Origin: Candidatus Borrarchaeum weybense | GTDB lineage: Archaea; Asgardarchaeota; Sifarchaeia; Borrarchaeales; Borrarchaeaceae | Length of the DNA stretch: 64,000 bases | Direction of reading: 5' to 3' | Assembly (NCBI GenBank): GCA_019057385.1 | Contig: JAHQJS010000006.1 | Location: 248,001 to 312,000, forward strand | Shown here: in pieces, positions 1-64,000 of the stretch | How positions within the stretch are numbered: position 1 is the stretch's first letter | Layout: every line of letters starts with the position of its first letter | The notes under the pieces: model-generated | Databases searched by the model: none | Told to the model about the DNA's origin: nothing | Seen by the model: only the letters and a program-made list of their open reading frames with translations | Program-made: the position numbers and the translations under genes

Positions 1-352
1 CTGGGCTTTTCGGTGTATTAAACAGAACAATTCCATCTTCTCTTAATCCATTCAAAAGTTGCTCCTTTCCAACTGAAGCTGGATCGAAGACAACGAGTAC
101 GTCCTTCTCCACTAACATTTCATAACTTTTAGTCTTTTTTGGGTCATTGTACAGCCCTACAAAACAAGAAATTGGTTTGCCACGACGTTCGGCACCAGGC
201 GAGTATACTCCAGTAAGGTGCCAATTTGAATCAGACAATCCTTCTAAGAAAAGGGTTGAACCAGTCACTACTCCTTGTCCCCCGATTCCGTAGAAGTAAA
301 ATTCATTATTTTCTTTTAATTTCTCTTTGAATGATTCAAACGTGCCTTCCAT
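1..352 (-). CDS. 2-oxoacid:ferredoxin oxidoreductase gamma-subunit-like protein (partial, runs off window edge)
   Basis: Reverse-complement translation by hand: MEGTFESFKEKLKENNEFYFYGIGGQGVVTGSTLFLEGL...YSPGAERRGKPISCFVGL; GIGGQGVVT motif typical of POR gamma domain; absent from ORF list because truncated. Confidence 0.75.
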   Translation of the reverse strand, partial: MEGTFESFKEKLKENNEFYFYGIGGQGVVTGSTLFLEGLSDSNWHLTGVYSPGAERRGKPISCFVGLYNDPKKTKSYEMLVEKDVLVVFDPASVGKEQLLNGLREDGIVLFNTPKSP

Positions 353-506
353 TTTTTCATCACCGGTAACTGCGGTTTTCTAGTGTGCATATTTTATGTG
401 ATCTTGGATTTTAGAACGGTAATACATTTTGAAAATATAAGTGTTAAGTACCTTATGAGCAAAAAAAGTTGATCATACTAATGCGATATTCGCGAATGAG
501 TTTTAG

Positions 507-546
507 GCAATGAGTTTCTTCTCATTCTATGCAATGAGTTTCTTCT
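507..546. repeat. Two direct copies of GCAATGAGTTTCTTCT (507-522 and 531-546), 24-bp period
   Basis: Exact 16-nt identity seen in sequence; a third partial copy (GCGAATGAGTTTT) lies just upstream. Confidence 0.8.
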
Positions 547-667
547 TGCCTCAGATGAAATTCAAATAAAGAGTAAGAACAAATATACCAAAAACAAGCT
601 TGGATTAAAGAAACATTCATTAACAGATAATCTAAGGGTATATTGCTGGATTTGAATGGTGCGGTAA

Positions 668-2578
668 ATGACACGGAGTTTAGCGAAACTCAGTACTTCA
701 GAAACAAAAACTGTTGCTGAGCAAGCATTTAAAAATGTGGTGGGACGAAAAAAAGAGATACTATTGATATTAAGCTCATTATTAGCTGGAAAACCCATAC
801 TCCTCGAAGGTCCTCCAGGAGTTAGTAAAACTACAATTTTACGAACTCTAAGTGATATCTTAGATGTACCATTTTACTTTGTTGAAGGTAATGAAGATCT
901 TACAGCCTCAAAATTAATTGGCTATTTTGATCCTGCTATGGTATTGCAAACTGGGTATATTCCAGAAAATTTCAGAAAAGGTGCTCTTGCTCAAGCTATG
1001 AGAAATGGAGGGATACTTTACATAGAAGAATTAAATCGTGCCCCTCCTGATGCTCTTAATAGTCTAGTCGTAGCCCTTTCAGAAAGACAAATTCATGTCC
1101 CCCGATATGGCAGAATTAGCGCAGAAGAAGATTTTCGCATTGTAGCAGCTATGAATCCTTATGATGACATTGGGGTTCAAAGAATTAGCCGTGCAATTCT
1201 CGATCGTTTTACTAAGCTTCGTTTGGATTATCAGTCAAAGGATGAAGAATTAGAAATTGTGCGAGTAAATACAGGCAGTGATAATGAGTTATTAATTGAA
1301 CTAGGAGTAGAAATCGGTATACAGACCCGAATACATCCTGATCTACGTTTAGGAGCAAGTGTGAGGGGAGCAATAGATTTCGTTTTATTGTGTACAGAAA
1401 AACTGACACTAAAGGATCATCATCTCACTACCGAAGACATTATTGATTGTGCATGTCTGACATTTTCGTCCAAAATATGGCTTTCGGCGACTTCGGAAAA
1501 AACTGAGGAAGAAATCATTCGCGAAATTGTTCAAGGGATTTTAAAGAATAAAGAAGATGAATTAAAGGAAGAATTTGAAAAAGAAGAAAAAAAGGAATCA
1601 CCATCTGAGCCTTCTTCTTCCACATCAGAAACTGATACATGGATTCCAGAAGGAGACGCGATTCAACAAGAGATTGAAGCAGCTATCCAAAATGCAGATA
1701 CAAAAGCATTACTGCAATTCCTTCTTTCAAAGAGATCCTTAAAACGAAAGGTAGGCGATGATCTTTCTGAGATAACAAACCAGTCGTTTAATGAAATCTT
1801 CAACAGACCAGAGGCTCCAGAACTTTATAGTCTGTTAAGAAAAACTCTTAATCGGGAACGTGAGTTGCTAGCGCGAAAATTATCAACACGTATAATCCTT
1901 TCACGTGCACAAATGGTTGCTCCGTATGGACAGAGAAATGGTAAATTTCATCCATCAAGGTTTGACGGGGAATGCCAAATTGATTTACATCGTACAATTG
2001 AAAAATTTGTAGAGAATCGCCCGTCTTTCACGCAGGATGAAATTCTTGTCCGTAAAAGAAAACGAGTCAAACGCACTTACGTCCTCCTCCTTGACGCGTC
2101 AGAATCAATGTACGAACGAAAAATAGGTTTAGCTGCATTGGCAGCCTCAGTTCTGGCCTATAGTCTATTCCGTAAGGACGATTATTACTCAATCATTGCG
2201 TTTCATTCGAAACCGTTTTTAGTTAAGCCTATAAACCAAAATCTGGCCGTGGAACAAGTTGTTAACGATGTGCTGACTATTGAAGCAGGTTATCTAACGA
2301 ATATAGCTTCAGCATTGCAAATGGGCATAGATGAGACAGCTAAAGTAAAATACACGCAGCGTGAAGCATTTCTATTGACAGATGCTGTTTGGACTGAGGG
2401 GAGGGATCCCCGTCCGATTGCTCATGCTGGACTATTTGATAGGATCAATGTTCTTCTCGCAACGGATGGAGACCCTGAATTCGCTGACGAGTTAGCTTAT
2501 AACGGAAATGTTTATCCCATCGAAACTTGGAAGGACATTGTTAAAGCAATAAATAAAGCTCTAACGCCCAACTGTTAA
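668..2578 (+). CDS. MoxR/Mg-chelatase-type AAA+ ATPase fused to a C-terminal VWA domain
   Basis: Walker A GPPGVSKTT, sensor/arginine-finger AAA+ features, C-terminal VLLLDASESM (MIDAS-like). Confidence 0.85.
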   Translation: MTRSLAKLSTSETKTVAEQAFKNVVGRKKEILLILSSLLAGKPILLEGPPGVSKTTILRTLSDILDVPFYFVEGNEDLTASKLIGYFDPAMVLQTGYIPENFRKGALAQAMRNGGILYIEELNRAPPDALNSLVVALSERQIHVPRYGRISAEEDFRIVAAMNPYDDIGVQRISRAILDRFTKLRLDYQSKDEELEIVRVNTGSDNELLIELGVEIGIQTRIHPDLRLGASVRGAIDFVLLCTEKLTLKDHHLTTEDIIDCACLTFSSKIWLSATSEKTEEEIIREIVQGILKNKEDELKEEFEKEEKKESPSEPSSSTSETDTWIPEGDAIQQEIEAAIQNADTKALLQFLLSKRSLKRKVGDDLSEITNQSFNEIFNRPEAPELYSLLRKTLNRERELLARKLSTRIILSRAQMVAPYGQRNGKFHPSRFDGECQIDLHRTIEKFVENRPSFTQDEILVRKRKRVKRTYVLLLDASESMYERKIGLAALAASVLAYSLFRKDDYYSIIAFHSKPFLVKPINQNLAVEQVVNDVLTIEAGYLTNIASALQMGIDETAKVKYTQREAFLLTDAVWTEGRDPRPIAHAGLFDRINVLLATDGDPEFADELAYNGNVYPIETWKDIVKAINKALTPNC

Positions 2579-2654
2579 GAAACTCAACTTAATCTTTTGC
2601 TGATTGATTTTTAAGTTTAAAAAGAGCGCTAGAAAAAAAATGGTTAATTTAGAT

Positions 2655-3998
2655 CTATTTTTTCAAACCGATTCTTCTGTAGGTCACTCCTGCATTGAGA
2701 AATGTTTCAGCATCTACAGTTTTTCGTCCATCAATGACAATCGGTGTCTTCATAAGGGTCTTGACGTCATTTGGTTGTAATTCCGTAAATTCCTTCCAGT
2801 TTGTGACAATGATACATACATCAGTATCTCTCAAGGCTGCTTCTTTGCTCTCAGTGAATTGAACTTTTTCACCAAAAAGTTGTTTCATATTGTCCATTGC
2901 CTCTGGATCGTACGCCTTTATTGTTGCGTTATTCTTCAGAAGTTCATCGATTACAATAATAGAGGGTGCTTCACGGATATCATCAGTATCTGGTTTAAAG
3001 GCAAGACCAAGAATAGCAAATTGCTTTCCAGAGAGATCGTTACCGATTACGTCTTTACACATGGATATTAGGCGCAAAGGTTGTCTCTTATTTACTTCAA
3101 TCACAGAATTGAGTAATAAGGGATCATAATTTGCCTTTTTTGCTGCTGCAATGATAGCTTTGACATCTTTTGGAAAACAGCTGCCACCAAACCCAGCACC
3201 TGCTCTGAGAAAATAAGGGCTAATTCTGAAATCAAGTCCAATACCTTCTGCTACATCGTAGACGTCTTTGACACCAAGTGCCTCGCACATATTTGAAATA
3301 GTATTGATAAACGAGATTTTTGTAGCTAAAAAGGAATTCGCGCCATATTTAATCATTTCTGCGGTTCTAAGGTCAGTCTTAAGAATGGGGGTCTCTTTGG
3401 GAACCCAATCAAATAACTCACGAACTGTCTCATACGAGCGTTCATCAATTGCGCCAATAACTACTCGATCTGGTTTTAAGAAATCTTCAATAGCATTTCC
3501 CTCACGAAGAAATTCAGGACAAAAAGCAATACCAAAATCTTTTCCTGCCTCTTTTCCTGATTCAGCTTCCAGGATAGGCGTAATTACAGAATCTGTTGTA
3601 CCCGGCACAATTGTAGACTTTGCTGTGACAACAAAATATTCATCTTTTTTCTTTAGAGCCTTGCCAATATCTCGTGCGGCTGACTCAATCCACACAGTGT
3701 CCATTTCTCCGCTCTCTTTAGATGGTGTACCAACGCATATAAATGCTACATCTGAGTTTAATATAGCTTCTTCGGTGTTAATAGTTCCTTTAAGCATTTC
3801 AGTGCTTACCATTTCTTTTAAAAGTTCGTCTAGACCCTTTTCATAAATAGGTGGTTGAGCTGAATTGATCGCCTCAATTTTCTCAGGTATTATATCCACA
3901 CATTTAACAGAAAAGCCTTGTTTGGCGAAACAAACGCCACTTACCAAGCCTACGTATCCTGTACCGATCATTGTAATTTGTTTAGATCTATTTTTCAT
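2655..3998 (-). CDS. UDP-glucose/GDP-mannose 6-dehydrogenase family protein (start probably at MKNRSKQIT)
   Basis: MIGTGYVGLVSGVCFA, GGSCFPKDVKA and LAFKPDTDDIREAPS motifs. Confidence 0.92.
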   Translation of the reverse strand: MKNRSKQITMIGTGYVGLVSGVCFAKQGFSVKCVDIIPEKIEAINSAQPPIYEKGLDELLKEMVSTEMLKGTINTEEAILNSDVAFICVGTPSKESGEMDTVWIESAARDIGKALKKKDEYFVVTAKSTIVPGTTDSVITPILEAESGKEAGKDFGIAFCPEFLREGNAIEDFLKPDRVVIGAIDERSYETVRELFDWVPKETPILKTDLRTAEMIKYGANSFLATKISFINTISNMCEALGVKDVYDVAEGIGLDFRISPYFLRAGAGFGGSCFPKDVKAIIAAAKKANYDPLLLNSVIEVNKRQPLRLISMCKDVIGNDLSGKQFAILGLAFKPDTDDIREAPSIIVIDELLKNNATIKAYDPEAMDNMKQLFGEKVQFTESKEAALRDTDVCIIVTNWKEFTELQPNDVKTLMKTPIVIDGRKTVDAETFLNAGVTYRRIGLKK

Positions 3999-4099
3999 AG
4001 AATCCCCTAAATGCATGCTAATTGATAGATAAAAAGTTAACAACTTGAGTAGAGATTCACATTATCACTGAATTTTTCAATATTTCGCTTATTAAGTGA

Positions 4100-4972
4100 T
4101 TAATTCTCATTAAGTTTGTTCGAAACTAATTTTTCTAGAGCCTCGAAAATCTTCAAGAGTTCGTCCTCAAAAGTAGTTAGAAAACTGTCAAGTAATGTAA
4201 TACGAATTTGATTTTCTGTTTCATCCAAGGAATTTGTGCAGCGATTAAAGTAAAAGCCTTCTAATGTAGCCCTAGTTTTATTGAATAAACTTAGATTTTT
4301 TTCCGAAATACTGTCTGAAAGTTTCTCTAGTAGAGCAAAAAATGAATTATCATTGGACTCAAAATAATCAGATACGAAAAGATCTTCTAACTTTTTGAGT
4401 CTATTTAGATACTCAGTAATCCTTTCAGTATCATTATCCAATATGGAGCTAAAAAAAGAGAAGACAGATGAACTAAAGCCAAATGTTAGCAGTTCTGATT
4501 GAAGAGGTGTTATACCCACAATATCTTTAATTTGAGGATCAATTAAATTAGAGAAATAATCTTTATGATCTTTTAATATTGAATTTGCCATGTTTAGTGG
4601 CTTATGGCTCTCGATGAAGAATATTTTTGCTAAAGAGGGCTTCTGAAGTAAGATATGGATGAGACCTAAATTAAGAAGACAGGCATTCTTTGCAAGAAGT
4701 AATTTATACAGGTTTGAGATTTCTCCACTATCTAACATCTCATTGTCTGATGTTTCTTGCTCAATTATCCGCAAAGCTGATGTATAGTATTTTGCAGCGT
4801 TTTGTAAATCCTGCAAATCCTCCTGATAAGCTGCTGCAGCCCGAATATAGTTATCGACTGCTCCAGTCGGGTCATCGTTCTTGAGACAAAACTCTGCGGA
4901 ATTTAAAAAATGGGTGGGTTGATTAAACCCTTTTTCGCTCATAAGCACCACCGTTGTTATGTAGCAACGCAT
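4100..4972 (-). CDS. Alpha-helical TPR-like hypothetical protein
   Basis: Full ORF; helical repeat pattern (AEFCLKNDDPTGAVDNYIRAAAAYQEDLQDLQNAAKYYTSALRI). Confidence 0.6.
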   Translation of the reverse strand: MRCYITTVVLMSEKGFNQPTHFLNSAEFCLKNDDPTGAVDNYIRAAAAYQEDLQDLQNAAKYYTSALRIIEQETSDNEMLDSGEISNLYKLLLAKNACLLNLGLIHILLQKPSLAKIFFIESHKPLNMANSILKDHKDYFSNLIDPQIKDIVGITPLQSELLTFGFSSSVFSFFSSILDNDTERITEYLNRLKKLEDLFVSDYFESNDNSFFALLEKLSDSISEKNLSLFNKTRATLEGFYFNRCTNSLDETENQIRITLLDSFLTTFEDELLKIFEALEKLVSNKLNEN

Positions 4973-4988
4973 AATGTTTTAGTGTAAC

Positions 4989-5516
4989 TTAGATAGGCAT
5001 AGAAGGCAAAAACTGATGCGCCAGTAATATAGTAAGTACAAAGAAAATTGCAACAATAATCCCTGATACCTTTAACCAATTTCTCTCATATTTTTCTGGT
5101 ATACCTCGAAGATCTCCAGGAGCTCCTCCTTTCAATCGTTGTTCAAACCATTTTGAAACGCGAGATCCAAAGGCTGATCCTGTAGGTGGAATTAAATCGA
5201 GGAAAAGATGCGAGCTATAACCGATGAAGAAAGCGGCTAAAAGAAACAAAACCCCGAACTCAAAACTCGTCAAAAAATAAAATACGAATAATACAGCAGG
5301 GATTAGAGGCGAATGAGTGATGGGAGATCGATGATACTTTATGCCAAAATCGAGATCCACATCGGGAGCATGAGAAGCCGCGATAACTACCAGATATCCA
5401 AGAACAGATCCGTTTATAGCTGCCAGTCGAATAACTCCACTACCAAAAAAGAAATATGCAAGAAAAAATACGGTAAACGCTATGCATGCCCAAAATTTGT
5501 GTTCAAATCTATTCAT
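4989..5516 (-). CDS. YdjM/DUF457-like membrane-bound metal-dependent hydrolase
   Basis: HAPDVD..., HRSPITHS, SHLFLDLIPPTG motifs with TM segments. Confidence 0.8.
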   Translation of the reverse strand: MNRFEHKFWACIAFTVFFLAYFFFGSGVIRLAAINGSVLGYLVVIAASHAPDVDLDFGIKYHRSPITHSPLIPAVLFVFYFLTSFEFGVLFLLAAFFIGYSSHLFLDLIPPTGSAFGSRVSKWFEQRLKGGAPGDLRGIPEKYERNWLKVSGIIVAIFFVLTILLAHQFLPSMPI

Positions 5517-5525
5517 AGAATCACC

Positions 5526-6540
5526 TCAAGAATATTCACTATGAAGTGGGGATAGGAATTGTGTTCTAAGCGAAATTCGGGTTAAGATCGTACAATCTTC
5601 TTTTTTAGCGTTTTGCGTTAGACGTTTTCCGGTTTTTAGACAATGCAGGCTTAAACGATTTTTTAGATTACCACCGATATAACACAACCCTAAGGTTTTA
5701 TGAGTTACGAGTGTTCCTTTTTTCAGCCCAAGTGATAGCGTACCACCATATCTTCTTTTTATGCCCCCTTTCGCGAATTGAAAACGATGTAACTGTCTCC
5801 TGTGAAATTGTAGCGGTGTTATATAGTAAATACTTATTGTGGTCGGAAATTTTGCTCTGGTTGTAGCGGCTGCCAGTACCCAGGCATCTACACAATGAGT
5901 TTCAAAGATAGGTTGTGATTTGCTCTTCTTTTTGTGCAATCCAAAGTGTTGTCTTAACTGCTGTGTCTCGTTCCCTTGTGCTAGTATCACATTTAATTTA
6001 AGTTTTTGTAACTCGCTATAGAAATACCACTTGCCCACTTCTAATGGGCTAAAATTAGTGTTCCATCTCTTATGATGTCTCTTTTTTGTAACTGCTTGAA
6101 TATCCTCTACCACCACGTTTTGGATAGGAATGATAGTGCAGAGTTGTTTGATGATCCTTAGTTTTACATCCCATCGTGCTCTGGTGGATGGTGGTAACCT
6201 ACGTTGATTTGCTATTCGGTTTTTCTTGTTTTTTCTACGGCGAGTATTCCTTTTTCGGCGTGCCTTCCGCGCATTTCGTCTTTGTTCGACCTTTCTTTTC
6301 ACCCAAGTTATCGCTTCTGACATGATATTGACTACCGTATCACCTGTACCAACGATTGAGAACCCTTCGTACTTCGTACCTGGATCTACTCCAATGGCGA
6401 GCGGTTGTGTGACGGGTATGTGTGGATCGAATTGTAAATGAAGATAAAAGATGCCTATTTTATTCCGTTTCTTGATGGCCTTTCCTTGAGCAATGAGTTT
6501 TCGAGCTTTTGCAGGTCGACACGGCATTAATGGAGTGCCA
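5526..6540 (-). CDS. IsrB-like (HNH-less IscB relative) RNA-guided nuclease; RRXRR/PLMP N-terminus; predicted ORF extends to 6815
   Basis: PLMP motif (KNGTPLMPCRPAKARKLIAQGKA), RuvC-I GVDPGTKYEGF, arginine-rich bridge helix RRNARKARRKRNTRRRKNKKNR, RuvC-II VVVEDIQAV, RuvC-III HCVDAW; no HNH/CxxC module between RuvC-II and RuvC-III. Confidence 0.85.
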
Positions 6541-6835
6541 TTTTTACTAACGACAGGTATTCTACCGATTGCGGTCTCCCTGTCAGAGTCATGTTTCCCT
6601 TCGCCAGGGTATATAGGACATAGTCTAGTACTATTGTTGCTAGACTTGGAATTAAGTGATTCTTCCGAAGCGGGCTGGACTAGGGAGGCATCCAACCATT
6701 CTTGTAGTCCTATACACGTAGTTCCCGAAGAACTGAGGCTAGTCAACTCTTGCGTTGGTATCACCATCCCATGCCCTGTCCTCTTGGACAGGGTAGCTGA
6801 CAGAAACATCACCAAACAAATTCATTTTTGAATTC
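6535..6835 (-). ncRNA. Probable HEARO/omegaRNA upstream of and overlapping the annotated N-terminus of the IsrB-like ORF
   Basis: Position 5' of an IscB-type gene; hairpins 6774-6793 (CCCTGTCC-TCTT-GGACAGGG) and 6623-6645 (GTCTAG...CTAGAC); low-complexity non-domain ORF extension over this interval. Confidence 0.65.
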
Positions 6836-7046
6836 ATTTGTTGCTTAATTCGATTGATCTAATGCAGAAATTAAGTTATACCAAATATTTAACGTTTCTC
6901 ATAAACACATTGAATTGAAAAGTTCAGACCCCTCACACCTTTATAGTGGTATAAACCTTTAAAAGCAAAATTTGCTAGTCACAGTAACCACTCCAAAGAT
7001 TTAAGTAGTGATTCATGAAACTGGTTCTCTAGAAGTTTAATGAAAG

Positions 7047-7658
7047 GTGCAGAAAGTGAGACATAAGTGGGCACTCTTTTTCATAGTAATATTGTGTTTT
7101 ACGATTCCTATCACACCAATGCAAAAAATTGAACTGGTAGCTGGCCAAGAGGAGGAAGTACTAAGTGGAAAGGATTTTCTGAACGTAACGAAAACTGTAA
7201 AACCGAAAGAAACTTTTGTCGACTCCAATGTAACAGTTACAGTTGAAATCAAGAACCCTGAAGTCGTAAATGAAACAATCTTTGATCTGGCAATAACAGA
7301 AGCAGATCTTCCTTTCTGGAGCTTTACAGAAATAGATCCAGGTAATTTAAGTCTTGTCGATGGGATTGAACTTAGTGTTAAGGAGAATGTTTCTGCGTAT
7401 TATATCCTTCGCCCCGAGAAATCTGGAAATTATACATTACCTGGGGCAAAGATTACATTTATGGATGAGAACGATACTCGTTATGAGTTTTTCACCGATC
7501 CAGTAGTGCTTAATGTACTTCCCAAGCTAACTACAATAGAGTGGAGAGATATTCTATTGCTTTCTATCTTAGCAATTGGAATCCCAGGTGTTCCTTGGGC
7601 ACTGTTATTCTTCACAAAAAGGAAGACATTTAAAGTCAGAAAGAAAAGCAAAAGATAA
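7047..7658 (+). CDS. Secreted/membrane-anchored protein with signal peptide, CARDB/DUF11-like ectodomain, C-terminal TM and basic tail
   Basis: N-terminal hydrophobic segment, TKTVKPKETFVDSNVTVTVEIKN..., C-terminal TM followed by KRKTFKVRKKSKR. Confidence 0.6.
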   Translation: MQKVRHKWALFFIVILCFTIPITPMQKIELVAGQEEEVLSGKDFLNVTKTVKPKETFVDSNVTVTVEIKNPEVVNETIFDLAITEADLPFWSFTEIDPGNLSLVDGIELSVKENVSAYYILRPEKSGNYTLPGAKITFMDENDTRYEFFTDPVVLNVLPKLTTIEWRDILLLSILAIGIPGVPWALLFFTKRKTFKVRKKSKR

Positions 7659-7770
7659 GATTTTTAGATGTACGGGATTAGACCTTATGAATTTCATAGA
7701 TTTTAATGTACCTTACTTACGGTAGGGATTTATTACTAATTTCTTATAAGCTAAAAAGGATTGATAAGTT

Positions 7771-8757
7771 ATGACACTGGATAACCTACTTAATAAAGAC
7801 CTCAAGTTCATTTTCTTTGGCGGCAAGGGTGGAGTAGGAAAGACGACATGCGCGGCAGCAGCAGCAGTTTGGTATGCAAAAAATACTAACTTGAAGGTTC
7901 TGATAATATCAACAGATCCAGCACATAGTCTAGCTGATTCTTTGGATCAACCGATTGGTGGCGAAATAAAGTCAATCGAAGGCGTAGAGAATCTTTATGG
8001 TCTTGAAATTGATCCAAAGACGGCAATAAAGGACTATAAAAGTCTTATGGGGATTTCACCTGAAGAGAGTTTATCAGACATGTCGCCGGTTCCGCTTGAT
8101 GAACTTGGGATGGGAGATATGTTGGATACGAGCCCACCTGGTATTGATGAAGCATTAGCGTTCGGTAAGGTCCTTGAGTTCATTGAAAAGAAAGATGAAC
8201 ACGATTATGATCTAATCATTTTTGATACAGCCCCTACAGGACATACGTTACGTCTTCTAAGCTTACCTGATGTGCTTGATTCATTCCTAGGAAAGATTAT
8301 AAAACTCAGACTCACCCTTGGGAAGTTTGTAGGCAAACTTAAGAGTCTCTTTGGTAAGGATACAACTGAGGATAGAACAATGGAAGCTTTAGAAAAACTT
8401 AAAGAGTCTGTTGGAAAAGCACAGGTGGATTTGAGTGATCCAGAAAAAACATCATTTTGCACGGTGATGATTCCAGAGGCAATGAGTATCTATGAAACTG
8501 AACGACTTATCACTACACTCTATGAATATGAGATACCAATAAGCAATGTACTTGTAAACATGGTGTACCCAGTTATACCTGACTGCGCTTTTTGCGCTGC
8601 AAGACGAAGTATGCAAGAAGGTAATCTGGAAACTATAAGAGAGTTTTACGCAGAAGAATTCGAAATTACAGAGATCCCACTTTTTGACACGGAGATAAGA
8701 GGTATAGAGCGCTTAGAAATGTTTAGTTCAAAGCTTTTCGGAAAGAATGAGGATTAA
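7771..8757 (+). CDS. Get3/TRC40-ArsA family ATPase
   Basis: FFGGKGGVGKTTCAA deviant Walker A, STDPAHSLADSLDQ, FDTAPTGHTLRLL, and Get3-type CAFCAARRSMQ zinc motif. Confidence 0.88.
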   Translation: MTLDNLLNKDLKFIFFGGKGGVGKTTCAAAAAVWYAKNTNLKVLIISTDPAHSLADSLDQPIGGEIKSIEGVENLYGLEIDPKTAIKDYKSLMGISPEESLSDMSPVPLDELGMGDMLDTSPPGIDEALAFGKVLEFIEKKDEHDYDLIIFDTAPTGHTLRLLSLPDVLDSFLGKIIKLRLTLGKFVGKLKSLFGKDTTEDRTMEALEKLKESVGKAQVDLSDPEKTSFCTVMIPEAMSIYETERLITTLYEYEIPISNVLVNMVYPVIPDCAFCAARRSMQEGNLETIREFYAEEFEITEIPLFDTEIRGIERLEMFSSKLFGKNED

Positions 8758-8809
8758 AGATATTTTTGTGAAGTAATAATTGCGCTTTGAGCGCATCTCA
8801 TCCTTTAGT

Positions 8810-11233
8810 TCATTTTTTTTGGTTTTTGGCATTTGAGATAAGAAGCTTAAATTTTGGAAGTATCAAGACCACAGAAAGATAGAATAGCACACCAACTAAA
8901 CAAAGAATTGAAATTGGATATCCAATAGGAACGTTCTCTTCAAATCTTAATGTTATTAGATGCTCGCCTTCTGGCAATTCTAGAGTAATAATACCAAATT
9001 TGTTTTCTTTGATATTAATCTCTGTGGAATCTAAGTCTGCCTTCCAATTAGGGAAGATCCCATACTTCACAAGAAGTATTCCACCATCTGAAGATTGAGC
9101 GTTAATAATTAAAGCTGTTGGGTTTATTGATACGAATTCTGCAGTACCTATACTATTCGGAAATAAAGTATCAGCGTCGTCAACGATTTCGACCATTGGC
9201 CTGAAATATGGATTTTGCAGGATACTTATATTGGAGTTCTCGTAGAACCTGATTTTTTGCCATCCATTAAGTAGCCATTCTGCATCATTTTTTTGCCTTA
9301 CAATCAAATACTTTAAACTTAAGTATCCAAGTTCTTTAGTCAATGATGGGTTCAAACTAACACTGTTTTCCAAAGATCTTGAGGCTGTCCACCACTGGGG
9401 TCCTTCTACCTCATAAAATTCAGTTTTTGTTATTGATTCGCCCCTGCCTCGCCCGTATAGATCACTGATGCGATAAAGACCAGTGTCGCTGGACTTAATC
9501 CACTGTAAAGCATTCAAATAATCCTCATCTTGGGGAAAGTACTCCCATTTATAGGCGCCTGTATATGGCCACATATCCACTAGAATTAAAAGGACGGTAA
9601 TTACAAGAATCCAGTGGCTTAAACGAAACTTGAAATTCCTTTTAATCTCAAACGCTTTTGCTTTCTCATAGAAAGTACTTACAACTATGCCTGTCAAATA
9701 AGCGATGGAAATTGAAGCGGGTAACAGAAATCGCCATGGCCACTTAAAGAACGAAATTAATGGAACATAATAATAAATAAAAACGCTAGGATAATCTGCT
9801 AGAATAAGAGAAATAACAAGAAGCGCCATAAAAAACTTTGTTTCATTATTTTTAGAGTTCTTATCCTTTGGCTTTATGAAAAACGCAAGTAAAGCAAGTC
9901 CCAAAGAGACTGTACCTATATAGAATGGCATTTCGCCCGCTATACCGATTTTCGACCCTCTCATCCGCCACCAAAGCTCTCTCGTGTAAAGCTGTGGTAG
10001 ACTGACAAAATGCGAAGCAGGATAACCTCCAGTCGATAAAGCGACTTCGTTACTCCATAGAATCGTGGACGTCTGTGTATACGCAGGTATAAGCCACCAT
10101 GCTGTTAATCCTAGCCCTACTCCAATGGGTACGAAATACATAGCAACCATCAAAAATGCTCTATTTACAGTAAGTTGATGGGAGATAAGTTCATCTAGAA
10201 GCGAATAGATTAAATACATAGTGATAATGTAGACAGAGATATACGCTGTCGGTAAATGCGTCAAGATCAATCCTGCGAGGAAAATACCTGAGAATATTGC
10301 TTTTACTAAACGCCTATTCGAATCTGTTTTAAGAGATTCTCTTGAAAGGACGAAAATAAGAGGCACATACATGTAACCCATTAATTCCGTAAAGGTACCT
10401 CTATAAAATGCTGTAGTAAGATGGAGTCCAATGAAAGTAAAGGATATCGCGGAGATACTTGCTACAATGCTATCCTTTGAAATTTTTTTGGTCATATAAT
10501 AAACAGAAAGAGCGCAAAGGATGAACGAAGTAACAATTGCACCCTTTAGAGCTTGAAAGGTGTTTAAAAACCATGAAAAAGGGAATGTAAAATAATAACC
10601 AAGAAAATGATAGAAGCGAAACAATGCCAGACCGCCAATTCCGTTCCAAGGATCGAAAGGGGAATATATTATGCCTTCTCTCCAGTATCGGAACATAACC
10701 CATACATTGCTTACATGATAGGTAAGGTCATGACTCTCTGGAAACCCTGGCTTTGTTAAAAAAGTATGAGTTGGAAGAATAGCTAAAACGACAAGAATAA
10801 CGATAATTATAACTTCTTTTCTTCTTCGCGAATTTTCCAAATAGGACTGAAATGGAAATAATGGAAATGTATACAATAACGAAACGAATATTGTTACAAC
10901 ACAAACGATACCCAAGAGAATATAACTTGGAGGGGTATATGGGGCGCCATAGGTTGTAAGAAGAAATATTGTTAAAAAGACAGCCATTAGAGTAGCGAAG
11001 AACAAGAAAGGACGCTCTAATAACTTCTCAGAGTTCCGATAAAGAAAAAACCCCATAAAAAGAGCAAGTACTCCTAAAACAAACGCCTGAAGTATATAGA
11101 TCGTTCCATCCAAAGGAGAAAAGGAAAATTTCATAAGCAAAGCGAGAAGTACGCCCATGACTAAAAATACAGGATAATAAATAAACTGCTTCATCAAATC
11201 AAATAAACGAGTTTTTTTTATATTTGACGTCAT
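8810..11233 (-). CDS. Large multi-TM GT-C-like membrane protein (6-PTP-synthase-related / YfhO-like)
   Basis: More than 10 hydrophobic segments, C-terminal ectodomain. Confidence 0.6.
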   Translation of the reverse strand: MTSNIKKTRLFDLMKQFIYYPVFLVMGVLLALLMKFSFSPLDGTIYILQAFVLGVLALFMGFFLYRNSEKLLERPFLFFATLMAVFLTIFLLTTYGAPYTPPSYILLGIVCVVTIFVSLLYTFPLFPFQSYLENSRRRKEVIIIVILVVLAILPTHTFLTKPGFPESHDLTYHVSNVWVMFRYWREGIIYSPFDPWNGIGGLALFRFYHFLGYYFTFPFSWFLNTFQALKGAIVTSFILCALSVYYMTKKISKDSIVASISAISFTFIGLHLTTAFYRGTFTELMGYMYVPLIFVLSRESLKTDSNRRLVKAIFSGIFLAGLILTHLPTAYISVYIITMYLIYSLLDELISHQLTVNRAFLMVAMYFVPIGVGLGLTAWWLIPAYTQTSTILWSNEVALSTGGYPASHFVSLPQLYTRELWWRMRGSKIGIAGEMPFYIGTVSLGLALLAFFIKPKDKNSKNNETKFFMALLVISLILADYPSVFIYYYVPLISFFKWPWRFLLPASISIAYLTGIVVSTFYEKAKAFEIKRNFKFRLSHWILVITVLLILVDMWPYTGAYKWEYFPQDEDYLNALQWIKSSDTGLYRISDLYGRGRGESITKTEFYEVEGPQWWTASRSLENSVSLNPSLTKELGYLSLKYLIVRQKNDAEWLLNGWQKIRFYENSNISILQNPYFRPMVEIVDDADTLFPNSIGTAEFVSINPTALIINAQSSDGGILLVKYGIFPNWKADLDSTEINIKENKFGIITLELPEGEHLITLRFEENVPIGYPISILCLVGVLFYLSVVLILPKFKLLISNAKNQKK

Positions 11234-11408
11234 CTTTTTGATGTTTCCCCTAAATTCTAAGGATATAGAACCGGTCTAAACCTGTCCACTCATCAGCGTA
11301 ACTATAAGCGATCATCCTCAAAATTTGAGCTCACCCTTGCCAGTTAACTTCATCTGATTTTGGGGTTTGCAGATATTGCATTTATCTAAAATTCAGAAAT
11401 TACTGAAA

Positions 11409-11702
11409 TCAAACAATAGTAACTTTTCCACCAATGGATTCACCTGGCAAGCCATGTTCAAATCTTGCCCTAACCACACCATTTCTTCCATGGGGGCGTA
11501 AAATTTTTCCTTTTAGACGTTTACCTGCAGGAGAAAGCCAAACTACTGTTTTTCCTATCAATTGAGCAGCTTCTTTATCAGAATCGTATTTTTGAAATTT
11601 CAATAACATATGCTTATTGATTTGCCTATTGCCGCCTCTTCTGTATCCTGTGATGAGACCTTCAAGACCTTTGACAATGCTTTCCGTCATTCTGTTCACC
11701 AT
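11409..11702 (-). CDS. rpl35ae: 50S ribosomal protein eL33 (L35Ae)
   Basis: GLITGYRRGGNRQ...GKTVVWLSPAGKRLKGKILRPHGRNGVVRARFEHGLPGESIGGKVTIV. Confidence 0.9.
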   Translation of the reverse strand: MVNRMTESIVKGLEGLITGYRRGGNRQINKHMLLKFQKYDSDKEAAQLIGKTVVWLSPAGKRLKGKILRPHGRNGVVRARFEHGLPGESIGGKVTIV

Positions 11703-11815
11703 TTTGTTGCCTTTCCATATATTTTATGATTTGTTTAAAAAGACTTCTATTAAGAACTACGAATTAAGAATTAAAGTCTTCAATCACTTAATAAGAAGGA
11801 AAAAAAAACAAGTAA

Positions 11816-12490
11816 CTAGCCGTTTATGAATTGTTCTGCGATCTTACGCCTCACACCATAAAAAATTTTCAAAATTTCTTTTTTTACAAGTCCAGCTAAA
11901 GGCTTATTCAGACGAGTGAAGAGCTCAATGCGAGACATTTTATGTTCATTTGCAATTTCATAAATAGATTTGTTTCCATTGCATGATTCAAGAAGTGCCC
12001 ATTCTTCTCGTGATAATTTTGCTAGTTTCTTGGTATTAACCTCTTGAGTGATCGGAATGCGACAAATCGGTCTGAAAGTTTCTCTTAATGTCTTCTCGAA
12101 ACACAACATCAAAAAATTTTCAATTTTTTCAAAATCCGAAATATCTCCAGACCAATCGTCAAGAACTTGACTGTACTTGATTGAAATTAACTTAGCTGCG
12201 GTAGAAATATCTTCTTCTAATAGAATTGGTGAAGTAAGCACATCCGAGAGAGCAACAACTATGAAATTATGATTTTCTCCCCACTCAAAGACAAATTTTG
12301 TATCACCAGAATCAATCTGTTCAAGTTGGCCATTACCTGAGGAAACCACTTCAGAAATGAGAGAACTAATCCCACTCAACGCCCCACTAACTAAATCTTG
12401 ATCTACACCGTTCATGTATTCTTTACATAAAGAACATGAGTAAATTGTCCTTCCGTCCTTATAGATTATGTAAATCGAATATAGTCCCAT
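11816..12490 (-). CDS. Longin/roadblock-fold-like N-terminal domain plus C-terminal winged-helix-like region
   Basis: MGLYSIYIIYKDGRTIYSCSLCKEY...DLVSGALSGISSLISEVVSSGNGQLEQIDSGDTKFVFEWGENHNFIVVALSD pattern; C-term LSREEWALLESCNGNKSIYEIANEHKMSRIELFTRL. Confidence 0.6.
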   Translation of the reverse strand: MGLYSIYIIYKDGRTIYSCSLCKEYMNGVDQDLVSGALSGISSLISEVVSSGNGQLEQIDSGDTKFVFEWGENHNFIVVALSDVLTSPILLEEDISTAAKLISIKYSQVLDDWSGDISDFEKIENFLMLCFEKTLRETFRPICRIPITQEVNTKKLAKLSREEWALLESCNGNKSIYEIANEHKMSRIELFTRLNKPLAGLVKKEILKIFYGVRRKIAEQFING

Positions 12491-12499
12491 TATAAGACC

Positions 12500-13009
12500 T
12501 CAGCGCATTTTTTCAAGAATCCGAAGTTCATATTCACAAAATTCTTCATTTAATGCTCTACAGTGAGTTTCAACGCAATTAACGCGCCATCCCTGGGTAT
12601 CAATTAACTCTTCATAAACTAGAGAAAAAACCTCTTCAACGATACCTGCAACAAAATCACAGAGAACCCCTTCTCCCTTCTCAGAAGCTAGTGTATCACA
12701 AATGACGCACTGGAAATCGCGTATTTTAAATAGTCCCTTATTTCCAGATATCTTTGGAGAACTTTCAAAAATTTTTTTCCATAAAACTTTGATTAGATTC
12801 TTTATTGTACCATCTTTTAACGGTGCTTTGAGTTTCATGAGTTCCTTGGGAAACACACTGTATAAAATTTCCTCTCCGAAATTCTTTCCCCTTAATTTTA
12901 ATTCCCTGCGAACATCTATGAAAGATTCGTTATACCTATAGAGATGTTTAATAAATAAACCATACATGATAGGTAAAATACGCCGGTTCATCTCAGACAG
13001 AAGCTTCAC
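12500..13009 (-). CDS. V4R/Bet3(TRAPP)-superfamily-like protein
   Basis: RGKNFGEEILYSVFPKEL... and C-terminal VETHCRALNEEFCEYEL resembling V4R ExxCxAxxxxxC signature. Confidence 0.6.
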   Translation of the reverse strand: MKLLSEMNRRILPIMYGLFIKHLYRYNESFIDVRRELKLRGKNFGEEILYSVFPKELMKLKAPLKDGTIKNLIKVLWKKIFESSPKISGNKGLFKIRDFQCVICDTLASEKGEGVLCDFVAGIVEEVFSLVYEELIDTQGWRVNCVETHCRALNEEFCEYELRILEKMR

Positions 13010-13544
13010 CTCTTGCTAGAATGAATTTGCAATAGGGTGTCCCATCTTTTGCCCAGCATTCCGATTCATGGCATGTAATGCCCGAAGAGGAAAAACGCCC
13101 TTTTGCTCCAATATCTTCAAGTGCGAATTCGATGATTGTTTCAATAAAGCCCGCGATAGCTTCAGAAAATGGAAAATGGACAGGTTCAGATATATTCCGA
13201 CATAATTCACTTGATTTGGAAATAATAACTAGCTGATTCGAATCCTTATCCCATTTACACTTATCAGGTTTTTTTAAAAAAACAATTTTCCATATTTCTT
13301 CAATATAGTGTTCTAATTTCTGTTCAATGAGGTTTGGATCTAAAATTTTTGAAAGAAGTGGATAAAAAACTTCGCCAAGTTGCCTGCCAAATTCATGCAG
13401 ATGGTTTGTGATTCGTTCAATATCATATTGAGTTCGCCATACTATGGAATTAACAATAGTTGTGTATAAGCCACCAACTAATGTTGTATTTATCTTATTT
13501 TTGAGATCTTTCTGAGCTCGGCTCTCAGTATGAATTTTAACCAT
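12993..13544 (-). CDS. V4R/Bet3(TRAPP)-superfamily-like protein
   Basis: FGRQLGEVFYPLL... and C-terminal HESECWAKDGTPYCKFILARG, a clear V4R-type signature; overlaps next gene by 17 nt. Confidence 0.7.
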   Translation of the reverse strand: MVKIHTESRAQKDLKNKINTTLVGGLYTTIVNSIVWRTQYDIERITNHLHEFGRQLGEVFYPLLSKILDPNLIEQKLEHYIEEIWKIVFLKKPDKCKWDKDSNQLVIISKSSELCRNISEPVHFPFSEAIAGFIETIIEFALEDIGAKGRFSSSGITCHESECWAKDGTPYCKFILARGEASV

Positions 13545-13739
13545 ATATCATTTCAGCCCATTCGCTTTTTCAAAAATTTTTTGGCAATTAAACAATCGCA
13601 CACATGTTTATGAATTATCTGGTGAAAAAAACCGCAATTACAACTAATGAGTCATTTGGTACAAGAACGACCAAATTAACTTCACTTTTATGTGGTTGAG
13701 ATAAAAAGTGTAATATCCTCCAATTAAAGACAACAATCT

Positions 13740-14771
13740 TTAACATACCCTTGGTATTAATTCACCTACTGGCTTTTCTATAATTCTTTGCCCACCTACG
13801 TAGGTTTCCAATATCACATACCCTGGGTTGTCGACTTTAGCCTCACCAATGATTGCCGCATCTTCTCCATAGCGAGTTTTTTGTATATGTTCAAGAGTTT
13901 GTTCTGCTTTTTCAGACGCTACGCCAATAAGGGCAATACCTTCACAAGCTATGTCTAACGGATCTAATCCTAACATATCTGACGCCGCTAAGACTTCCGG
14001 CCGTCGAGGGATCTTTTCCTCCTCGATCCAGATGCTAACGTGTGATTTATGGGCAAAATCATTTAAAGCAGAAGAAATTCCTCCTCTTGTTGGATCCTTC
14101 ATGCATGTAACTCCCCCAATTGCAAGCGCACTTTGGATAACTTCATAGATAGGTGCACAATCGGATTTTAATTCTGTTTCAAACTCAATACCCTCTCGAA
14201 ATGACATTAATGCAATACCATGATCCCCGATTGTTCCAGTAGCTATTATCTTATCGCCAGGTTTTAAATTTGAATCCGTTATTACACTTCCTTTAGGCAC
14301 AATGCCAATTCCTGTTGTAGTAACTGTAATTTTGTCTATAGATCCTTTTGGCATGACTTTGGTATCTCCCGTGATTATCGCTACGTCGACTTCTCTCGCT
14401 GTTTCATCCATGGATTGTAGTATTTTTTTTAAATCAGAAACTGGAAATCCTTCTTCAATGATTAAAGCACTAGCTATTGCGATAGGTCTAGCTCCCATTA
14501 CAGCAACATCATTGATTGTGCCAGCTGTCGCTAATCTTCCAATATCTCCGCCTGGAAAAAATATTGGGTCTACTGTATGTCCGTCTGTGCTAACAACAAT
14601 TTCAATATCACAATCCTTCAAAGAAATCGTAGCTCCATCGTCCAAAGAATCTAATCCGATGCTTTCATTTGAAACAGTGCGTTTAGAAAAGGATTTTAAC
14701 ACGAGATCGGATAATAACTCATCCATAATGCTGCCACCAGCACCATGAGCTAACTTTATTACATTAGTCAT
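13740..14771 (-). CDS. hypE: Hydrogenase maturation factor HypE
   Basis: LAHGAGGSIMDELL, DGHTVDPIFFPGGDIGRLATAGTINDVAVMGA, DPTRGGISSALND; C-terminal PRVC. Confidence 0.92.
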   Translation of the reverse strand: MTNVIKLAHGAGGSIMDELLSDLVLKSFSKRTVSNESIGLDSLDDGATISLKDCDIEIVVSTDGHTVDPIFFPGGDIGRLATAGTINDVAVMGARPIAIASALIIEEGFPVSDLKKILQSMDETAREVDVAIITGDTKVMPKGSIDKITVTTTGIGIVPKGSVITDSNLKPGDKIIATGTIGDHGIALMSFREGIEFETELKSDCAPIYEVIQSALAIGGVTCMKDPTRGGISSALNDFAHKSHVSIWIEEEKIPRRPEVLAASDMLGLDPLDIACEGIALIGVASEKAEQTLEHIQKTRYGEDAAIIGEAKVDNPGYVILETYVGGQRIIEKPVGELIPRVC

Positions 14772-15070
14772 CTCTCTCGCCCCTTGAGTTGATCGGACCG
14801 GTGATGGATATTTGAATTCATATCTATGTCAATCTAAATTTTAACGATTTTTAAATCCATTTGTTTAGACATTGTGATCTTAAAGTAGAGCCTAAATTAT
14901 TTTCCTGTTAGCATGGATTTACCCAAGAGCTAAATTAAATTTAAAAGTAATATCTTTTTTTCTAAGAACTGTCTTATCTGCAGAATCGTTCATTTTAAGA
15001 CATCAAGAAAAAATTTAAAAAGCAATAAGACTCCTGAAAACTACAACTAAAAGAAACATTAGGTGTAATT

Positions 15071-15454
15071 ATGCCGATTCAACAAGGACGTTCAAAACGT
15101 AAAGCAACTGGTGCAAAGTTAAGATCGTTTAGAAAAAAGAAAAAGTATGAAATTGGAAGAGAACCTGTGGAAACAAAAGTGGGCGAGGAAAAGAAAAAGA
15201 AAGTACGAGTCCGCGGGGGAAACTTCAAAATTAAACTTCAAGCTGTACGTTATGTTAACGTAACCGATAGAGGAGTGACAAAGAAAGTTCGTGTACTTGG
15301 TGTTGAAGAAAATCCTGCTAATTTGGATTTCACACGCAGGCAAATTATTACAAAAGGAACCATAATACAGACAGATATTGGGTTGGCAAGAGTAACAAGT
15401 AGACCTGGTCAAGACGGAATAATTAATGCTGTCACGGTTGAAGTTGTAGATTAA
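15071..15454 (+). CDS. rps8e: 30S ribosomal protein eS8
   Basis: QQGRSKRKATGAKLRSFRKKKKYEIGREPVETKVGEEKKKKVRVRGGNFK. Confidence 0.93.
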   Translation: MPIQQGRSKRKATGAKLRSFRKKKKYEIGREPVETKVGEEKKKKVRVRGGNFKIKLQAVRYVNVTDRGVTKKVRVLGVEENPANLDFTRRQIITKGTIIQTDIGLARVTSRPGQDGIINAVTVEVVD

Positions 15455-15567
15455 GTCGTGAAAATCGCTATTATTCAATTCTTAGAACATTATCGTCCTG
15501 TTTGGAATTATTTTGATTTCTTCTTTTTCAATAAATTTCCAAAATTATCCGTACACTGGGAAAGATC

Positions 15568-15942
15568 ATGATACCAAGAAGGAGCCTCTTAGGCCTTTCA
15601 AGTGTTGGTTTTGGTTTTATATTATTAGGTATAGGTCTCATTATCCTCGGAATGATACTTTCTAGTTCTGGAACAGGTCAATCAGGTCAGATACAGGGCG
15701 GAGGAATTATATTGATTGGTCCAGTTCCTATCATTTTTGGAACCAACACGGCTATGCTTCTGCCGTTAATTATCATAGCAATAATTTTTATGATCCTTAT
15801 GCTCGCACTTCCGTTTATTTTTCAAAAATTATGGATTCCAGAATTGCCTAAAGATCTGTATAAAACCTGTCCTGTTTGTGGTCAAATTATCCCTAAAAAT
15901 GCACGATTCTGTCATCAATGTGGTAATCAGGTGAAAGATTAA
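15568..15942 (+). CDS. DUF131/TIGR00304-like membrane protein with C-terminal zinc ribbon
   Basis: GGGIILIGPVPIIFG motif plus CPVCGQIIPKNARFCHQCG. Confidence 0.75.
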   Translation: MIPRRSLLGLSSVGFGFILLGIGLIILGMILSSSGTGQSGQIQGGGIILIGPVPIIFGTNTAMLLPLIIIAIIFMILMLALPFIFQKLWIPELPKDLYKTCPVCGQIIPKNARFCHQCGNQVKD

Positions 15943-16009
15943 GGGCGAAAAATCAAAAAAAAGAGGGAAACTACATATAGCGACACAGCACATTATCTGA
16001 GGCCACAAA

Positions 16010-17800
16010 TTAAGACTCAGAATAAGATCTAACTTCAGGTTCAGGTTCAGGTTCAGGTTCAGGTTCAGGTTCATAATCAGGGAATAATAATTTAATGAAC
16101 GGAGTTAATTGAGTTATAGGCTTCTCTTGGCACTTACGTATTAAATCTTCGGCTTCTTCTTGATTAAGTTCGATTACCATGATATTATTCCCAGCAGACT
16201 CACGTACTTGCATATATTTATTGCCTTTAGTCCCAGATGGAGTTATAAGGCAACCTTTAGTAATAACCCCATTTTTAATGGCGTCATGTAACCGCCGTAT
16301 TGCATAATAAGCTGCAACACCACCGGGTTTATCAAATGACTTGACAGAAGGCACTTCTACACCTATGAGCATGTAAGGTCCTCGCTTAATAGTACCGCCT
16401 AGTTTTTGCTTCTTTTTATCTATAATAAATTCAAAATCTAGGTCCAAAGAGATCTCATTAAGTTTTCCTAAATTCCGCGCTATTGCTTGTACTGAGCATA
16501 ATGCACCGCCTACAATACTACCTGGATTGACATCAATTGCAAGAATTTCTGCAAGTTCAACGCTTGGAGTGACTTCTTTGCCAACTTCTTGAGTTACAGC
16601 CATAGTTGTTTCAGCTGTTGCTACTTCTACTTGCGCAGGTGGAATAACTCCTACTGCCTCTGGCAGTGTCAAATCAGGTTCTATATAAGAATCTGTTTTC
16701 TCATCGATTGCCTTTCGGATAAGCTTAATCGAGTCTCGTGGATTTCCTTTAGATCTGTGGTAAATCTTATCAAAGACAAATTCCGCTAATGGGAAGAATT
16801 TATCTTCAGGATCTGGTAAGTTATTAACGTCCCAGAAGTGGTTCATTGCTCGTACATAGAATTCCTTTATGTCCTCAACTTTAAAGGGATAAAGACGCAG
16901 GGTAGATTCCATCCTGGAACGCATAGCAGAGTCTGCCAATGACTCTATTTTGTCCCAAACTTCAAGAAGACATGATGCAATAATTACAACGTTCTGTAAC
17001 TCATTATAGAGACGTTTCATAGTTTCCCAGAGTCTTGTTTCAGAATCTTCACCAAACATTCTGAAGGGGATTTCAAGCTCGTCAAAATAAAGGATAATTG
17101 GTCTGTCCATATTTTCCACAAAAAGCTTGATCGCAGCTAAACATACATCATCGTCTTCGATAAGAGATTTTACTCCAATTTTATCCATTTCATCTTCTGA
17201 AATTGCCTCACCAAGAAGCCAAGCCTCAGCAATTTGTAATTCTTCTATTTGTCCTGTTTTTTTTCCCAGTCCAAACAGGATAATTGCTTTTAGTACATCT
17301 ACGTTTAGACCAGGATAAAACCGCATTGCAGTTCGCGCAACCTGCTCTGCAGAAACATAAGAGAAACCCCTTCTCATACTTTCAGTAGCACCAAAATCGG
17401 TGAGTATCTTCTCAGCGACTATCTTAAGGATTTCTATACCAACTTCGTCCATTAAAGCCGTGTAAACGTGTAAAAGGATACGTGTTGGAGAAGGGGGACT
17501 AGGAACGTAGACTGTAATATAATTCATGTCCTGCGGAGCAATATCCTTTGATTTCAGAACCCAGTAAAAATGTGTTTTGCCAGATCCAGCATTCCCTACA
17601 ATAGGCAGAAATCTTGCCGACTGATCTGACAACGTAAACCTTATTGCTCGCATGGCGCCTCTTTCAACTTCCATTCGAGGACCTGGAATGTCGACTACAT
17701 CCTCTATGTCTCCTCGGGAAACATAACGGTCAAAAGGTGTTGGAGTTGTTTTGATCACTTCAAAATACATTTCTTGCTCATCATCATCCATTATAATCAA
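16010..17800 (-). CDS. AAA/STAND-like P-loop ATPase with a C-terminal putative nuclease-fold domain and EP-repeat tail
   Basis: Walker A GNAGSGKTH, Walker B ILYFDELE; C-terminal region IGVEVPS...GVITKGCLITPSGTKG...IMVIEL; (EP)n tail. Confidence 0.7.
   Translation of the reverse strand: MIIMDDDEQEMYFEVIKTTPTPFDRYVSRGDIEDVVDIPGPRMEVERGAMRAIRFTLSDQSARFLPIVGNAGSGKTHFYWVLKSKDIAPQDMNYITVYVPSPPSPTRILLHVYTALMDEVGIEILKIVAEKILTDFGATESMRRGFSYVSAEQVARTAMRFYPGLNVDVLKAIILFGLGKKTGQIEELQIAEAWLLGEAISEDEMDKIGVKSLIEDDDVCLAAIKLFVENMDRPIILYFDELEIPFRMFGEDSETRLWETMKRLYNELQNVVIIASCLLEVWDKIESLADSAMRSRMESTLRLYPFKVEDIKEFYVRAMNHFWDVNNLPDPEDKFFPLAEFVFDKIYHRSKGNPRDSIKLIRKAIDEKTDSYIEPDLTLPEAVGVIPPAQVEVATAETTMAVTQEVGKEVTPSVELAEILAIDVNPGSIVGGALCSVQAIARNLGKLNEISLDLDFEFIIDKKKQKLGGTIKRGPYMLIGVEVPSVKSFDKPGGVAAYYAIRRLHDAIKNGVITKGCLITPSGTKGNKYMQVRESAGNNIMVIELNQEEAEDLIRKCQEKPITQLTPFIKLLFPDYEPEPEPEPEPEPEVRSYSES
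16034..16073. repeat. Hexanucleotide tandem repeat (TTCAGG)n, about 6.5 copies, encoding the EPEPEP tail
   Basis: Direct read of the sequence. Confidence 0.95.
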
Positions 17801-18041
17801 AACCCATCCAGTTATCTTATTTCATAATTAGAGAAATCTTATCTGACTCAAAATGTGCTCAGTATATTCATAAAGGTTCCGTCTTTTCTCGCTCTTATTT
17901 TTGAGGACAGCTTGAAAAAAGATATATTAGTTAGACTTGAAAATGTCTTTGTAACATCCTTATATGGCACATCAAGGAATTTTCTTCTTGAAGTATAAAA
18001 AGTCCTCTAAGAGATAAGATCTTATGTAGTAGATTCCATAG

Positions 18042-18971
18042 ATGTTATTGATCTTGAATAACAACTACACAGATCATATGAGAGATGCTCAAATGCGTAT
18101 AGGTATTATAACAAACCTTGAAAAGAGTTTTGAAGTTCAGGAATTAGTTAATTCATTGCAGAACAGACAAATTACACCTTTGATCTTTTCGTTTGATCAA
18201 CTTGCTGCAAATATTGGCTTTGAGAGAGACACTATTCAACTGAAGGACATAAATCTCTTGGATGAATTGGATGCACTAATCGTTAGAGGACCTCCTATGG
18301 GTACGTTAGAACAAATAACTGCTAAATTGGATATTTTATACAAATTAGAAGGTCTAGGAATTACGATTATCAATTCCCCTAAAGCAATTGAAGTGTCTGG
18401 GGATAAATTTCTTTCAGGAATTCGACTTGCAGAAGTTGGTTTACCAGTACCTAAAAGTATAGTAACTGAGACTCTAGATGCCGCACTCGATGGCTTCTCA
18501 AATTTGGGGGAAGACGTAATTGTAAAACCAATTATTGGGAGTAGAGGGCGAGGAGTTGTAAGAATAACAGATCGGGAAATTGCTTGGCGTATATTTGATA
18601 CGTTAATTCGCTCTAATCAAGTCATTTTCATGCAAGAATACCTTCCTCATGGATTACAAGATATTAGAACTCTTGTTGTTGGCAATACGGTAACTGCTGC
18701 AATGTATCGGTTATCTAATAACTGGAAATCTAATATAAGTGAAGGTGCTATACCAAAACCTTGCAAGATTGATGAATCATTGGAACAACTGAGTATAGAT
18801 GCTTCTAAAACTCTTGGGTGTGAACTGGCTGGAATCGATTTAGTTGAAGTAAAAAACACAAGATATGTTATAGAGGTAAATCCAAGTCCTGGATGGAAGG
18901 GATTACAAAGCGTTACCGAACATTCGATTGCTGATGCGATCATTAACAAAATATTAACAAAGATAGCGTGA
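18042..18971 (+). CDS. RimK/MptN-family ATP-grasp ligase (probable start MRIGIITN, inside the ORF)
   Basis: IVKPIIGSRGRGVVRI, MQEYLPHGLQDIRTLVVG, YVIEVNPSPGWKGLQ. Confidence 0.8.
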   Translation: MLLILNNNYTDHMRDAQMRIGIITNLEKSFEVQELVNSLQNRQITPLIFSFDQLAANIGFERDTIQLKDINLLDELDALIVRGPPMGTLEQITAKLDILYKLEGLGITIINSPKAIEVSGDKFLSGIRLAEVGLPVPKSIVTETLDAALDGFSNLGEDVIVKPIIGSRGRGVVRITDREIAWRIFDTLIRSNQVIFMQEYLPHGLQDIRTLVVGNTVTAAMYRLSNNWKSNISEGAIPKPCKIDESLEQLSIDASKTLGCELAGIDLVEVKNTRYVIEVNPSPGWKGLQSVTEHSIADAIINKILTKIA

Positions 18972-19101
18972 TTTAACTCAATCCTTGAAATAAATTGGGA
19001 GCAAAGGAGGAATTGGTAACATCATTTCTTGATATTGCTAGATTTTTTCCTCTTAAAATAATATGAATCTTCTAATGGTTTGTTAAAACTGATTAGAGAG
19101 T

Positions 19102-20007
19102 GTGAATTTGAAGATAGGAGTTGCAATTTCGTCATCAGGACAGACACTTCGTTGGCATGAATTGCAGTTAAAACGTGCATTGGATAAGAAAAATATCTCT
19201 ACAGTTTTCTTCCCAATAAAAGATACAATAGCAAATTATAGTAGATCCACTTTAGGTGTTCATTATAACAACTCTAATTTAATTAATGAACTAAGCGGCG
19301 TCCTAGTTAGGGGGCCAGGAATCGGCGTTTTGGAACAAATCTATTTTCGAATGAATGTGGTTAGACTCTTTGAGCACTCAGGTACTTATGTCATTAATTC
19401 GGCAAAAGCAATTGAGCAAGCAAGTGACAAATTATTTACGTCTATGGCTTTAGACGGGGCAAATATTTCAGTACCTCCAACCATGGTGGCACAGAAAATC
19501 GATGACGCAATGAATTTCTTTAAAAGCTATAAAGATATAGTAATAAAGCCGTTGTTTGGTTCAATGGGCCAGGGGATTACTCGCATAACAGATGAGGACA
19601 CAGCATATTTAATATTTGAAACTTTAGAGCAATTTGATTTGATCATTTATCTCCAGAAATTTATTCCACATGGAAATCGAGATATTAGAGCCTTGGTGAT
19701 AGGAGATCAAGTTATTGCAGCTATGTATCGAGTTGCAGAAAACAATGGTTGGAAAACGAATGTAAGTCTAGGAGCTACTCCTGAAGTGTGTGAGCTGAAT
19801 GAGAAGTTAAAAAAAATCTGCGTTAGAGCTGCTCAAATAGCAGGTTGCGAAATCGCAGGAATTGATATAATGATCCCCGAAAATGAACAGGATACTGATT
19901 ACTATCTACTTGAAGTAAATGCATGTCCTGCATGGGAAGGTCTGCAGAAAACTACAACATTAAACATAGCTGAAGTTATTGTAGATTATATAGCAACCAG
20001 AGTATAA
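19102..20007 (+). CDS. RimK/MptN-family ATP-grasp ligase (second paralog)
   Basis: VIKPLFGSMGQGITRITD, YLQKFIPHGNRDIRALVIGD, LLEVNACPAWEGLQ. Confidence 0.8.
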   Translation: MNLKIGVAISSSGQTLRWHELQLKRALDKKNISTVFFPIKDTIANYSRSTLGVHYNNSNLINELSGVLVRGPGIGVLEQIYFRMNVVRLFEHSGTYVINSAKAIEQASDKLFTSMALDGANISVPPTMVAQKIDDAMNFFKSYKDIVIKPLFGSMGQGITRITDEDTAYLIFETLEQFDLIIYLQKFIPHGNRDIRALVIGDQVIAAMYRVAENNGWKTNVSLGATPEVCELNEKLKKICVRAAQIAGCEIAGIDIMIPENEQDTDYYLLEVNACPAWEGLQKTTTLNIAEVIVDYIATRV

Positions 20008-20035
20008 CGAAGAGCACATTGAAGGACAAATCTCG

Positions 20036-20671
20036 ATGAATACCACAATAGCGATTTTATCCGGAGGAAAATCTCATAGACTTAAGTCAGTTGTCCCAGA
20101 CAAAGGTTTACTATTGCTGAACAACAAACCAATGATTTTATGGGTGATAGAGGTTATTCAAGAACTCTCTAATAACATTCTAGTCATCGTAAGTTCAGAA
20201 AGTCAAAAAGAAAAATATCTTGAAGTTATAGAAAATCTTGCAGAAATGGTGATAGACAAAAGAGAGTCTATTAGGAGTTCCTTGCTGGGTGCACACGCAG
20301 CATTCATGCATGCAAGTGGGAAATACACCATTTTATTACCTAACGATACGCCTTTATTAAATCGAGATGCCTTACTCCTATTAATAGAATTATGTGAAGA
20401 CTATGATGTGGTATTACCCCGATGGCCAAACGGATTTATCGAGCCCTTACATGCCATTTACAGGACAGAAATTGCAAGAAAAAGATCAACGGAACTGATA
20501 CAGAAAAACCAATATAAACTAGATGGTCTGCTACAAAATGCAAACGTTTTGTATATCAATACTGAGATTTTCAAACAATTTGACCCTCAACTTAATATGT
20601 TTTTCAACGTAAATACCCCAGGTGATCTGAAGAAACTAAAAGGTTTAGTCAAAAAGCCTCAAAGGAGATAA
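20036..20671 (+). CDS. MobA-like nucleotidyltransferase
   Basis: AILSGGKSHRLKS...DKGLLLLNNKPMILWV, LLPNDTPLLNRDAL. Confidence 0.75.
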   Translation: MNTTIAILSGGKSHRLKSVVPDKGLLLLNNKPMILWVIEVIQELSNNILVIVSSESQKEKYLEVIENLAEMVIDKRESIRSSLLGAHAAFMHASGKYTILLPNDTPLLNRDALLLLIELCEDYDVVLPRWPNGFIEPLHAIYRTEIARKRSTELIQKNQYKLDGLLQNANVLYINTEIFKQFDPQLNMFFNVNTPGDLKKLKGLVKKPQRR

Positions 20672-20677
20672 GATGAA

Positions 20678-21445
20678 TTGGAACTCCCGAAAATTGAAAT
20701 TTTTCCAATCCCCGGTATACCTATCATACGAGAAGGGGATAATACTGGAGAAATAATATGCCAATGTATAAACAACACGCGGATTGCTTTACAAGAAGAG
20801 GATATAATAGTTATAGCCCATGCGATAGTTTCAAGAGCGGAAGGAAGATTGGTAGATTTAAGGACGGTCATACCTTCTGAGTTTGCACAAACGATTTCAG
20901 ATCAATGCGATAAAGACCCAAGACATGTAGAAGTGATTCTCAGTCAAGCAAAGTCAATCGTACGGATGAAAGATGGAATATTAATAGTTGAATCAAAAAC
21001 ACCAGCAGGATGGGTAATGGCAAACGCAGGAGTAGATCAATCTAATTCTCTTGGAGAAAACTTTGCTCTTCTTTTACCAGAGAATCCAGATCGTTCCGCA
21101 GAAACAATTAGAAAAAAAATACAAGAAGAATATGGGGTTGAAGTAGCAGTAATTATTACAGATACTTTTGGCAGAGCACTGCGTTCAGCTGCAGTTAATG
21201 TAGCTATTGGGACATCAGGGATTAAACCGATCCTAGACTTAAGAGGAGTGAAAGATCTCTTCGGCTATACATTGACTAGCACTTGCGTTGCGATCGCAGA
21301 TGAACTCGCTTCAGCTGCAGAGTTAATTAGTGGACAATCAAATGAGGGGTTTCCTGTTATTGTAATTCGTGGATACAAATATCAAAAGGGAACAGAATCC
21401 GCATTGTTGCTTGCTAGGCCAAGAGAAAACGCTCTCTTTTGGTGA
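20678..21445 (+). CDS. cofE: Coenzyme F420-0:L-glutamate ligase
   Basis: IVIAHAIVSRAEGRLVDL, TDTFGRALRSAAVNVAIG, DLRGVKDLFGYTLTSTCVAIADELASAAEL. Confidence 0.9.
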   Translation: MELPKIEIFPIPGIPIIREGDNTGEIICQCINNTRIALQEEDIIVIAHAIVSRAEGRLVDLRTVIPSEFAQTISDQCDKDPRHVEVILSQAKSIVRMKDGILIVESKTPAGWVMANAGVDQSNSLGENFALLLPENPDRSAETIRKKIQEEYGVEVAVIITDTFGRALRSAAVNVAIGTSGIKPILDLRGVKDLFGYTLTSTCVAIADELASAAELISGQSNEGFPVIVIRGYKYQKGTESALLLARPRENALFW

Positions 21446-21515
21446 CTGCGAAATATGATAAAAAAGATTATAACTATCATCTAAAATTCAAAAATATCCG
21501 TAAAAGTTGATATAA

Positions 21516-23045
21516 ATGAAGGGTGACAACACCGAACTAAGAAAATGGCCTCCAGTTTCGGGTGATTGGGTACTAGGTAATCCAAACGCTCATATCGCTA
21601 TTATGACTTGCGGATCATATGAGTTGCCAAGTCATCTTGTAAACTCAAATAAAGATTATGTCGCAATTGCAGGTTTTTGTGAAGTTGAGAATGAGGGTAT
21701 AGCAAAAATATTACAAAATATATGCTCTAACGCATCTATTCGTGTACTAGTCGTCGCCGGCGAGAGAGTAAAAGGACATGAGCCCGGACAGAGTATTATT
21801 AGCCTCTATGAGAACGGCATTGATGATAATTTTACTATTATTGGAAGTAACGGTACCATACCCACGCTATTGCCCCGATATTTCAAAAATATAGATCCTT
21901 TCATATGGGTTTCACGCTTTCAACAGCAGATTGTGAATATTTTAGATTTGCGCAATGAAACAGATCTTAACAAAATTTCAGAAGAAATCGCTAAACTTGG
22001 AGAACAAGCATTTGAAACATTCCCCGATGAACCTCTCTTTCCTCCTGTGCAAAAGGTAAATTACGATTTTGGAACGTTGGCGAGTTCTGAATATGATATC
22101 ACTGAGATTGATGTAAAGAAAACTGAAAATATGCTTTTAGGAAATCCGCTCTTTTTTTCTAATACACAGCTACTGGTCTACGATATAGGTGGCACAAAGA
22201 TTGGAGGACAACGAGGAGAATACCCATGTGTCTTAGCTGGAACGATTTTTTATAAGGGTGATAAGACGGTGGAAAATTCCGATCGAGGATTATTTGACAA
22301 AAAACTAGCCGCTGATTACATTTATCAACAGGAACTAAAATCATTTGAATTTGAAATCCCATCAATGGTGCATGTCGTTGGTGAAACACCAATGGCTATT
22401 GAAAACTATCTATTGTTTGCTATAGAGCGTACAGACTCTCCGATTATAGTAGATTCCCCAGACGCTGCGACAAGGATTGCTGCAGTTCAGTTATCAAAAG
22501 ATATGGGGTTCGACAACCGAATAATTTACAATTCTATCTTTGTCCAAGATGAAGCGGAAATAAAGACGCTTACCGAAATTGGAGGCGTTGAATATGCAAT
22601 AATTTTACCATACGATCTCACTGTTGAAGAAAGGGTCGTAAAGACAAATGATCTCATTAATTTTGCAAAAGATGCTGTCAAGAAACCAATTTTGGATCCG
22701 GGTGTCCCTAAACTTGGTGAAGGGGGTTTTAGTGCACTCCATGCTGCATGGACCTTAAAAGATATTTACGGGTTCCCAATGGCTATTGGAATTCACAACT
22801 TACATTCAAGATTGCCAAAAAAGGAAAAAGGATTATCAGCAAAATCATTAGATTTTGGATTTAATTATGCGTTTCCATCAAATTTTGGGATAGATATTAA
22901 CATGTATGGACCGATAAAAAGGGCTGATAAAATCTTTCCAATGATTGCGGCTATTGAAACTATGATCGCTGATGAACTGATTAAAATCTACGATATATCA
23001 CCTAGACCTCCACATCCATATTATAAACTTGGTCTGGAAGGATGA
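21516..23045 (+). CDS. MtrA-MtrH fusion (tetrahydromethanopterin S-methyltransferase subunits A and H in one polypeptide)
   Basis: N-term KWPPVSGDWVLGNPNAHIAIMTCGS...VKGHEPGQSIISLYENGID (MtrA-like); C-term LVYDIGGTKIGGQRGEYPCVLAGTIFYKGDK...DINMYGPIKRADKIFPMIAAIETMIADELI (MtrH-like). Confidence 0.82.
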   Translation: MKGDNTELRKWPPVSGDWVLGNPNAHIAIMTCGSYELPSHLVNSNKDYVAIAGFCEVENEGIAKILQNICSNASIRVLVVAGERVKGHEPGQSIISLYENGIDDNFTIIGSNGTIPTLLPRYFKNIDPFIWVSRFQQQIVNILDLRNETDLNKISEEIAKLGEQAFETFPDEPLFPPVQKVNYDFGTLASSEYDITEIDVKKTENMLLGNPLFFSNTQLLVYDIGGTKIGGQRGEYPCVLAGTIFYKGDKTVENSDRGLFDKKLAADYIYQQELKSFEFEIPSMVHVVGETPMAIENYLLFAIERTDSPIIVDSPDAATRIAAVQLSKDMGFDNRIIYNSIFVQDEAEIKTLTEIGGVEYAIILPYDLTVEERVVKTNDLINFAKDAVKKPILDPGVPKLGEGGFSALHAAWTLKDIYGFPMAIGIHNLHSRLPKKEKGLSAKSLDFGFNYAFPSNFGIDINMYGPIKRADKIFPMIAAIETMIADELIKIYDISPRPPHPYYKLGLEG

Positions 23046-23048
23046 ATA

Positions 23049-24347
23049 GTGCTTAAATGTGCAGAAAACATTGAGGATCTCTATGGTCCGTATATCATTA
23101 GAGGAAGATCAATCGATTTAGTTTGGAGAACATATTTGTCAAAAATCATTGAACAAGGATTATCTGTAATCACAGAAGATAAACAACAGAAAACTAAGGA
23201 GACCTTATGTTGCATATCCCATTTGACTGACTGGAAAAGTGGGCGAATAGTTCCTAGAAATTATGTTGGATTATCACCAGAAATTATTAGAACACAATAC
23301 CTACCACAGTATCTAAGCGGCGAAAAGGGAGATCATACATACACCTACGGTTGGTGTGTAAGAAAAAGATTTGGATTTGACCAGACCAAACTGGCAGTCG
23401 AGCAATTAAAAACTTCAAGAACAGCATTCGCGCAACTTTGGAATCCTATAGAAGATCTAAAAAGTGCTAATCCACCTTGTGTTGACATAGCACTGTATTA
23501 CAATGATTTTTCAACAAAAATGCTCCACATGATTGCCTATATCCGTAGCAATGATATGGGACGTGCCCACTCTGATGATGTTGCAGGTCTCTACGAAACA
23601 TTTCTCCGTTATGACGGCGCCTTTAATTTATATGGAGCCCAGAAAGCTGCAGGTACATTAACAACCATTTCAGGTTCTGCTCATATATATGATACCTCAA
23701 TTCCTGAACTACAAGAAATTTTGGTTGGTTCTGTTACTTTAGCGAATGAAAATCAGCCTTTAAATACCAAAACTTTACCAGGGCCTATTTTGTTTCAATC
23801 AAGAACCTATCAAAGTTTCCTTTCAGAATTAGAAGTCAAATTCAAAAAATACTGCAGAGAAAATAATGGATCATTTGATCTCTTTTTTACTGTAAGATTT
23901 GATGATTTAGCTTCTTCTGATTTTGATTCGAGTCAAACATTAGAAAAATTAAATGACCAGATTAAAGATCCTTCGCTTGAAAGTACGATTCGAAATTATC
24001 AAGGAGTAACAGATACTGGGAATGCATCAAGTATTGATCAAATCGAGTTTATTGCAAAAAAACTTAGAAATGCACCGAGAAGTCGACGGATGGTTATTGC
24101 GCCTAATAATCCCTCCAAAAAAATCTATTCTTTGAATCCTATAATAGTTCAATTTCTTTATCGACTTGAAAAATTGTATACAATTGCATTATTCTCCAAT
24201 TACAGCCTTATAGATATTCCTAAGGCAGTAATTATGGTTAGAAATCTCCAAAATGAAGTCCTCAAAGGCACAGATATCGCTGCTGGACCTATAGTGTTTC
24301 TATTTATGCCTGGTACCCATAAAACCAAGCATTTCTCTCTTTCGTGA
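23049..24347 (+). CDS. Thymidylate synthase / dCMP hydroxymethylase-like protein, apparently with a duplicated C-terminal half
   Basis: SRTAFAQLWNPIEDLKSANPPCVDIALYYNDFSTKMLHMIAYIRSNDMGRAHSDDVAGLYE matches TS active-site layout. Confidence 0.72.
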   Translation: MLKCAENIEDLYGPYIIRGRSIDLVWRTYLSKIIEQGLSVITEDKQQKTKETLCCISHLTDWKSGRIVPRNYVGLSPEIIRTQYLPQYLSGEKGDHTYTYGWCVRKRFGFDQTKLAVEQLKTSRTAFAQLWNPIEDLKSANPPCVDIALYYNDFSTKMLHMIAYIRSNDMGRAHSDDVAGLYETFLRYDGAFNLYGAQKAAGTLTTISGSAHIYDTSIPELQEILVGSVTLANENQPLNTKTLPGPILFQSRTYQSFLSELEVKFKKYCRENNGSFDLFFTVRFDDLASSDFDSSQTLEKLNDQIKDPSLESTIRNYQGVTDTGNASSIDQIEFIAKKLRNAPRSRRMVIAPNNPSKKIYSLNPIIVQFLYRLEKLYTIALFSNYSLIDIPKAVIMVRNLQNEVLKGTDIAAGPIVFLFMPGTHKTKHFSLS

Positions 24348-24397
24348 ATTATATGCATTCTGAAAAAGAATTTTTGATGAATGACATCTATTTGGTG

Positions 24398-25561
24398 TCA
24401 TCCTTTGAGAAACAAAATCTTAAGCTCATTTTCGTGGAATTTAGCCTTTTCGATCTCCTTGTCCCGAATAATTGTGGGGAGATATAAAACACGCTTGTAT
24501 TTGCCTACACGAATAACCAGTGTGTTACGATCGTGCTCGATTGATAATTCACCTTTTTCGCTGAAAGGCAGTTTTATAACCAGTTCATAGTTTCCATTGT
24601 CTTGTTGCACAAGTTGAAACGGTCTTTCTGTAGTTAGAGTTTCAGTCGGATCTTTATCATGATAGAGCGCATCTGCCACTTTTCCAAGAAGCGTGGTACC
24701 TATGATTTCTTCCTGGAACAGTGGAACTGGAAGAATTGGAAGTGGATCAAATGCTTCATCGATCTGATTCATATAATCGGCTTGCTGTTGTTTCCAGCGC
24801 ACAAAAAATGGATCACTAACCTCCTCTGGAAGTAATCTATTGACTACAACTCCGTCAACGAGAAAACCAAACAAGTTCATAAAGGTTAATGTGCGCATCG
24901 ATTCTAGTAATACCATTTTTTCTGGATTAACCACCAACTTAACCGTTGTGACCGATGGATCTACAAGCAGTTCTCGAACTTCCATTGCTTCTTCAATCAA
25001 AGAATCTGTAACTTTTTGCACATCTGCACCAGGTAATGAGACTGGTAAAAGCATCCGAAGTGGCTTTAATTCCTCAAGTATTATTTTTTCGAGCTCCACC
25101 AGATTTCGACCAAGTGAACCGATGACCTCTGGAAAACTCATTAAACGAAGTGTATGTCCTGTAGGCGCCGTATCCAATACTATAACATCGTACTCGTTTA
25201 TGTACTGACGGATAGTTAAAAGACTAAATAACTCATCCATTCCAGGAATTACTACCATCTCACTCGCTAAAGCTTGGTCAAACCCTCTCGCAGTAAATAA
25301 TTGTGTAAGATACTTGAGTACAATCTCCCATTTTTCCTCCATCAGGCGCTGGGAATCAATTTCCAGACCATATAAATTCTCGCTTATCTTTTTCGGGGAG
25401 TGACCACCTAAATTAATACCTATTGCGTCACTTAAACTATGAGCTGGATCTGTGCTGAGCATTAAAGTTTTTTTTCCATTCTCTGCACACCGTAAACCTG
25501 TAGCTGCCGACACAGTTGTCTTTCCGGTGCCACCTTTTCCTGTAAACACTAAAATTCGCAT
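24398..25561 (-). CDS. ArsA-family ATPase with C-terminal ArsA_HSP20-like domain
   Basis: FTGKGGTGKTTVSAAT, STDPAHSLSDAIG, DTAPTGHTLRLM; C-term NYELVIKLPFSEKGELSIEHDRNTLVIRVGKYKRVLYLP. Confidence 0.85.
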   Translation of the reverse strand: MRILVFTGKGGTGKTTVSAATGLRCAENGKKTLMLSTDPAHSLSDAIGINLGGHSPKKISENLYGLEIDSQRLMEEKWEIVLKYLTQLFTARGFDQALASEMVVIPGMDELFSLLTIRQYINEYDVIVLDTAPTGHTLRLMSFPEVIGSLGRNLVELEKIILEELKPLRMLLPVSLPGADVQKVTDSLIEEAMEVRELLVDPSVTTVKLVVNPEKMVLLESMRTLTFMNLFGFLVDGVVVNRLLPEEVSDPFFVRWKQQQADYMNQIDEAFDPLPILPVPLFQEEIIGTTLLGKVADALYHDKDPTETLTTERPFQLVQQDNGNYELVIKLPFSEKGELSIEHDRNTLVIRVGKYKRVLYLPTIIRDKEIEKAKFHENELKILFLKG

Positions 25562-25669
25562 TTAATAACTTCCTCTTTCATCGCAAGTAGTTCAACTCAA
25601 CTATCCATTGAATCATAAAAAATTACTGAAAATTGAATAAAAACGAGTCAAATTGTGACGATTAGTGTT

Positions 25670-26281
25670 TTATTCAACACTTATCTCAAAAGATTTCGAA
25701 TTGTCGCCAGAATTCTTTTTTGGGTTACTTAGAGTATTGTTGACAGCCTCTAACTCACTTTCTAGAATTTTTTTATACTGCATGAGCACCTCTACAAGCT
25801 GATCTGGCTTTACAATTTGAATTAACCATTCTCTTAATTGTTTACCTCTATCTTCCATAAGCTGTATAACATCTTTTAGTCTGTTTTCTACATATGTTTG
25901 GTAAGGGCTAAAATATTCGTCGATAAAACTAACAAATTTGCCTAGTAGGTCGATTTCTTGATCAAAACGTTCTGCAATAATCTTTAGAACACCTTTTCCC
26001 TTGTCCGTTAATTGATACATCTTTTTTGTGCCACCCTCTCCACTTTCAGTGATATTCTGAATTAACTTATCATTTTCTAATCTGGAGAGTGTAGGATATA
26101 TTGTGCCGCTTTTTGGCTCCCATGCGCCACCAAACTTCCCTTTTAGATCTTGTATAATATCTGAACCTGCCATCGGCTTTTCTTGTAGCAGCACTAATAT
26201 TAAAAATTCAACTGGGCTCACTTTTCGTTCAAGTACATTTCTGAAAAGCCCTCTACCTAATCCTCGACCAAGCCAAAACAT
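25670..26281 (-). CDS. PadR-family transcriptional regulator
   Basis: ILVLLQEKPMAGSDIIQDLKGKFGGAWEPKSGTIYPTLSRLENDKLI. Confidence 0.88.
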   Translation of the reverse strand: MFWLGRGLGRGLFRNVLERKVSPVEFLILVLLQEKPMAGSDIIQDLKGKFGGAWEPKSGTIYPTLSRLENDKLIQNITESGEGGTKKMYQLTDKGKGVLKIIAERFDQEIDLLGKFVSFIDEYFSPYQTYVENRLKDVIQLMEDRGKQLREWLIQIVKPDQLVEVLMQYKKILESELEAVNNTLSNPKKNSGDNSKSFEISVE

Positions 26282-26791
26282 GTTACTCTTCCTCTTTTTA
26301 ATAAATGTAGAGTTATCAAAATCAACGGGTTAAATTACCTTAAAAAGACTTTTGGTTATAAAAAATACTCTTTCAGTATTTATAAATACCATGTCGAAAA
26401 AATAAAAGAAAATCAAAAGAAAGAAAGACTTACAACATTTCCTTTGCCAGAACATGAAAAGAATCTATAAAATCAATGAAGAAAAGAATTTGAATGTTCA
26501 GGCAAATCGCACCACAGAGTATTCCTTTTTATTATTGACGCATCCTTCTATTTGTCGAAGAGTCTAATTTCGAAAAATATACGTTTTCAAAAAGAATCAA
26601 ATCCAAGTTCTGCCCCCGCCAAGATACCCGCGTTACACAGAGGGGAGGGGGAGGGAGCTCCAGAGCCTAAAAGAAAAGTAGTATTCAATTCGGCTCTGAA
26701 GCGTTATTTGTCAAATAGTCGTTATGCTTTTTAAAAATTTCGATCAATGTATATTGAGGTTTCTAGTTCAGAAAAAATTAAAGTGGATTTT

Positions 26792-26817
26792 GTAATATTC
26801 TGGTTAACGAATATTAC
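26792..26817. other. Perfect 9-bp intergenic hairpin GTAATATTC-TGGTTAAC-GAATATTAC
   Basis: Direct read; may be terminator/operator or RNA structure. Confidence 0.7.
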
Positions 26818-27009
26818 TTTACGACATAAAGATAGGATTTCTTGCTTGCTTACGGGAACTGGTCACTTCTTCGTTGATCCAGCTTGATATTTCGCGGTTT
26901 CAAAATATGACAGTTGTATAAATTACAATTTGTAATCTAACAGAACAGCTAATCAAGTTTTGAATTCTTAATTCTCTTGCCCCGCTGACACGACGTATGC
27001 GACAAACGA

Positions 27010-27639
27010 TCACTTTTTATGATGTTTCCCAAAAAAATTGATAGAAATGTCTTGAATGATCTCCTGTGATTTTTGTATAGACTGAGTTGTATCAATAACT
27101 GAGTATTCTTCTTCTTTCGCCCTTTCAAGGAAATTATCACGTACTTTGCTAAGAAACTCTCTATTTTCAAATGATTCTAGTTTTTCTCTTCTATTTAGGC
27201 GCGCCATAGCATCCTTTGGACTTATATCAAGGATAAAAGTAATGTCGGGCCAAACTATGCCTTTGTTAATAGCCTTGATCCACTCTCTTGTTAATTCTTG
27301 CGCGGATTGATATGCTAATGAAGATTCAATATATCGAGTTGTAATTACGATTTGTCCTTGTTTAAGGGCGGGCTCTATAACTTCCTTCACATGTTGTATT
27401 CTATCTGCAGCAAATAATAGTGCAAACATCTCAGGCTGCTTAATTTCGAACTTGTCTTGCAATGCTTCTTTTATTAAGCGGCCAACGGCACCCTTAGTAG
27501 GTTCTCTAGTAAGAATTACACTAAATCCTTGTTCAACCAAAAACTCATATAGAAGTCTACTATGAGTAGACGTTCCAGAACCGTCGATTCCTTCAAATGC
27601 GATCAGAAAACCTCTCTGATTTGATTGTGGGTTCGTCAT
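27010..27639 (-). CDS. tmk: Thymidylate kinase
   Basis: FEGIDGSGTSTHSRLLYEFL, LTREPTKGAVGRLIKEAL, RYIESSLAYQS. Confidence 0.9.
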   Translation of the reverse strand: MTNPQSNQRGFLIAFEGIDGSGTSTHSRLLYEFLVEQGFSVILTREPTKGAVGRLIKEALQDKFEIKQPEMFALLFAADRIQHVKEVIEPALKQGQIVITTRYIESSLAYQSAQELTREWIKAINKGIVWPDITFILDISPKDAMARLNRREKLESFENREFLSKVRDNFLERAKEEEYSVIDTTQSIQKSQEIIQDISINFFGKHHKK

Positions 27640-27682
27640 GTGTTCACCTATAAAAGAAATTATAAGATTTCAGAGAATATGG

Positions 27683-27935
27683 TGCTCCGGCCGGGATTTT
27701 CAGGGTAGACAGACGTCAAGTCCCATTCGAACCCGGGTTTTGGGCGTGCTGTAATCAATGATATTTGATGAATACACGGTTCCCCCGATTGATCGGTTGA
27801 TCGAATGTCCAGGGGTTTCTCCCAATTCTGCACAGAGTACAAAGAAGAGTCGAGAGCCCCAGATGCTTTCGACTTAGAATTTGTTTATTTAGAACCGTTT
27901 ATGCCTTCTAAATGGCCGGACTACACCACCGGAGC
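27683..27935 (-). tRNA. tRNA-Glu(CTC) interrupted by four probable introns (about 27912-27868, 27850-27817, 27806-27737 and 27725-27697)
   Basis: Acceptor GCTCCGG/CCGGAGC; D-arm GTGTAGTCCGGCCA|AGCAT; anticodon loop CTCTCG|A; T-arm CCGGG-TTCGAA|T-CCCGG; encoded CCA (27682-27680). Exons sum to 75 nt. BHB motifs resolved by hand for introns 1, 2 and 4; T27/T43 mismatch and intron 3 junctions unresolved. Confidence 0.8.
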
Positions 27936-28059
27936 ATATTTTATTTATTACTCATTTCTTGCCTAAGCAGTATAGTGCTAATTTACTCTTTCAGATGCTT
28001 TAAATAACTTATGTTTCCCAGAGAGTTGAGTGATTTCTCAAATATTATGCTTCCCTAAT

Positions 28060-28356
28060 CTACAAGTAAGCTGGTAGATAAAAAAGAACAAAGCTAATGA
28101 TCATTAGGATAATAGCAAGTACTATTGCAATTATGAGGAATTTCTTATCGGATCCAAAAATTATGGGAATTGGGCCAATAAGGACTACGCCTCCTCCGCC
28201 AACTTTAGTTTTCGTTTTCTTTCGCCTTTCTTCGTCGTCTTTTTCAGGTTCTTCTCTCTTTTCCTTGATAATGTTCCAAAAAACCTCAAGAAATATGAAG
28301 ATGCTGCCGATAATGATTAAAATTATTCCAAGAGGTATTAAAAAGTTCCACTGCAT
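28060..28356 (-). CDS. DUF131/TIGR00304-like small membrane protein
   Basis: GGGGVVLIGPIPIIFGSD motif flanked by TM segments. Confidence 0.75.
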   Translation of the reverse strand: MQWNFLIPLGIILIIIGSIFIFLEVFWNIIKEKREEPEKDDEERRKKTKTKVGGGGVVLIGPIPIIFGSDKKFLIIAIVLAIILMIISFVLFYLPAYL

Positions 28357-28387
28357 AATTTCACCAAAGTATCAAGAAATCTCAATC

Positions 28388-28687
28388 TCATAATTCGTGA
28401 TTGCCACCATGTATTATAGGCAAAATTGTTATGATATCATTATTTGAAAGTTTAGTATGTTCATCTTCAAAAAGTGAAATGTCTGCATCGTTCAGTAATA
28501 TGAATAATGAGGGGTAAAGCTCTGAAAGAGACTGATTGAACTTTTCTTTGAATTGTTGGTCAAAATCATTTGAGAGTGAATCCAAAAGATCTTGTATTGT
28601 AGAATCATCTGGCAAATTTATCTGAAATGGGTTTCCCATGATCTCTTTTAGTGAACCCATTACCCTAATCCGTACATTGATTCCCAT
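28388..28687 (-). CDS. MoaD/ThiS/SAMP-type ubiquitin-like protein with residues after the Gly-Gly (…IIHGG-NHEL)
   Basis: VRIRVMGSLKEIMG...PDDSTIQDLLDSL...ILLNDADI...NNDIITILPIIHGG. Confidence 0.82.
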   Translation of the reverse strand: MGINVRIRVMGSLKEIMGNPFQINLPDDSTIQDLLDSLSNDFDQQFKEKFNQSLSELYPSLFILLNDADISLFEDEHTKLSNNDIITILPIIHGGNHEL

Positions 28688-28964
28688 GGTTTCTCACTCT
28701 CATTGTCTATGAATTTAGTCTTAGAATTAAAACTTTTCGTCAGAAAAGCATTCTTTTAACATTTGCATGAGAGGCTCTTCACCTTATTTTCACCTTATTC
28801 TGGTTTCAAAGACACGTTCTTTTTAAAATGTTTAAGAAAAGTAAGTATATTCTCAAAAGAACGGAATATATCCCATAATTTTTTAAAAGGAGTCCATCAA
28901 AGTATATTTCAAATTTTAATTTTGTCGAATTAAGTTATGATTTCAAACAATGTGAGGGAAAATT

Positions 28965-29189
28965 ATGGCCGCAACCGATTTACCCTTGGCTCCTTTAGAA
29001 AGGTTAGTGCGTAGAGCAAAAGCAGATAGAGTAAGCATGACTGCTGCAGAAGCTTTGCGAGACGTTTTGAATGAAATTGGTCTTGAAATCAGTTCTCGTG
29101 CTGTAGAGCTTGCAACTCATGCAGGAAGAAAGACGGTTACAGGTGAGGACATTCGATTGGCATATAATCAATGGAAGAAACGCTGGTAA
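28965..29189 (+). CDS. Archaeal histone
   Basis: LPLAPLERLVRRAKADRVSMTAAEALRDVLNEIGLEISSRAVELATHAGRKTVTGEDIRLA. Confidence 0.95.
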   Translation: MAATDLPLAPLERLVRRAKADRVSMTAAEALRDVLNEIGLEISSRAVELATHAGRKTVTGEDIRLAYNQWKKRW

Positions 29190-29400
29190 ACCTGTAGAGT
29201 TAGTATGCCCATCAGAATCTCTTATCTTTTTTTCAATGTAGTGATCAAATTATTACTCAAAGATAATTTCGAAAAAGACTGTTGCTTTTTGGCTGGAATA
29301 ATTTGGAGGGCGAAATCCCTTTATATTATACTCTATTGAAAGGAATTAAATTCAATAAATTAACTTCTTGACTAACTACTTCGAAAACAAAGTGAGTTGA

Positions 29401-31371
29401 ATGCAAGTAGACATATATCAGCCCGTTACAGTTTTTTCCCTCTTTACATTTTCCTTGCTTTTTTACGTAGTGATGATCGCTATGGGAGGACTTGTTTTAT
29501 GGTTTTTTTCTCATTTTGAAAGCCGTATTCAGCGCTTTGATCTGATTGAAAAAATGGTACTTTGTGTAGCTATAAGTTCGACGTTTATACCTCTGATGGT
29601 CTTTGTTTTAACGCCTTTCTCTGGGTTCAATTATCTCACAACAATTTGCATTATGCTTTTTATTCTCGCAATAGCAGGATTCATTGCTTTAAAAAACAAA
29701 CACAAACTGAAGGAGTATATAGTTGAACTTAGGTCAATTCCTCCAATAATCGTAATTACTCTCGCAGTTTCGTTTGGTATTCGATTGTTTCCAACTCTAG
29801 GATTATATGTTTACCCCGGCAACGATGCAAAATTTCATACGCTTTACGCCTATTTAATTATCAGAAATCGAGGATACCCAGTCACATTCGCTCCATTTTA
29901 TCCAGTGGCAGTAACTTATAATTTAGGACTACATGCAGTAGCAGTCTTCTTTTTCTACCTTTTACCTTTTCCAATTGAACAAATCCTCATGTTACTTACA
30001 AATACCTACAATTTCTTATTTCCTATTTCTATGTACTCCTTAGGAAGCAAACTTTTTGATGATAAAAGAATTGCCGCAAATATGTGTTTCTTAAGCGGTG
30101 TGGTTACTCATGTCCCCATGATTTTTTTTAATTGGGGTGGAAATAGTTACATCTTCGGATTTTTCTTGATTCCTCTGTTTATTTCGGTTGCTGTACAAAT
30201 GATAAAAGAAAATAAATTCTCTCTAGTATTATCTATACTTTTAGTAATACTTACAGTTGGTCTCATTTACGCACATTATCTGCCATTCTTTATAGCGATC
30301 TGTGGGTTGGTTTCAGTAAATTTTTCACATTTTTTTAAAAGAAATGTTAAATCATTTCTGAACGCTCTTCTTTCTGTCTTTTTTGGCTTATTGATATCAT
30401 TTCCTCGAATATTGCTAAGTATTTCTGCTACTGAGGGCAGAGAAAGTTTTTTTATTGAAACAATGATTAAATGGTGGGCAAAGACACAAATTTTTGATCT
30501 CAGGTATTTTACATCACTTTCTGGGCTTGAAAAGGTCTTTGTAAGGTTGGTTATAAAAGATTTCGGTGGGAGTATTCCGCTTATAGCATTTATAGGATTA
30601 CTCTTCTTCTTATCAAGATTCAACAGAACCAATTCAAAAAATAATTCCATAATCAGTATATTCGTATGGAGTGCCATATTATTTCTTATTACAGCAAATG
30701 GACCGATAGGTCTTTATTTCTTAGAATTTCCATACTGGTACATATTTGATCCAACGTATATCAGACCTGGTTTAACTTTGCCTCTAGTATCAATGGCTGG
30801 ATTTGGATTCACTAATCTATCAAACTGGGCTGGTTCAATTGGAGATCTTAAATATTTCAAAAAACTTACTCCAACGCAAATATTTCAAAAGGTTTTTTTT
30901 GTATTTATTTTAATTGCCGTTACTATTGAGTCCCTTTTGCTTTTTAATTACATGGTGGGGAATTACGAGGACTCAGCAGTAACAACGGCAGACTATCAAG
31001 CCTTTATATGGATTCAAAACAATACCGATGAAAACGCAACATTTTTTGTTACATCAGCAGATGCTGGAGAATGGATTGTAGCTATCGCGCATCGAAGGAC
31101 TTATTCAATGGCTAAAAGTAACGGGGACAATTTGGTTTCTGAAGAATATGTAACAAAAGTTAATCAATTGAAGCAGCGATTAAAGGAAAACCCTGAGTCT
31201 GAAGAGACATTTTCACTTCTCAAATACTTCAGTATTGATTATATCTACATCGGAAAGAAAGCAATCTATGATTTCCAGCGATTAGATCCTAATTTATTCT
31301 TAGGCAGCAGAAATTATGAGCCAGTTTATTCTGATGGAGATATTTGGATTTTTAAAATCATTTATGGGTAA
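29401..31371 (+). CDS. Multi-TM GT-C-like membrane glycosyltransferase / DUF6541-like protein
   Basis: Many TM segments, YPGNDAKFHTLYAYLIIRNRGYP loop, C-terminal soluble domain. Confidence 0.6.
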   Translation: MQVDIYQPVTVFSLFTFSLLFYVVMIAMGGLVLWFFSHFESRIQRFDLIEKMVLCVAISSTFIPLMVFVLTPFSGFNYLTTICIMLFILAIAGFIALKNKHKLKEYIVELRSIPPIIVITLAVSFGIRLFPTLGLYVYPGNDAKFHTLYAYLIIRNRGYPVTFAPFYPVAVTYNLGLHAVAVFFFYLLPFPIEQILMLLTNTYNFLFPISMYSLGSKLFDDKRIAANMCFLSGVVTHVPMIFFNWGGNSYIFGFFLIPLFISVAVQMIKENKFSLVLSILLVILTVGLIYAHYLPFFIAICGLVSVNFSHFFKRNVKSFLNALLSVFFGLLISFPRILLSISATEGRESFFIETMIKWWAKTQIFDLRYFTSLSGLEKVFVRLVIKDFGGSIPLIAFIGLLFFLSRFNRTNSKNNSIISIFVWSAILFLITANGPIGLYFLEFPYWYIFDPTYIRPGLTLPLVSMAGFGFTNLSNWAGSIGDLKYFKKLTPTQIFQKVFFVFILIAVTIESLLLFNYMVGNYEDSAVTTADYQAFIWIQNNTDENATFFVTSADAGEWIVAIAHRRTYSMAKSNGDNLVSEEYVTKVNQLKQRLKENPESEETFSLLKYFSIDYIYIGKKAIYDFQRLDPNLFLGSRNYEPVYSDGDIWIFKIIYG

Positions 31372-31411
31372 AACCATATGAAATATTGATTGACGAAAAT
31401 ATCTCATAATA

Positions 31412-32149
31412 ATGATTCTTATGAATAAATTACATTCTAAAGAAAAATCCAAAATAAGAGTAGAAATCTGGGATTTGATGGAAAAACGTGGAATTGCCAG
31501 GTTTCCAAGACCTGTTTTTAATAGGATCCCCAATTTTGTTGGTTCTGAGGATGCTGCACAACGTCTTGTAGAAATAAAGGAATACAAAAATGCGCAAACA
31601 ATATTTTGTAATCCTGATTCCCCTCAAAGACCTGTTAGAGAACACATCTTAAGAGATGGGAAAATTCTGATAATGGCACCACCCCGATTAAAGGAAAAAG
31701 GGTTTTTAGTTTTAAGTAAAAAGACAGTTCGCACCGACAAGATCAGAAGGGCGTCTACAATAAAGGGTGCATTTCAATTTGGGAGTATTGTAAAGCCAAA
31801 TAAAATCGAAAAAATAGATCTAAAGATAGCGGGATCTGTAGCTGTTGATATAAAAGGTGGCCGTGTCGGAAAAGGCGGTGGGTATTCAGATTTAGAGTTT
31901 GGCATTTTGACAGCATATGATTTGATTGACAAAACTACGCGGGTGTTGACTACAGTCCATGAAGTGCAACTAGTTGAAAATATACCTATGACTGAGCATG
32001 ATGTTTCACTAGACATTGTTATAACACCAAATAGCGTTATTTATACAAACACTACCTATCAGAAACCTCAAGGAATATTGTGGGAGTTACTATCAGATTT
32101 AAGAATTAGTTCAATTCCAATGTTAGAAGAATTAAAAAGTCGATTATAA
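31412..32149 (+). CDS. 5-formyltetrahydrofolate cyclo-ligase family protein
   Basis: EIWDLMEKRGIARFPRPVFNRIPNFVGSEDAAQRL...VGKGGGYSDLEFGIL. Confidence 0.8.
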   Translation: MILMNKLHSKEKSKIRVEIWDLMEKRGIARFPRPVFNRIPNFVGSEDAAQRLVEIKEYKNAQTIFCNPDSPQRPVREHILRDGKILIMAPPRLKEKGFLVLSKKTVRTDKIRRASTIKGAFQFGSIVKPNKIEKIDLKIAGSVAVDIKGGRVGKGGGYSDLEFGILTAYDLIDKTTRVLTTVHEVQLVENIPMTEHDVSLDIVITPNSVIYTNTTYQKPQGILWELLSDLRISSIPMLEELKSRL

Positions 32150-32163
32150 CTGAGGTCTTCGTC

Positions 32164-34347
32164 TTGAGTGCAAAATTAGTTCCAGAGCTTCTTAAAATAA
32201 TGAAAACCAAAAAACAAATTCGGAATATTGGAATTATTGCACATATCGATCACGGAAAAACAACACTTGCAGATTCATTTCTGGCGAATTCAGGCTTATT
32301 ATCTCCGTCAATAGTTGGCAAAGCCCGTGCGCTGGATTATCTAGATGAAGAACAATTGAGAGGAATCACGATTAAGAGTGCAACAATATCCTTACTCCAT
32401 TCTAAAGATGAAAAAGAATTTGTTATCAATTTGGTAGACACGCCGGGACATGTAGACTTTTCTGGAAAAGTGAATCGTGCTCTTAGGGCTATTGATGGAG
32501 CAATTGTGGTTGTTGATGCAGTTGAAGAGGTAATGGTACAAACAGAGACCGTGACAAGACAGGCGCTACAGGAACGTGTAAAGCCTGTTTTGTTTATCAA
32601 CAAAGTTGATCGGCTGATTAATGAAATAAAATTAACTCCCGAAGAAATACAGGAGAAATTAAAGCGTATTGTCCAAGAGTTCAACACCTTAATTGAATTA
32701 TATGCGGAAGAAGAGTACAAGGACAACTGGAAGGTAAATGTTGCTAGTGGAACAGTAGTTTTTGGCTCTGCTCTCCATCGTTGGGCTCTTTCAAGTGCTA
32801 TTACTATGAAAAAAGGAGTAAAGTTCGCTCAAATTTTAGAAGGATACAAAGAAAACAAAATAGAGGAGTTAGCTGAAACGATACCTGTTCAAGAGGCAGT
32901 CTTAGATATGGTGATTGATCATTTACCGAATCCAAAGCAAGCACAATCTTATAGAATCCCACGTATATGGCAAGGTGATTTAACTAGCAACGCAGGCATA
33001 TCAATGCTTAACTGTGATGAGAACGGACCTTTAGTGATTTGTGTTCATAAAATTATACAAGATCCTCATGCAGGAAGAATCGCTACGGGAAGAATTTTTT
33101 CCGGTACAGTTCATGTAGGCGATCGTGTACATCCAATTTTGGCAAACGAAAACAATCGAATAACACAAGTAAGTATGTTTATGGGAGCGCAAAGAAAAAT
33201 TGTAGAAGAACTAAGGGCGGGTAACATTGTTGCACTTGCAGGAGTAGGGAATGTAAGAACTGGTGAAACAATTACAAATCAAGATTATATTGATCAGATT
33301 ACACCTTTTGAAGGCATCTCTTATGTTTCTGAACCTGTTATGACCGTAGCAATAGAACCCACACTGACTAGACAACTCCCGGACTTAGCAGAGATCATTG
33401 AAAGACTGGCGATTCAGGATCCTAATTTGGTTAGTACTGTTAATCAAGAAACAGGCGAGGTGCTTCTTTCAGGGATTGGAGAACTTCACCTTGAAATTGC
33501 TGTAAAAGATATCGAAAAAGAAGGCGTTAAGGTGATTACTTCAAAACCTCTCATAGTATATCGCGAAACAATATCCCAAAGCACTCCTGTCTTAGCAAAT
33601 AGTGATGAAAATGGATTCAATAGCATTCAATTGGTCGCAGAGCCCTTAGACGAAAAAAGTATTAGTTTAATAGCAGATAAGGAGATAACAGAAAAAACAG
33701 ATCAAAGAAGAATAATTAAAACCCTTATTGAGAAAGCCAAATGGCCTAAAAATGAGGCACGCTCAATACTCTATTTGGACAATTTTGCAAACATTTTAGT
33801 TAACGAAACCTCAAGAGTTCCTTTTTTTTCGGAAGCTAAGGATATTATCATTGCAAGTTTTAAACAAGCTATGCAAGCAGGCCCCTTAGCACAAGAGCAT
33901 ATACGGGGCGTCAAAGTAACGATTAAAGAGTTAGAACTTAGTTTAACCGCTGAACATCGTAGCCCTTCAAATATTGTCCCAATGATGACATATGCAATTT
34001 TTAATGTAATTTTAAAGGGTAATCCTGTCTTATTGGAGCCGCTTTACAAAATTCAGGTAAGAATTCCATCTGAATTCATCGGAAAGGTTACAAGTGTGCT
34101 GAACAGAAGAAGAGGTAAAATATCTGATAGTTCTCAAAAGGGTCATATTGTAACAATCACTGGCACAATTCCAGTAGCAACAACATTAAACCTAACAACT
34201 GAATTACGTGCTGAAACTTCCGGATATGCGTTTTTTCAAACAGTTTTCTTGAATCAGTGGAGTCCCTTAAGCCCGAAAGTTTCACAGGAAGTTATTCACG
34301 AGATACGTTCACGTAGAGGATTACGAGGTTTGCCCAATATTGATTAA
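32164..34347 (+). CDS. fusA: Translation elongation factor aEF-2
   Basis: AHIDHGKTTLADSFL, RGITIKSATISL, DTPGHVDFSGKV, FINKVDRL. Confidence 0.96.
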   Translation: MSAKLVPELLKIMKTKKQIRNIGIIAHIDHGKTTLADSFLANSGLLSPSIVGKARALDYLDEEQLRGITIKSATISLLHSKDEKEFVINLVDTPGHVDFSGKVNRALRAIDGAIVVVDAVEEVMVQTETVTRQALQERVKPVLFINKVDRLINEIKLTPEEIQEKLKRIVQEFNTLIELYAEEEYKDNWKVNVASGTVVFGSALHRWALSSAITMKKGVKFAQILEGYKENKIEELAETIPVQEAVLDMVIDHLPNPKQAQSYRIPRIWQGDLTSNAGISMLNCDENGPLVICVHKIIQDPHAGRIATGRIFSGTVHVGDRVHPILANENNRITQVSMFMGAQRKIVEELRAGNIVALAGVGNVRTGETITNQDYIDQITPFEGISYVSEPVMTVAIEPTLTRQLPDLAEIIERLAIQDPNLVSTVNQETGEVLLSGIGELHLEIAVKDIEKEGVKVITSKPLIVYRETISQSTPVLANSDENGFNSIQLVAEPLDEKSISLIADKEITEKTDQRRIIKTLIEKAKWPKNEARSILYLDNFANILVNETSRVPFFSEAKDIIIASFKQAMQAGPLAQEHIRGVKVTIKELELSLTAEHRSPSNIVPMMTYAIFNVILKGNPVLLEPLYKIQVRIPSEFIGKVTSVLNRRRGKISDSSQKGHIVTITGTIPVATTLNLTTELRAETSGYAFFQTVFLNQWSPLSPKVSQEVIHEIRSRRGLRGLPNID

Positions 34348-34399
34348 AAACAACTATTGACTTTTGGATTGAAATAATTCCGTAGGATCTAATTTTACC

Positions 34400-36127
34400 T
34401 CATTTATGAGCGAACCACACTACCAATTCAGATCCAATTTGATCCACACGTCCAAATCCTACTCTTTCAAATTGGATGATATCGCCTATTTTAAGGGTTC
34501 TTGTAGCAGGCTCACTAAATCCATTTCTTACGGATCCGTCTGACATCAACAATCTTGTTTTCACTAAATCTCTAGAGATAGGTAGCCAATGAATTATTTT
34601 CTTTTTCTTTTTCAATACAATTTCAACTTCCCGACTGTGAAAGACTGCTTGAAGACTATCAACTTTTTCGACTACGATGTTAAATAAATCCTTTAACCTG
34701 ACTAGTTCTTGTTCAATAAATCGTTGTGCATCAGTCTTAGCAACATAAAGATTTGCTTTATTTTTCACTACAAATACTTTGAGTTCTCTGTTTCCTCTTT
34801 CTGGAAATTCGGGATGCAGAGGTATCTGAGCTATTTTAGTTAATTGAGGTACTTTTTCAATTACTAGTTCAACAGGATCTTCCACAAAGAAGTACCGATT
34901 CGCAATAGGATCAATTAATTTCCTATTGAAAGAGTCCAATGTCTCCATGCCGATACGAATGTCCGTTTTGCTCAGACCGCTTGCAATAGCTAACTCTTTA
35001 AAAGCTTCTGGCTGGAACCCTCGGCGAAGAAATGCTCGAATCGTTGGCAAACGTATGTCATCCCACCCCGAAATTTTCCCTTCTTTTAGCCACTGTCGGA
35101 TTTGCCGCTTGTGGATCTTTCCCCAAGGATCTGGCAGGTAGACCATACCGAACTGCGTTGATTCTGGTGGTGTCCAACCGAATGATGCATAGATTTCAGC
35201 TTGAATGCTCGCATTATGCTGGTGCTCTTTAGCTCTGAAAACATGGCTTATGTTGGAATAGTGATCTTCAATAGTACACGCATAATTATATAGTGGATAA
35301 ACTCTATACTTAGTGCTAGTCCGTGGGTGTGGTGTATCAATTATTCTCAGAAGGGGTGGGTCGCGCAAAACAGGATTTTTGTGATCCATAAGTGTTTTTA
35401 ATCGAACAACAGCGTCTCCCTCAGCGAAGAAGCCGTCAAGCATTTTCGTCCATCTTTCGAGATTTTCACCTCTACTCAGCGATCTATGAGGACAATTTCG
35501 CCTTTCCATTTTGTACTTTTTAAACTCCTCTTGCGTACACGTATCTACATACGCCTTTCCATCTTTAATTAAGTCTGCTGCTTTTTCGAGATAAAGATCA
35601 AAATGATCAGATTCATATACAATCTCGTCCCATTGAATTTCAACTGCTTTTAAATCCTCTAAGATCCAGTTATAGAATTTTTGATCAACACGCTTGGGGT
35701 CAGTATCTTCAAATCGCAAAACAAACTTACCATCGTACATCTTAGCATAAAGATAACTAAGTGAAAGCGCTCTTAATAGATGGCTAATATGTAATGCACC
35801 ACTTGGTGCTGGAGCAAATCGTGTAGCTATTTGCTCATATTTATCAACATTAGGTAATGGCGGAAGTTTACCTTCCTCTTTTTTTTCTTCTTTAACTTCA
35901 AGGAGTTCTGGAAAGTCTCTCTCTACTTCTCTTATTTGATCGTCTAGTGAAAGATTGTTTATATCTGTAATTACGAACATGAAGACGTCCTCGATCTCCT
36001 TATGTTCTTTTGTCAATTCTGGGTGTTCTGAGAATAGAGTTGACATCGCGGGTCTGAGTTGTGCATGTCCCTCATGTTTTATTGCATTAAGGAGAATATA
36101 TTTTCTAGCTAGTTTCTGATAGTCCAT
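34400..36127 (-). CDS. gltX: Glutamyl-tRNA synthetase (archaeal type)
   Basis: RFAPAPSGALHISHLLRALSLSYLYAK, LRFEDTDPKRV, KIHKRQIRQWLKEG. Confidence 0.94.
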   Translation of the reverse strand: MDYQKLARKYILLNAIKHEGHAQLRPAMSTLFSEHPELTKEHKEIEDVFMFVITDINNLSLDDQIREVERDFPELLEVKEEKKEEGKLPPLPNVDKYEQIATRFAPAPSGALHISHLLRALSLSYLYAKMYDGKFVLRFEDTDPKRVDQKFYNWILEDLKAVEIQWDEIVYESDHFDLYLEKAADLIKDGKAYVDTCTQEEFKKYKMERRNCPHRSLSRGENLERWTKMLDGFFAEGDAVVRLKTLMDHKNPVLRDPPLLRIIDTPHPRTSTKYRVYPLYNYACTIEDHYSNISHVFRAKEHQHNASIQAEIYASFGWTPPESTQFGMVYLPDPWGKIHKRQIRQWLKEGKISGWDDIRLPTIRAFLRRGFQPEAFKELAIASGLSKTDIRIGMETLDSFNRKLIDPIANRYFFVEDPVELVIEKVPQLTKIAQIPLHPEFPERGNRELKVFVVKNKANLYVAKTDAQRFIEQELVRLKDLFNIVVEKVDSLQAVFHSREVEIVLKKKKKIIHWLPISRDLVKTRLLMSDGSVRNGFSEPATRTLKIGDIIQFERVGFGRVDQIGSELVVWFAHK

Positions 36128-36382
36128 TATAATTCCTTCTAAAACTTGTTTATTTTTAGCGTAGTCTAATTGCAGTTTCTTGGGTGGCTACCAGTTGACG
36201 TTTTTGTTAACAAATGTATCGTTTTGTCGACATATATTTTATAGTGGAGACTGATGAGTTGAGTTCACAGCATACTGCTAACAGCAACGCTGCCTTTTTA
36301 TAACCGCTTCCTAGAGTAAATATGCCAGTAACTGAATGGCCTCACACACCATTCCCATCATCCTAGGGGAATGTTCACAACC

Positions 36383-36732
36383 ATGACCTCTCTGACGCAA
36401 GCCTATCCACTGAAACTCCTACAGGATACCATCTTACGCCACCAACTTGACTTGTTACTTGATTTGGCTAGCGATGTGGGGCAAAAGGGGAGAAGGTCAG
36501 CGATCCAAGAGCTCGTCAAATTATAAAAAGCGGTAGGTTCTTTTACTGTGGCGCGTGTAGTTATTTGGCAGACCGCTATTATATTGCCTCTCTTAACATC
36601 TATCGTGTGTATCAAGAACTGCAGAAAAAAACCTATAGTTTAAAACACTCAAGGCCTGTTCCCTATATGGCGCCAGGTAATCCGCTCAACCGTCCTAGCG
36701 GGGACTCCACTTCATTGATCGTGGGTGGATAG
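36383..36732 (+). pseudogene. Internally deleted tnpB remnant (N-terminal ~35 aa joined out of frame to the C-terminal ~85 aa)
   Basis: N-term MTSLTQAYPLKLLQDTILRHQLDLLLDLAS; C-term frame from 36475: CGAKGEKVSDPRARQIIKSGRFFYCGACSYLADRYYIASLNIYRVYQELQKKTYSLKHSRPVPYMAPGNPLNRPSGDSTSLIVGG*. Confidence 0.8.
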
Positions 36733-36844
36733 ACATTCTATAAGAGATGTCTATTATGAAAGGAACGGTCGGTCTTATATTCTAATGAATATAAAAGCCA
36801 ACCTTATTAATTTGTACATAATCTAAGTCGTTAACTGTTGTATA

Positions 36845-37145
36845 TGAGCTACCTCGTGCGAAAGCATTGAGGCTTCCTGCTTCTACGACAGACTCGATCC
36901 CCTGGCGGGTTACGGAGGTCTTATCTCCACAGGCTTAACATCCCTACGCTCCGTAGGTACTACTACGATGTTAATGCAATCAGAGTATGCACCTTGTCTC
37001 AAATGTGCGTATTATCCCTCCAATTGCCTTTGATATCTTCGTAACACCACCTATATAATATTAGGGAGCCCCCTCTATAAGTGATGAAAGTGAACCCATA
37101 CTCACTATCGCAATTCATCACCACGCTGAAGCGGTGGTGCATTCT
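36845..37145 (-). mobile_element. tnpB-less mini-element (MITE-like) retaining an LE hairpin and omegaRNA/RE end of the TnpB family at 57988-59286
   Basis: On minus strand CTACGGAGCGTAGGGATGTTAAGCCTGTGGAGA and GAAGCAGGAAGCCTCA...GAGGTAG match 59150-59292; LE hairpin 37119-37139 matches 57877-57897. Confidence 0.78.
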
Positions 37146-37204
37146 TGCTTAGCGACTCGTAAAATTCTTAGATATCTAAAGAAGTAAGAGAAACAAAAAG
37201 AGGT

Positions 37205-37852
37205 TTGAAAATGTTTTGGTATTGGGAACTTGTTATTGGTATCTTAACAATAGCCTTAATGACTTTTATAGAGATCAAGAGTCAAAAGATTGACAATGGA
37301 AAAAACATAAAGTGGATCAAAGAGCGTTTCACTTGGATCTTAACATTGTTACTATTCGGATTGGCTATTTGTTTTACTGCAACAATCCTTTTAACAGAAA
37401 CGTATGCAAACAGCGGTAAAAATGTTCCTGTCCCTGTTATTCTACAGTTGCTTCAATTTTCATCATGGGATGCTGTTCATTCATTTCTGACCGATAATTT
37501 TCTTGGCCTTTTTTGTATATTTGTAATCCCAATGTTATTTTTTAGAGAAGTTGGCTTATGGAAAAGTATACAGATTGCTCTTTTAACTACCTCAATAGCA
37601 TATTTTATACCCGTGATTACTGAACACTATTGGTTTTTTATTCATGATTTGATGGGTTTTAGAGAATTTGGGGACTTGTATGAAAATGGTGCTCCTGCTT
37701 GGTTTTCAAATCGGATAATAGCTGGAATTTCGATAATCATAGCATTTTTCATATCACGAGCTCAACTTCCCGAGCAAGAAAGGTTGTTCAATTTCCATTT
37801 TTTTAAAAGAAAATTGGACTATTTGAAGTCAGTCTACAAAAATCTAAAATAA
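37205..37852 (+). CDS. Multi-TM hypothetical membrane protein
   Basis: About 5 TM segments; directly upstream of ABC genes. Confidence 0.6.
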   Translation: MKMFWYWELVIGILTIALMTFIEIKSQKIDNGKNIKWIKERFTWILTLLLFGLAICFTATILLTETYANSGKNVPVPVILQLLQFSSWDAVHSFLTDNFLGLFCIFVIPMLFFREVGLWKSIQIALLTTSIAYFIPVITEHYWFFIHDLMGFREFGDLYENGAPAWFSNRIIAGISIIIAFFISRAQLPEQERLFNFHFFKRKLDYLKSVYKNLK

Positions 37853-37878
37853 CATGATTCTTCATATGCATCTAGAGA

Positions 37879-38604
37879 TTGAAAATGATAGAAACGCAGA
37901 ACCTCACTAAAAAGTTTGGAGATCAAACGGCGGTAAAGGAAATAAATTTATCCGTTCCTGAGGCATCAATTTATGGGTTCTTAGGTCAGAATGGAGCTGG
38001 CAAAACCACAACGATACGCATGCTTACAGGACTGATAAGACCCACAAGTGGTTTTGGTGCGATTTCGGGATTTGATATTGTAAAAGAATCTCTGTCAATC
38101 AGACGCATAACTGGAGTATTGCCCGAGGAGTTCAAGTTTTATCCTTCTCTTTCTGTTTTTCGGGCTCTTATGTATATAGGACGGTTGGATGGAATCAAAG
38201 AAAATTTGGAAGATAGTGTTTTGGAGGTAATAAAACTAACAGATTTATCAAAGTACAAACTCTCAAAAGTAGGTACTCTTTCAAGGGGACTAAATAGGCG
38301 ATTTGGTTTGGCACAATCCTTACTAAAAAGTCCTAAAGTCCTAATATTAGACGAGGCGACTTCAGGTCTTGACCCAATCGCCAGAAGAGAGACTCACACA
38401 TTATTAAAAACGTTAAATAAGGAAAAGGGCGTAACGGTCTTTTTTAGCACTCATATTTTGAGTGACGTTATTGAGTTGTGCGATAGATTCGGTGTATTAC
38501 GAGACGGAATTCTTGTAATAGAAGAAAACATGGATAATCTCGCAACAAAAGAAGAAACTAAACTTGAAGAAATGTTGCTAGATTATATGGGCGGATCTAG
38601 CTGA
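37879..38604 (+). CDS. ABC transporter ATP-binding protein
   Basis: GQNGAGKTTTIRMLTG, LSRGLNRRFGLAQSLL, VLILDEATSGLDP. Confidence 0.94.
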   Translation: MKMIETQNLTKKFGDQTAVKEINLSVPEASIYGFLGQNGAGKTTTIRMLTGLIRPTSGFGAISGFDIVKESLSIRRITGVLPEEFKFYPSLSVFRALMYIGRLDGIKENLEDSVLEVIKLTDLSKYKLSKVGTLSRGLNRRFGLAQSLLKSPKVLILDEATSGLDPIARRETHTLLKTLNKEKGVTVFFSTHILSDVIELCDRFGVLRDGILVIEENMDNLATKEETKLEEMLLDYMGGSS

Positions 38605-38607
38605 ATA

Positions 38608-39351
38608 ATGCATGAATTGAAAATAAGGAGTATGAAACGCACTATGACGACATTTACAGTCATACGCACAGAATTTCAATTATACGCACAGAAAATCAGG
38701 TTTTTCCTTATTATTAGCTTCGTTGTGGCAATAACATCACTTGCTGGCATTATAGTAGAAATTGATGATCCCTTAAGACTTTTTATGCCTCAAGCCCTTG
38801 CTTATTATCTAGGTATTTTCATCGGACTGAGTGTGATTTCAGAAGATTATGAAAATAAAACATTGACGGCACTCGTTTTGAGAGCAATTCCTCGTCGCAC
38901 CATAATTATTGGAAAGTCAGTATCATTAGTTTTAATCTATACTATGATAACTATAATTTCTCTTATAGTTGCAGACATCATTTTTTTAGCTCTTAGCGGA
39001 AACCATTACAACGTAGTCCTACTTTTCAGGGCATTTGCTTCGAGTGTTCTTACTGCATTCATCATGATTTCTTTGACAGTTCTTGTTTCAAGTTATTTTC
39101 TCAAAATGGTTCCAACGGCAGTTGCATCCTTTGTGATCTTTCTCCTATTAATCTTGCTCTCTATTGGCGCCACATTTGCGCCAATTGTAGCATATTCTAG
39201 TCCCTTCTTCTATGTTACTGATTTAGGGACACCAATCCCGATGACCCCCCAAGAAATAATCATTTCAATTATTGGAGCATTGATCTATGCTGTAATCTTC
39301 TTAGGACTCGCAATACTATTTTTCGAAAAAAGAGAATTAGAAAATCTTTGA
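38608..39351 (+). CDS. ABC-2-type transporter permease
   Basis: 6-TM pattern, ISEDYENKTLTALVLRAIPRRTIIIGKSVS. Confidence 0.8.
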   Translation: MHELKIRSMKRTMTTFTVIRTEFQLYAQKIRFFLIISFVVAITSLAGIIVEIDDPLRLFMPQALAYYLGIFIGLSVISEDYENKTLTALVLRAIPRRTIIIGKSVSLVLIYTMITIISLIVADIIFLALSGNHYNVVLLFRAFASSVLTAFIMISLTVLVSSYFLKMVPTAVASFVIFLLLILLSIGATFAPIVAYSSPFFYVTDLGTPIPMTPQEIIISIIGALIYAVIFLGLAILFFEKRELENL

Positions 39352-39455
39352 AATTAATCCTTTCTCCCAAAAAAAACCCTATTTTGGCTCTTCAAACAAA
39401 CTTCGGGCAATTATCTTTAAAATATCTATTTTCTTAATGTTAAGAGGCGATCTTA

Positions 39456-40703
39456 TTGTATGATGTAGCAATCATCGGTGGAGGAATCGCAGGACTCACT
39501 GCAGCAACCCTTCTAAGTAAAAAGGGCTTTAATGTAGTCGTTCTTGAAAAGAGTACTAACTTAGGTGCTCATAATAAACTTCAAATGCAAGGTTTTCCAG
39601 CATTTGAAATTCCTACCCTTCCTATTCGTGTACCTTTGAAATATAAAGTTAAGAAAGCCCTTTTATGGACTCCAAGTCAGTCCGTAATTCCTTTTCACTT
39701 CGAAAAACCAATTTTATATTTACATTATCGAGGAGCAGAGCATTCAGTTGATACATTCCTGTATAAATTAGCTCTTAAGGCAGGTGCTAGCATAATAACA
39801 GCTTCAGAGGTTCGAAAACTAGGCTTTGGCAAAACAATAAATGAAATTACGACTTCTGGTGGTGCGAAGTATAAAGCTCGTTGTATACTCGCTGCAGATG
39901 GGGCTAGTAGTCGCACAAGAAGAATACTTAGAGTCGATGTGCTTGAGCCAAAGGGGATCGGTTATGGGGCGGTGATGGAAAACATCGATATAGAGCCAAT
40001 GGAGATCCATGGAGCCTTTTCCCAGAAAATCGCTCCCATGGGTTATAGTTATATTATAGGGCATTCGGATGAAACTGCGACTGTTGCAGTTTCAGCACGT
40101 CCAAACTATTTGGAATTGAAGTTAGGAGAATATTTTAAAAGGACATTAAAGTTCTTTCGACCAATCATAAAAAACGGTAAGAAGATTAACATATTTTCTG
40201 GGATTGTAACTTGTGGTAATGGAACTCAGACTCTTGTTCACAAAAATATTTTATTTATTGGCGAGGCAGGAGGGTTTCAAGACCCTACCTTGGGTTTTGG
40301 CATGGCGCCGTCTATGAGGTCTGCTGAAATTGCTGTAAAACTTATAGCGGATGCTTTAGCTACTGCGGATGACAGAACTATATATTTAAAGAAGCTAGAA
40401 CAGTACGATAAACTTGCTAAAATGAATTTAACAAAAAAAGAAATCAAATGGAAGTGGATTATGCGAAAAGAAATACTAGAAAAGATCTCAGATTACCAAC
40501 TAGATTCGCTTTTGCAAATGCTTCATGGAAAAGATAAACTAATAGAAAAAGCATTAACTTTAGGGCTCAAACAACTTTGGCCTTTTCTAATAACTACATT
40601 TTTCCTTCGGCCTTTTCTATTTGGTCATCTTATTAAATCAATGAAATCATTAGTCCACTTTAAAAAAAACACACTCATAAACACAGAAATGACCAACTTC
40701 TAA
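39456..40703 (+). CDS. Geranylgeranyl reductase-family FAD-dependent oxidoreductase
   Basis: VAIIGGGIAGLTAATLLSKKGFNVVVLEKS, ADGASSRTRR, GEAGGFQDPTLGFGMAPSMRSAEIA. Confidence 0.85.
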   Translation: MYDVAIIGGGIAGLTAATLLSKKGFNVVVLEKSTNLGAHNKLQMQGFPAFEIPTLPIRVPLKYKVKKALLWTPSQSVIPFHFEKPILYLHYRGAEHSVDTFLYKLALKAGASIITASEVRKLGFGKTINEITTSGGAKYKARCILAADGASSRTRRILRVDVLEPKGIGYGAVMENIDIEPMEIHGAFSQKIAPMGYSYIIGHSDETATVAVSARPNYLELKLGEYFKRTLKFFRPIIKNGKKINIFSGIVTCGNGTQTLVHKNILFIGEAGGFQDPTLGFGMAPSMRSAEIAVKLIADALATADDRTIYLKKLEQYDKLAKMNLTKKEIKWKWIMRKEILEKISDYQLDSLLQMLHGKDKLIEKALTLGLKQLWPFLITTFFLRPFLFGHLIKSMKSLVHFKKNTLINTEMTNF

Positions 40704-40734
40704 TAATTTCTAGGTTGTTTCAGCAGAATTTCTG

Positions 40735-41496
40735 TTACAGCACATTGTTTGCATCTATAATTGTTATCCAAGCATATTCTCGCAACTTTGGAGCGATTCG
40801 AAGCAAAAAATTGTCGATATCGTCCAATATCTTTTGTAACGTTTCGTATAAAGCGGGCCATCTATAATGGAAGAAATAGGAAGCGCCTGAAAATAAAGCT
40901 AATTCTCTGTGACGGACATATCTGAAACAAGAATTAAAGGCATCGAGAGTTCGTGACAAGTTTAAAGGTTTTTCTGTAGGGCTTCTATCATAAGGATCCA
41001 GAATAGTTCTATTAATATTTGCCAATGGATTTTTATCGAGAGGCTCAATGAAAATCGCTCTTCCTGATGGAACAAGGCAAGATTTAATTTTCTTAATGCT
41101 TTCTTCTAAAGAATAGGTAGTTAGATGGTGTAGTACTGAACGACAAAGCACTATATCAAATTTTCCGGGTAATTGGTCTACATCAATGTTTGCAACGAGA
41201 AAATTTGTTTTATCTGAAACCTCCATTTCTTCAGAGAGAATCTTAGCCTTTTGTATTGAAATAGGTGAAATATCGACACCCATTACCTTGTATCCCATTT
41301 TTGCAAGAAGTATGCTATCAAATCCCAAACCACATCCAATGTCTAAAAGAGTCTTTCCGGTTAGCAAAGGTTTGATATACTTCCATGTGATTTCCTTAAG
41401 TCTTTTTGAGACCCCTAGTTTAAGTTCATCTTTATTAAATCTTTCGGCCACCGAATCTTGATACGCTCTTTCAGTCTCAGCGATTTTGCTAGTCAT
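40735..41496 (-). CDS. Class I SAM-dependent methyltransferase
   Basis: LLDIGCGLGFDSILLAKMGYKVMGVDIS, FDIVLCRSVLHHL. Confidence 0.9.
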   Translation of the reverse strand: MTSKIAETERAYQDSVAERFNKDELKLGVSKRLKEITWKYIKPLLTGKTLLDIGCGLGFDSILLAKMGYKVMGVDISPISIQKAKILSEEMEVSDKTNFLVANIDVDQLPGKFDIVLCRSVLHHLTTYSLEESIKKIKSCLVPSGRAIFIEPLDKNPLANINRTILDPYDRSPTEKPLNLSRTLDAFNSCFRYVRHRELALFSGASYFFHYRWPALYETLQKILDDIDNFLLRIAPKLREYAWITIIDANNVL

Positions 41497-41779
41497 TTAT
41501 CTACTCACTACAATGACGCTATGAATTAGTTTTTTTAACTTATTAAGCGGATACTGATATGAGTAACTTGTTAGGCCTTAAATATATTTTAGATAACTAT
41601 AAAGTCTCTGGAAAGCTATTGAAGAAAAAACTCAACCCTAATAAGTGATTAAAAGTTAATAATAGGCACCGAAAGAATCTTAAAGGCAAGGATAGTTACA
41701 GCATAGAAGCCGTTTTAAGTGAAGTATTACAGAATTTGACTAACTATTTCATTTTATATGACAAATAACGAGGATTACT

Positions 41780-42748
41780 ATGCTTGAACTCATTCTAATC
41801 GGCGAAATCGCAGTTGCTTTCTTGCTAACTCTTATAATCACGCCTTATATAAACAAATTCTTAATTAGTAGAGGATATACCAGTAGAGACGTACATAAAA
41901 ATGAACCAACAGAGGTACCGACTTTTGGGGGGATTGCTCCAGTTATAGCAATTTTTGCAAGCCTTCTTATTCCCATTTTCTTTTTCGATCTACTAAATAT
42001 CCTCCAATTAATTGCTATTTTGTTTACAATTTCCTTGATTACGTTGATTGGCATTTTCGATGATTTAAAAACAATTCCGCAACTGCAAAAAACAATTTTT
42101 TGTGCCGCTGCAAGTATTCCGCTCTACTTTGTACTCCATGACACAAAATTAACATTACCCTTTCTAGGAACCTTGGATATAGGCTGGTTTTTCCTCATTC
42201 TTATCGCATTCACTGTAGTAGTCTCTTCTAATTTAACTAACATGCTTGCTGGATTCAATGGTCTTGAGGCTGGCCTTGGAATCATCACATCAGCAGCACT
42301 AGCCATAATTCTCACAATATCAGGACGAATATCGTTTCTAACGCTCTTGATTCCATTCACTGGTGCATTAATTGGCTTCATTTTTTATAATTGGTACCCT
42401 AGCAAGACTTTTCCTGGAGATACCCTTACATTAACGATAGGAACCGTTTTAGCGTGCGTTGCCCTTGTTTCTCAACTTACTTTCTACCTTGTTATCTTGT
42501 TTATTCCCTATATCATCGATTTTTTAATGAAAGCCACAGTCAAATTTCAAGGTCGCAAACTGTATGGCGATACAAAAATCAGAGCCGATGGAACTCTTAA
42601 ACCACCAAAATATCCTGCAGTAGCTCATGCCATCCTTAAATTCACCCCAATGACTGAAAAACAGTTAGTAAAAGCGCTCATTATAATAGAAATAGTATTT
42701 GCTCTCATTGCAATAAGTCTAGCATTACTTAGTTTTGTATTTTCTTAA
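41780..42748 (+). CDS. MraY/WecA/Alg7-family sugar-phosphotransferase (probable UDP-GlcNAc:dolichyl-P GlcNAc-1-P transferase)
   Basis: EVPTFGGIAPV, GIFDDLKTIPQLQK, NMLAGFNGLEAGLG, FPGDTLTLTIG. Confidence 0.88.
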   Translation: MLELILIGEIAVAFLLTLIITPYINKFLISRGYTSRDVHKNEPTEVPTFGGIAPVIAIFASLLIPIFFFDLLNILQLIAILFTISLITLIGIFDDLKTIPQLQKTIFCAAASIPLYFVLHDTKLTLPFLGTLDIGWFFLILIAFTVVVSSNLTNMLAGFNGLEAGLGIITSAALAIILTISGRISFLTLLIPFTGALIGFIFYNWYPSKTFPGDTLTLTIGTVLACVALVSQLTFYLVILFIPYIIDFLMKATVKFQGRKLYGDTKIRADGTLKPPKYPAVAHAILKFTPMTEKQLVKALIIIEIVFALIAISLALLSFVFS

Positions 42749-42817
42749 ATCTAAGAAATCTCTTTTATTTATGTAATTTAAACTGATTTGAGAAATAAGT
42801 GACTCGGAGGTTACAAA

Positions 42818-43630
42818 TTGGGAGAACAAAGAAAATTATGGAAAATAGGGCAAATAGATGCTATTGGTATCCGAAGCCCTCACGAAAAAGAATTACAAGA
42901 GTTTAGCAATTCAAAATATCCTTTATTTAAAGATTTGGCAATCGATAAGATGAGGGATTTTGTAGTTAATGATATCGGAGGAAAAATGAACAACATCGGT
43001 CTCGGTGAAGATTGGACAATTACCTTTGAAATATTCCCTCAGGTAAATATCCATATTTCTTATTCTTTCTTCGGTGATGAATTTGGTGATGAGATGGAAG
43101 CAGAGTTGAAATACTACTTTTCGGGAGAGCGAGTCCATTTAATTCCTGGTGAAGACCTTGTTGCATTTGTAGATATTTTGTTGGATTTTATTGAGAGAAT
43201 GATTAAGAATGAAGAACCTTTCGACAAGAATTTTGATGTAAAATCCAAAATGATGGAAAATGTCTTAACCCAAAGAAGTGAGCCTTTCAAATTTTTGAAG
43301 GACGAAGATCAAGAAAAATTGTCTACTTTTCTGGGCGCCAAAATACAAAAAACGTCTGATAGATGGTCGATCATACGAGAAGTATTTCCGAACATATTTA
43401 CTGAAATTGTCTGGAATACTAAAGAAGGTTTAGATATTGAATTCTCTGGTGAAAATCTCGCGAAAAAGATCAGTAGCGTCCATGCTGAATTTTTAGGAAT
43501 TTTTACAATTAACCAAATATTACGTTACATTACGCTGAATAACCTGGACAAGAACTTACCAGATATATGTTACACAATGTTTTCAAGATACTTCACTAAA
43601 CAAAAAAATTGGGATCACAGGAAAAAATGA
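42818..43630 (+). CDS. Conserved hypothetical protein (DUF3786-like, tentative)
   Basis: Full-length ORF, VHLIPGEDLVAFVDILLDFIERM. Confidence 0.5.
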   Translation: MGEQRKLWKIGQIDAIGIRSPHEKELQEFSNSKYPLFKDLAIDKMRDFVVNDIGGKMNNIGLGEDWTITFEIFPQVNIHISYSFFGDEFGDEMEAELKYYFSGERVHLIPGEDLVAFVDILLDFIERMIKNEEPFDKNFDVKSKMMENVLTQRSEPFKFLKDEDQEKLSTFLGAKIQKTSDRWSIIREVFPNIFTEIVWNTKEGLDIEFSGENLAKKISSVHAEFLGIFTINQILRYITLNNLDKNLPDICYTMFSRYFTKQKNWDHRKK

Positions 43631-43655
43631 CTTTTCCTTCACATCTCTCGCCTCT

Positions 43656-43690
43656 GGAAGCCCCTACTCTTTAGGGTGGGGTAATTGACT
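43656..43690 (+). mobile_element. Solo IS200/IS605-type right-end-like relic (GGAAGCCCCTACTCTTTAGGGTGGGGTAATTGAC)
   Basis: Resembles RE at 55785-55816 (GGAAGCCACCCTACTTGCAGGGTGGTAGTTCAC) without adjacent tnpB. Confidence 0.55.
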
Positions 43691-43719
43691 CTCATTCTGT
43701 TTTCACTTCTTTGAGTAAT

Positions 43720-44475
43720 CTACAAGACTGTTTTCGTTAATATTTCACGTACAGATAGGTATGCAGGAGAATCGTTAGGAAGTTCTAAGAGGGATTTTCC
43801 GACAAGATTGTATTCTTGAACAAGTGGATCGGTAGGGATTTGTCCCACAAGATTCAAACCATTTTTTTCAGCATATTGTTGAATATACTCTAGTGCTGAC
43901 TCGGTAACTCTATTCGCTACCAGATAGACCTCCCGAAATTCTATCTTCAATTTTTGTGAGAGTTCTTTGATTCTAAGTGCTGTTTGGAGTCCCATCTTGG
44001 AAGCGTCAGTTATTACATATAAATAATCCACATCGCGATCTGTTCTTCGTGCAATATGCTCTAAACCTGCAGGCATATCCATGAGTGCATATTCATAATT
44101 TCCAACATAATTATCAAGAATACTCGTAAGTGCAGTATTGATATAACAGAAACATCCTTCTCGCTCTAATGCCCCCATAACTAACAAATCAAAAGTATCG
44201 CCTTCATACAAGACTTCAAACAGTTGCGATTCTATGTGGGACTTTTTGTTAAAGTCGGGAGGCAACTGCGACATACGGTTCATTAAATCGAAACAAACAT
44301 CGCCTACTGTTTTTTGAACTGGTGTGTCCAGCAAATCTGGTATATTTGAGTCAGGATCTGCATCAACCACTAAAATGTTTTTTTTCCCTAGTTCGAGTAA
44401 CGCTTTCAAACTCAATGCCATAAAACTCGATTTGCCTGTTCCGCCTTTGCCAGATGATCCAATAACATAATTCAT
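43720..44475 (-). CDS. CooC-like/MinD-superfamily ATPase
   Basis: GSSGKGGTGKSSFMALSL, VVDADPDSNIPDLL. Confidence 0.82.
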   Translation of the reverse strand: MNYVIGSSGKGGTGKSSFMALSLKALLELGKKNILVVDADPDSNIPDLLDTPVQKTVGDVCFDLMNRMSQLPPDFNKKSHIESQLFEVLYEGDTFDLLVMGALEREGCFCYINTALTSILDNYVGNYEYALMDMPAGLEHIARRTDRDVDYLYVITDASKMGLQTALRIKELSQKLKIEFREVYLVANRVTESALEYIQQYAEKNGLNLVGQIPTDPLVQEYNLVGKSLLELPNDSPAYLSVREILTKTVL

Positions 44476-44726
44476 TTTAAACCACCATGGAGACTCCTAA
44501 CAAAAAGGAGTGATAGTTGACTATCATCACCTCATCTACTCACAAAATGGGAATTAACTCTTAAAATCTTATTTATCGTAACAAGAAGAAGATAACAATG
44601 AACTCAATTTCCAAGAGTTTTCATTGTTTTCTATTTGATGTATCCATTTGATTAAGAAGATTTCTGGCATGTTTTTGGGTTATGTTATAACTGTAACTTT
44701 CTTTGAAAGCGGGGATTAGTAACTAT

Positions 44727-46457
44727 TCATCTAAAAATGTCATTTAGCGTTTCCGTACGTTTCAATTTTGCGATAAAAGTAACTAGAATATAACCTATTG
44801 AACTCGTTAAAGCAATAAAAAGTGCTCTCGCAAAGATTGTGAGAAGATCTGTGTGAAAATAAATTCCCACCTCGAATATATAGAATATCCAAAAGTTAAT
44901 GAATGTATAGATCGCATTACTTGTTCTTATTCCTGATATAAGCATCCCTGAACCGAATAGGGCCGCAATGAGGACTGAAAGTAGAGTTATTGGGAGAAGT
45001 AACGATTCAAATGAGATATCAGTTCTTCCTTGGAAGATAAACATGGCTGTCATCATTCCTATAACGATAGCGGCACATAAAACACTGAAATCAACCTGTA
45101 GAGATGATATCGTCATATAGGATCTCAAATCTACACGATCAGTTCTTTTCTCATCATAACGCGCCCATTTCGTCAACTTCATCAATATTCCTTCAAATGA
45201 TTGAGTGATCTCATGTGGGAGATTCTTACGGAAGAAACGTATGGCGATAAGCCAACCAATGAAATGGAAGAAAAGTATGCTTAGCGCAAATGTGCTAAAG
45301 AAGACAAAGCCAAAGTCGTCATATAAGGAAAACCACACTCTCCACTTTACAACTCTATAGAAAAAGACTGCGCATGTATAACAATAATATAACACCATAT
45401 CACCTAATTGAGGACCCACAGGTCTACCGAGAAAATACAGAATAAGTAGAGGGATTGTCCAGACGATATATTGCTCACTCATATATCTATTTAATAGCAT
45501 GAATACAAGTAAGAAAATTGTTGATTCTTCAAGCAGACCAAACTTTATATTAATGATCTCTCTCTTTACGAAAATTAGCAAGGTAAATAGCCATCCCACT
45601 CCCTGAATTACCATTATGACAGAACGTTCTTTTATAGAAATACTTGTTCTAGAGATAAAATAAAATAGAATTCGATAAATTGACAGGCCTCTTGTGCCCC
45701 CTACGGCTAACAAGACAGAAGTATAGGCGTCAAAAGATAATATTAGGTATGGTACAGAAATAAGAATACAAAATATTGTTACTATGGCGTTATACTCTAT
45801 AATGCGTTGCCATCTTTTTTCCTTTTGTCTTATAAAATATAGGACTACTATAGGGAGAAGCACAATCGGGAATAGCTTGTACATTACACCAATACCAAGT
45901 GAGAACGCGCTGAATCTTACCCTTTCTTTGATTAGCAGATAAAGTGCTAACAACATGAACATAGTGGGAATCGAATCAAAATGTCCAAAAATGACTGTCT
46001 GAAAATAAATCCACGGATTTAACAGAAAAAGTGCACTTGTGTAATAAGCCAGACGTTCATTATGAGTGTATTCAATGATCATTTTGTAAATCAGAAAGCC
46101 TAAAATTATCTCAGAAAATACAATCGGTAATTTAAAGTAAAATATATTCTTTCCCGCAATTAAGACTACTAGTGCTTCCGTATAGTAGAATATCGGTAGA
46201 TATTTTATGTCCCCTCTTCCGTAAGGTGATTGCCCCTGCAATAATATGTCTACCGCCTGATAAACTACTTGAATATCATAAGTATGTGCAAAGAAGGATG
46301 CATAAACAAGTCGTGTAAGAAGTCCGAAAAGAAGAAGGATATATATCTTGGTTTCTCTAACCTTCTCAATACGATCTAAAAGTAGTATCCATGGGATTAG
46401 CATAAGAAGGGTGGAAAGACAAAGCGCGCTCTCTTGGAAATAAAGCAACCCTACCAT
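44727..46457 (-). CDS. GT-C mannosyltransferase-like multi-TM protein
   Basis: DIQVVYQAVDILLQGQSPYGRGDIKYLPIFYYTEAL, GHFDSIPTMFMLLALYLLIKER, YKLFPIVLLPIV. Confidence 0.75.
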   Translation of the reverse strand: MVGLLYFQESALCLSTLLMLIPWILLLDRIEKVRETKIYILLLFGLLTRLVYASFFAHTYDIQVVYQAVDILLQGQSPYGRGDIKYLPIFYYTEALVVLIAGKNIFYFKLPIVFSEIILGFLIYKMIIEYTHNERLAYYTSALFLLNPWIYFQTVIFGHFDSIPTMFMLLALYLLIKERVRFSAFSLGIGVMYKLFPIVLLPIVVLYFIRQKEKRWQRIIEYNAIVTIFCILISVPYLILSFDAYTSVLLAVGGTRGLSIYRILFYFISRTSISIKERSVIMVIQGVGWLFTLLIFVKREIINIKFGLLEESTIFLLVFMLLNRYMSEQYIVWTIPLLILYFLGRPVGPQLGDMVLYYCYTCAVFFYRVVKWRVWFSLYDDFGFVFFSTFALSILFFHFIGWLIAIRFFRKNLPHEITQSFEGILMKLTKWARYDEKRTDRVDLRSYMTISSLQVDFSVLCAAIVIGMMTAMFIFQGRTDISFESLLLPITLLSVLIAALFGSGMLISGIRTSNAIYTFINFWIFYIFEVGIYFHTDLLTIFARALFIALTSSIGYILVTFIAKLKRTETLNDIFR

Positions 46458-46679
46458 GTTGTACTCCCCTAATTTCGGCCGATTTCCTTATACAGCCAAA
46501 ATTTGCTATTTTTTCTAATAAAAGTTGGTGTGTTTAGTATTTTTTTATAGTATTTGCATAAAATATTAATAATCCTTTTGAATGCTAATGGTCAACAAAA
46601 TGGTAAAAAGCCGGAAGGATTCCAGTTTCTTAATATATAAAAATGCAAATTGTTCTTTTAAATAGTCGAGGAGAGAATT

Positions 46680-47105
46680 ATGTTTTCTGGGATTCAAAGT
46701 CCCTATCTAGGAATTATAATTCTAATAATCGTTTCTCTAGGAGTTACACTATTTCTAACGAAATATTCTTATTTGGATAAGCTTGCAAAAGATAAAAAGG
46801 AGAATTGGTTGCCTGTTTTATTTTTAGCATCATTCATAATCTATGGTTTATTCTTTTCATTAGTGACATTATTTCGAGCAGAACCAGAACAGATCGCAAC
46901 AATTAGTAATGATATCTTCCAAGTGAATATTGGATTTACATTAATCATCTTAGGTTGTGGCCTTGCTATATTTTTCACAACCACAGAATATCAATTTAAG
47001 CAGGACTACACTTCAAAGCTTTTGATAGGTTTATCTGGCGTTCTTGCTATTATTGGCTTCATACTTATCATTAGTACTGGATTAGTTTATCATAAACTCT
47101 TATGA
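46680..47105 (+). CDS. Four-TM hypothetical membrane protein
   Basis: Hydropathy by eye. Confidence 0.5.
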   Translation: MFSGIQSPYLGIIILIIVSLGVTLFLTKYSYLDKLAKDKKENWLPVLFLASFIIYGLFFSLVTLFRAEPEQIATISNDIFQVNIGFTLIILGCGLAIFFTTTEYQFKQDYTSKLLIGLSGVLAIIGFILIISTGLVYHKLL

Positions 47106-47222
47106 ACTAACTCCCACCATATCAAGGAGTCTTCTTGCGTATTAAACATAAATCTTTATTATGTGTGTATTCATTGCGAGAGACACCATAAGAGACGCAA
47201 CCGCCTTTATTGAGGTATATAT

Positions 47223-48503
47223 GTGAAAGCAGTTATTATTGCAGCTGGAAAAGGCACGCGAATGAAGCCATTTACTCTCTCCAGACCAAAACCGCTTATT
47301 CCAGTAGCTGGAAAACCGCTTATTGAGCATACTATTACATCACTTAATAATTGTGGGATAACGGAAATCATCGTTGTGATCGGATATATGAAAGCTCAGA
47401 TGCAGAATTATTTTGAAAGGATATCAACACAATTATTTCAAGGCTTGAAAATCACGCTTGTCGAACAAAATGAGCAAAAAGGCACAGCACATGCCTTAAA
47501 ATTTGTGGAAGATTTCATAGATGAAGCATTCATGTTGATAAACGGTGATATAATCACAAGTGAAAAAAATTTTGAAGATGTGCTCAAAAGATATGATCAG
47601 AAAAGTGCACCCATCTTTTCATTAACACAGGTAGCAGATCCTTCAAATTTTGGGATTGTTGATTTAGATGCAGATGATCGCATTAAGAAGATCGTAGAAA
47701 AGCCCGCTGCCGAAAATGCCCCAAGTAACCTCGCCAATGCAGGCATTTATATCCTTCCCCCTCAGATCTTTGATGCCGTTAAAGAGACCTCGGTATCTTC
47801 TCGAGACGAATATGAACTCACGGATTCGATTCAAAAGTTGATTGATAATGGGTTCTCTTTCTATGGACACACCCTATCTGAATGGTGGGTGGATTGTGGA
47901 TTACCCTGGGATCTTCTTAGAATAAATGAGCAGATATTACAAGAATCAAAATTAAGAAATGAAGGTGAAGTTGAGGAAGGAGCGCGTTTAAAAGGTCCTG
48001 TTGGTGTTGGTAAGAATTCAATAATTCGTGCAGGAGCATACATACAAGGACCTGTACTTATTGGCATGGACTCTGAGATAGGCCCTAATAATTACATCAG
48101 ACCATATACTTTTGTTGGAAACGACGTAAGAATAGGCAATGCAGTCGAAATTAAAAGCAGTATAATATTTGATCACACACGTATTGGACATCTTTCTTAT
48201 GTTGGAGATTCAATAATTGGCGAGAACTGCAATTTTGGTGCAGGAACAAAAGTAGCAAATTTAAGGCTAGATAATAAAACGATAAAAGTTACTATTAAGG
48301 GAAAACGTGTCGACAGTGGACGAAGGAAGTTAGGTATTTTCATGGGCGATAACGTAAAGACTGGAATTAATGTTAGTTTTATGCCTGGAGTGAAAATTGG
48401 CCCAAGTTCAGCGATTGGATCTGAGATAGTAGTCTCGCGAGATGTTTCTGCAAATTCCTTCCTTCAAATTCGTCAAGATTTAGAAACGGCGGAGTGGCGT
48501 TAG
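47223..48503 (+). CDS. Bifunctional sugar-1-phosphate nucleotidylyltransferase/acetyltransferase (GlmU-like)
   Basis: VIIAAGKGTRMKPFTLSRPKPLIPVAGKPLIEH plus C-terminal left-handed beta-helix hexapeptide repeats. Confidence 0.92.
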   Translation: MKAVIIAAGKGTRMKPFTLSRPKPLIPVAGKPLIEHTITSLNNCGITEIIVVIGYMKAQMQNYFERISTQLFQGLKITLVEQNEQKGTAHALKFVEDFIDEAFMLINGDIITSEKNFEDVLKRYDQKSAPIFSLTQVADPSNFGIVDLDADDRIKKIVEKPAAENAPSNLANAGIYILPPQIFDAVKETSVSSRDEYELTDSIQKLIDNGFSFYGHTLSEWWVDCGLPWDLLRINEQILQESKLRNEGEVEEGARLKGPVGVGKNSIIRAGAYIQGPVLIGMDSEIGPNNYIRPYTFVGNDVRIGNAVEIKSSIIFDHTRIGHLSYVGDSIIGENCNFGAGTKVANLRLDNKTIKVTIKGKRVDSGRRKLGIFMGDNVKTGINVSFMPGVKIGPSSAIGSEIVVSRDVSANSFLQIRQDLETAEWR

Positions 48504-48513
48504 TATTTGAAAA

Positions 48514-49131
48514 CTAACTCCTTATTTCACTAACTTGACTTATTATTTGACAACAAAGACCACTAACAAAGCATTTTCCTTCGCAATCGATGACTTTAAC
48601 AACTCTTGGTTCAAGTAAACATTTTGATTTTGTTTCAGGGGTATAATAGGGGCAATCACCTGTATTTGAACTAAATTCTTCAAGTAAAGCAGTAATTCGG
48701 TCTTCTCTTACTCTAGGATCAAGTTTATGATGATTATCGGTTTCTGTAGCGGAAATCATGTCATTACAAAGACTTAATTGCTCTTGCGTGATTTGGAAAG
48801 ACTCATTATATTTTTTTATCAATGAAATTGCAATAGTAGGAGAAAGTACCGCATTCTGAAACGCTGAAAGACCCACATAGATCTCTACTAGCAATTCCAC
48901 AAGAGATCCTTGGAATTTTTTGTATATCTCTTCAGGAAAAGACCTCGCGTTCAAGGAATAATATTCCCAAAAGATGTCTATTAAATGGAGCAAAATATCA
49001 CAGTTTTGCATTGTTTTATTTATGTTTTTCTTATTTATGTTACTCACATTGTTGTTTAGTTCATCCATGGCGTTTCCTATAGCATTTAATCGGATTGTAA
49101 TAGCTCGAGGATCAAATTCCATCAAATTCAA
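48514..49131 (-). CDS. Hypothetical protein with Cys-rich C-terminus
   Basis: CPYYTPETKSKCLLEPRVVKVIDCEGKCFVSGLCCQII. Confidence 0.5.
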   Translation of the reverse strand: MNLMEFDPRAITIRLNAIGNAMDELNNNVSNINKKNINKTMQNCDILLHLIDIFWEYYSLNARSFPEEIYKKFQGSLVELLVEIYVGLSAFQNAVLSPTIAISLIKKYNESFQITQEQLSLCNDMISATETDNHHKLDPRVREDRITALLEEFSSNTGDCPYYTPETKSKCLLEPRVVKVIDCEGKCFVSGLCCQIISQVSEIRS

Positions 49132-49259
49132 ATCCCTCTTTTAGAATTTGATTCTTACCTTAACATGAATATTAATAGTGGTATCATTTGGACTATATTT
49201 CGGTACGATAAAATTAATCTTGAATTAAGGATAGCATGTATTGGAAGTAGGGTTTTTGA

Positions 49260-50852
49260 ATGAAAACGATGAAACTAATCAAAGAGCGCAATTTGGTTAG
49301 AAAAAATTGGCGAGAAATGGATCTTAGAGTTGCACTATGCTATCCTAATAAATATCATATAGGAATGAGTTCTTTTACGATCCATCTAATCCCACATCTT
49401 TTTAATTCCAGAAATAATGTAGTTTGTGAGCGTGTCTTTTTACCTTACACAAAAGCGCAACCAACTTCAATAGAGTCAAACCAACCTCTTAAAAATTTTG
49501 ATCTTATTGGATTTTCTGTACAGTTTGAAACTGATTACCCACATATCGTTAAAATGCTTCTTGATTCTTTCATTCCTCCCTATGCCAGAGAACGAGATGG
49601 TAAAGAATATCCTCTTGTCATTGGTGGAGGACCGTGTATTTCTGCTAATCCCGAACCTATAGCTGATTTTTTCGATTTGTTAGTGGTTGGTGATATAGAA
49701 CCAGTACTTGATAAGATCATTGACCACTGTTTGAAGTTTAAGAATCCCAGAAATCGTCTTAATGAATTATTGGATATGCCTGGCGTATATCTGCCATCGC
49801 TAAATCAGGATACTATCAAAAGTGTCTGGGTAAATGAAATGGACAATATCTTACATCCTTTGCAGCAAATTGTCCCATTGGTTGAGCGTAAAGATAAGGT
49901 CTCTCTGGCATTTGGAAAAACGTTTCTCATGGAAATATCAAGAGGATGTAGCCATGGTTGTCGTTTTTGCCTAATTGGATACACAAACAGACCTTATAGA
50001 GAGAGATCTCTTTCTGTTTTAGAGAAAATAGTTGATAAAGGGATCGAGTTAACTGGCGTTAAGAAAATATCACTGATTGGTGCTGCGATATCTGATTATA
50101 AAAGACTTGAAGATCTTTGCTGGTATATAGTTAACTCTGGTTTAAACTTATCTCTTTCATCTTTACGAGCTGATCGTGTTACTCCATCGCTTATTGAGGC
50201 AATTGCTTCCAGTGGACAACAATCAATTGCCCTTGCTCCTGAAACAGGCACTAATAAACTTAGATATTGTACAAAAAAGCAGATGACAAATGATGATATC
50301 GCTAGGGCTGCGGAAATTGCAGCTGAATATGGAATTCATCATCTGAAACTCTACTATTTAATAGGTTTGCCAAACGAGGAAGAATCTGATTTGAAAGGAA
50401 TAATTGAACAAGCAAAAGAAATCTCACAATTTAAATTTAAAAGAGGTATATCCTTAAGCATAAACCCGTTTGTTCCTAAGGCACATACACCTTTTCAATG
50501 GGATCCACAACCTCCACTTGAAATTCTTAGAGAAAAAAAACGGTTTCTTGAATCTGCTTTACGAAAATTTGCTCCAAAGATTGCTTTAAAATTTCTCGAC
50601 TTTAGATGGGGTAAAATACAAGCCCTTCTTTCGCGCGGAGATCGACACTTGAGTGAAGTAATAAAAACTGTAGCAGAGCGCCATATTACACTTGGTAGTT
50701 GGAGGAAGGCCTTATCTGAAGCAAATATCAAATTAGAAGAGTATTTAAATCGTTTTTCTTTATATGATGAGATGCCTTGGGATCATATTCTGCTTAATTT
50801 TCGAAGAGCCTCATTAATTAAAGAACGAATGCTTGTGGTAAAAGGAAAATAA
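49260..50852 (+). CDS. Radical SAM protein with B12-binding-like N-terminal domain
   Basis: EISRGCSHGCRFCLIGYTNRPYRERS CxxxCxxC motif; VIGGGPCISANPEPIADFFD. Confidence 0.9.
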   Translation: MKTMKLIKERNLVRKNWREMDLRVALCYPNKYHIGMSSFTIHLIPHLFNSRNNVVCERVFLPYTKAQPTSIESNQPLKNFDLIGFSVQFETDYPHIVKMLLDSFIPPYARERDGKEYPLVIGGGPCISANPEPIADFFDLLVVGDIEPVLDKIIDHCLKFKNPRNRLNELLDMPGVYLPSLNQDTIKSVWVNEMDNILHPLQQIVPLVERKDKVSLAFGKTFLMEISRGCSHGCRFCLIGYTNRPYRERSLSVLEKIVDKGIELTGVKKISLIGAAISDYKRLEDLCWYIVNSGLNLSLSSLRADRVTPSLIEAIASSGQQSIALAPETGTNKLRYCTKKQMTNDDIARAAEIAAEYGIHHLKLYYLIGLPNEEESDLKGIIEQAKEISQFKFKRGISLSINPFVPKAHTPFQWDPQPPLEILREKKRFLESALRKFAPKIALKFLDFRWGKIQALLSRGDRHLSEVIKTVAERHITLGSWRKALSEANIKLEEYLNRFSLYDEMPWDHILLNFRRASLIKERMLVVKGK

Positions 50853-50982
50853 CTATCCACAATTTATGGATAGTAAGCACAATTTATGGATAATATGCAA
50901 TCTCACTTGAGATAGTGAAGTATATATAGGGATATTACCATATGAACTGTTCTGACAACAATCAAATGCTTGTGGGATTCCT

Positions 50983-51327
50983 GTGGAATACAAAGAGGTC
51001 AAAAAGAAATATCCATCTATTTATCAGGAACTTCAATTAGAAACTTCAAAAGTGCGCATAAGTAGTTATCGTTCTGATACAAATACTGGAGAGGCTGCAG
51101 TTGTATCAGGACATAATCTTACAGGATATATGCCCGATGTCATTGATTATCTGAGACGTTGTGACAATGAAGCGCAGGCAAAAGAAATAATTGAATTTTT
51201 GAAAGAAAAGGGTGAACTTTCTTCTGAGTATGCAGATCGTCTCATGGCTCAACTTTTAGAGCATGGTGTGCGCAGTTTCGGATCCAAAAAGCCACCTGGT
51301 TGGTATGAGCAGCTGAAAAGTCAGTAA
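50983..51327 (+). CDS. DUF2095-like archaeal protein
   Basis: GYMPDVIDYLRRCDNEAQAKEIIEFLKEKGELSSEYADRLMAQLLEHGVRSFGSKKPPGWYE. Confidence 0.65.
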   Translation: MEYKEVKKKYPSIYQELQLETSKVRISSYRSDTNTGEAAVVSGHNLTGYMPDVIDYLRRCDNEAQAKEIIEFLKEKGELSSEYADRLMAQLLEHGVRSFGSKKPPGWYEQLKSQ

Positions 51328-51356
51328 ATGTTTGAATCAAACTTGCAAATATATAT

Positions 51357-51986
51357 TTATGCTGCTGCTTCAGATACAGGCTCAGGCTCAACTTCGGGAA
51401 TCACATCAGGTACCCGTGTCACTTTTGATTTCATGATTTCACATTTTCTCAAAGCCGTTACTTTCTTCGCTGCATTATAGATCTCGCTGCCAACCTTTCC
51501 CAAAACAACTTGCTGTACAAATTGTTGAAATGTAAGTTCTTCTGCCTTCTTTTGGATAATATCTTCCATGATTTTCCGAATTATGTGTTGTTGTGTTGTC
51601 TTAGCACGTGATAGAGTAAGAACGATTGCTGTGAGCCTTAAAGTATAGCCGTCTTTCGTCGTCACATTAAAAATACCATCAATTCTGGAACTACCTCTTC
51701 TGATGAGGGAACGTAGATAATCTCGTGTGAAAACATGACCCTGATACTCTGTATAAGCAATTTTGTTTTTCACTTCATTAATTTGAAAAAGCAACTTCAC
51801 ATGAATTTGATTAAAATCATTAGTAATGTCGTACAATGTGGTTTCGATCCTTCTACCCACAATTTTTTCTGGATCAACCGCAACAGTCTCACCTATGTCT
51901 AGGTTGCCAAAATAACTTGGTGTTTGAATCTTATACCACTCTTTACTCTTCCATTTGTCTACAGTCCGTCTCCTTCTTTTAGACAA
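51357..51986 (-). CDS. rps3ae: 30S ribosomal protein eS1 (S3Ae)
   Basis: DKWKSKEWYKIQTPSYFG...TTLYDITNDFNQIHVKLLFQI...RDYLRSLIRRGSSRIDG. Confidence 0.93.
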   Translation of the reverse strand: MSKRRRRTVDKWKSKEWYKIQTPSYFGNLDIGETVAVDPEKIVGRRIETTLYDITNDFNQIHVKLLFQINEVKNKIAYTEYQGHVFTRDYLRSLIRRGSSRIDGIFNVTTKDGYTLRLTAIVLTLSRAKTTQQHIIRKIMEDIIQKKAEELTFQQFVQQVVLGKVGSEIYNAAKKVTALRKCEIMKSKVTRVPDVIPEVEPEPVSEAAA

Positions 51987-52209
51987 TTTCTATCCTCCAT
52001 AAACATTTCATAAGACTATTAGCGTCTCTTGAATTAACGAAATAATGATCAATTAATTTCGTGAATGATCTGGATAATGTGAATATCGAATGAAAAAACA
52101 ATTTAAAAGTTTTGTTTAGCTGCAGCTACACAAAAAAGTCAGATTGTTCTTTGACAAGATTTTTGATAACTTAGATTGTCGCTTTTATGATCAAAAAAAA
52201 TAGGCGTAT

Positions 52210-52560
52210 TTATCTTCCTGGTGCCAGGAAGAATGCCATTACAAGCCTTTCTTTGCCAGTGTTCTTGATGTAATGCTTTATCCCTTTAGGTATCCACAAT
52301 GCGTCTCCAGGACTAATTTGTGTCTCTTTTTCGTCTTCTCCATACCAGACCGTCCCTGTGCCACTTACACAGTAATAGACTTCTGCTTGAGGGGGATCGT
52401 CATGGGCATGGGGATCTAATCCTTCGCCTGGTTCAAAGTCCCCCATTACAAACATGGCTTCTTTACTTCCTATAGTGTCCTTAGTGAAGAATATTCTAAT
52501 GGATCCTCCCAAGATCTTTTTTACTTCGGTCTCATGGAAATTCATCTTTTTAACTGACAT
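52210..52560 (-). CDS. Cupin-domain protein
   Basis: DPHAHDDPPQAEVYYCVSGTGTVWYGEDE...GDALWIPKGIKHYIKNTG. Confidence 0.88.
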   Translation of the reverse strand: MSVKKMNFHETEVKKILGGSIRIFFTKDTIGSKEAMFVMGDFEPGEGLDPHAHDDPPQAEVYYCVSGTGTVWYGEDEKETQISPGDALWIPKGIKHYIKNTGKERLVMAFFLAPGR

Positions 52561-52643
52561 TTTAAATCACCATTCTTTCTTTTTTAAGATCACAATATAA
52601 AATCATTAGGTTTTAAGTATAAATCATGGTGCTAGTTTGTTAT

Positions 52644-52955
52644 CTATTCTGACGGACGCCTTCCTTTGTTGTCGATTTCCTCTTTCTCGCGTATATGAAT
52701 TAGCAGTGTATCAAGAGTTTTAAGAAAAAGTTTAACTGACTCTGTTGCTTCGACATTTATCTTTAAGAAGTCATCATCGTTTTGTTCAAAATTAATATTC
52801 AATGTTGGATGATCTTCCATCCCTTTTTCCTTTAAGTATAGAAAAATATCTTTCACAAAACGAGGAGATGGGTACTTAATCTTTAATTTTGCCTTAGTTT
52901 GTTTAATCAACTTATCCGTCGTCTTGGACATTTTTAACAGACTCTGATTTTGCAA
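52644..52955 (-). CDS. KEOPS subunit Pcc1-like protein
   Basis: Size, alpha/beta pattern (KAKLKIKYPSPRFVKDIFLYL...FLKINVEATESVKLFLKTLDTLLIHIR) and position between RecJ and eS1 genes. Confidence 0.6.
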   Translation of the reverse strand: MQNQSLLKMSKTTDKLIKQTKAKLKIKYPSPRFVKDIFLYLKEKGMEDHPTLNINFEQNDDDFLKINVEATESVKLFLKTLDTLLIHIREKEEIDNKGRRPSE

Positions 52956-54405
52956 ATTGTTTGTCTATATTTTTGCGTACTAATTTTATGTACTCTTGCT
53001 CTTTTTCCAAAGGTACTCTTGCGCCTGCAGCTATATCATGCCCACCTGCTTCCACACCTTCTATGCCTTGTGCAGCGTCACTAAGTGCTTTTCCGATGCT
53101 TATGCCTTTACTTACTAATTTCTCAGTTGAGCGACCTGAAACTTTAATAAAGCCTTCACCTTCCTGAAGTGCTATTCCAAGGACGATCTTTTCAGAAGAG
53201 AGCATGTTACTGCTTCTAGCAAGTCCAACAACTGTTCCAATTATTCGATCATCCACAAGTCTTTTTCCATCGAAAATCTGTACATTTTCAAAATCTACTA
53301 TTCTCTCGATATTATCACTTATGAGTGAAATGTGGTCAGAAAGTCGAGTTCGATATTTTGAGAGTACGTCCTCTGCATCTTTATAGGCTCTTTTACGGTC
53401 TCCCATACATAGCGCAACGCCCACACCTGCTGAACCCATTCGACCACATGCATTTAGGCAAGAGGCGAATTCTCGTGCGTCTCTTAAAATTCCGCCCTCT
53501 TTTTCTTTAACTAGTGTATACACATTCCCAACAATACTCTGCGCTTCATCTGATGAAACGCCATGCTGTAGACTTCTTGTGATGAGAGCGCTAACTAACT
53601 TTGTTCGTTCCTCAGTAGTCAAATCAGCAATTGATCTCCATTCATCTCCCTTTTTTAGTGGAATTTGAAGTTCTACCAATAACTTAAAGCACGCATCACG
53701 GTTTCCAGTAATACTTGGAATAAACGGGTCAGTGGTGTATTCTAAAGCGGTATGAACGGGTCGTGTCATTCTACCAAATAGCCTAAGATCTTTCTTAACC
53801 TCAAGGACTTGTGCATTTACTGCGTCGTCAACAATATTTTTATTTAATCCAATAAATGATCCTTGCTCACCTTTATCTTGCCGATCTCCGATAGAGCCAA
53901 CAACAGCTAAAGCGGATAGATCCTTATTTTCTTCATGTATAGCCCTGGCTACAAAATAACTCACACCAGCGCCACTTACATCGTATGATCCATTGATTTC
54001 AAAAAGATGCGGGTTGAGTTGAAAAACTCCGTCTTCAGCACCAATTGGAGGGTGATGGTCCAGTATAACAACTTTGGTTTTTTTCGTATCAAGGTATTTT
54101 CTCACGATATCTAATTGACCAGATCCTAAATCAGTAAAAATGAAAAGATTAACATTTTCTTTCCCTTTAGAGAGTGTAGCCATAATGTCTTCTTCAAGTT
54201 GTCGAATAATTGAAACCTGAAAACTTGCTCCAGCACGATATAAAGTAGTTGCGATTATCCCTGCTGCAGTAATCCCATCTGTATCTAAATGAGAAACGAT
54301 TTTGGTCTGTCCGTTGTTATTTTTTATTGCATCTTTAATTACGTCTGCAATATCTTCTGCTTTTTTCAAAAAATCGTCATATTTCTTTTCCATAGCCTCC
54401 ACCAT
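52912..54405 (-). CDS. Archaeal RecJ-like DHH phosphoesterase (start at MVEAMEKKYDD or MEKKYDD, not at 54732)
   Basis: SHLDTDGITAAGIIATTL, FTDLGSG, ILDHHPP, GSIGDRQD; C-term EAGGHDIAAGARVP. Confidence 0.9.
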   Translation of the reverse strand: MVEAMEKKYDDFLKKAEDIADVIKDAIKNNNGQTKIVSHLDTDGITAAGIIATTLYRAGASFQVSIIRQLEEDIMATLSKGKENVNLFIFTDLGSGQLDIVRKYLDTKKTKVVILDHHPPIGAEDGVFQLNPHLFEINGSYDVSGAGVSYFVARAIHEENKDLSALAVVGSIGDRQDKGEQGSFIGLNKNIVDDAVNAQVLEVKKDLRLFGRMTRPVHTALEYTTDPFIPSITGNRDACFKLLVELQIPLKKGDEWRSIADLTTEERTKLVSALITRSLQHGVSSDEAQSIVGNVYTLVKEKEGGILRDAREFASCLNACGRMGSAGVGVALCMGDRKRAYKDAEDVLSKYRTRLSDHISLISDNIERIVDFENVQIFDGKRLVDDRIIGTVVGLARSSNMLSSEKIVLGIALQEGEGFIKVSGRSTEKLVSKGISIGKALSDAAQGIEGVEAGGHDIAAGARVPLEKEQEYIKLVRKNIDKQFAKSESVKNVQDDG

Positions 54406-54424
54406 CGCCGTAATAAACGTGTGG

Positions 54425-55820
54425 AGATAGTTTATACTGTCTCCGCAAGAAGACCCCCCAACTTGTTGGGGGGATGAATTGTATTTTTTTACTGGTTTCA
54501 CTTTCAGGGTTGTGTCCCCCTGTTTAAATAGCTGTTTGCGGATACTGACTATTGTTAGTGATATGGCGCTCAAGGCAACCGAGGATGAGTTGTGATGAAA
54601 CGCACGTACCAATTTCGCCTGTATCCCACCGCACCGCAGGCAACTATTCTCACCCAATGGCTTACTACTTGCCGCCTGTTGTATAATAACTCTCTTGCCG
54701 AGCGAAAAAATGCCTGGGAAACTCAGAAGCAATCAGTTACCTATGACGAGCAAGCCAACCACTTGAAAGGCGCTAAAAAGACCAACCCGTTTTTGAAAGC
54801 GGTTCACTCGCAGGTACTACAAGACGTGCTGAGACGGCTGGATAAGACCTTTAAGAACTTTTTTCGGCGCGTTAACAAGGGCGAAAAAGCCGGATACCCG
54901 CGCTTTAAGGGGCAATACCGCTATGATTCCTTCACCTACCCGCAAAGTGGGTTCGCCCTCGAAAAGAAGAAACTTCGGCTCTCGAAAATCGGGGCTATTA
55001 CCATCAAACTCCACCGTCCTATCCCGCCTGAAGGCGAGGTCAAGACCTACACCATTAAACGAGATGTCGACCACTGGTATGCCTGTTTTTCAGTCGAACT
55101 GCCTGATCCCACCCCTTACACTCAACAAATAGCCATACAGAAGGCGATAGGGGTAGATGTCGGGCTGACGAGTTTACTGACGTTAAATAACGGAGAAACA
55201 ATAGGCAACCCCCGTTGGTTGAGACATTCGGAGAAGCAATTAGCCAAAGAGCAGCGAAGAAAAGACAGGAAAGTTAAGGGCTCACGTAACCGTCACAAAC
55301 AGAACAGGAAGGTGGCACGGCTACACAGGAAGATACGCAATCAGCGGAAGGACTTTCATCACAAGCTCAGCCGGAAACTGGTCGGGAGTTATGACCTGGT
55401 GGTGTATGAGCTGCTTACCATTACCAACATGGTGAAGAACCACCGTCTCGCCAAGTCGATCAGTGACGCCGGCTGGGGGCAACTCATGCGTTTTACCGAG
55501 TACAAAGCGGAGGAAGCTGGTACGCTGGTAGAGTATGTGAGTGCCTACAATACCACACAACTGTGTAGCCGGTGCGGAAAGTTGGTGCCGAAAACCCTGG
55601 CAACCCGAATCCACCGCTGCCCGTACTGTGGGCTGGTGTTAGCGAGAGATCATAATTCTGCAATCACTGTTTTACAGCGATCCACTCACTATGTAAAAGC
55701 ACGCTCATCATCATTATCGTCATCAGGGCAGGAACTGCCCGTTGAGCCTGGTTGACATGTCCCGCTGGGGAATGGATGACCCAGGAAGCCACCCTACTTG
55801 CAGGGTGGTAGTTCACCTAC
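54425..55820 (+). mobile_element. IS200/IS605-type TnpB-only element (no tnpA seen)
   Basis: LE hairpin 54454-54473 (CCCCCCAAC-TT-GTTGGGGGG), tnpB, RE hairpin 55789-55808 (CCACCCTACTTGCAGGGTGG) followed by TAGTTCAC. Confidence 0.82.
54592..55755 (+). CDS. tnpB: TnpB RNA-guided nuclease
   Basis: YQFRLYPTAPQATILTQWLTTCRLLYNN, GVDVGLTSLLTL (RuvC-I), VVYELLTITNM (RuvC-II), CSRCG...CPYCG zinc finger, ARDHNSAITVL (RuvC-III). Confidence 0.95.
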   Translation: MMKRTYQFRLYPTAPQATILTQWLTTCRLLYNNSLAERKNAWETQKQSVTYDEQANHLKGAKKTNPFLKAVHSQVLQDVLRRLDKTFKNFFRRVNKGEKAGYPRFKGQYRYDSFTYPQSGFALEKKKLRLSKIGAITIKLHRPIPPEGEVKTYTIKRDVDHWYACFSVELPDPTPYTQQIAIQKAIGVDVGLTSLLTLNNGETIGNPRWLRHSEKQLAKEQRRKDRKVKGSRNRHKQNRKVARLHRKIRNQRKDFHHKLSRKLVGSYDLVVYELLTITNMVKNHRLAKSISDAGWGQLMRFTEYKAEEAGTLVEYVSAYNTTQLCSRCGKLVPKTLATRIHRCPYCGLVLARDHNSAITVLQRSTHYVKARSSSLSSSGQELPVEPG

Positions 55821-55972
55821 ACAAATATTTTAATAGACCACGATTCACATTTCAATGCCTATATTAAATTGACTAATATTCATTGAAAAACAAGTTTGTT
55901 AGCTGTGCAATATAACTTTTTATGTTTTGAGTTAAAAAAAGCATCGTAAATAAAGAATTAACAACTTTTTTG

Positions 55973-56431
55973 TTATCTAATTAATTGTGCTACCTTTTTC
56001 GGATCGTATTTCCACTTTGGATCAATTTTCTTCGTTTTGCGGTAATATTTCGAGAGCCTATGGATTTTTGCTTCTGTCAGCTGCAACCCTCTTTTTGAGT
56101 GTAGATCCTTTGGATTAGCTTCCATATGATTGCGGAGATTCCAAGCCTTCCTGATGAGATTTAATATGTCTTCTGGAAGTACTGAGACTAAATCATGCTC
56201 TACTAAATGCTGAGATACGCTTTTTCCTGTATGAAGTTTCACAGATGGAATACCATATTGATCCCTAAGTATTGTTCCGATCATTGCCTGCGACTCGCCC
56301 GCCTTAGCAAGCTTGACAATTATATCATCAACCTCTTCTGGCGAATATTCTACCCATACAGGCGATTTTGTGCGTGGGGGACGCTTACTTGCACTTTTAC
56401 CCCGTGCTCTACTGTGCATTCTAGCCATTTT
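55973..56431 (-). CDS. rps15: 30S ribosomal protein uS15
   Basis: [65 protein letters not shown]. Confidence 0.94.
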
Positions 56432-56771
56432 AGTTTCCTCCAAGAATGTTCCTCTGAATTTCTACATTTTTGTCAGTTGTGTGGAATTCTTGGTTTGTAG
56501 ATTAAGGTTTTTTAAATCTAAATGTTTTAAAAAGGTTACCAAAAAAACACAATTGAGTTTTAAATTTTTGCTGATTATAGCGGGAGACTGAAAGTTAGCT
56601 TGTATCACTTTCTTAAAACTCGAAGTTGAGGTTTTTAACTTAATCTTTAAGAATATTTGCAGTAAGCTCGTTAGATGGTTTAATTAGTTTCAATACCTTT
56701 ATTTTTTTCAGATGTTGTTTAAGGATTTGGAGATAATATAATGGTGAAAACCAATTTGGAGAGTCCCCATC

Positions 56772-57449
56772 ATGATCCTTATGAGTAGCACAATTAGTGA
56801 GTTTGTGAAAAAATTAGGTGCTGACTTAGTTGGCATAGCACATGTTAAAGAAATAAAGGATGAAAGGATAAAAGCAGAAATTAAAAGCGTATTTGATGAT
56901 GCAAGAACTCTAATTTTAATTGGGAGACGTTTAGAACATCTAATGATTGACAAAAAAGGGGAAGAAAGCGCAAATTACCAGATTACAATAAGCAAGACTT
57001 TAAAGTTGATTACACAAAAACTTGTTGGATTCATTTTCAGAAGCGGTTTTAACTCTAAACTATTATTGGATCCTGAAAAAATGAGTGATGATCAACGAAT
57101 CAATATCAAGAAACTTGCAGAATCTGCTGGATTAGGGCAAATTGGCTTTAACAACTTGCTTTTGACACCAGAGTTCGGGGCGCGTGTATTAATTGCTGCA
57201 TTAGTAACTGACGCCCTTTTAGAACCTAGCAAAAGGATAGAATCACCAATCTGTTTGGAATTGAAAGGAATTTCCTGTAAAAAATGCGCAGATGCGTGTC
57301 CGCAACTTGCAATAAGCTTTACAGGGCGATTTTATGAGTCCAAGTGTCTAAAACAGCTCAGTAAAGACATTGAGTTATATCAATCTTATTACTGCACTCT
57401 GTGTATTACATCGTGTCCTGTAGGACATCCTGATTCTTCAGAGCAATAA
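56772..57449 (+). CDS. QueG-like / 4Fe-4S ferredoxin-type reductase
   Basis: Two C-terminal Fe-S motifs (CKKCADACPQLAISF; CTLCITSCPVGHP), GLGQIGFNNLLLTPEFGARV. Confidence 0.75.
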   Translation: MILMSSTISEFVKKLGADLVGIAHVKEIKDERIKAEIKSVFDDARTLILIGRRLEHLMIDKKGEESANYQITISKTLKLITQKLVGFIFRSGFNSKLLLDPEKMSDDQRINIKKLAESAGLGQIGFNNLLLTPEFGARVLIAALVTDALLEPSKRIESPICLELKGISCKKCADACPQLAISFTGRFYESKCLKQLSKDIELYQSYYCTLCITSCPVGHPDSSEQ

Positions 57450-57464
57450 ACGACTCAATGAAGT

Positions 57465-57656
57465 TTACTTTTCATTTAGAATGTTTAAAATACTAATAAT
57501 ATCTTTTTGTGCCCTTTTTAGTAACTTTATTGCCTTCTTTTTTTCTTTTTCGTCTAACGAATGAAATGGGGCAGTTTTTCGCCATAGTTCACGCAAGTCT
57601 GTTAATGCATAAAGAGCGTCAAAAGTAAGAGAAACCCGTTCACTCATTTTGTTCAC
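57465..57656 (-). CDS. Small hypothetical protein
   Basis: 63-aa ORF adjacent to the tRNA-Cys, plausible helical composition. Confidence 0.4.
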   Translation of the reverse strand: MNKMSERVSLTFDALYALTDLRELWRKTAPFHSLDEKEKKKAIKLLKRAQKDIISILNILNEK

Positions 57657-57681
57657 CTACAAATAGTTAGGAATAAATTGA

Positions 57682-57772
57682 AGCCGGGGGGAGGAATTGA
57701 ACCTCCGTAAAGCGGATCTGCAGTCCACCGCCTCTAAGAGGGAGATATTTCCAGCCTCTAGGCTACCCCGGC
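57682..57772 (-). tRNA. tRNA-Cys(GCA) with a 19-nt D-loop intron (57753-57735)
   Basis: GCCGGGG...CCCCGGC acceptor, CTGCAGA anticodon loop, GGAGG-TTCAATT-CCTCC T-arm, U73; D-arm BHB GCCT-AGAG-GCT-GGA...TCC-CTCT-TAG-AGGC. Confidence 0.9.
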
Positions 57773-57987
57773 ATATCATTCAATTTAATATGTATACGTT
57801 TCTGGCCACCTCGATCAGATGCGTCTCGCCTAATAGAAGACTAATTTAAAAACATTACTGATAATAAGCCAGAAAGCACCACAGCTTCAGCGTGGTGATG
57901 AATGGCGCGAGGTTTATATAGTTTATTAGCAATAGACTATAGGAGCAACAGGACGCCGCACGACGTTCGCACTAGGGAGTTCACACC

Positions 57988-59286
57988 GTGTCAAAGGTTA
58001 TTACAGCAGTGCCGACCGCACCATCAAAGAACCAGACCATCAAAGCTACCTTGAAAGCCACTAAGGCACGCCGCACACAGCAACGCTGCCGGGTGTTTGA
58101 GCTGAAACTTGACCGCTCCCACCTTAACCAGCACACACATGCACAGTTGCAGCGCTTGTTTCTGGAAGCCAAATGGCTGTATAACCATATTCTCTCCCAG
58201 CCGAATGTGTGTGACATGGATTATAAACTCGCTGAAGTGCCGGTCAAAGTCAAAGATCGCTTTGAACTCCGGGAACTACGTCACTTATCCTCACACATGA
58301 AGCAGAGTTTGATTAGGCGAACCATCGATAACATCAAAGGGCTGGCACACTTAAAAGCGAAGGGGCATGCAATCGGCAGACTCAACTACAAGAGTGAAGT
58401 GAAGTCCATCCCTTTGAAACAATACGGCAATACCTACAAAATCCTGAATGACAAATGCATCAAGATCCAGGGCATCGCACAACACTTACGGGTCAATGGC
58501 TTGGCGCAAATTCCTGCTGACAGCGAGCTGGCTAATGCCACCTTGATCCAGCGCCATGGCGACTACTTCGTGGCAATCACTACTTACCAGGCGCGGAAAC
58601 ACACCCCGCCCCCGTCAAAAACGGTGGGCATCGATTTCGGCATCAAAACCCAATTAACGCTGTCAGACGGCATTGCCATCCAGTATGCCATCCCCATTAG
58701 CACCAAGTTGCGAAAATTACACCAGCAATTAAGTCGCTGTCAATATCGCAGCAAAAACTGGTATAAAGCCCTGCACAAATTGGAAAAAGCCTATGTGAAG
58801 GTTACCAATATCAAGAAGGACGTCAGAAACAAATTGGTCCATTATCTCCACACCAGGTATGGTGTGGTCTGTTACCAAGATGAGCATGTCAAGGCCTGGC
58901 AACGCCTCTGGGGCAGGAAGATCCTATCAACGGGTATCGGAGGGATCATACGCACACTTGAGGAAAAGGTGCATACTCCGATCCAAGTCGATAGATGGTT
59001 TCCTTCCACCAAGACCTGTTCTCGCTGCGGGAATATCCGGGACATCGAGTTAGATGAACGTTTATATGTCTGCCCCGTCTGCGGATTGGTAATGGACAGA
59101 GATCATAATTCAAGTGTTAACATCGAGAACGAAGGGTTAACACAGCTGCTACCTACGGGACGTAGGGATGTTAAGCCTGTGGAGACTGAATCCTCTACTG
59201 TGACATCGCTGGAATACCTCAATGGTATTCCCTATGTGACAGCAAGTTCGGTCAGCGAAGCAGGAAGCCTCACTGCTTCAGCGTGA
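57988..59286 (+). CDS. tnpB: TnpB RNA-guided nuclease (second family)
   Basis: VGIDFGIKTQLTLSDG, YQDEHVKAWQRLWGRK, CSRCGNIRDIELDERLYVCPVCG, MDRDHNSSVNI. Confidence 0.94.
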   Translation: MSKVITAVPTAPSKNQTIKATLKATKARRTQQRCRVFELKLDRSHLNQHTHAQLQRLFLEAKWLYNHILSQPNVCDMDYKLAEVPVKVKDRFELRELRHLSSHMKQSLIRRTIDNIKGLAHLKAKGHAIGRLNYKSEVKSIPLKQYGNTYKILNDKCIKIQGIAQHLRVNGLAQIPADSELANATLIQRHGDYFVAITTYQARKHTPPPSKTVGIDFGIKTQLTLSDGIAIQYAIPISTKLRKLHQQLSRCQYRSKNWYKALHKLEKAYVKVTNIKKDVRNKLVHYLHTRYGVVCYQDEHVKAWQRLWGRKILSTGIGGIIRTLEEKVHTPIQVDRWFPSTKTCSRCGNIRDIELDERLYVCPVCGLVMDRDHNSSVNIENEGLTQLLPTGRRDVKPVETESSTVTSLEYLNGIPYVTASSVSEAGSLTASA

Positions 59287-59300
59287 GGTAGTTCACTGAA
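59110..59300 (+). ncRNA. Predicted omegaRNA (reRNA) scaffold overlapping the tnpB 3' end and RE
   Basis: Hairpins CCTACG-GGA-CGTAGG, GAATACC-TCAAT-GGTATTC and CCTCAC...GTGAGG; first and last conserved in the mini-element at 36845-37145. Confidence 0.6.
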
Positions 59301-59389
59301 GTTCTGAAGAATTGAATACAGAGTAATACATTTAAAATGAGTTGACTTTAAACCTACCATACTAGTTACAATATGTTTGAGTGATCAGA

Positions 59390-59572
59390 ATGGTCAGATT
59401 ACGTGAATGCAGTTTTTGCGCAATTAAAATTGAACCTGGTACAGGGATGTTATACGTTAAAACAGATGGATCTACAAGATGGTACTGCTCTAGTAAATGT
59501 AAAAAATCAGATTCGATGAAACGCAATCCACGCAAACTAAAATGGACAAATCGATATGAATCTAAGCGTTAA
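59390..59572 (+). CDS. rpl24e: 50S ribosomal protein eL24
   Basis: MVRLRECSFCAIKIEPGTGMLYVKTDGSTRWYCSSKCKKS. Confidence 0.93.
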   Translation: MVRLRECSFCAIKIEPGTGMLYVKTDGSTRWYCSSKCKKSDSMKRNPRKLKWTNRYESKR

Positions 59573-59623
59573 TATCCTGTATCTTATTTTTAATAACCAA
59601 ATAACAAAACTTAAGCATTAGAT

Positions 59624-60082
59624 TCATTCGTATAACCACTTTTCGTCTGAACGTGGATATTTACATACCTCTTCTTCGGTAAAATATACTGCCATTTCCA
59701 TTTTTGCATTTTCTACAGAATCTGCGGCGTGGATGACATTTCGTTCAAGAGTCATCCCAAAATCACCTCTAATGGTACCCGGACTTGCTTCTAGAGAATT
59801 TGTTTTTCCTATAATTGTCCTTACTGCTTGAACTGCGCTTTTTCCTTCTACAATCATTGGAAGAGATGGTCCTGATGTAATATATTCTATTAATGGTTCG
59901 AAAAATGCCTTTCCTTTATGAACGGCATATTGTTTCTCTGCTAATTCTCTTGAAACTTGTAATAACTTCAATGCAGTTATTCTCAGCCCTTTTTTCTCAA
60001 TTCTTGAGATTATTTCTCCAATTAACCCTCTTGCTATGGCATCAGGCTTTAGCATCACAAAAGTTCTCTCAAATTCACTCAT
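59624..60082 (-). CDS. ndk: Nucleoside diphosphate kinase
   Basis: ERTFVMLKPDAIARGLIGEIISRIEKKGLRITALK, NVIHAADS. Confidence 0.96.
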   Translation of the reverse strand: MSEFERTFVMLKPDAIARGLIGEIISRIEKKGLRITALKLLQVSRELAEKQYAVHKGKAFFEPLIEYITSGPSLPMIVEGKSAVQAVRTIIGKTNSLEASPGTIRGDFGMTLERNVIHAADSVENAKMEMAVYFTEEEVCKYPRSDEKWLYE

Positions 60083-60234
60083 ACTTTTGCCTCCTATGCC
60101 TATACCTTAAAACTTGAAAATTCACCTACTTTCAGTTTTTAAAATGGTTTTAAATGAAAGAACATTAACCTCTCCATATTTTGTGCTCTAGCAAATTTTA
60201 ATTTGTTATAATGGAGAGATCTTACGGTATTTTT

Positions 60235-60648
60235 TTAGAATTCTATTATTTGCATATCTTCCTTCTCAGGTTTTCCAGTGACTTTGAGGTTTATCTGAAC
60301 TATCTCATCTGAAATCATATTTCCTCTTACTGTTCGTCTCTTTCTCTGACCAGGTCTTTTTGGATGAAAACCAGGTGCTGATGACATCAAGATTCTTTTC
60401 CTGATAGCTCCATGAACATCAGGTTTCATGGGGAAACCATCTTTGTCACTTCCACCAGTTAACACGAATTTGTATCCCGGAAAGCCAATTGTTGTACCTT
60501 CAATTTCTTCTGAAATCTTAATTCCCAATAATCTGCCAATTTTATCACCTTCGATACCAATCTGTCGTGTTTTACCAGTTTCTGGATCAGATATAACAGC
60601 TTTATATTCAACCACTTTTCTTGTCCTCCGAAATGTTCTGATTATCAT
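60235..60648 (-). CDS. rps6e: 30S ribosomal protein eS6
   Basis: YKAVISDPETGKTRQIGIEGDKIGRLLGIKISEEIEGTTIGFPGYKFVLTGGSDKDGFPMKPDV. Confidence 0.94.
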   Translation of the reverse strand: MIIRTFRRTRKVVEYKAVISDPETGKTRQIGIEGDKIGRLLGIKISEEIEGTTIGFPGYKFVLTGGSDKDGFPMKPDVHGAIRKRILMSSAPGFHPKRPGQRKRRTVRGNMISDEIVQINLKVTGKPEKEDMQIIEF

Positions 60649-60728
60649 CAAGTTTTGAAATCGTGAATGATTAAAGAACATGAATTCATTTTCTGTTTAT
60701 AAATTCTGCGCTTTGACCAAATGGAAAA

Positions 60729-62576
60729 TTAAAATCCCCACAATGGTTTTGTTTTCCGTTTTATTTCACGAAGTTCGTCTAAAATTTCTTTTTGAGAGTC
60801 TGGCAATTCATCCTTGAACTTGGTTCGCAGCGTATTAAACATCGTCTCAGACATGTCAACTATCAGTACATCATTTTCGTTAAAGGTCCTTCCAACTGTA
60901 CATCCCTTGATCGATATAGCGACCTCTTCCCCTTTTGTAGCCTTAGGAACATTCTCACCTCGATCTTGTATTCCAACTATTTCGCCGACTTTACGTCCAT
61001 CGGATGCACGAATTAATAGATATTTTTGACAGATTTGTCCTCCTAATACTTCAACACCAACGACCGCTGGCTTGTTAATTCGAAAAACAAAACCTGGCAT
61101 AACTTTTATTTTACCTGGCCTAATTATTGCCTTTTCGCGTTCTTCACGTAATTGCTTTTCCTTATCTAGTTTCCAATCATCGAAATCTTCAACGAGTCTA
61201 TAAATGATATTGTTTAGCATTATAGGTATACCAAGACGATCTGCTTCTTCTTGCGCGTCTGGACGCACACCAACATTAAAGCCTAAAATTACTCCGTTCA
61301 GGGGATCTTGTTCGAGAGAAACACCTGCATCAACAACATCACGTTTGCTAACGTCTCCAACATTCGCAGTTCTTATGGGGATCTTATTTTCTTTTAAAAG
61401 TCTAAGAATAGCCTCTAAAGAACCTAATGCATCTGCTTTCAGGATTATTCCAGAAATATCTGTAGATATAATTATTTCGCTGATCTCTTTCTTTATCTCC
61501 GCAATAAGGGAGTTTAAATGTTCTTCGTCAGTGAACACTGAAACCGATGCACCAGCAACAGCATTATCGAGATTTGGCGCGCCTATTTTTATACCAGCCG
61601 CTGCTTTTATTTCATCTACTGAATTAAACTTTTCTCTTGGATCACGGATTTCATCCAAAGGTTTTGGAGAAAGCAATGCGCGAACTTTTGTTATAATCGG
61701 TTCACCATTCTTATCATAGGTGATAATACTGTCTCCCTTCTTAATTCGTCCCTCATAGATAATTGTGTCAATAGTTATTCCTAGACCTGGTTCTTCTTTA
61801 ACTTCCAGAATTGAGCCGATTGCTGGTCCCTTTGAAACATGTAGTTTTTCTTGCAGATATTGCTGTGCCAAACCAGTTAGAATCATTAAAAGATCTGCTA
61901 TTCCTTCTCCAGTTTTAGCAGAAGTTGGGATTATAGCCACATTTTTTGTAAAGTCCTTTATTCTATCGTATCTTTCGGCTTGGAATTTTTCCTTTGAGAG
62001 TTCGCCCATTATTTCATATATGCGCTCATTAAGGTCAGTTTGAATAAATTCATTTTGTTTGTTGAAAGATGCTAGAAAAGTAGAGTTCTCGTTGGGTTTC
62101 CATCCTCCTAGACGATCAATTTTATTTGCAGCGATCAAAAAAGGAACTTTTCGAGCACGTAAAAGATTTAAACTCTCCCATGATTGAGGCATAAAGCCAT
62201 CCATTACGTCTATTACAAGAATAGCAATATCAGCTACACTCGCTCCACGAGCCCGCAGGTTGATGAACGATTCGTGCCCTGGTGTATCGATTATTAGAAG
62301 ACCTGGTAAAGTGAATTTTATCTTGAGAGTATCAAGCAATTTCCCAGTAACTTCTTTAATTGTCTCCATAGGAAAAAAACTTGCACCAATGTGCTGTGTA
62401 ATGCCTCCTGCTTCTCTTTTCTGCACTGCAGTACCACGGATTCTGTCTAGCAGTGAGGTCTTGCCGTGATCAATATGTCCCATGATAGTACAAATTGGAG
62501 CGCGTAAATCGTCCTCTTTTTCACTCATTTGCTTTAACCTCCACTTTGAAGGTTTGATTATGAAGTTCTTAGACAA
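60729..62576 (-). CDS. infB: Translation initiation factor aIF2/IF5B
   Basis: TIMGHIDHGKTSLLDRIRGT, IDTPGHESFINLRARGASVADIAILVIDVMDG, AANKIDRLGGW. Confidence 0.96.
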   Translation of the reverse strand: MSKNFIIKPSKWRLKQMSEKEDDLRAPICTIMGHIDHGKTSLLDRIRGTAVQKREAGGITQHIGASFFPMETIKEVTGKLLDTLKIKFTLPGLLIIDTPGHESFINLRARGASVADIAILVIDVMDGFMPQSWESLNLLRARKVPFLIAANKIDRLGGWKPNENSTFLASFNKQNEFIQTDLNERIYEIMGELSKEKFQAERYDRIKDFTKNVAIIPTSAKTGEGIADLLMILTGLAQQYLQEKLHVSKGPAIGSILEVKEEPGLGITIDTIIYEGRIKKGDSIITYDKNGEPIITKVRALLSPKPLDEIRDPREKFNSVDEIKAAAGIKIGAPNLDNAVAGASVSVFTDEEHLNSLIAEIKKEISEIIISTDISGIILKADALGSLEAILRLLKENKIPIRTANVGDVSKRDVVDAGVSLEQDPLNGVILGFNVGVRPDAQEEADRLGIPIMLNNIIYRLVEDFDDWKLDKEKQLREEREKAIIRPGKIKVMPGFVFRINKPAVVGVEVLGGQICQKYLLIRASDGRKVGEIVGIQDRGENVPKATKGEEVAISIKGCTVGRTFNENDVLIVDMSETMFNTLRTKFKDELPDSQKEILDELREIKRKTKPLWGF

Positions 62577-62749
62577 TTTCTGTCCTTATTTTGAAGGATC
62601 ATTCATTCAATTCCTTAAATAACTTTGTAAAGTTTTTGATTTAGCATTTAATGTGTTTTTTGATTGTGCCATCCATTTTTCCTATGGCAAGTATTCGCCA
62701 ATAACTTTAAAAGTATCCTCCTGTTTCATTTGAAAAAAGGTGAGAAAAG

Positions 62750-64000
62750 ATGGGTATAGAACTAACTACATTAGACTTGAATTTTACCTGGATGATTGTT
62801 GTTATATCTATAGCTGGATTAATTTATGCGGTATTGCTTGCACGTCAAACTATGAAACACCCCACCACTGGGGGCGATGCAGACAGAATTTCTAACGCCA
62901 TAAGAGCAGGGGCAAATTCATATCTAAGAAAGCAACTTATTTCGATCGGAGTGATGGTTGCAATATTAGCTGCCATTCTTATAATGTTACCTGCGCATCA
63001 ACCAGAGGGTTTCCCATCAATTAGGTTTGGAAGGATGTTAGCATTCCTGATGGGTGCTAGTTTCTCAGCATCTGTAGGATACGCGGGTATGAATATTGCC
63101 ACCCGCGCAAATGTCAGAGTAGCTGCTGCAGCGAATAAAAGTTTCGGACAAGCGCTTAAAATAGCATACAGAGGTGGAACAGTAGCTGGTATGCTAACCG
63201 ATGGGCTTGGCCTGCTAGGAGGTATAATTGCATTTATAATCTTCCGTGAATGGGCGTTCGAAGTCTTATTAGGCTTTGGATTTGGCGGAACACTTATAGC
63301 ATTGTTCTATCGAGTTGGTGGTGGAATTTATACGAAGGCTGCAGATGTTGGAGCCGATCTTGTAGGCAAAATTGAGAAAGGTATCCCTGAAGATGATCCA
63401 AGGAATGCTGCTGTGGTAGCTGACTTGGTAGGTGATAATGTTGGTGACTGTGCAGGTATGGCTGCAGATATATTCGAGTCATACGAAGTAACAGAAGTTT
63501 CAGCTATGATATTAGGTCTAGCTGCGTTCCCACCAGCGATTTACGGTTTTAAAGGCGTATTATTCCCACTGATGGTCAGGGCCATCGGAGTGTTAAGTTC
63601 AATAATCGGTACGTACGCCGTGAGACTTCGTGGTGAAAAAGAAGGTGCAATGAAAGCGATAAACCGCGGTTACACCACTTCAGCTACGGCTTCGATAATT
63701 GGATTTTTCGTTCTCAGCTTTTTCTATATGCAAGGCTTAGCTGATATAAACACGGGCTTAGCTGTGGTTTGGTGGAAATTCCCAATTGCAATAATGGCAG
63801 GAATCGGGCTTGCAGTATCAACTAACTTCTTAACAGAGCATTTCACCTCAGTAGAGGCGGGACCTGTTAAAGGTATGTCAAAGGCATGTCAAACTGGTGC
63901 AGCAACCAACCTCCTCGAAGGTATTGCCGTAGGATATGAATCAAGTGTCTGGGCGATAATAAGTATAGCAGTATCAATTTTTGTTTCAGTAATAATCTTT
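62750..64000 (+). CDS. hppA: Membrane-bound ion-pumping pyrophosphatase (partial, runs off window)
   Basis: DVGADLVGKIEKGIPEDDPRNAAVVADLVGDNVGDCAGMAADIFESYEV; start ATG at 62750. Confidence 0.92.
   Translation, partial: MGIELTTLDLNFTWMIVVISIAGLIYAVLLARQTMKHPTTGGDADRISNAIRAGANSYLRKQLISIGVMVAILAAILIMLPAHQPEGFPSIRFGRMLAFLMGASFSASVGYAGMNIATRANVRVAAAANKSFGQALKIAYRGGTVAGMLTDGLGLLGGIIAFIIFREWAFEVLLGFGFGGTLIALFYRVGGGIYTKAADVGADLVGKIEKGIPEDDPRNAAVVADLVGDNVGDCAGMAADIFESYEVTEVSAMILGLAAFPPAIYGFKGVLFPLMVRAIGVLSSIIGTYAVRLRGEKEGAMKAINRGYTTSATASIIGFFVLSFFYMQGLADINTGLAVVWWKFPIAIMAGIGLAVSTNFLTEHFTSVEAGPVKGMSKACQTGAATNLLEGIAVGYESSVWAIISIAVSIFVSVIIF

Follow-up and report, generated by a model that had tools for sequence, protein, structure and literature searches.

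Asgard archaea are among the closest prokaryotic relatives of eukaryotes, and TRAPPC3-like, longin and Rab-like proteins are each known from them, separately. In eukaryotic cells the TRAPP core activates Rab GTPases. That core consists of TRAPPC1, C3, C4, C5 and C6; two C3 subunits, and beyond them C5 and C6, flank its two longins, C1 and C4, whose dimer supplies the greater part of the catalytic site for Rab1/Rab11, and the whole is two-fold symmetric, with C1 related to C4 and C5 to C6 (PMC10152722). Because of this relatedness, the core resembles a duplicated half. The operon described here lies in a window of 64,000 nucleotides, by which we mean the whole stretch of DNA that was analysed, and its three genes (A, B and L) share with the eukaryotic core two types of predicted TRAPP-fold subunit and a longin. 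They differ from it in providing a single longin, with a winged helix attached, in place of C1/C4, and in the absence of the palmitoylated cysteine of the TRAPPC3 pocket, since the alignments and cysteine lists place no Cys at that position in either A or B; nor were C2-type or large subunits found.

The Thorarchaeal protein Thor-TRAPPC3 (PDB codes 7yh2 and 7yh3; Tran et al. 2024, PMC10933270) was crystallised alone, as a homodimer. It resembles A and B in its TRAPP fold, its helix-2 GxxxG and its cysteine-rich Zn site (kept in B), and matches both at about 1e-6, but no gene context was discussed for it, whereas the window holds two divergent paralogues together with a longin gene. The Heimdall longin–TRAPPC3 fusion MBD3190748.1 (PMC10933270) joins the same two domains, and a longin–TRAPP fusion in a genome of the same class as the host (L052:3318-4208) is of the same kind; MBD3190748.1, however, has one TRAPP domain in a fused protein, whereas the trio consists of separate genes for two TRAPP-fold proteins and a longin that carries a winged helix. 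The V4R domain was proposed in 2008 as the ancestor of Bet3 (PMC2253512), and the V4R regulators PoxR and MsvR share with the trio the V4R fold, a cysteine motif and the occurrence of V4R and HTH in one system. In that class V4R and a DNA-binding or sigma-54 effector domain are found in a single protein, whereas A and B are stand-alone genes beside a longin–winged-helix gene, and A is structurally nearer to TRAPP.

Layout of the operon and its conservation in the genus

The three ORFs are co-directional on the minus strand and overlap or nearly touch. Gene A (12993–13544) encodes a TRAPPC3/Bet3-like TRAPP-fold subunit of 183 residues in which the Zn site is partly lost, gene B (12500–13009) a second, divergent subunit of predicted TRAPP/V4R fold with 169 residues and its Zn cysteines kept, and gene L (11816–12490) a protein of 224 residues with a longin domain (residues about 1–136) and a C-terminal winged helix (about 140–210). 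A and B overlap by 17 nucleotides (12993–13009, minus strand), as both the sequence and the ORF coordinates show, so that the stop of A lies inside the start of B; this suggests that the two genes may be translationally coupled. Gene B starts either at a GTG or at a conserved ATG six codons further in, and the latter start would put B 1 nucleotide past the stop of A. The gap between B and L, also read from the sequence, is 9 nucleotides (12491–12499, minus strand). A gene for an AIRS-domain protein (HypE/SelD-like) lies upstream of the trio at a distance of 195 nucleotides, and the gene for ribosomal L35Ae downstream at 113 nucleotides.

The preliminary description, which had proposed three minus-strand genes that overlap or lie 9 nucleotides apart, V4R-type motifs in two of the proteins and a longin/roadblock-like start in the third, is borne out in all of these points, the ORFs being present at these positions and the quoted sequences all being found. 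Conservation of gene order had been set beforehand as a test, and the order A-B-L is kept in all four genomes of the genus in the Borrarchaeum/Sifarchaeum group (the host, Candidatus Borrarchaeum yapensis, a Borrarchaeota MAG and Candidatus Sifarchaeum marinoarchaea) and is echoed across Asgard archaea. One of the four has a transposase-like gene and small ORFs immediately upstream of the trio. The genes A, B and L are under purifying selection, with dN/dS values between 0.09 and 0.24 for every gene in every pair of these four genomes. The trio sits on a contig of 965 kb in an Asgard genome of 4.18 Mb, and the length of this contig, with the identical gene order in three other assemblies, rules out contamination or misassembly.

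Folds of the three proteins

Protein A matches the Pfam TRAPP model (PF04051) with an E-value of 2.5e-6 and 27.7 bits, just above the cut-off of 27. That cut-off is passed by 44 of the 228 Asgard genomes surveyed and by none of 14 control genomes; nearly all of the 44 are Thorarchaeal, family f4 being assigned to Thorarchaeia from the match between its proteins and the Thor-TRAPPC3 crystals, and the present genus is the only one outside Thorarchaeia to exceed it. A also matches Thor-TRAPPC3 itself (7yh2, phmmer E-value 1.6e-6), and a Foldseek search with its predicted structure (pLDDT 69) returned TRAPP chains at every rank from 1 to 44, with TM-scores up to 0.79. Protein B falls below the Pfam cut-offs for both V4R (E-value 0.0024) and PF04051. 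It nevertheless matches Thor-TRAPPC3 (7yh3) at 2.3e-6 by phmmer, and a profile built from 24 Asgard relatives matches eukaryotic TRAPPC3 at 4e-17, Bet3 at 3e-14 and TRAPPC5 at 5e-8, PoxR being unlisted among the matches of that profile. By these profile methods the predicted fold of B is secure.

The TRAPP/Bet3 family is characterised by two GxxxG glycine pairs, in helices 2 and 5 (PMC2253512). The first pair is present in both proteins, at positions 53/57 in A and 41/45 in B, and in both the second pair retains only its first glycine. B has all four cysteines of the Thor-type Zn site (C101, C104, C117 and C158), whereas A keeps two of the four, in addition to C158/C163; of the cysteines missing from A, one is missing in all four genomes of the genus and another in the window copy. 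Pfam finds no domain beyond the TRAPP/V4R fold in A or B, the winged helix being carried by L. We conclude that A and B are TRAPP-fold paralogues, B being so assigned from its sequence. They are only about 21% identical and fall into separate deep clades of the tree, whose exact placement is uncertain, with long branches flagged; the low identity and the separate clades rule out a recent duplication as their origin. Tandem TRAPP/V4R genes are present in many Asgard families, and in the tree the tandem paralogues cluster by their position in the pair and not by genome, with support in families f24–f26 of 100/99 for the first and 99/90 for the second, support at the deep nodes being limited. Such grouping by position is what would be expected of partners that are inherited together and are not interchangeable, as in heterodimers. 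One locus in that tree (L119) has the two tandem types in reversed order.

For protein L, Pfam gives only sub-threshold matches to longin and roadblock domains, but a longin HMM trained without TRAPP-adjacent members matches it at 5e-24. Its AlphaFold2 model is of low confidence (pLDDT only 53) but agrees in topology with a longin (ββ-α-βββ-αα), having the order ββ-α-ββ-αα followed by three helices. The top Foldseek matches are longin/roadblock-fold chains, including Bet5 (3cue_C), TRAPPC4 (7b6d_E), Mon1–Ccz1 and Sec22b, with COPI zeta, AP sigma subunits and sedlin among the further matches. From the structure search and the independently trained HMM, the longin fold of L is secure. When the longin profile was compared with the PDB, the best longin was TRAPPC1 (E-value 0.0065), followed by Bet5 (0.09), and the winged-helix portion of the L profile weakly matches NPRL2 (0.23); these profile matches to TRAPPC1, Bet5 and NPRL2 are leads, not proof. 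The winged helix itself is recognised from the predicted C-terminal helices of L and from HTH_47 matches in homologous partners. A reading of L as a Sybindin-family longin was dropped: the Sybindin model (TRAPPC1/C4, PF04099) gave no match to L and is silent in this genome, the longin of a second locus in the host (L087, see below) reaching 14.9 bits against a cut-off of 25. The folds that had been proposed in the preliminary description from the sequence of the window, namely V4R/Bet3-like for A and B, and longin-like with a winged-helix-like C-terminus for L, have thus all been upheld, each on the evidence given above.

Related loci and gene linkage across Asgard archaea

Pairings of TRAPP/V4R genes with longin genes recur across Asgard archaea, sometimes beside genes for Rab-like GTPases. 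No GTPase gene was found within the 64,000-nucleotide window; the host genome encodes 37 Ras-family GTPases, and adjacency throughout this genome was judged from searches and from individual genome stretches. At a second locus of the host (L087, 4244-7864; G000:C4:643000-658000), three GTPase genes, a longin–winged-helix gene and a TRAPP/V4R gene are consecutive and co-directional. The GTPases are Rab-like (Pfam Ras, 2e-41), and the counterpart in the sister genome (L088) has the same row with two GTPases; this row is a candidate for a GTPase–TRAPP link that is possibly stronger than the trio in the window. The host also encodes a fusion of a longin with a C-terminal V4R domain (L173:7516-8289, 257 residues), and an Arf-like GTPase gene lies one gene away on the other strand. 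That GTPase gene and the gene for a 189-residue protein, which by eye seems to begin like a longin, overlap each other on the strand opposite to the fusion (L173:8447-9016 and 9000-9548). Elsewhere in the host (L161; G000:C8:159500-162300), roadblock, roadblock, GTPase and roadblock genes follow one another, possibly an MglA/MglB-like or Ragulator-like cluster.

In an unrelated family (L118) the gene order T-T-R is as in the window, the third gene encoding a roadblock-like winged-helix protein. The Thorarchaeial TRAPPC3 cluster has a roadblock–winged-helix gene followed by V4R and, further along, a roadblock–winged-helix gene followed by TRAPPC3 and V4R, and the N-terminus of the Thorarchaeial partner is identified as roadblock by profile comparison (probability 94.5, E-value 7.5e-8). 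Genes of the crystallised Thor-TRAPPC3 type occur in a conserved cluster (L040, L041, L042, L044 and L133–L146) with two roadblock–winged-helix genes, two extra V4R genes, two genes for membrane proteins, one winged-helix gene and an ABC transporter resembling MacB.

Counted over the gene neighbourhoods examined, longin/roadblock–winged-helix genes make up 51 of the 336 genes that are no more than two genes from TRAPP/V4R genes and 6 of the 598 further away (Fisher p 6e-18, a value that is overstated because some of the HMM seeds were themselves TRAPP-adjacent and because related genomes are not independent). The non-seed families f7, f14, f16 and f26 show the linkage too, and it also emerges when the longin HMM that was trained independently is used. 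This recount omits family f10; a first count, 83 of 133, was dropped as too generous because the winged helix is all that the f10 partners have in common with the others, a CxxC/HGxPxHA domain, neither longin nor roadblock, preceding it in these proteins. In several families, the tandem TRAPP/V4R genes lack a longin/roadblock–winged-helix partner nearby.

Some further arrangements were seen. In Thorarchaea, a triad of a GTPase, a small CxxC...HGxPxHA protein and V4R occurs twice in one locus (L128:5364-7037 and 8412-9983), and such triads are also found at L129–L132 and at L110:7561-8955; in family f10 the same domain recurs next to V4R, there in one protein with a winged helix (hhalign 97%). 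This CxxC-HG segment is a putative domain, unrecognised in this analysis, that is tied to GTPases and V4R. In family f3 (L123–L127), a 170-residue TRAPP/V4R gene and the gene for a 490-residue protein with a V4R-like match form a tandem, which a gene for a 123-residue roadblock protein adjoins on the other strand. Another locus (L049; G038:C180) has at least four tandem paralogues of about 425 residues each, in which the N-terminal half appears KaiC-like by eye and a V4R-like C-terminus was detected in three.

Possible functions of the trio

The genes, their layout and conservation, the folds and the recurrent linkage together form the basis for reading the operon as a small heteromeric TRAPP-like complex that regulates a small GTPase, a reading in which we have moderate confidence. 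The 'TRAPP-like parts list' proposed at the outset gains support from the folds and the conserved synteny, and also from the fusions and the GTPase neighbours found elsewhere. In such a complex, A and B would form a TRAPP-fold heterodimer through their N-terminal helices, in the way that TRAPPC3 pairs with C5 or C6, and A would contact a longin platform, probably dimeric, provided by L. The stoichiometry would be about A2-B2-L2, corresponding to a symmetric TRAPP core before duplication gave rise to C1/C4 from its longin and to C5/C6 from its outer subunit. A small GTPase of the Ras, Rab or Arf family would bind to the platform, which would shift its nucleotide state, as a GEF or as a GAP, and a signal, whether a lipid or other ligand or a partner protein, may enter through the hydrophobic pockets of A and B and the winged helix of L. 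We count against this platform the lack of a GTPase gene in the window, the tandems without a partner, the partner of family f10, the weakness of the TRAPPC1 match and the absent palmitoyl cysteine; the homodimeric crystal of Thor-TRAPPC3 and its authors' preference for ligand binding (PMC10933270) also weigh against it.

The main rival, in keeping with the signalling or regulatory role that the preliminary description had named as its alternative, is a ligand-responsive transcription regulator, in which A and B would be V4R sensors of hydrophobic ligands that signal to a DNA-binding winged helix in L, the longin part being merely a dimerisation or docking module. Prokaryotes are known to combine V4R with transcription-regulation domains (Podar 2008, PMC2253512; MsvR, PMC3729527), the sole NCBIfam match of B is MsvR (E-value 0.006), all Asgard partner types, including that of f10, have the winged helix as their only common feature, and the winged-helix portion of L is basic (pI 9.7). 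However, the structural neighbours of A are TRAPP proteins and not PoxR, which is absent from its top 50 Foldseek matches; the region of the recognition helix is hydrophobic, not basic, in several family members (e.g. LLYFRVMMICLDL in L087); and the second locus and the longin–V4R fusion are accompanied by GTPases rather than by regulated metabolic genes. We consider this ligand-controlled DNA-binding system rather unlikely.

The trio might instead be a GATOR1/Ragulator-like platform that scaffolds Rag/Arf-type GTPases or serves as their GAP, with the longin–winged-helix protein as the counterpart of NPRL2/3, which likewise have an N-terminal longin and a C-terminal winged HTH (PMC5681675). 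The roadblock version of the partner in Thorarchaeia and the weak resemblance of the winged helix to NPRL2 would fit such a platform, but the NPRL2 match is non-significant and TRAPPC1 and Bet5 rank first among longins for the longin part of L. To our knowledge, moreover, NPRL2/3 complexes contain no TRAPP-fold subunits, and we think this explanation improbable. That A and B carry or sense a lipid or other hydrophobic molecule, and are co-transcribed with a functionally unrelated longin, accords with the internal cavities of Thor-TRAPPC3, for which its authors proposed ligand binding or transport (PMC10933270), and with the families whose tandems lack a longin partner, but is very unlikely, as the fusions and the repeated longin/roadblock-fold linkage in several families argue against chance.

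Returning to the TRAPP-like complex, the window holds one C3-like protein, one second TRAPP-fold protein and one longin, and thus the equivalent of one half-core; the trio matches the half-core (C3 with C5/C6 and a longin) that is thought to have preceded the two-fold symmetric eukaryotic core. A tentative and, in our view, doubtful extension is that the trio is a living half-core from before the duplication, in which A2-B2-L2 regulates a small GTPase; this complex, or a close relative of it, would have given rise to the octameric eukaryotic core by duplication of the longin and of the outer TRAPP-fold subunit. If true, TRAPP would be a machine that eukaryotes inherited, rather than one that they assembled from inherited folds.

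Neither this operon nor the wider linkage is described in the open-access papers found by our searches; preprints and subscription papers lay mostly outside our search, and priority is accordingly uncertain. The 2024 structural study found the operons of MK-D1 unhelpful for pairing GTPases with these parts (PMC10933270). In contrast to that low value of operons, the operon in the window, the GTPase–longin–TRAPP locus of the same genome and the fusions provide concrete predictions of partners, and the existence of a TRAPP-type complex before eukaryotes thereby becomes directly testable.

Follow-up and report, generated by a model that had tools for sequence, protein, structure and literature searches.

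A tRNA-Glu(CTC) gene of an Asgard archaeon interrupted at four sites, with probable nested introns in the variable region

The window, by which we mean the whole 64,000-nt stretch of DNA analyzed here, contains on its minus strand a tRNA-Glu(CTC) gene of 256 nt including the CCA (27935-27680), which begins with GCTCCGGTGGTGTAGTCCGGCC and ends with CCGGAGCACCA. We assign a probability of roughly 0.6 to the reading that this is a functional tRNA-Glu(CUC) gene, apparently the only one, that is interrupted at four sites by sequences with BHB motifs, and in which a pair of introns in the variable region would be spliced in the order inner-then-outer.

Exons, and the BHB motifs of introns 1, 2 and 4

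Splicing of the five exons generates a 75-nt tRNA-Glu(CUC) plus an encoded CCA, GCTCCGGTGGTGTAGTCCGGCCAAGCATCTGGGGCTCTCGACCCCTGGACCCGGGTTCGAATCCCGGCCGGAGCACCA. With the CCA it is 78 nt long, and ARAGORN identifies it as tRNA-Glu(ctc). The exons provide a full cloverleaf with the anticodon CUC and the conserved bases of the D- and T-loops, as given by ARAGORN with the stems read from the sequence. In its unspliced form the gene was called neither by ARAGORN, applied to the window, nor by the Rfam tRNA model at the gathering cut-off.

Exon 1 (GCTCCGGTGGTGTAGTCCGGCCA; 27913-27935) comprises the 5' strands of the acceptor and D-stems and most of the D-loop, and is identical in a second genome of the same genus, G003. 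Intron 1 (27868-27912, 45 nt) interrupts the D-loop before A21 with the motif CGGC-CA^T-TTAGAA..TTCTAA-GTCG-AA^A, where a caret marks each junction. Exon 2 (27851-27867) carries the 3' strand of the D-stem, N26, the 5' strand of the anticodon stem, the anticodon CUC and G37. It is followed by intron 2 (27817-27850, 34 nt) in the canonical 37/38 position, with CTCT-CG^A..GGAG-AA^A. Exon 3 (27809-27816) consists of A38, CCCCU (39-43) and G44 (G45), with a 3' end that is uncertain by 1-2 nt; the 70-nt insert in the variable region follows (27739-27808). Exon 4 (27726-27738) includes the end of the variable loop, the 5' strand of the T-stem and TTCGAA of the T-loop. Intron 4 (27697-27725, 29 nt) lies at 59/60, with TTCG-AA^T-GGG..CCC-TGAA-AA^T, and exon 5 (27680-27696), read from the sequence, supplies U60, the 3' strands of the T-stem and acceptor, A73 and the CCA at 27682-27680.

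A first-pass annotation had described introns 1, 2 and 4 as each having, at the junctions, two 3-nt bulges separated by a 4-bp central helix, and these BHB motifs are indeed found at the positions given. When the pre-tRNA was scanned without bias for BHB motifs, all three were among the top matches, both in the genome of the window and in G003. We also performed a shuffle test, in which the exons were fixed, the introns were shuffled with preservation of dinucleotides, and junction BHBs that were equally good were counted. None of 4000 shuffles gave an equally good BHB for intron 1. The corresponding fraction for intron 2 was 0.7% in the genome of the window and 0.08% in G003, and for intron 4 it was 3.9% and 5.7% respectively. 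The inner helix (h') of intron 2 is an unbroken 7 bp with one wobble pair in G003, and is degraded in the genome of the window. The BHB of intron 1 is not the lowest-energy fold of the isolated intron 1 segment.

Two features of the mature RNA had been remarked upon as oddities. The mismatch at 27/43 is real, a U-U opposition present in both species and the only mismatch in the stems. Next to U27-U43 there is probably a pair C26-G44, and the predicted minimum-energy fold of the mature form contains it. The encoded CCA is by contrast ordinary here, as CCA ends many tRNA genes of the same genome. Directly downstream is a thymidylate kinase gene (27010-27639, minus strand). A scan of the genome collection with the thymidylate kinase gave bacterial matches only, with no syntenic archaeal locus, and the sequence just downstream of tRNA-Glu(CTC) is different in G003.

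The variable-region insert

The first-pass annotation had noted that some 70 nt must be removed between the anticodon arm and the T-stem without a visible BHB. This is correct if the insert is treated as one intron; a single-intron BHB that leaves the variable loop GGAC has just two of four central pairs and no h'. In both genomes we listed every BHB removal, in one step or in two, that would leave a variable loop of 4-5 nt. The best-scoring family of two-step solutions was the same in the genome of the window and in G003, and has two introns of which the inner is removed first. The first step takes out 41 nt (inner intron, 27739-27779) from GGGG-AA^C(T)-CGTGT..GCACG-CCCA-AA^A-CCCGGG, with a central helix of three G-C pairs and a G-A mismatch, and an inner helix of 5-6 bp. 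The second step takes out ~29 nt (outer intron, 27780-27808, at about 45/46) from CCCT-GG^A..GGGG-AA^A-CCCGGG, leaving a GGAC variable loop. Its central helix has 4 bp with a wobble pair, and the motif would be complete only after removal of the inner intron, which is predicted to lie in the outer 3' splice site. Neighboring registers of the second step give a variable loop of GGAAC or GAAC, the latter scoring one point higher. We prefer the GGAC register because GAC-CCGGG stands in nearly all of the tRNA-Glu genes of the phylum that were fetched. Removal of the outer intron first leaves the inner intron with 0-1 of four central pairs. This destroys the inner BHB, and the order inner-then-outer would therefore be forced.

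Dinucleotide shuffles of the insert reached a combined two-step score of at least 27 in 3.8% of cases, and of at least 26 in 8.8%, so that the nested reading has modest statistical support by itself. An unguided local minimum-free-energy fold of the inner region gave AAC and AAAA bulges on either side of a short G-C helix, with z = -1.66. Following removal of the inner intron, the lowest-energy fold of the outer region pairs through the predicted outer 5' bulge. Both species that have the Glu gene carry both of the variable-region inserts. On the basis of these sequence data the insert is most likely an outer intron of ~29 nt at about 45/46 whose 3' splice site holds an inner intron of 41 nt. 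The four introns of the first-pass annotation thus hold as four sites of interruption, but not as a count, which is probably five since the variable-region insert is better described as two.

An alternative is that there are just four introns, the 70-nt insert being a single intron cut at a relaxed site outside the 3-4-3 rule for BHB motifs, with a product ending in either CCCCUGGAC-CCGGG or CCCCA-AAAC-CCGGG. We regard this as unlikely, though it is the strongest of the rival explanations. It calls for one event instead of two, and ARAGORN draws a cloverleaf with a single intron of ~71 nt in the partly spliced form. On reading the sequence, a U27-A43 pair would be regained in the CCCCA-AAAC product, and relaxed motifs are tolerated by the alpha2beta2 and epsilon2 types of archaeal endonuclease (PMC4090602; PMC12397907). 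However, the GGAC product, if made by removal of one intron, lacks any central helix of 4 bp or of 3 bp, AAAAC lacks a one-step BHB, and the insert contains two separate hairpin units. Moreover the AAAC loop is without the GAC found in nearly all of the Asgard tRNA-Glu genes fetched. A mature form with A43 (CCCCA-AAAC) was also tried in the enumeration and rejected; it has no one-step BHB, and its two-step scores were 20 or lower.

The two variable-region introns might instead be removed with the 5' hairpin first, by excision of 26 nt from CCTG-GA^C-ATT..AAT-CGGG-GG^A followed by the second intron. A one-step BHB of this kind is present in both genomes; one of its four central pairs is a wobble, and its h' has 3 bp. 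What remains, however, has no well-paired BHB that would leave a loop of 4-5 nt, and the best score was 21 compared with 25-28 for solutions in which the inner intron leaves first. Such a pathway is therefore doubtful, and more so than removal as a single intron.

Returning to the nested arrangement, we propose the following pathway. The introns would be cut by an (alpha-beta)2 tRNA-splicing endonuclease and the exons joined by a ligase, assumed to be RtcB. The D-loop, 37/38 and 59/60 introns would be processed as independent BHB motifs, as seen at the level of sequence. The inner intron would occupy the 3' cleavage site of the outer intron, whose own GGGG would serve as the inner intron's "5' exon" pairing partner. 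Excision of the inner intron would place GGGG-AA beside ACCCGGG and so complete the outer BHB, with CCCT now pairing with the same GGGG. Next, removal of the outer intron would generate CCCCU-GGAC-CCGGG or a variant with the register shifted by one base. We infer this order, inner and then outer, from the sequence.

Conservation and copy number

The comparison set comprised five genomes of the class. G003, which is called 100% complete, has an ortholog of the gene (L070) with all four interruptions at identical sites. Between the genome of the window and G003 none of 78 exon bases differs, compared with 10 of 178 in the introns (Fisher p = 0.035), and gene plus flanks have 92.5% identity over a 573-bp alignment. 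The five-exon minus-strand tRNA-Glu(CTC) proposed in the first-pass annotation is confirmed in its coordinates, and is supported by the sequence and by this ortholog with its identical exons and diverged introns. In addition, the exon sequence agrees with that of tRNA-Glu genes elsewhere in the phylum, nearly all of which end in GAC-CCGGG-TTCRAAT-CCCGG.

The tRNA genes of the genome of the window were located using sequence patterns and the Rfam model, as a non-exhaustive set. Patterns for the 5' and 3' ends of tRNA-Glu found two genes in this genome and two in G003, in each case an intact TTC gene and the interrupted CTC gene. A pattern search, which would miss a strongly divergent copy, detected no further tRNA-Glu(CTC) in these two complete genomes of the genus. 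A second, intact tRNA-Glu(CTC) had been suggested as a sign that the locus was a pseudogene; the intact tRNA-Glu in the genome has the anticodon TTC. As no second tRNA-Glu(CTC) was detected there, the gene does not represent a pseudogene derived from an intact one. Glu(CTC) was not found in G001, G002 and G004, the assemblies of which are incomplete. An apparent match in G004 (L166) does not read as a tRNA.

It could still be argued that the locus is a pseudogene that is gathering inserts, with GAG read by tRNA-Glu(UUC). The intact tRNA-Glu(TTC) could read GAG by wobble pairing, and h' of intron 2 is weaker in the genome of the window than in G003. Yet all 78 exon bases are identical across species while introns and flanks have diverged, the stems are all intact except for U27-U43, and the BHBs of introns 1, 2 and 4 are preserved in both species. 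A pseudogene is therefore very improbable. Chance assembly or misassembly, for which only the draft nature of the genomes speaks, can be dismissed for practical purposes given the identical layout in a second genome and the match of the exons to tRNA-Glu genes across the phylum.

Other tRNA genes, the endonuclease and known systems

A similar architecture can be fitted to other tRNA genes of the genus. The tRNA-Arg(CCG) gene of the genome of the window (G000:C5:26751-26918) has orthologs in G001, G002 and G003, with two hairpin units in the variable region. These fit an outer intron in which CCGA pairs with GCGG (TCGG in G001) and an inner intron one base later, leaving an AGATC variable loop. 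The nested architecture fits the sequences of the genome of the window, G003 and G002, but in G001 no more than two of the four pairs of the inner central helix remain. In the tRNA-Trp(CCA) gene (G000:C5:182203-182460; L167/L115) the nested architecture fits in the genome of the window. Here the inner intron is 47 nt in length, with a 4-bp central helix and a 7-bp h', and lies one base 3' to the splice site of the outer intron. The tRNA-Trp gene of G003 (L168) is without the 47-nt inner intron, and deletion of this intron from the gene of G000 gives a precursor of the G003 type. This difference, by gain or by loss, provides what we regard as the best support for the nesting idea at the level of sequence comparison, though in another tRNA gene. 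The G003 tRNA-Trp also appears to carry a T-loop insert that is absent from the G000 gene. The fuller proposal is of five protein-spliced introns in tRNA-Glu(CTC), two of them nested with a shared G-run and a fixed order of removal, in an arrangement that is shared by at least three tRNA genes of one genus (Glu-CTC, Arg-CCG and Trp-CCA) and that differs between sisters in Trp as if introns were gained or lost at existing splice sites. We place the chances of this at slightly better than even.

Four introns in one gene had been called extreme in the first-pass annotation, and this is so only in a relative sense. The gene is among the most interrupted of the genome, yet about 20 tRNA genes have an intron at 59/60 in the T-loop, of roughly 29-30 nt, and others have four or five inserts. 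For many, an automatic parse gives one to three BHB introns. The tRNA-Gly(CCC) gene (G000:C3:114184-114406, 223 nt; L139/L174) has, on inspection, apparently five separate inserts. It is conserved in three species, i.e. that of the window, G003 and G001 (L175, L176), and its assembled body is read by ARAGORN as tRNA-Gly(ccc). The automatic BHB parse gave no solution for tRNA-Gly(CCC), some of whose inserts had no BHB found, nor for two tRNA-Leu genes. Elsewhere in the window, at 57682-57772 on the minus strand, ARAGORN calls a tRNA-Leu where the BHB parse gives a tRNA-Cys(GCA) with a 19-nt intron in the D-loop; the Leu label is probably wrong. The window also contains a match to HEARO RNA (RF02033; 6588-6801, minus strand), with 83.2 bits against a cut-off of 83. 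HEARO RNAs are associated with ORFs for HNH endonucleases.

Two EndA paralogs are encoded in the genome, and both contain the N-terminal as well as the C-terminal Pfam domain. One retains the catalytic His and resembles the crenarchaeal catalytic subunit of solved structure 3p1z/3ajv, from Aeropyrum pernix. The second has a Glu aligned to the catalytic His of M. jannaschii. As judged from their sequences, the pair fits a candidate alpha2beta2 enzyme that would be able to act on noncanonical sites. The alpha2beta2 type of EndA goes together with noncanonical and multiple tRNA introns (PMC4090602).

A close comparison is with the Thermoproteales and other crenarchaea, where as here BHB introns occur at 37/38 and at noncanonical positions, some with ordered removal. 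The tRNAscan-SE 2.0 paper describes archaeal tRNA genes with up to three introns, and neighboring introns some of which are so close that the BHB of one requires prior removal of the other (PMC8450103). Those crenarchaeal genes have no more than three introns each (PMC8450103; PMC3293823), whereas here there are four sites, and probably five introns, in an Asgard host that does not belong to the Thermoproteales. Among Asgard archaea, a 2024 study of Atabeyarchaeia and Freyarchaeia reports introns in 92-95% of tRNA genes, more than half with multiple introns and often at noncanonical positions (PMC11291895). Its main text states neither how many introns a single gene can have at most nor any nesting, and does not analyze BHB motifs; its supplement may list a gene with four introns. 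The group II/III twintrons are alike in having one intron inside another, which has to be removed before the outer one. They are however ribozymes, whereas the BHB introns considered here would be spliced from tRNA by the EndA protein, so the Glu gene is not a member of the twintrons. The tRNA-Ile(UAU) of Cyanidioschyzon merolae has three introns, in the D-, anticodon and T-arms, matching three of the four sites of the Glu gene (PMC9602550), and its BHB introns undergo ordered removal (PMC3978253). That gene belongs to a eukaryotic alga, and lacks the double insert in the variable region.

In the literature searched, mostly the main texts of open-access papers, we found no archaeal tRNA with four introns. 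The Glu gene exceeds the documented "up to three" introns (PMC8450103), although intron-rich tRNAs of Asgard archaea are already published (PMC11291895). Such genes elude common annotation tools, as this one did ARAGORN and the Rfam tRNA model, and surveys of Asgard genomes may therefore report as "missing" tRNAs whose genes are merely heavily interrupted. Asgard archaea are the closest relatives of eukaryotes. An order of splicing fixed by nesting, together with the absence of the inner tRNA-Trp intron from a sister species, would provide a concrete case for the spread of BHB introns by insertion into existing BHB sites.
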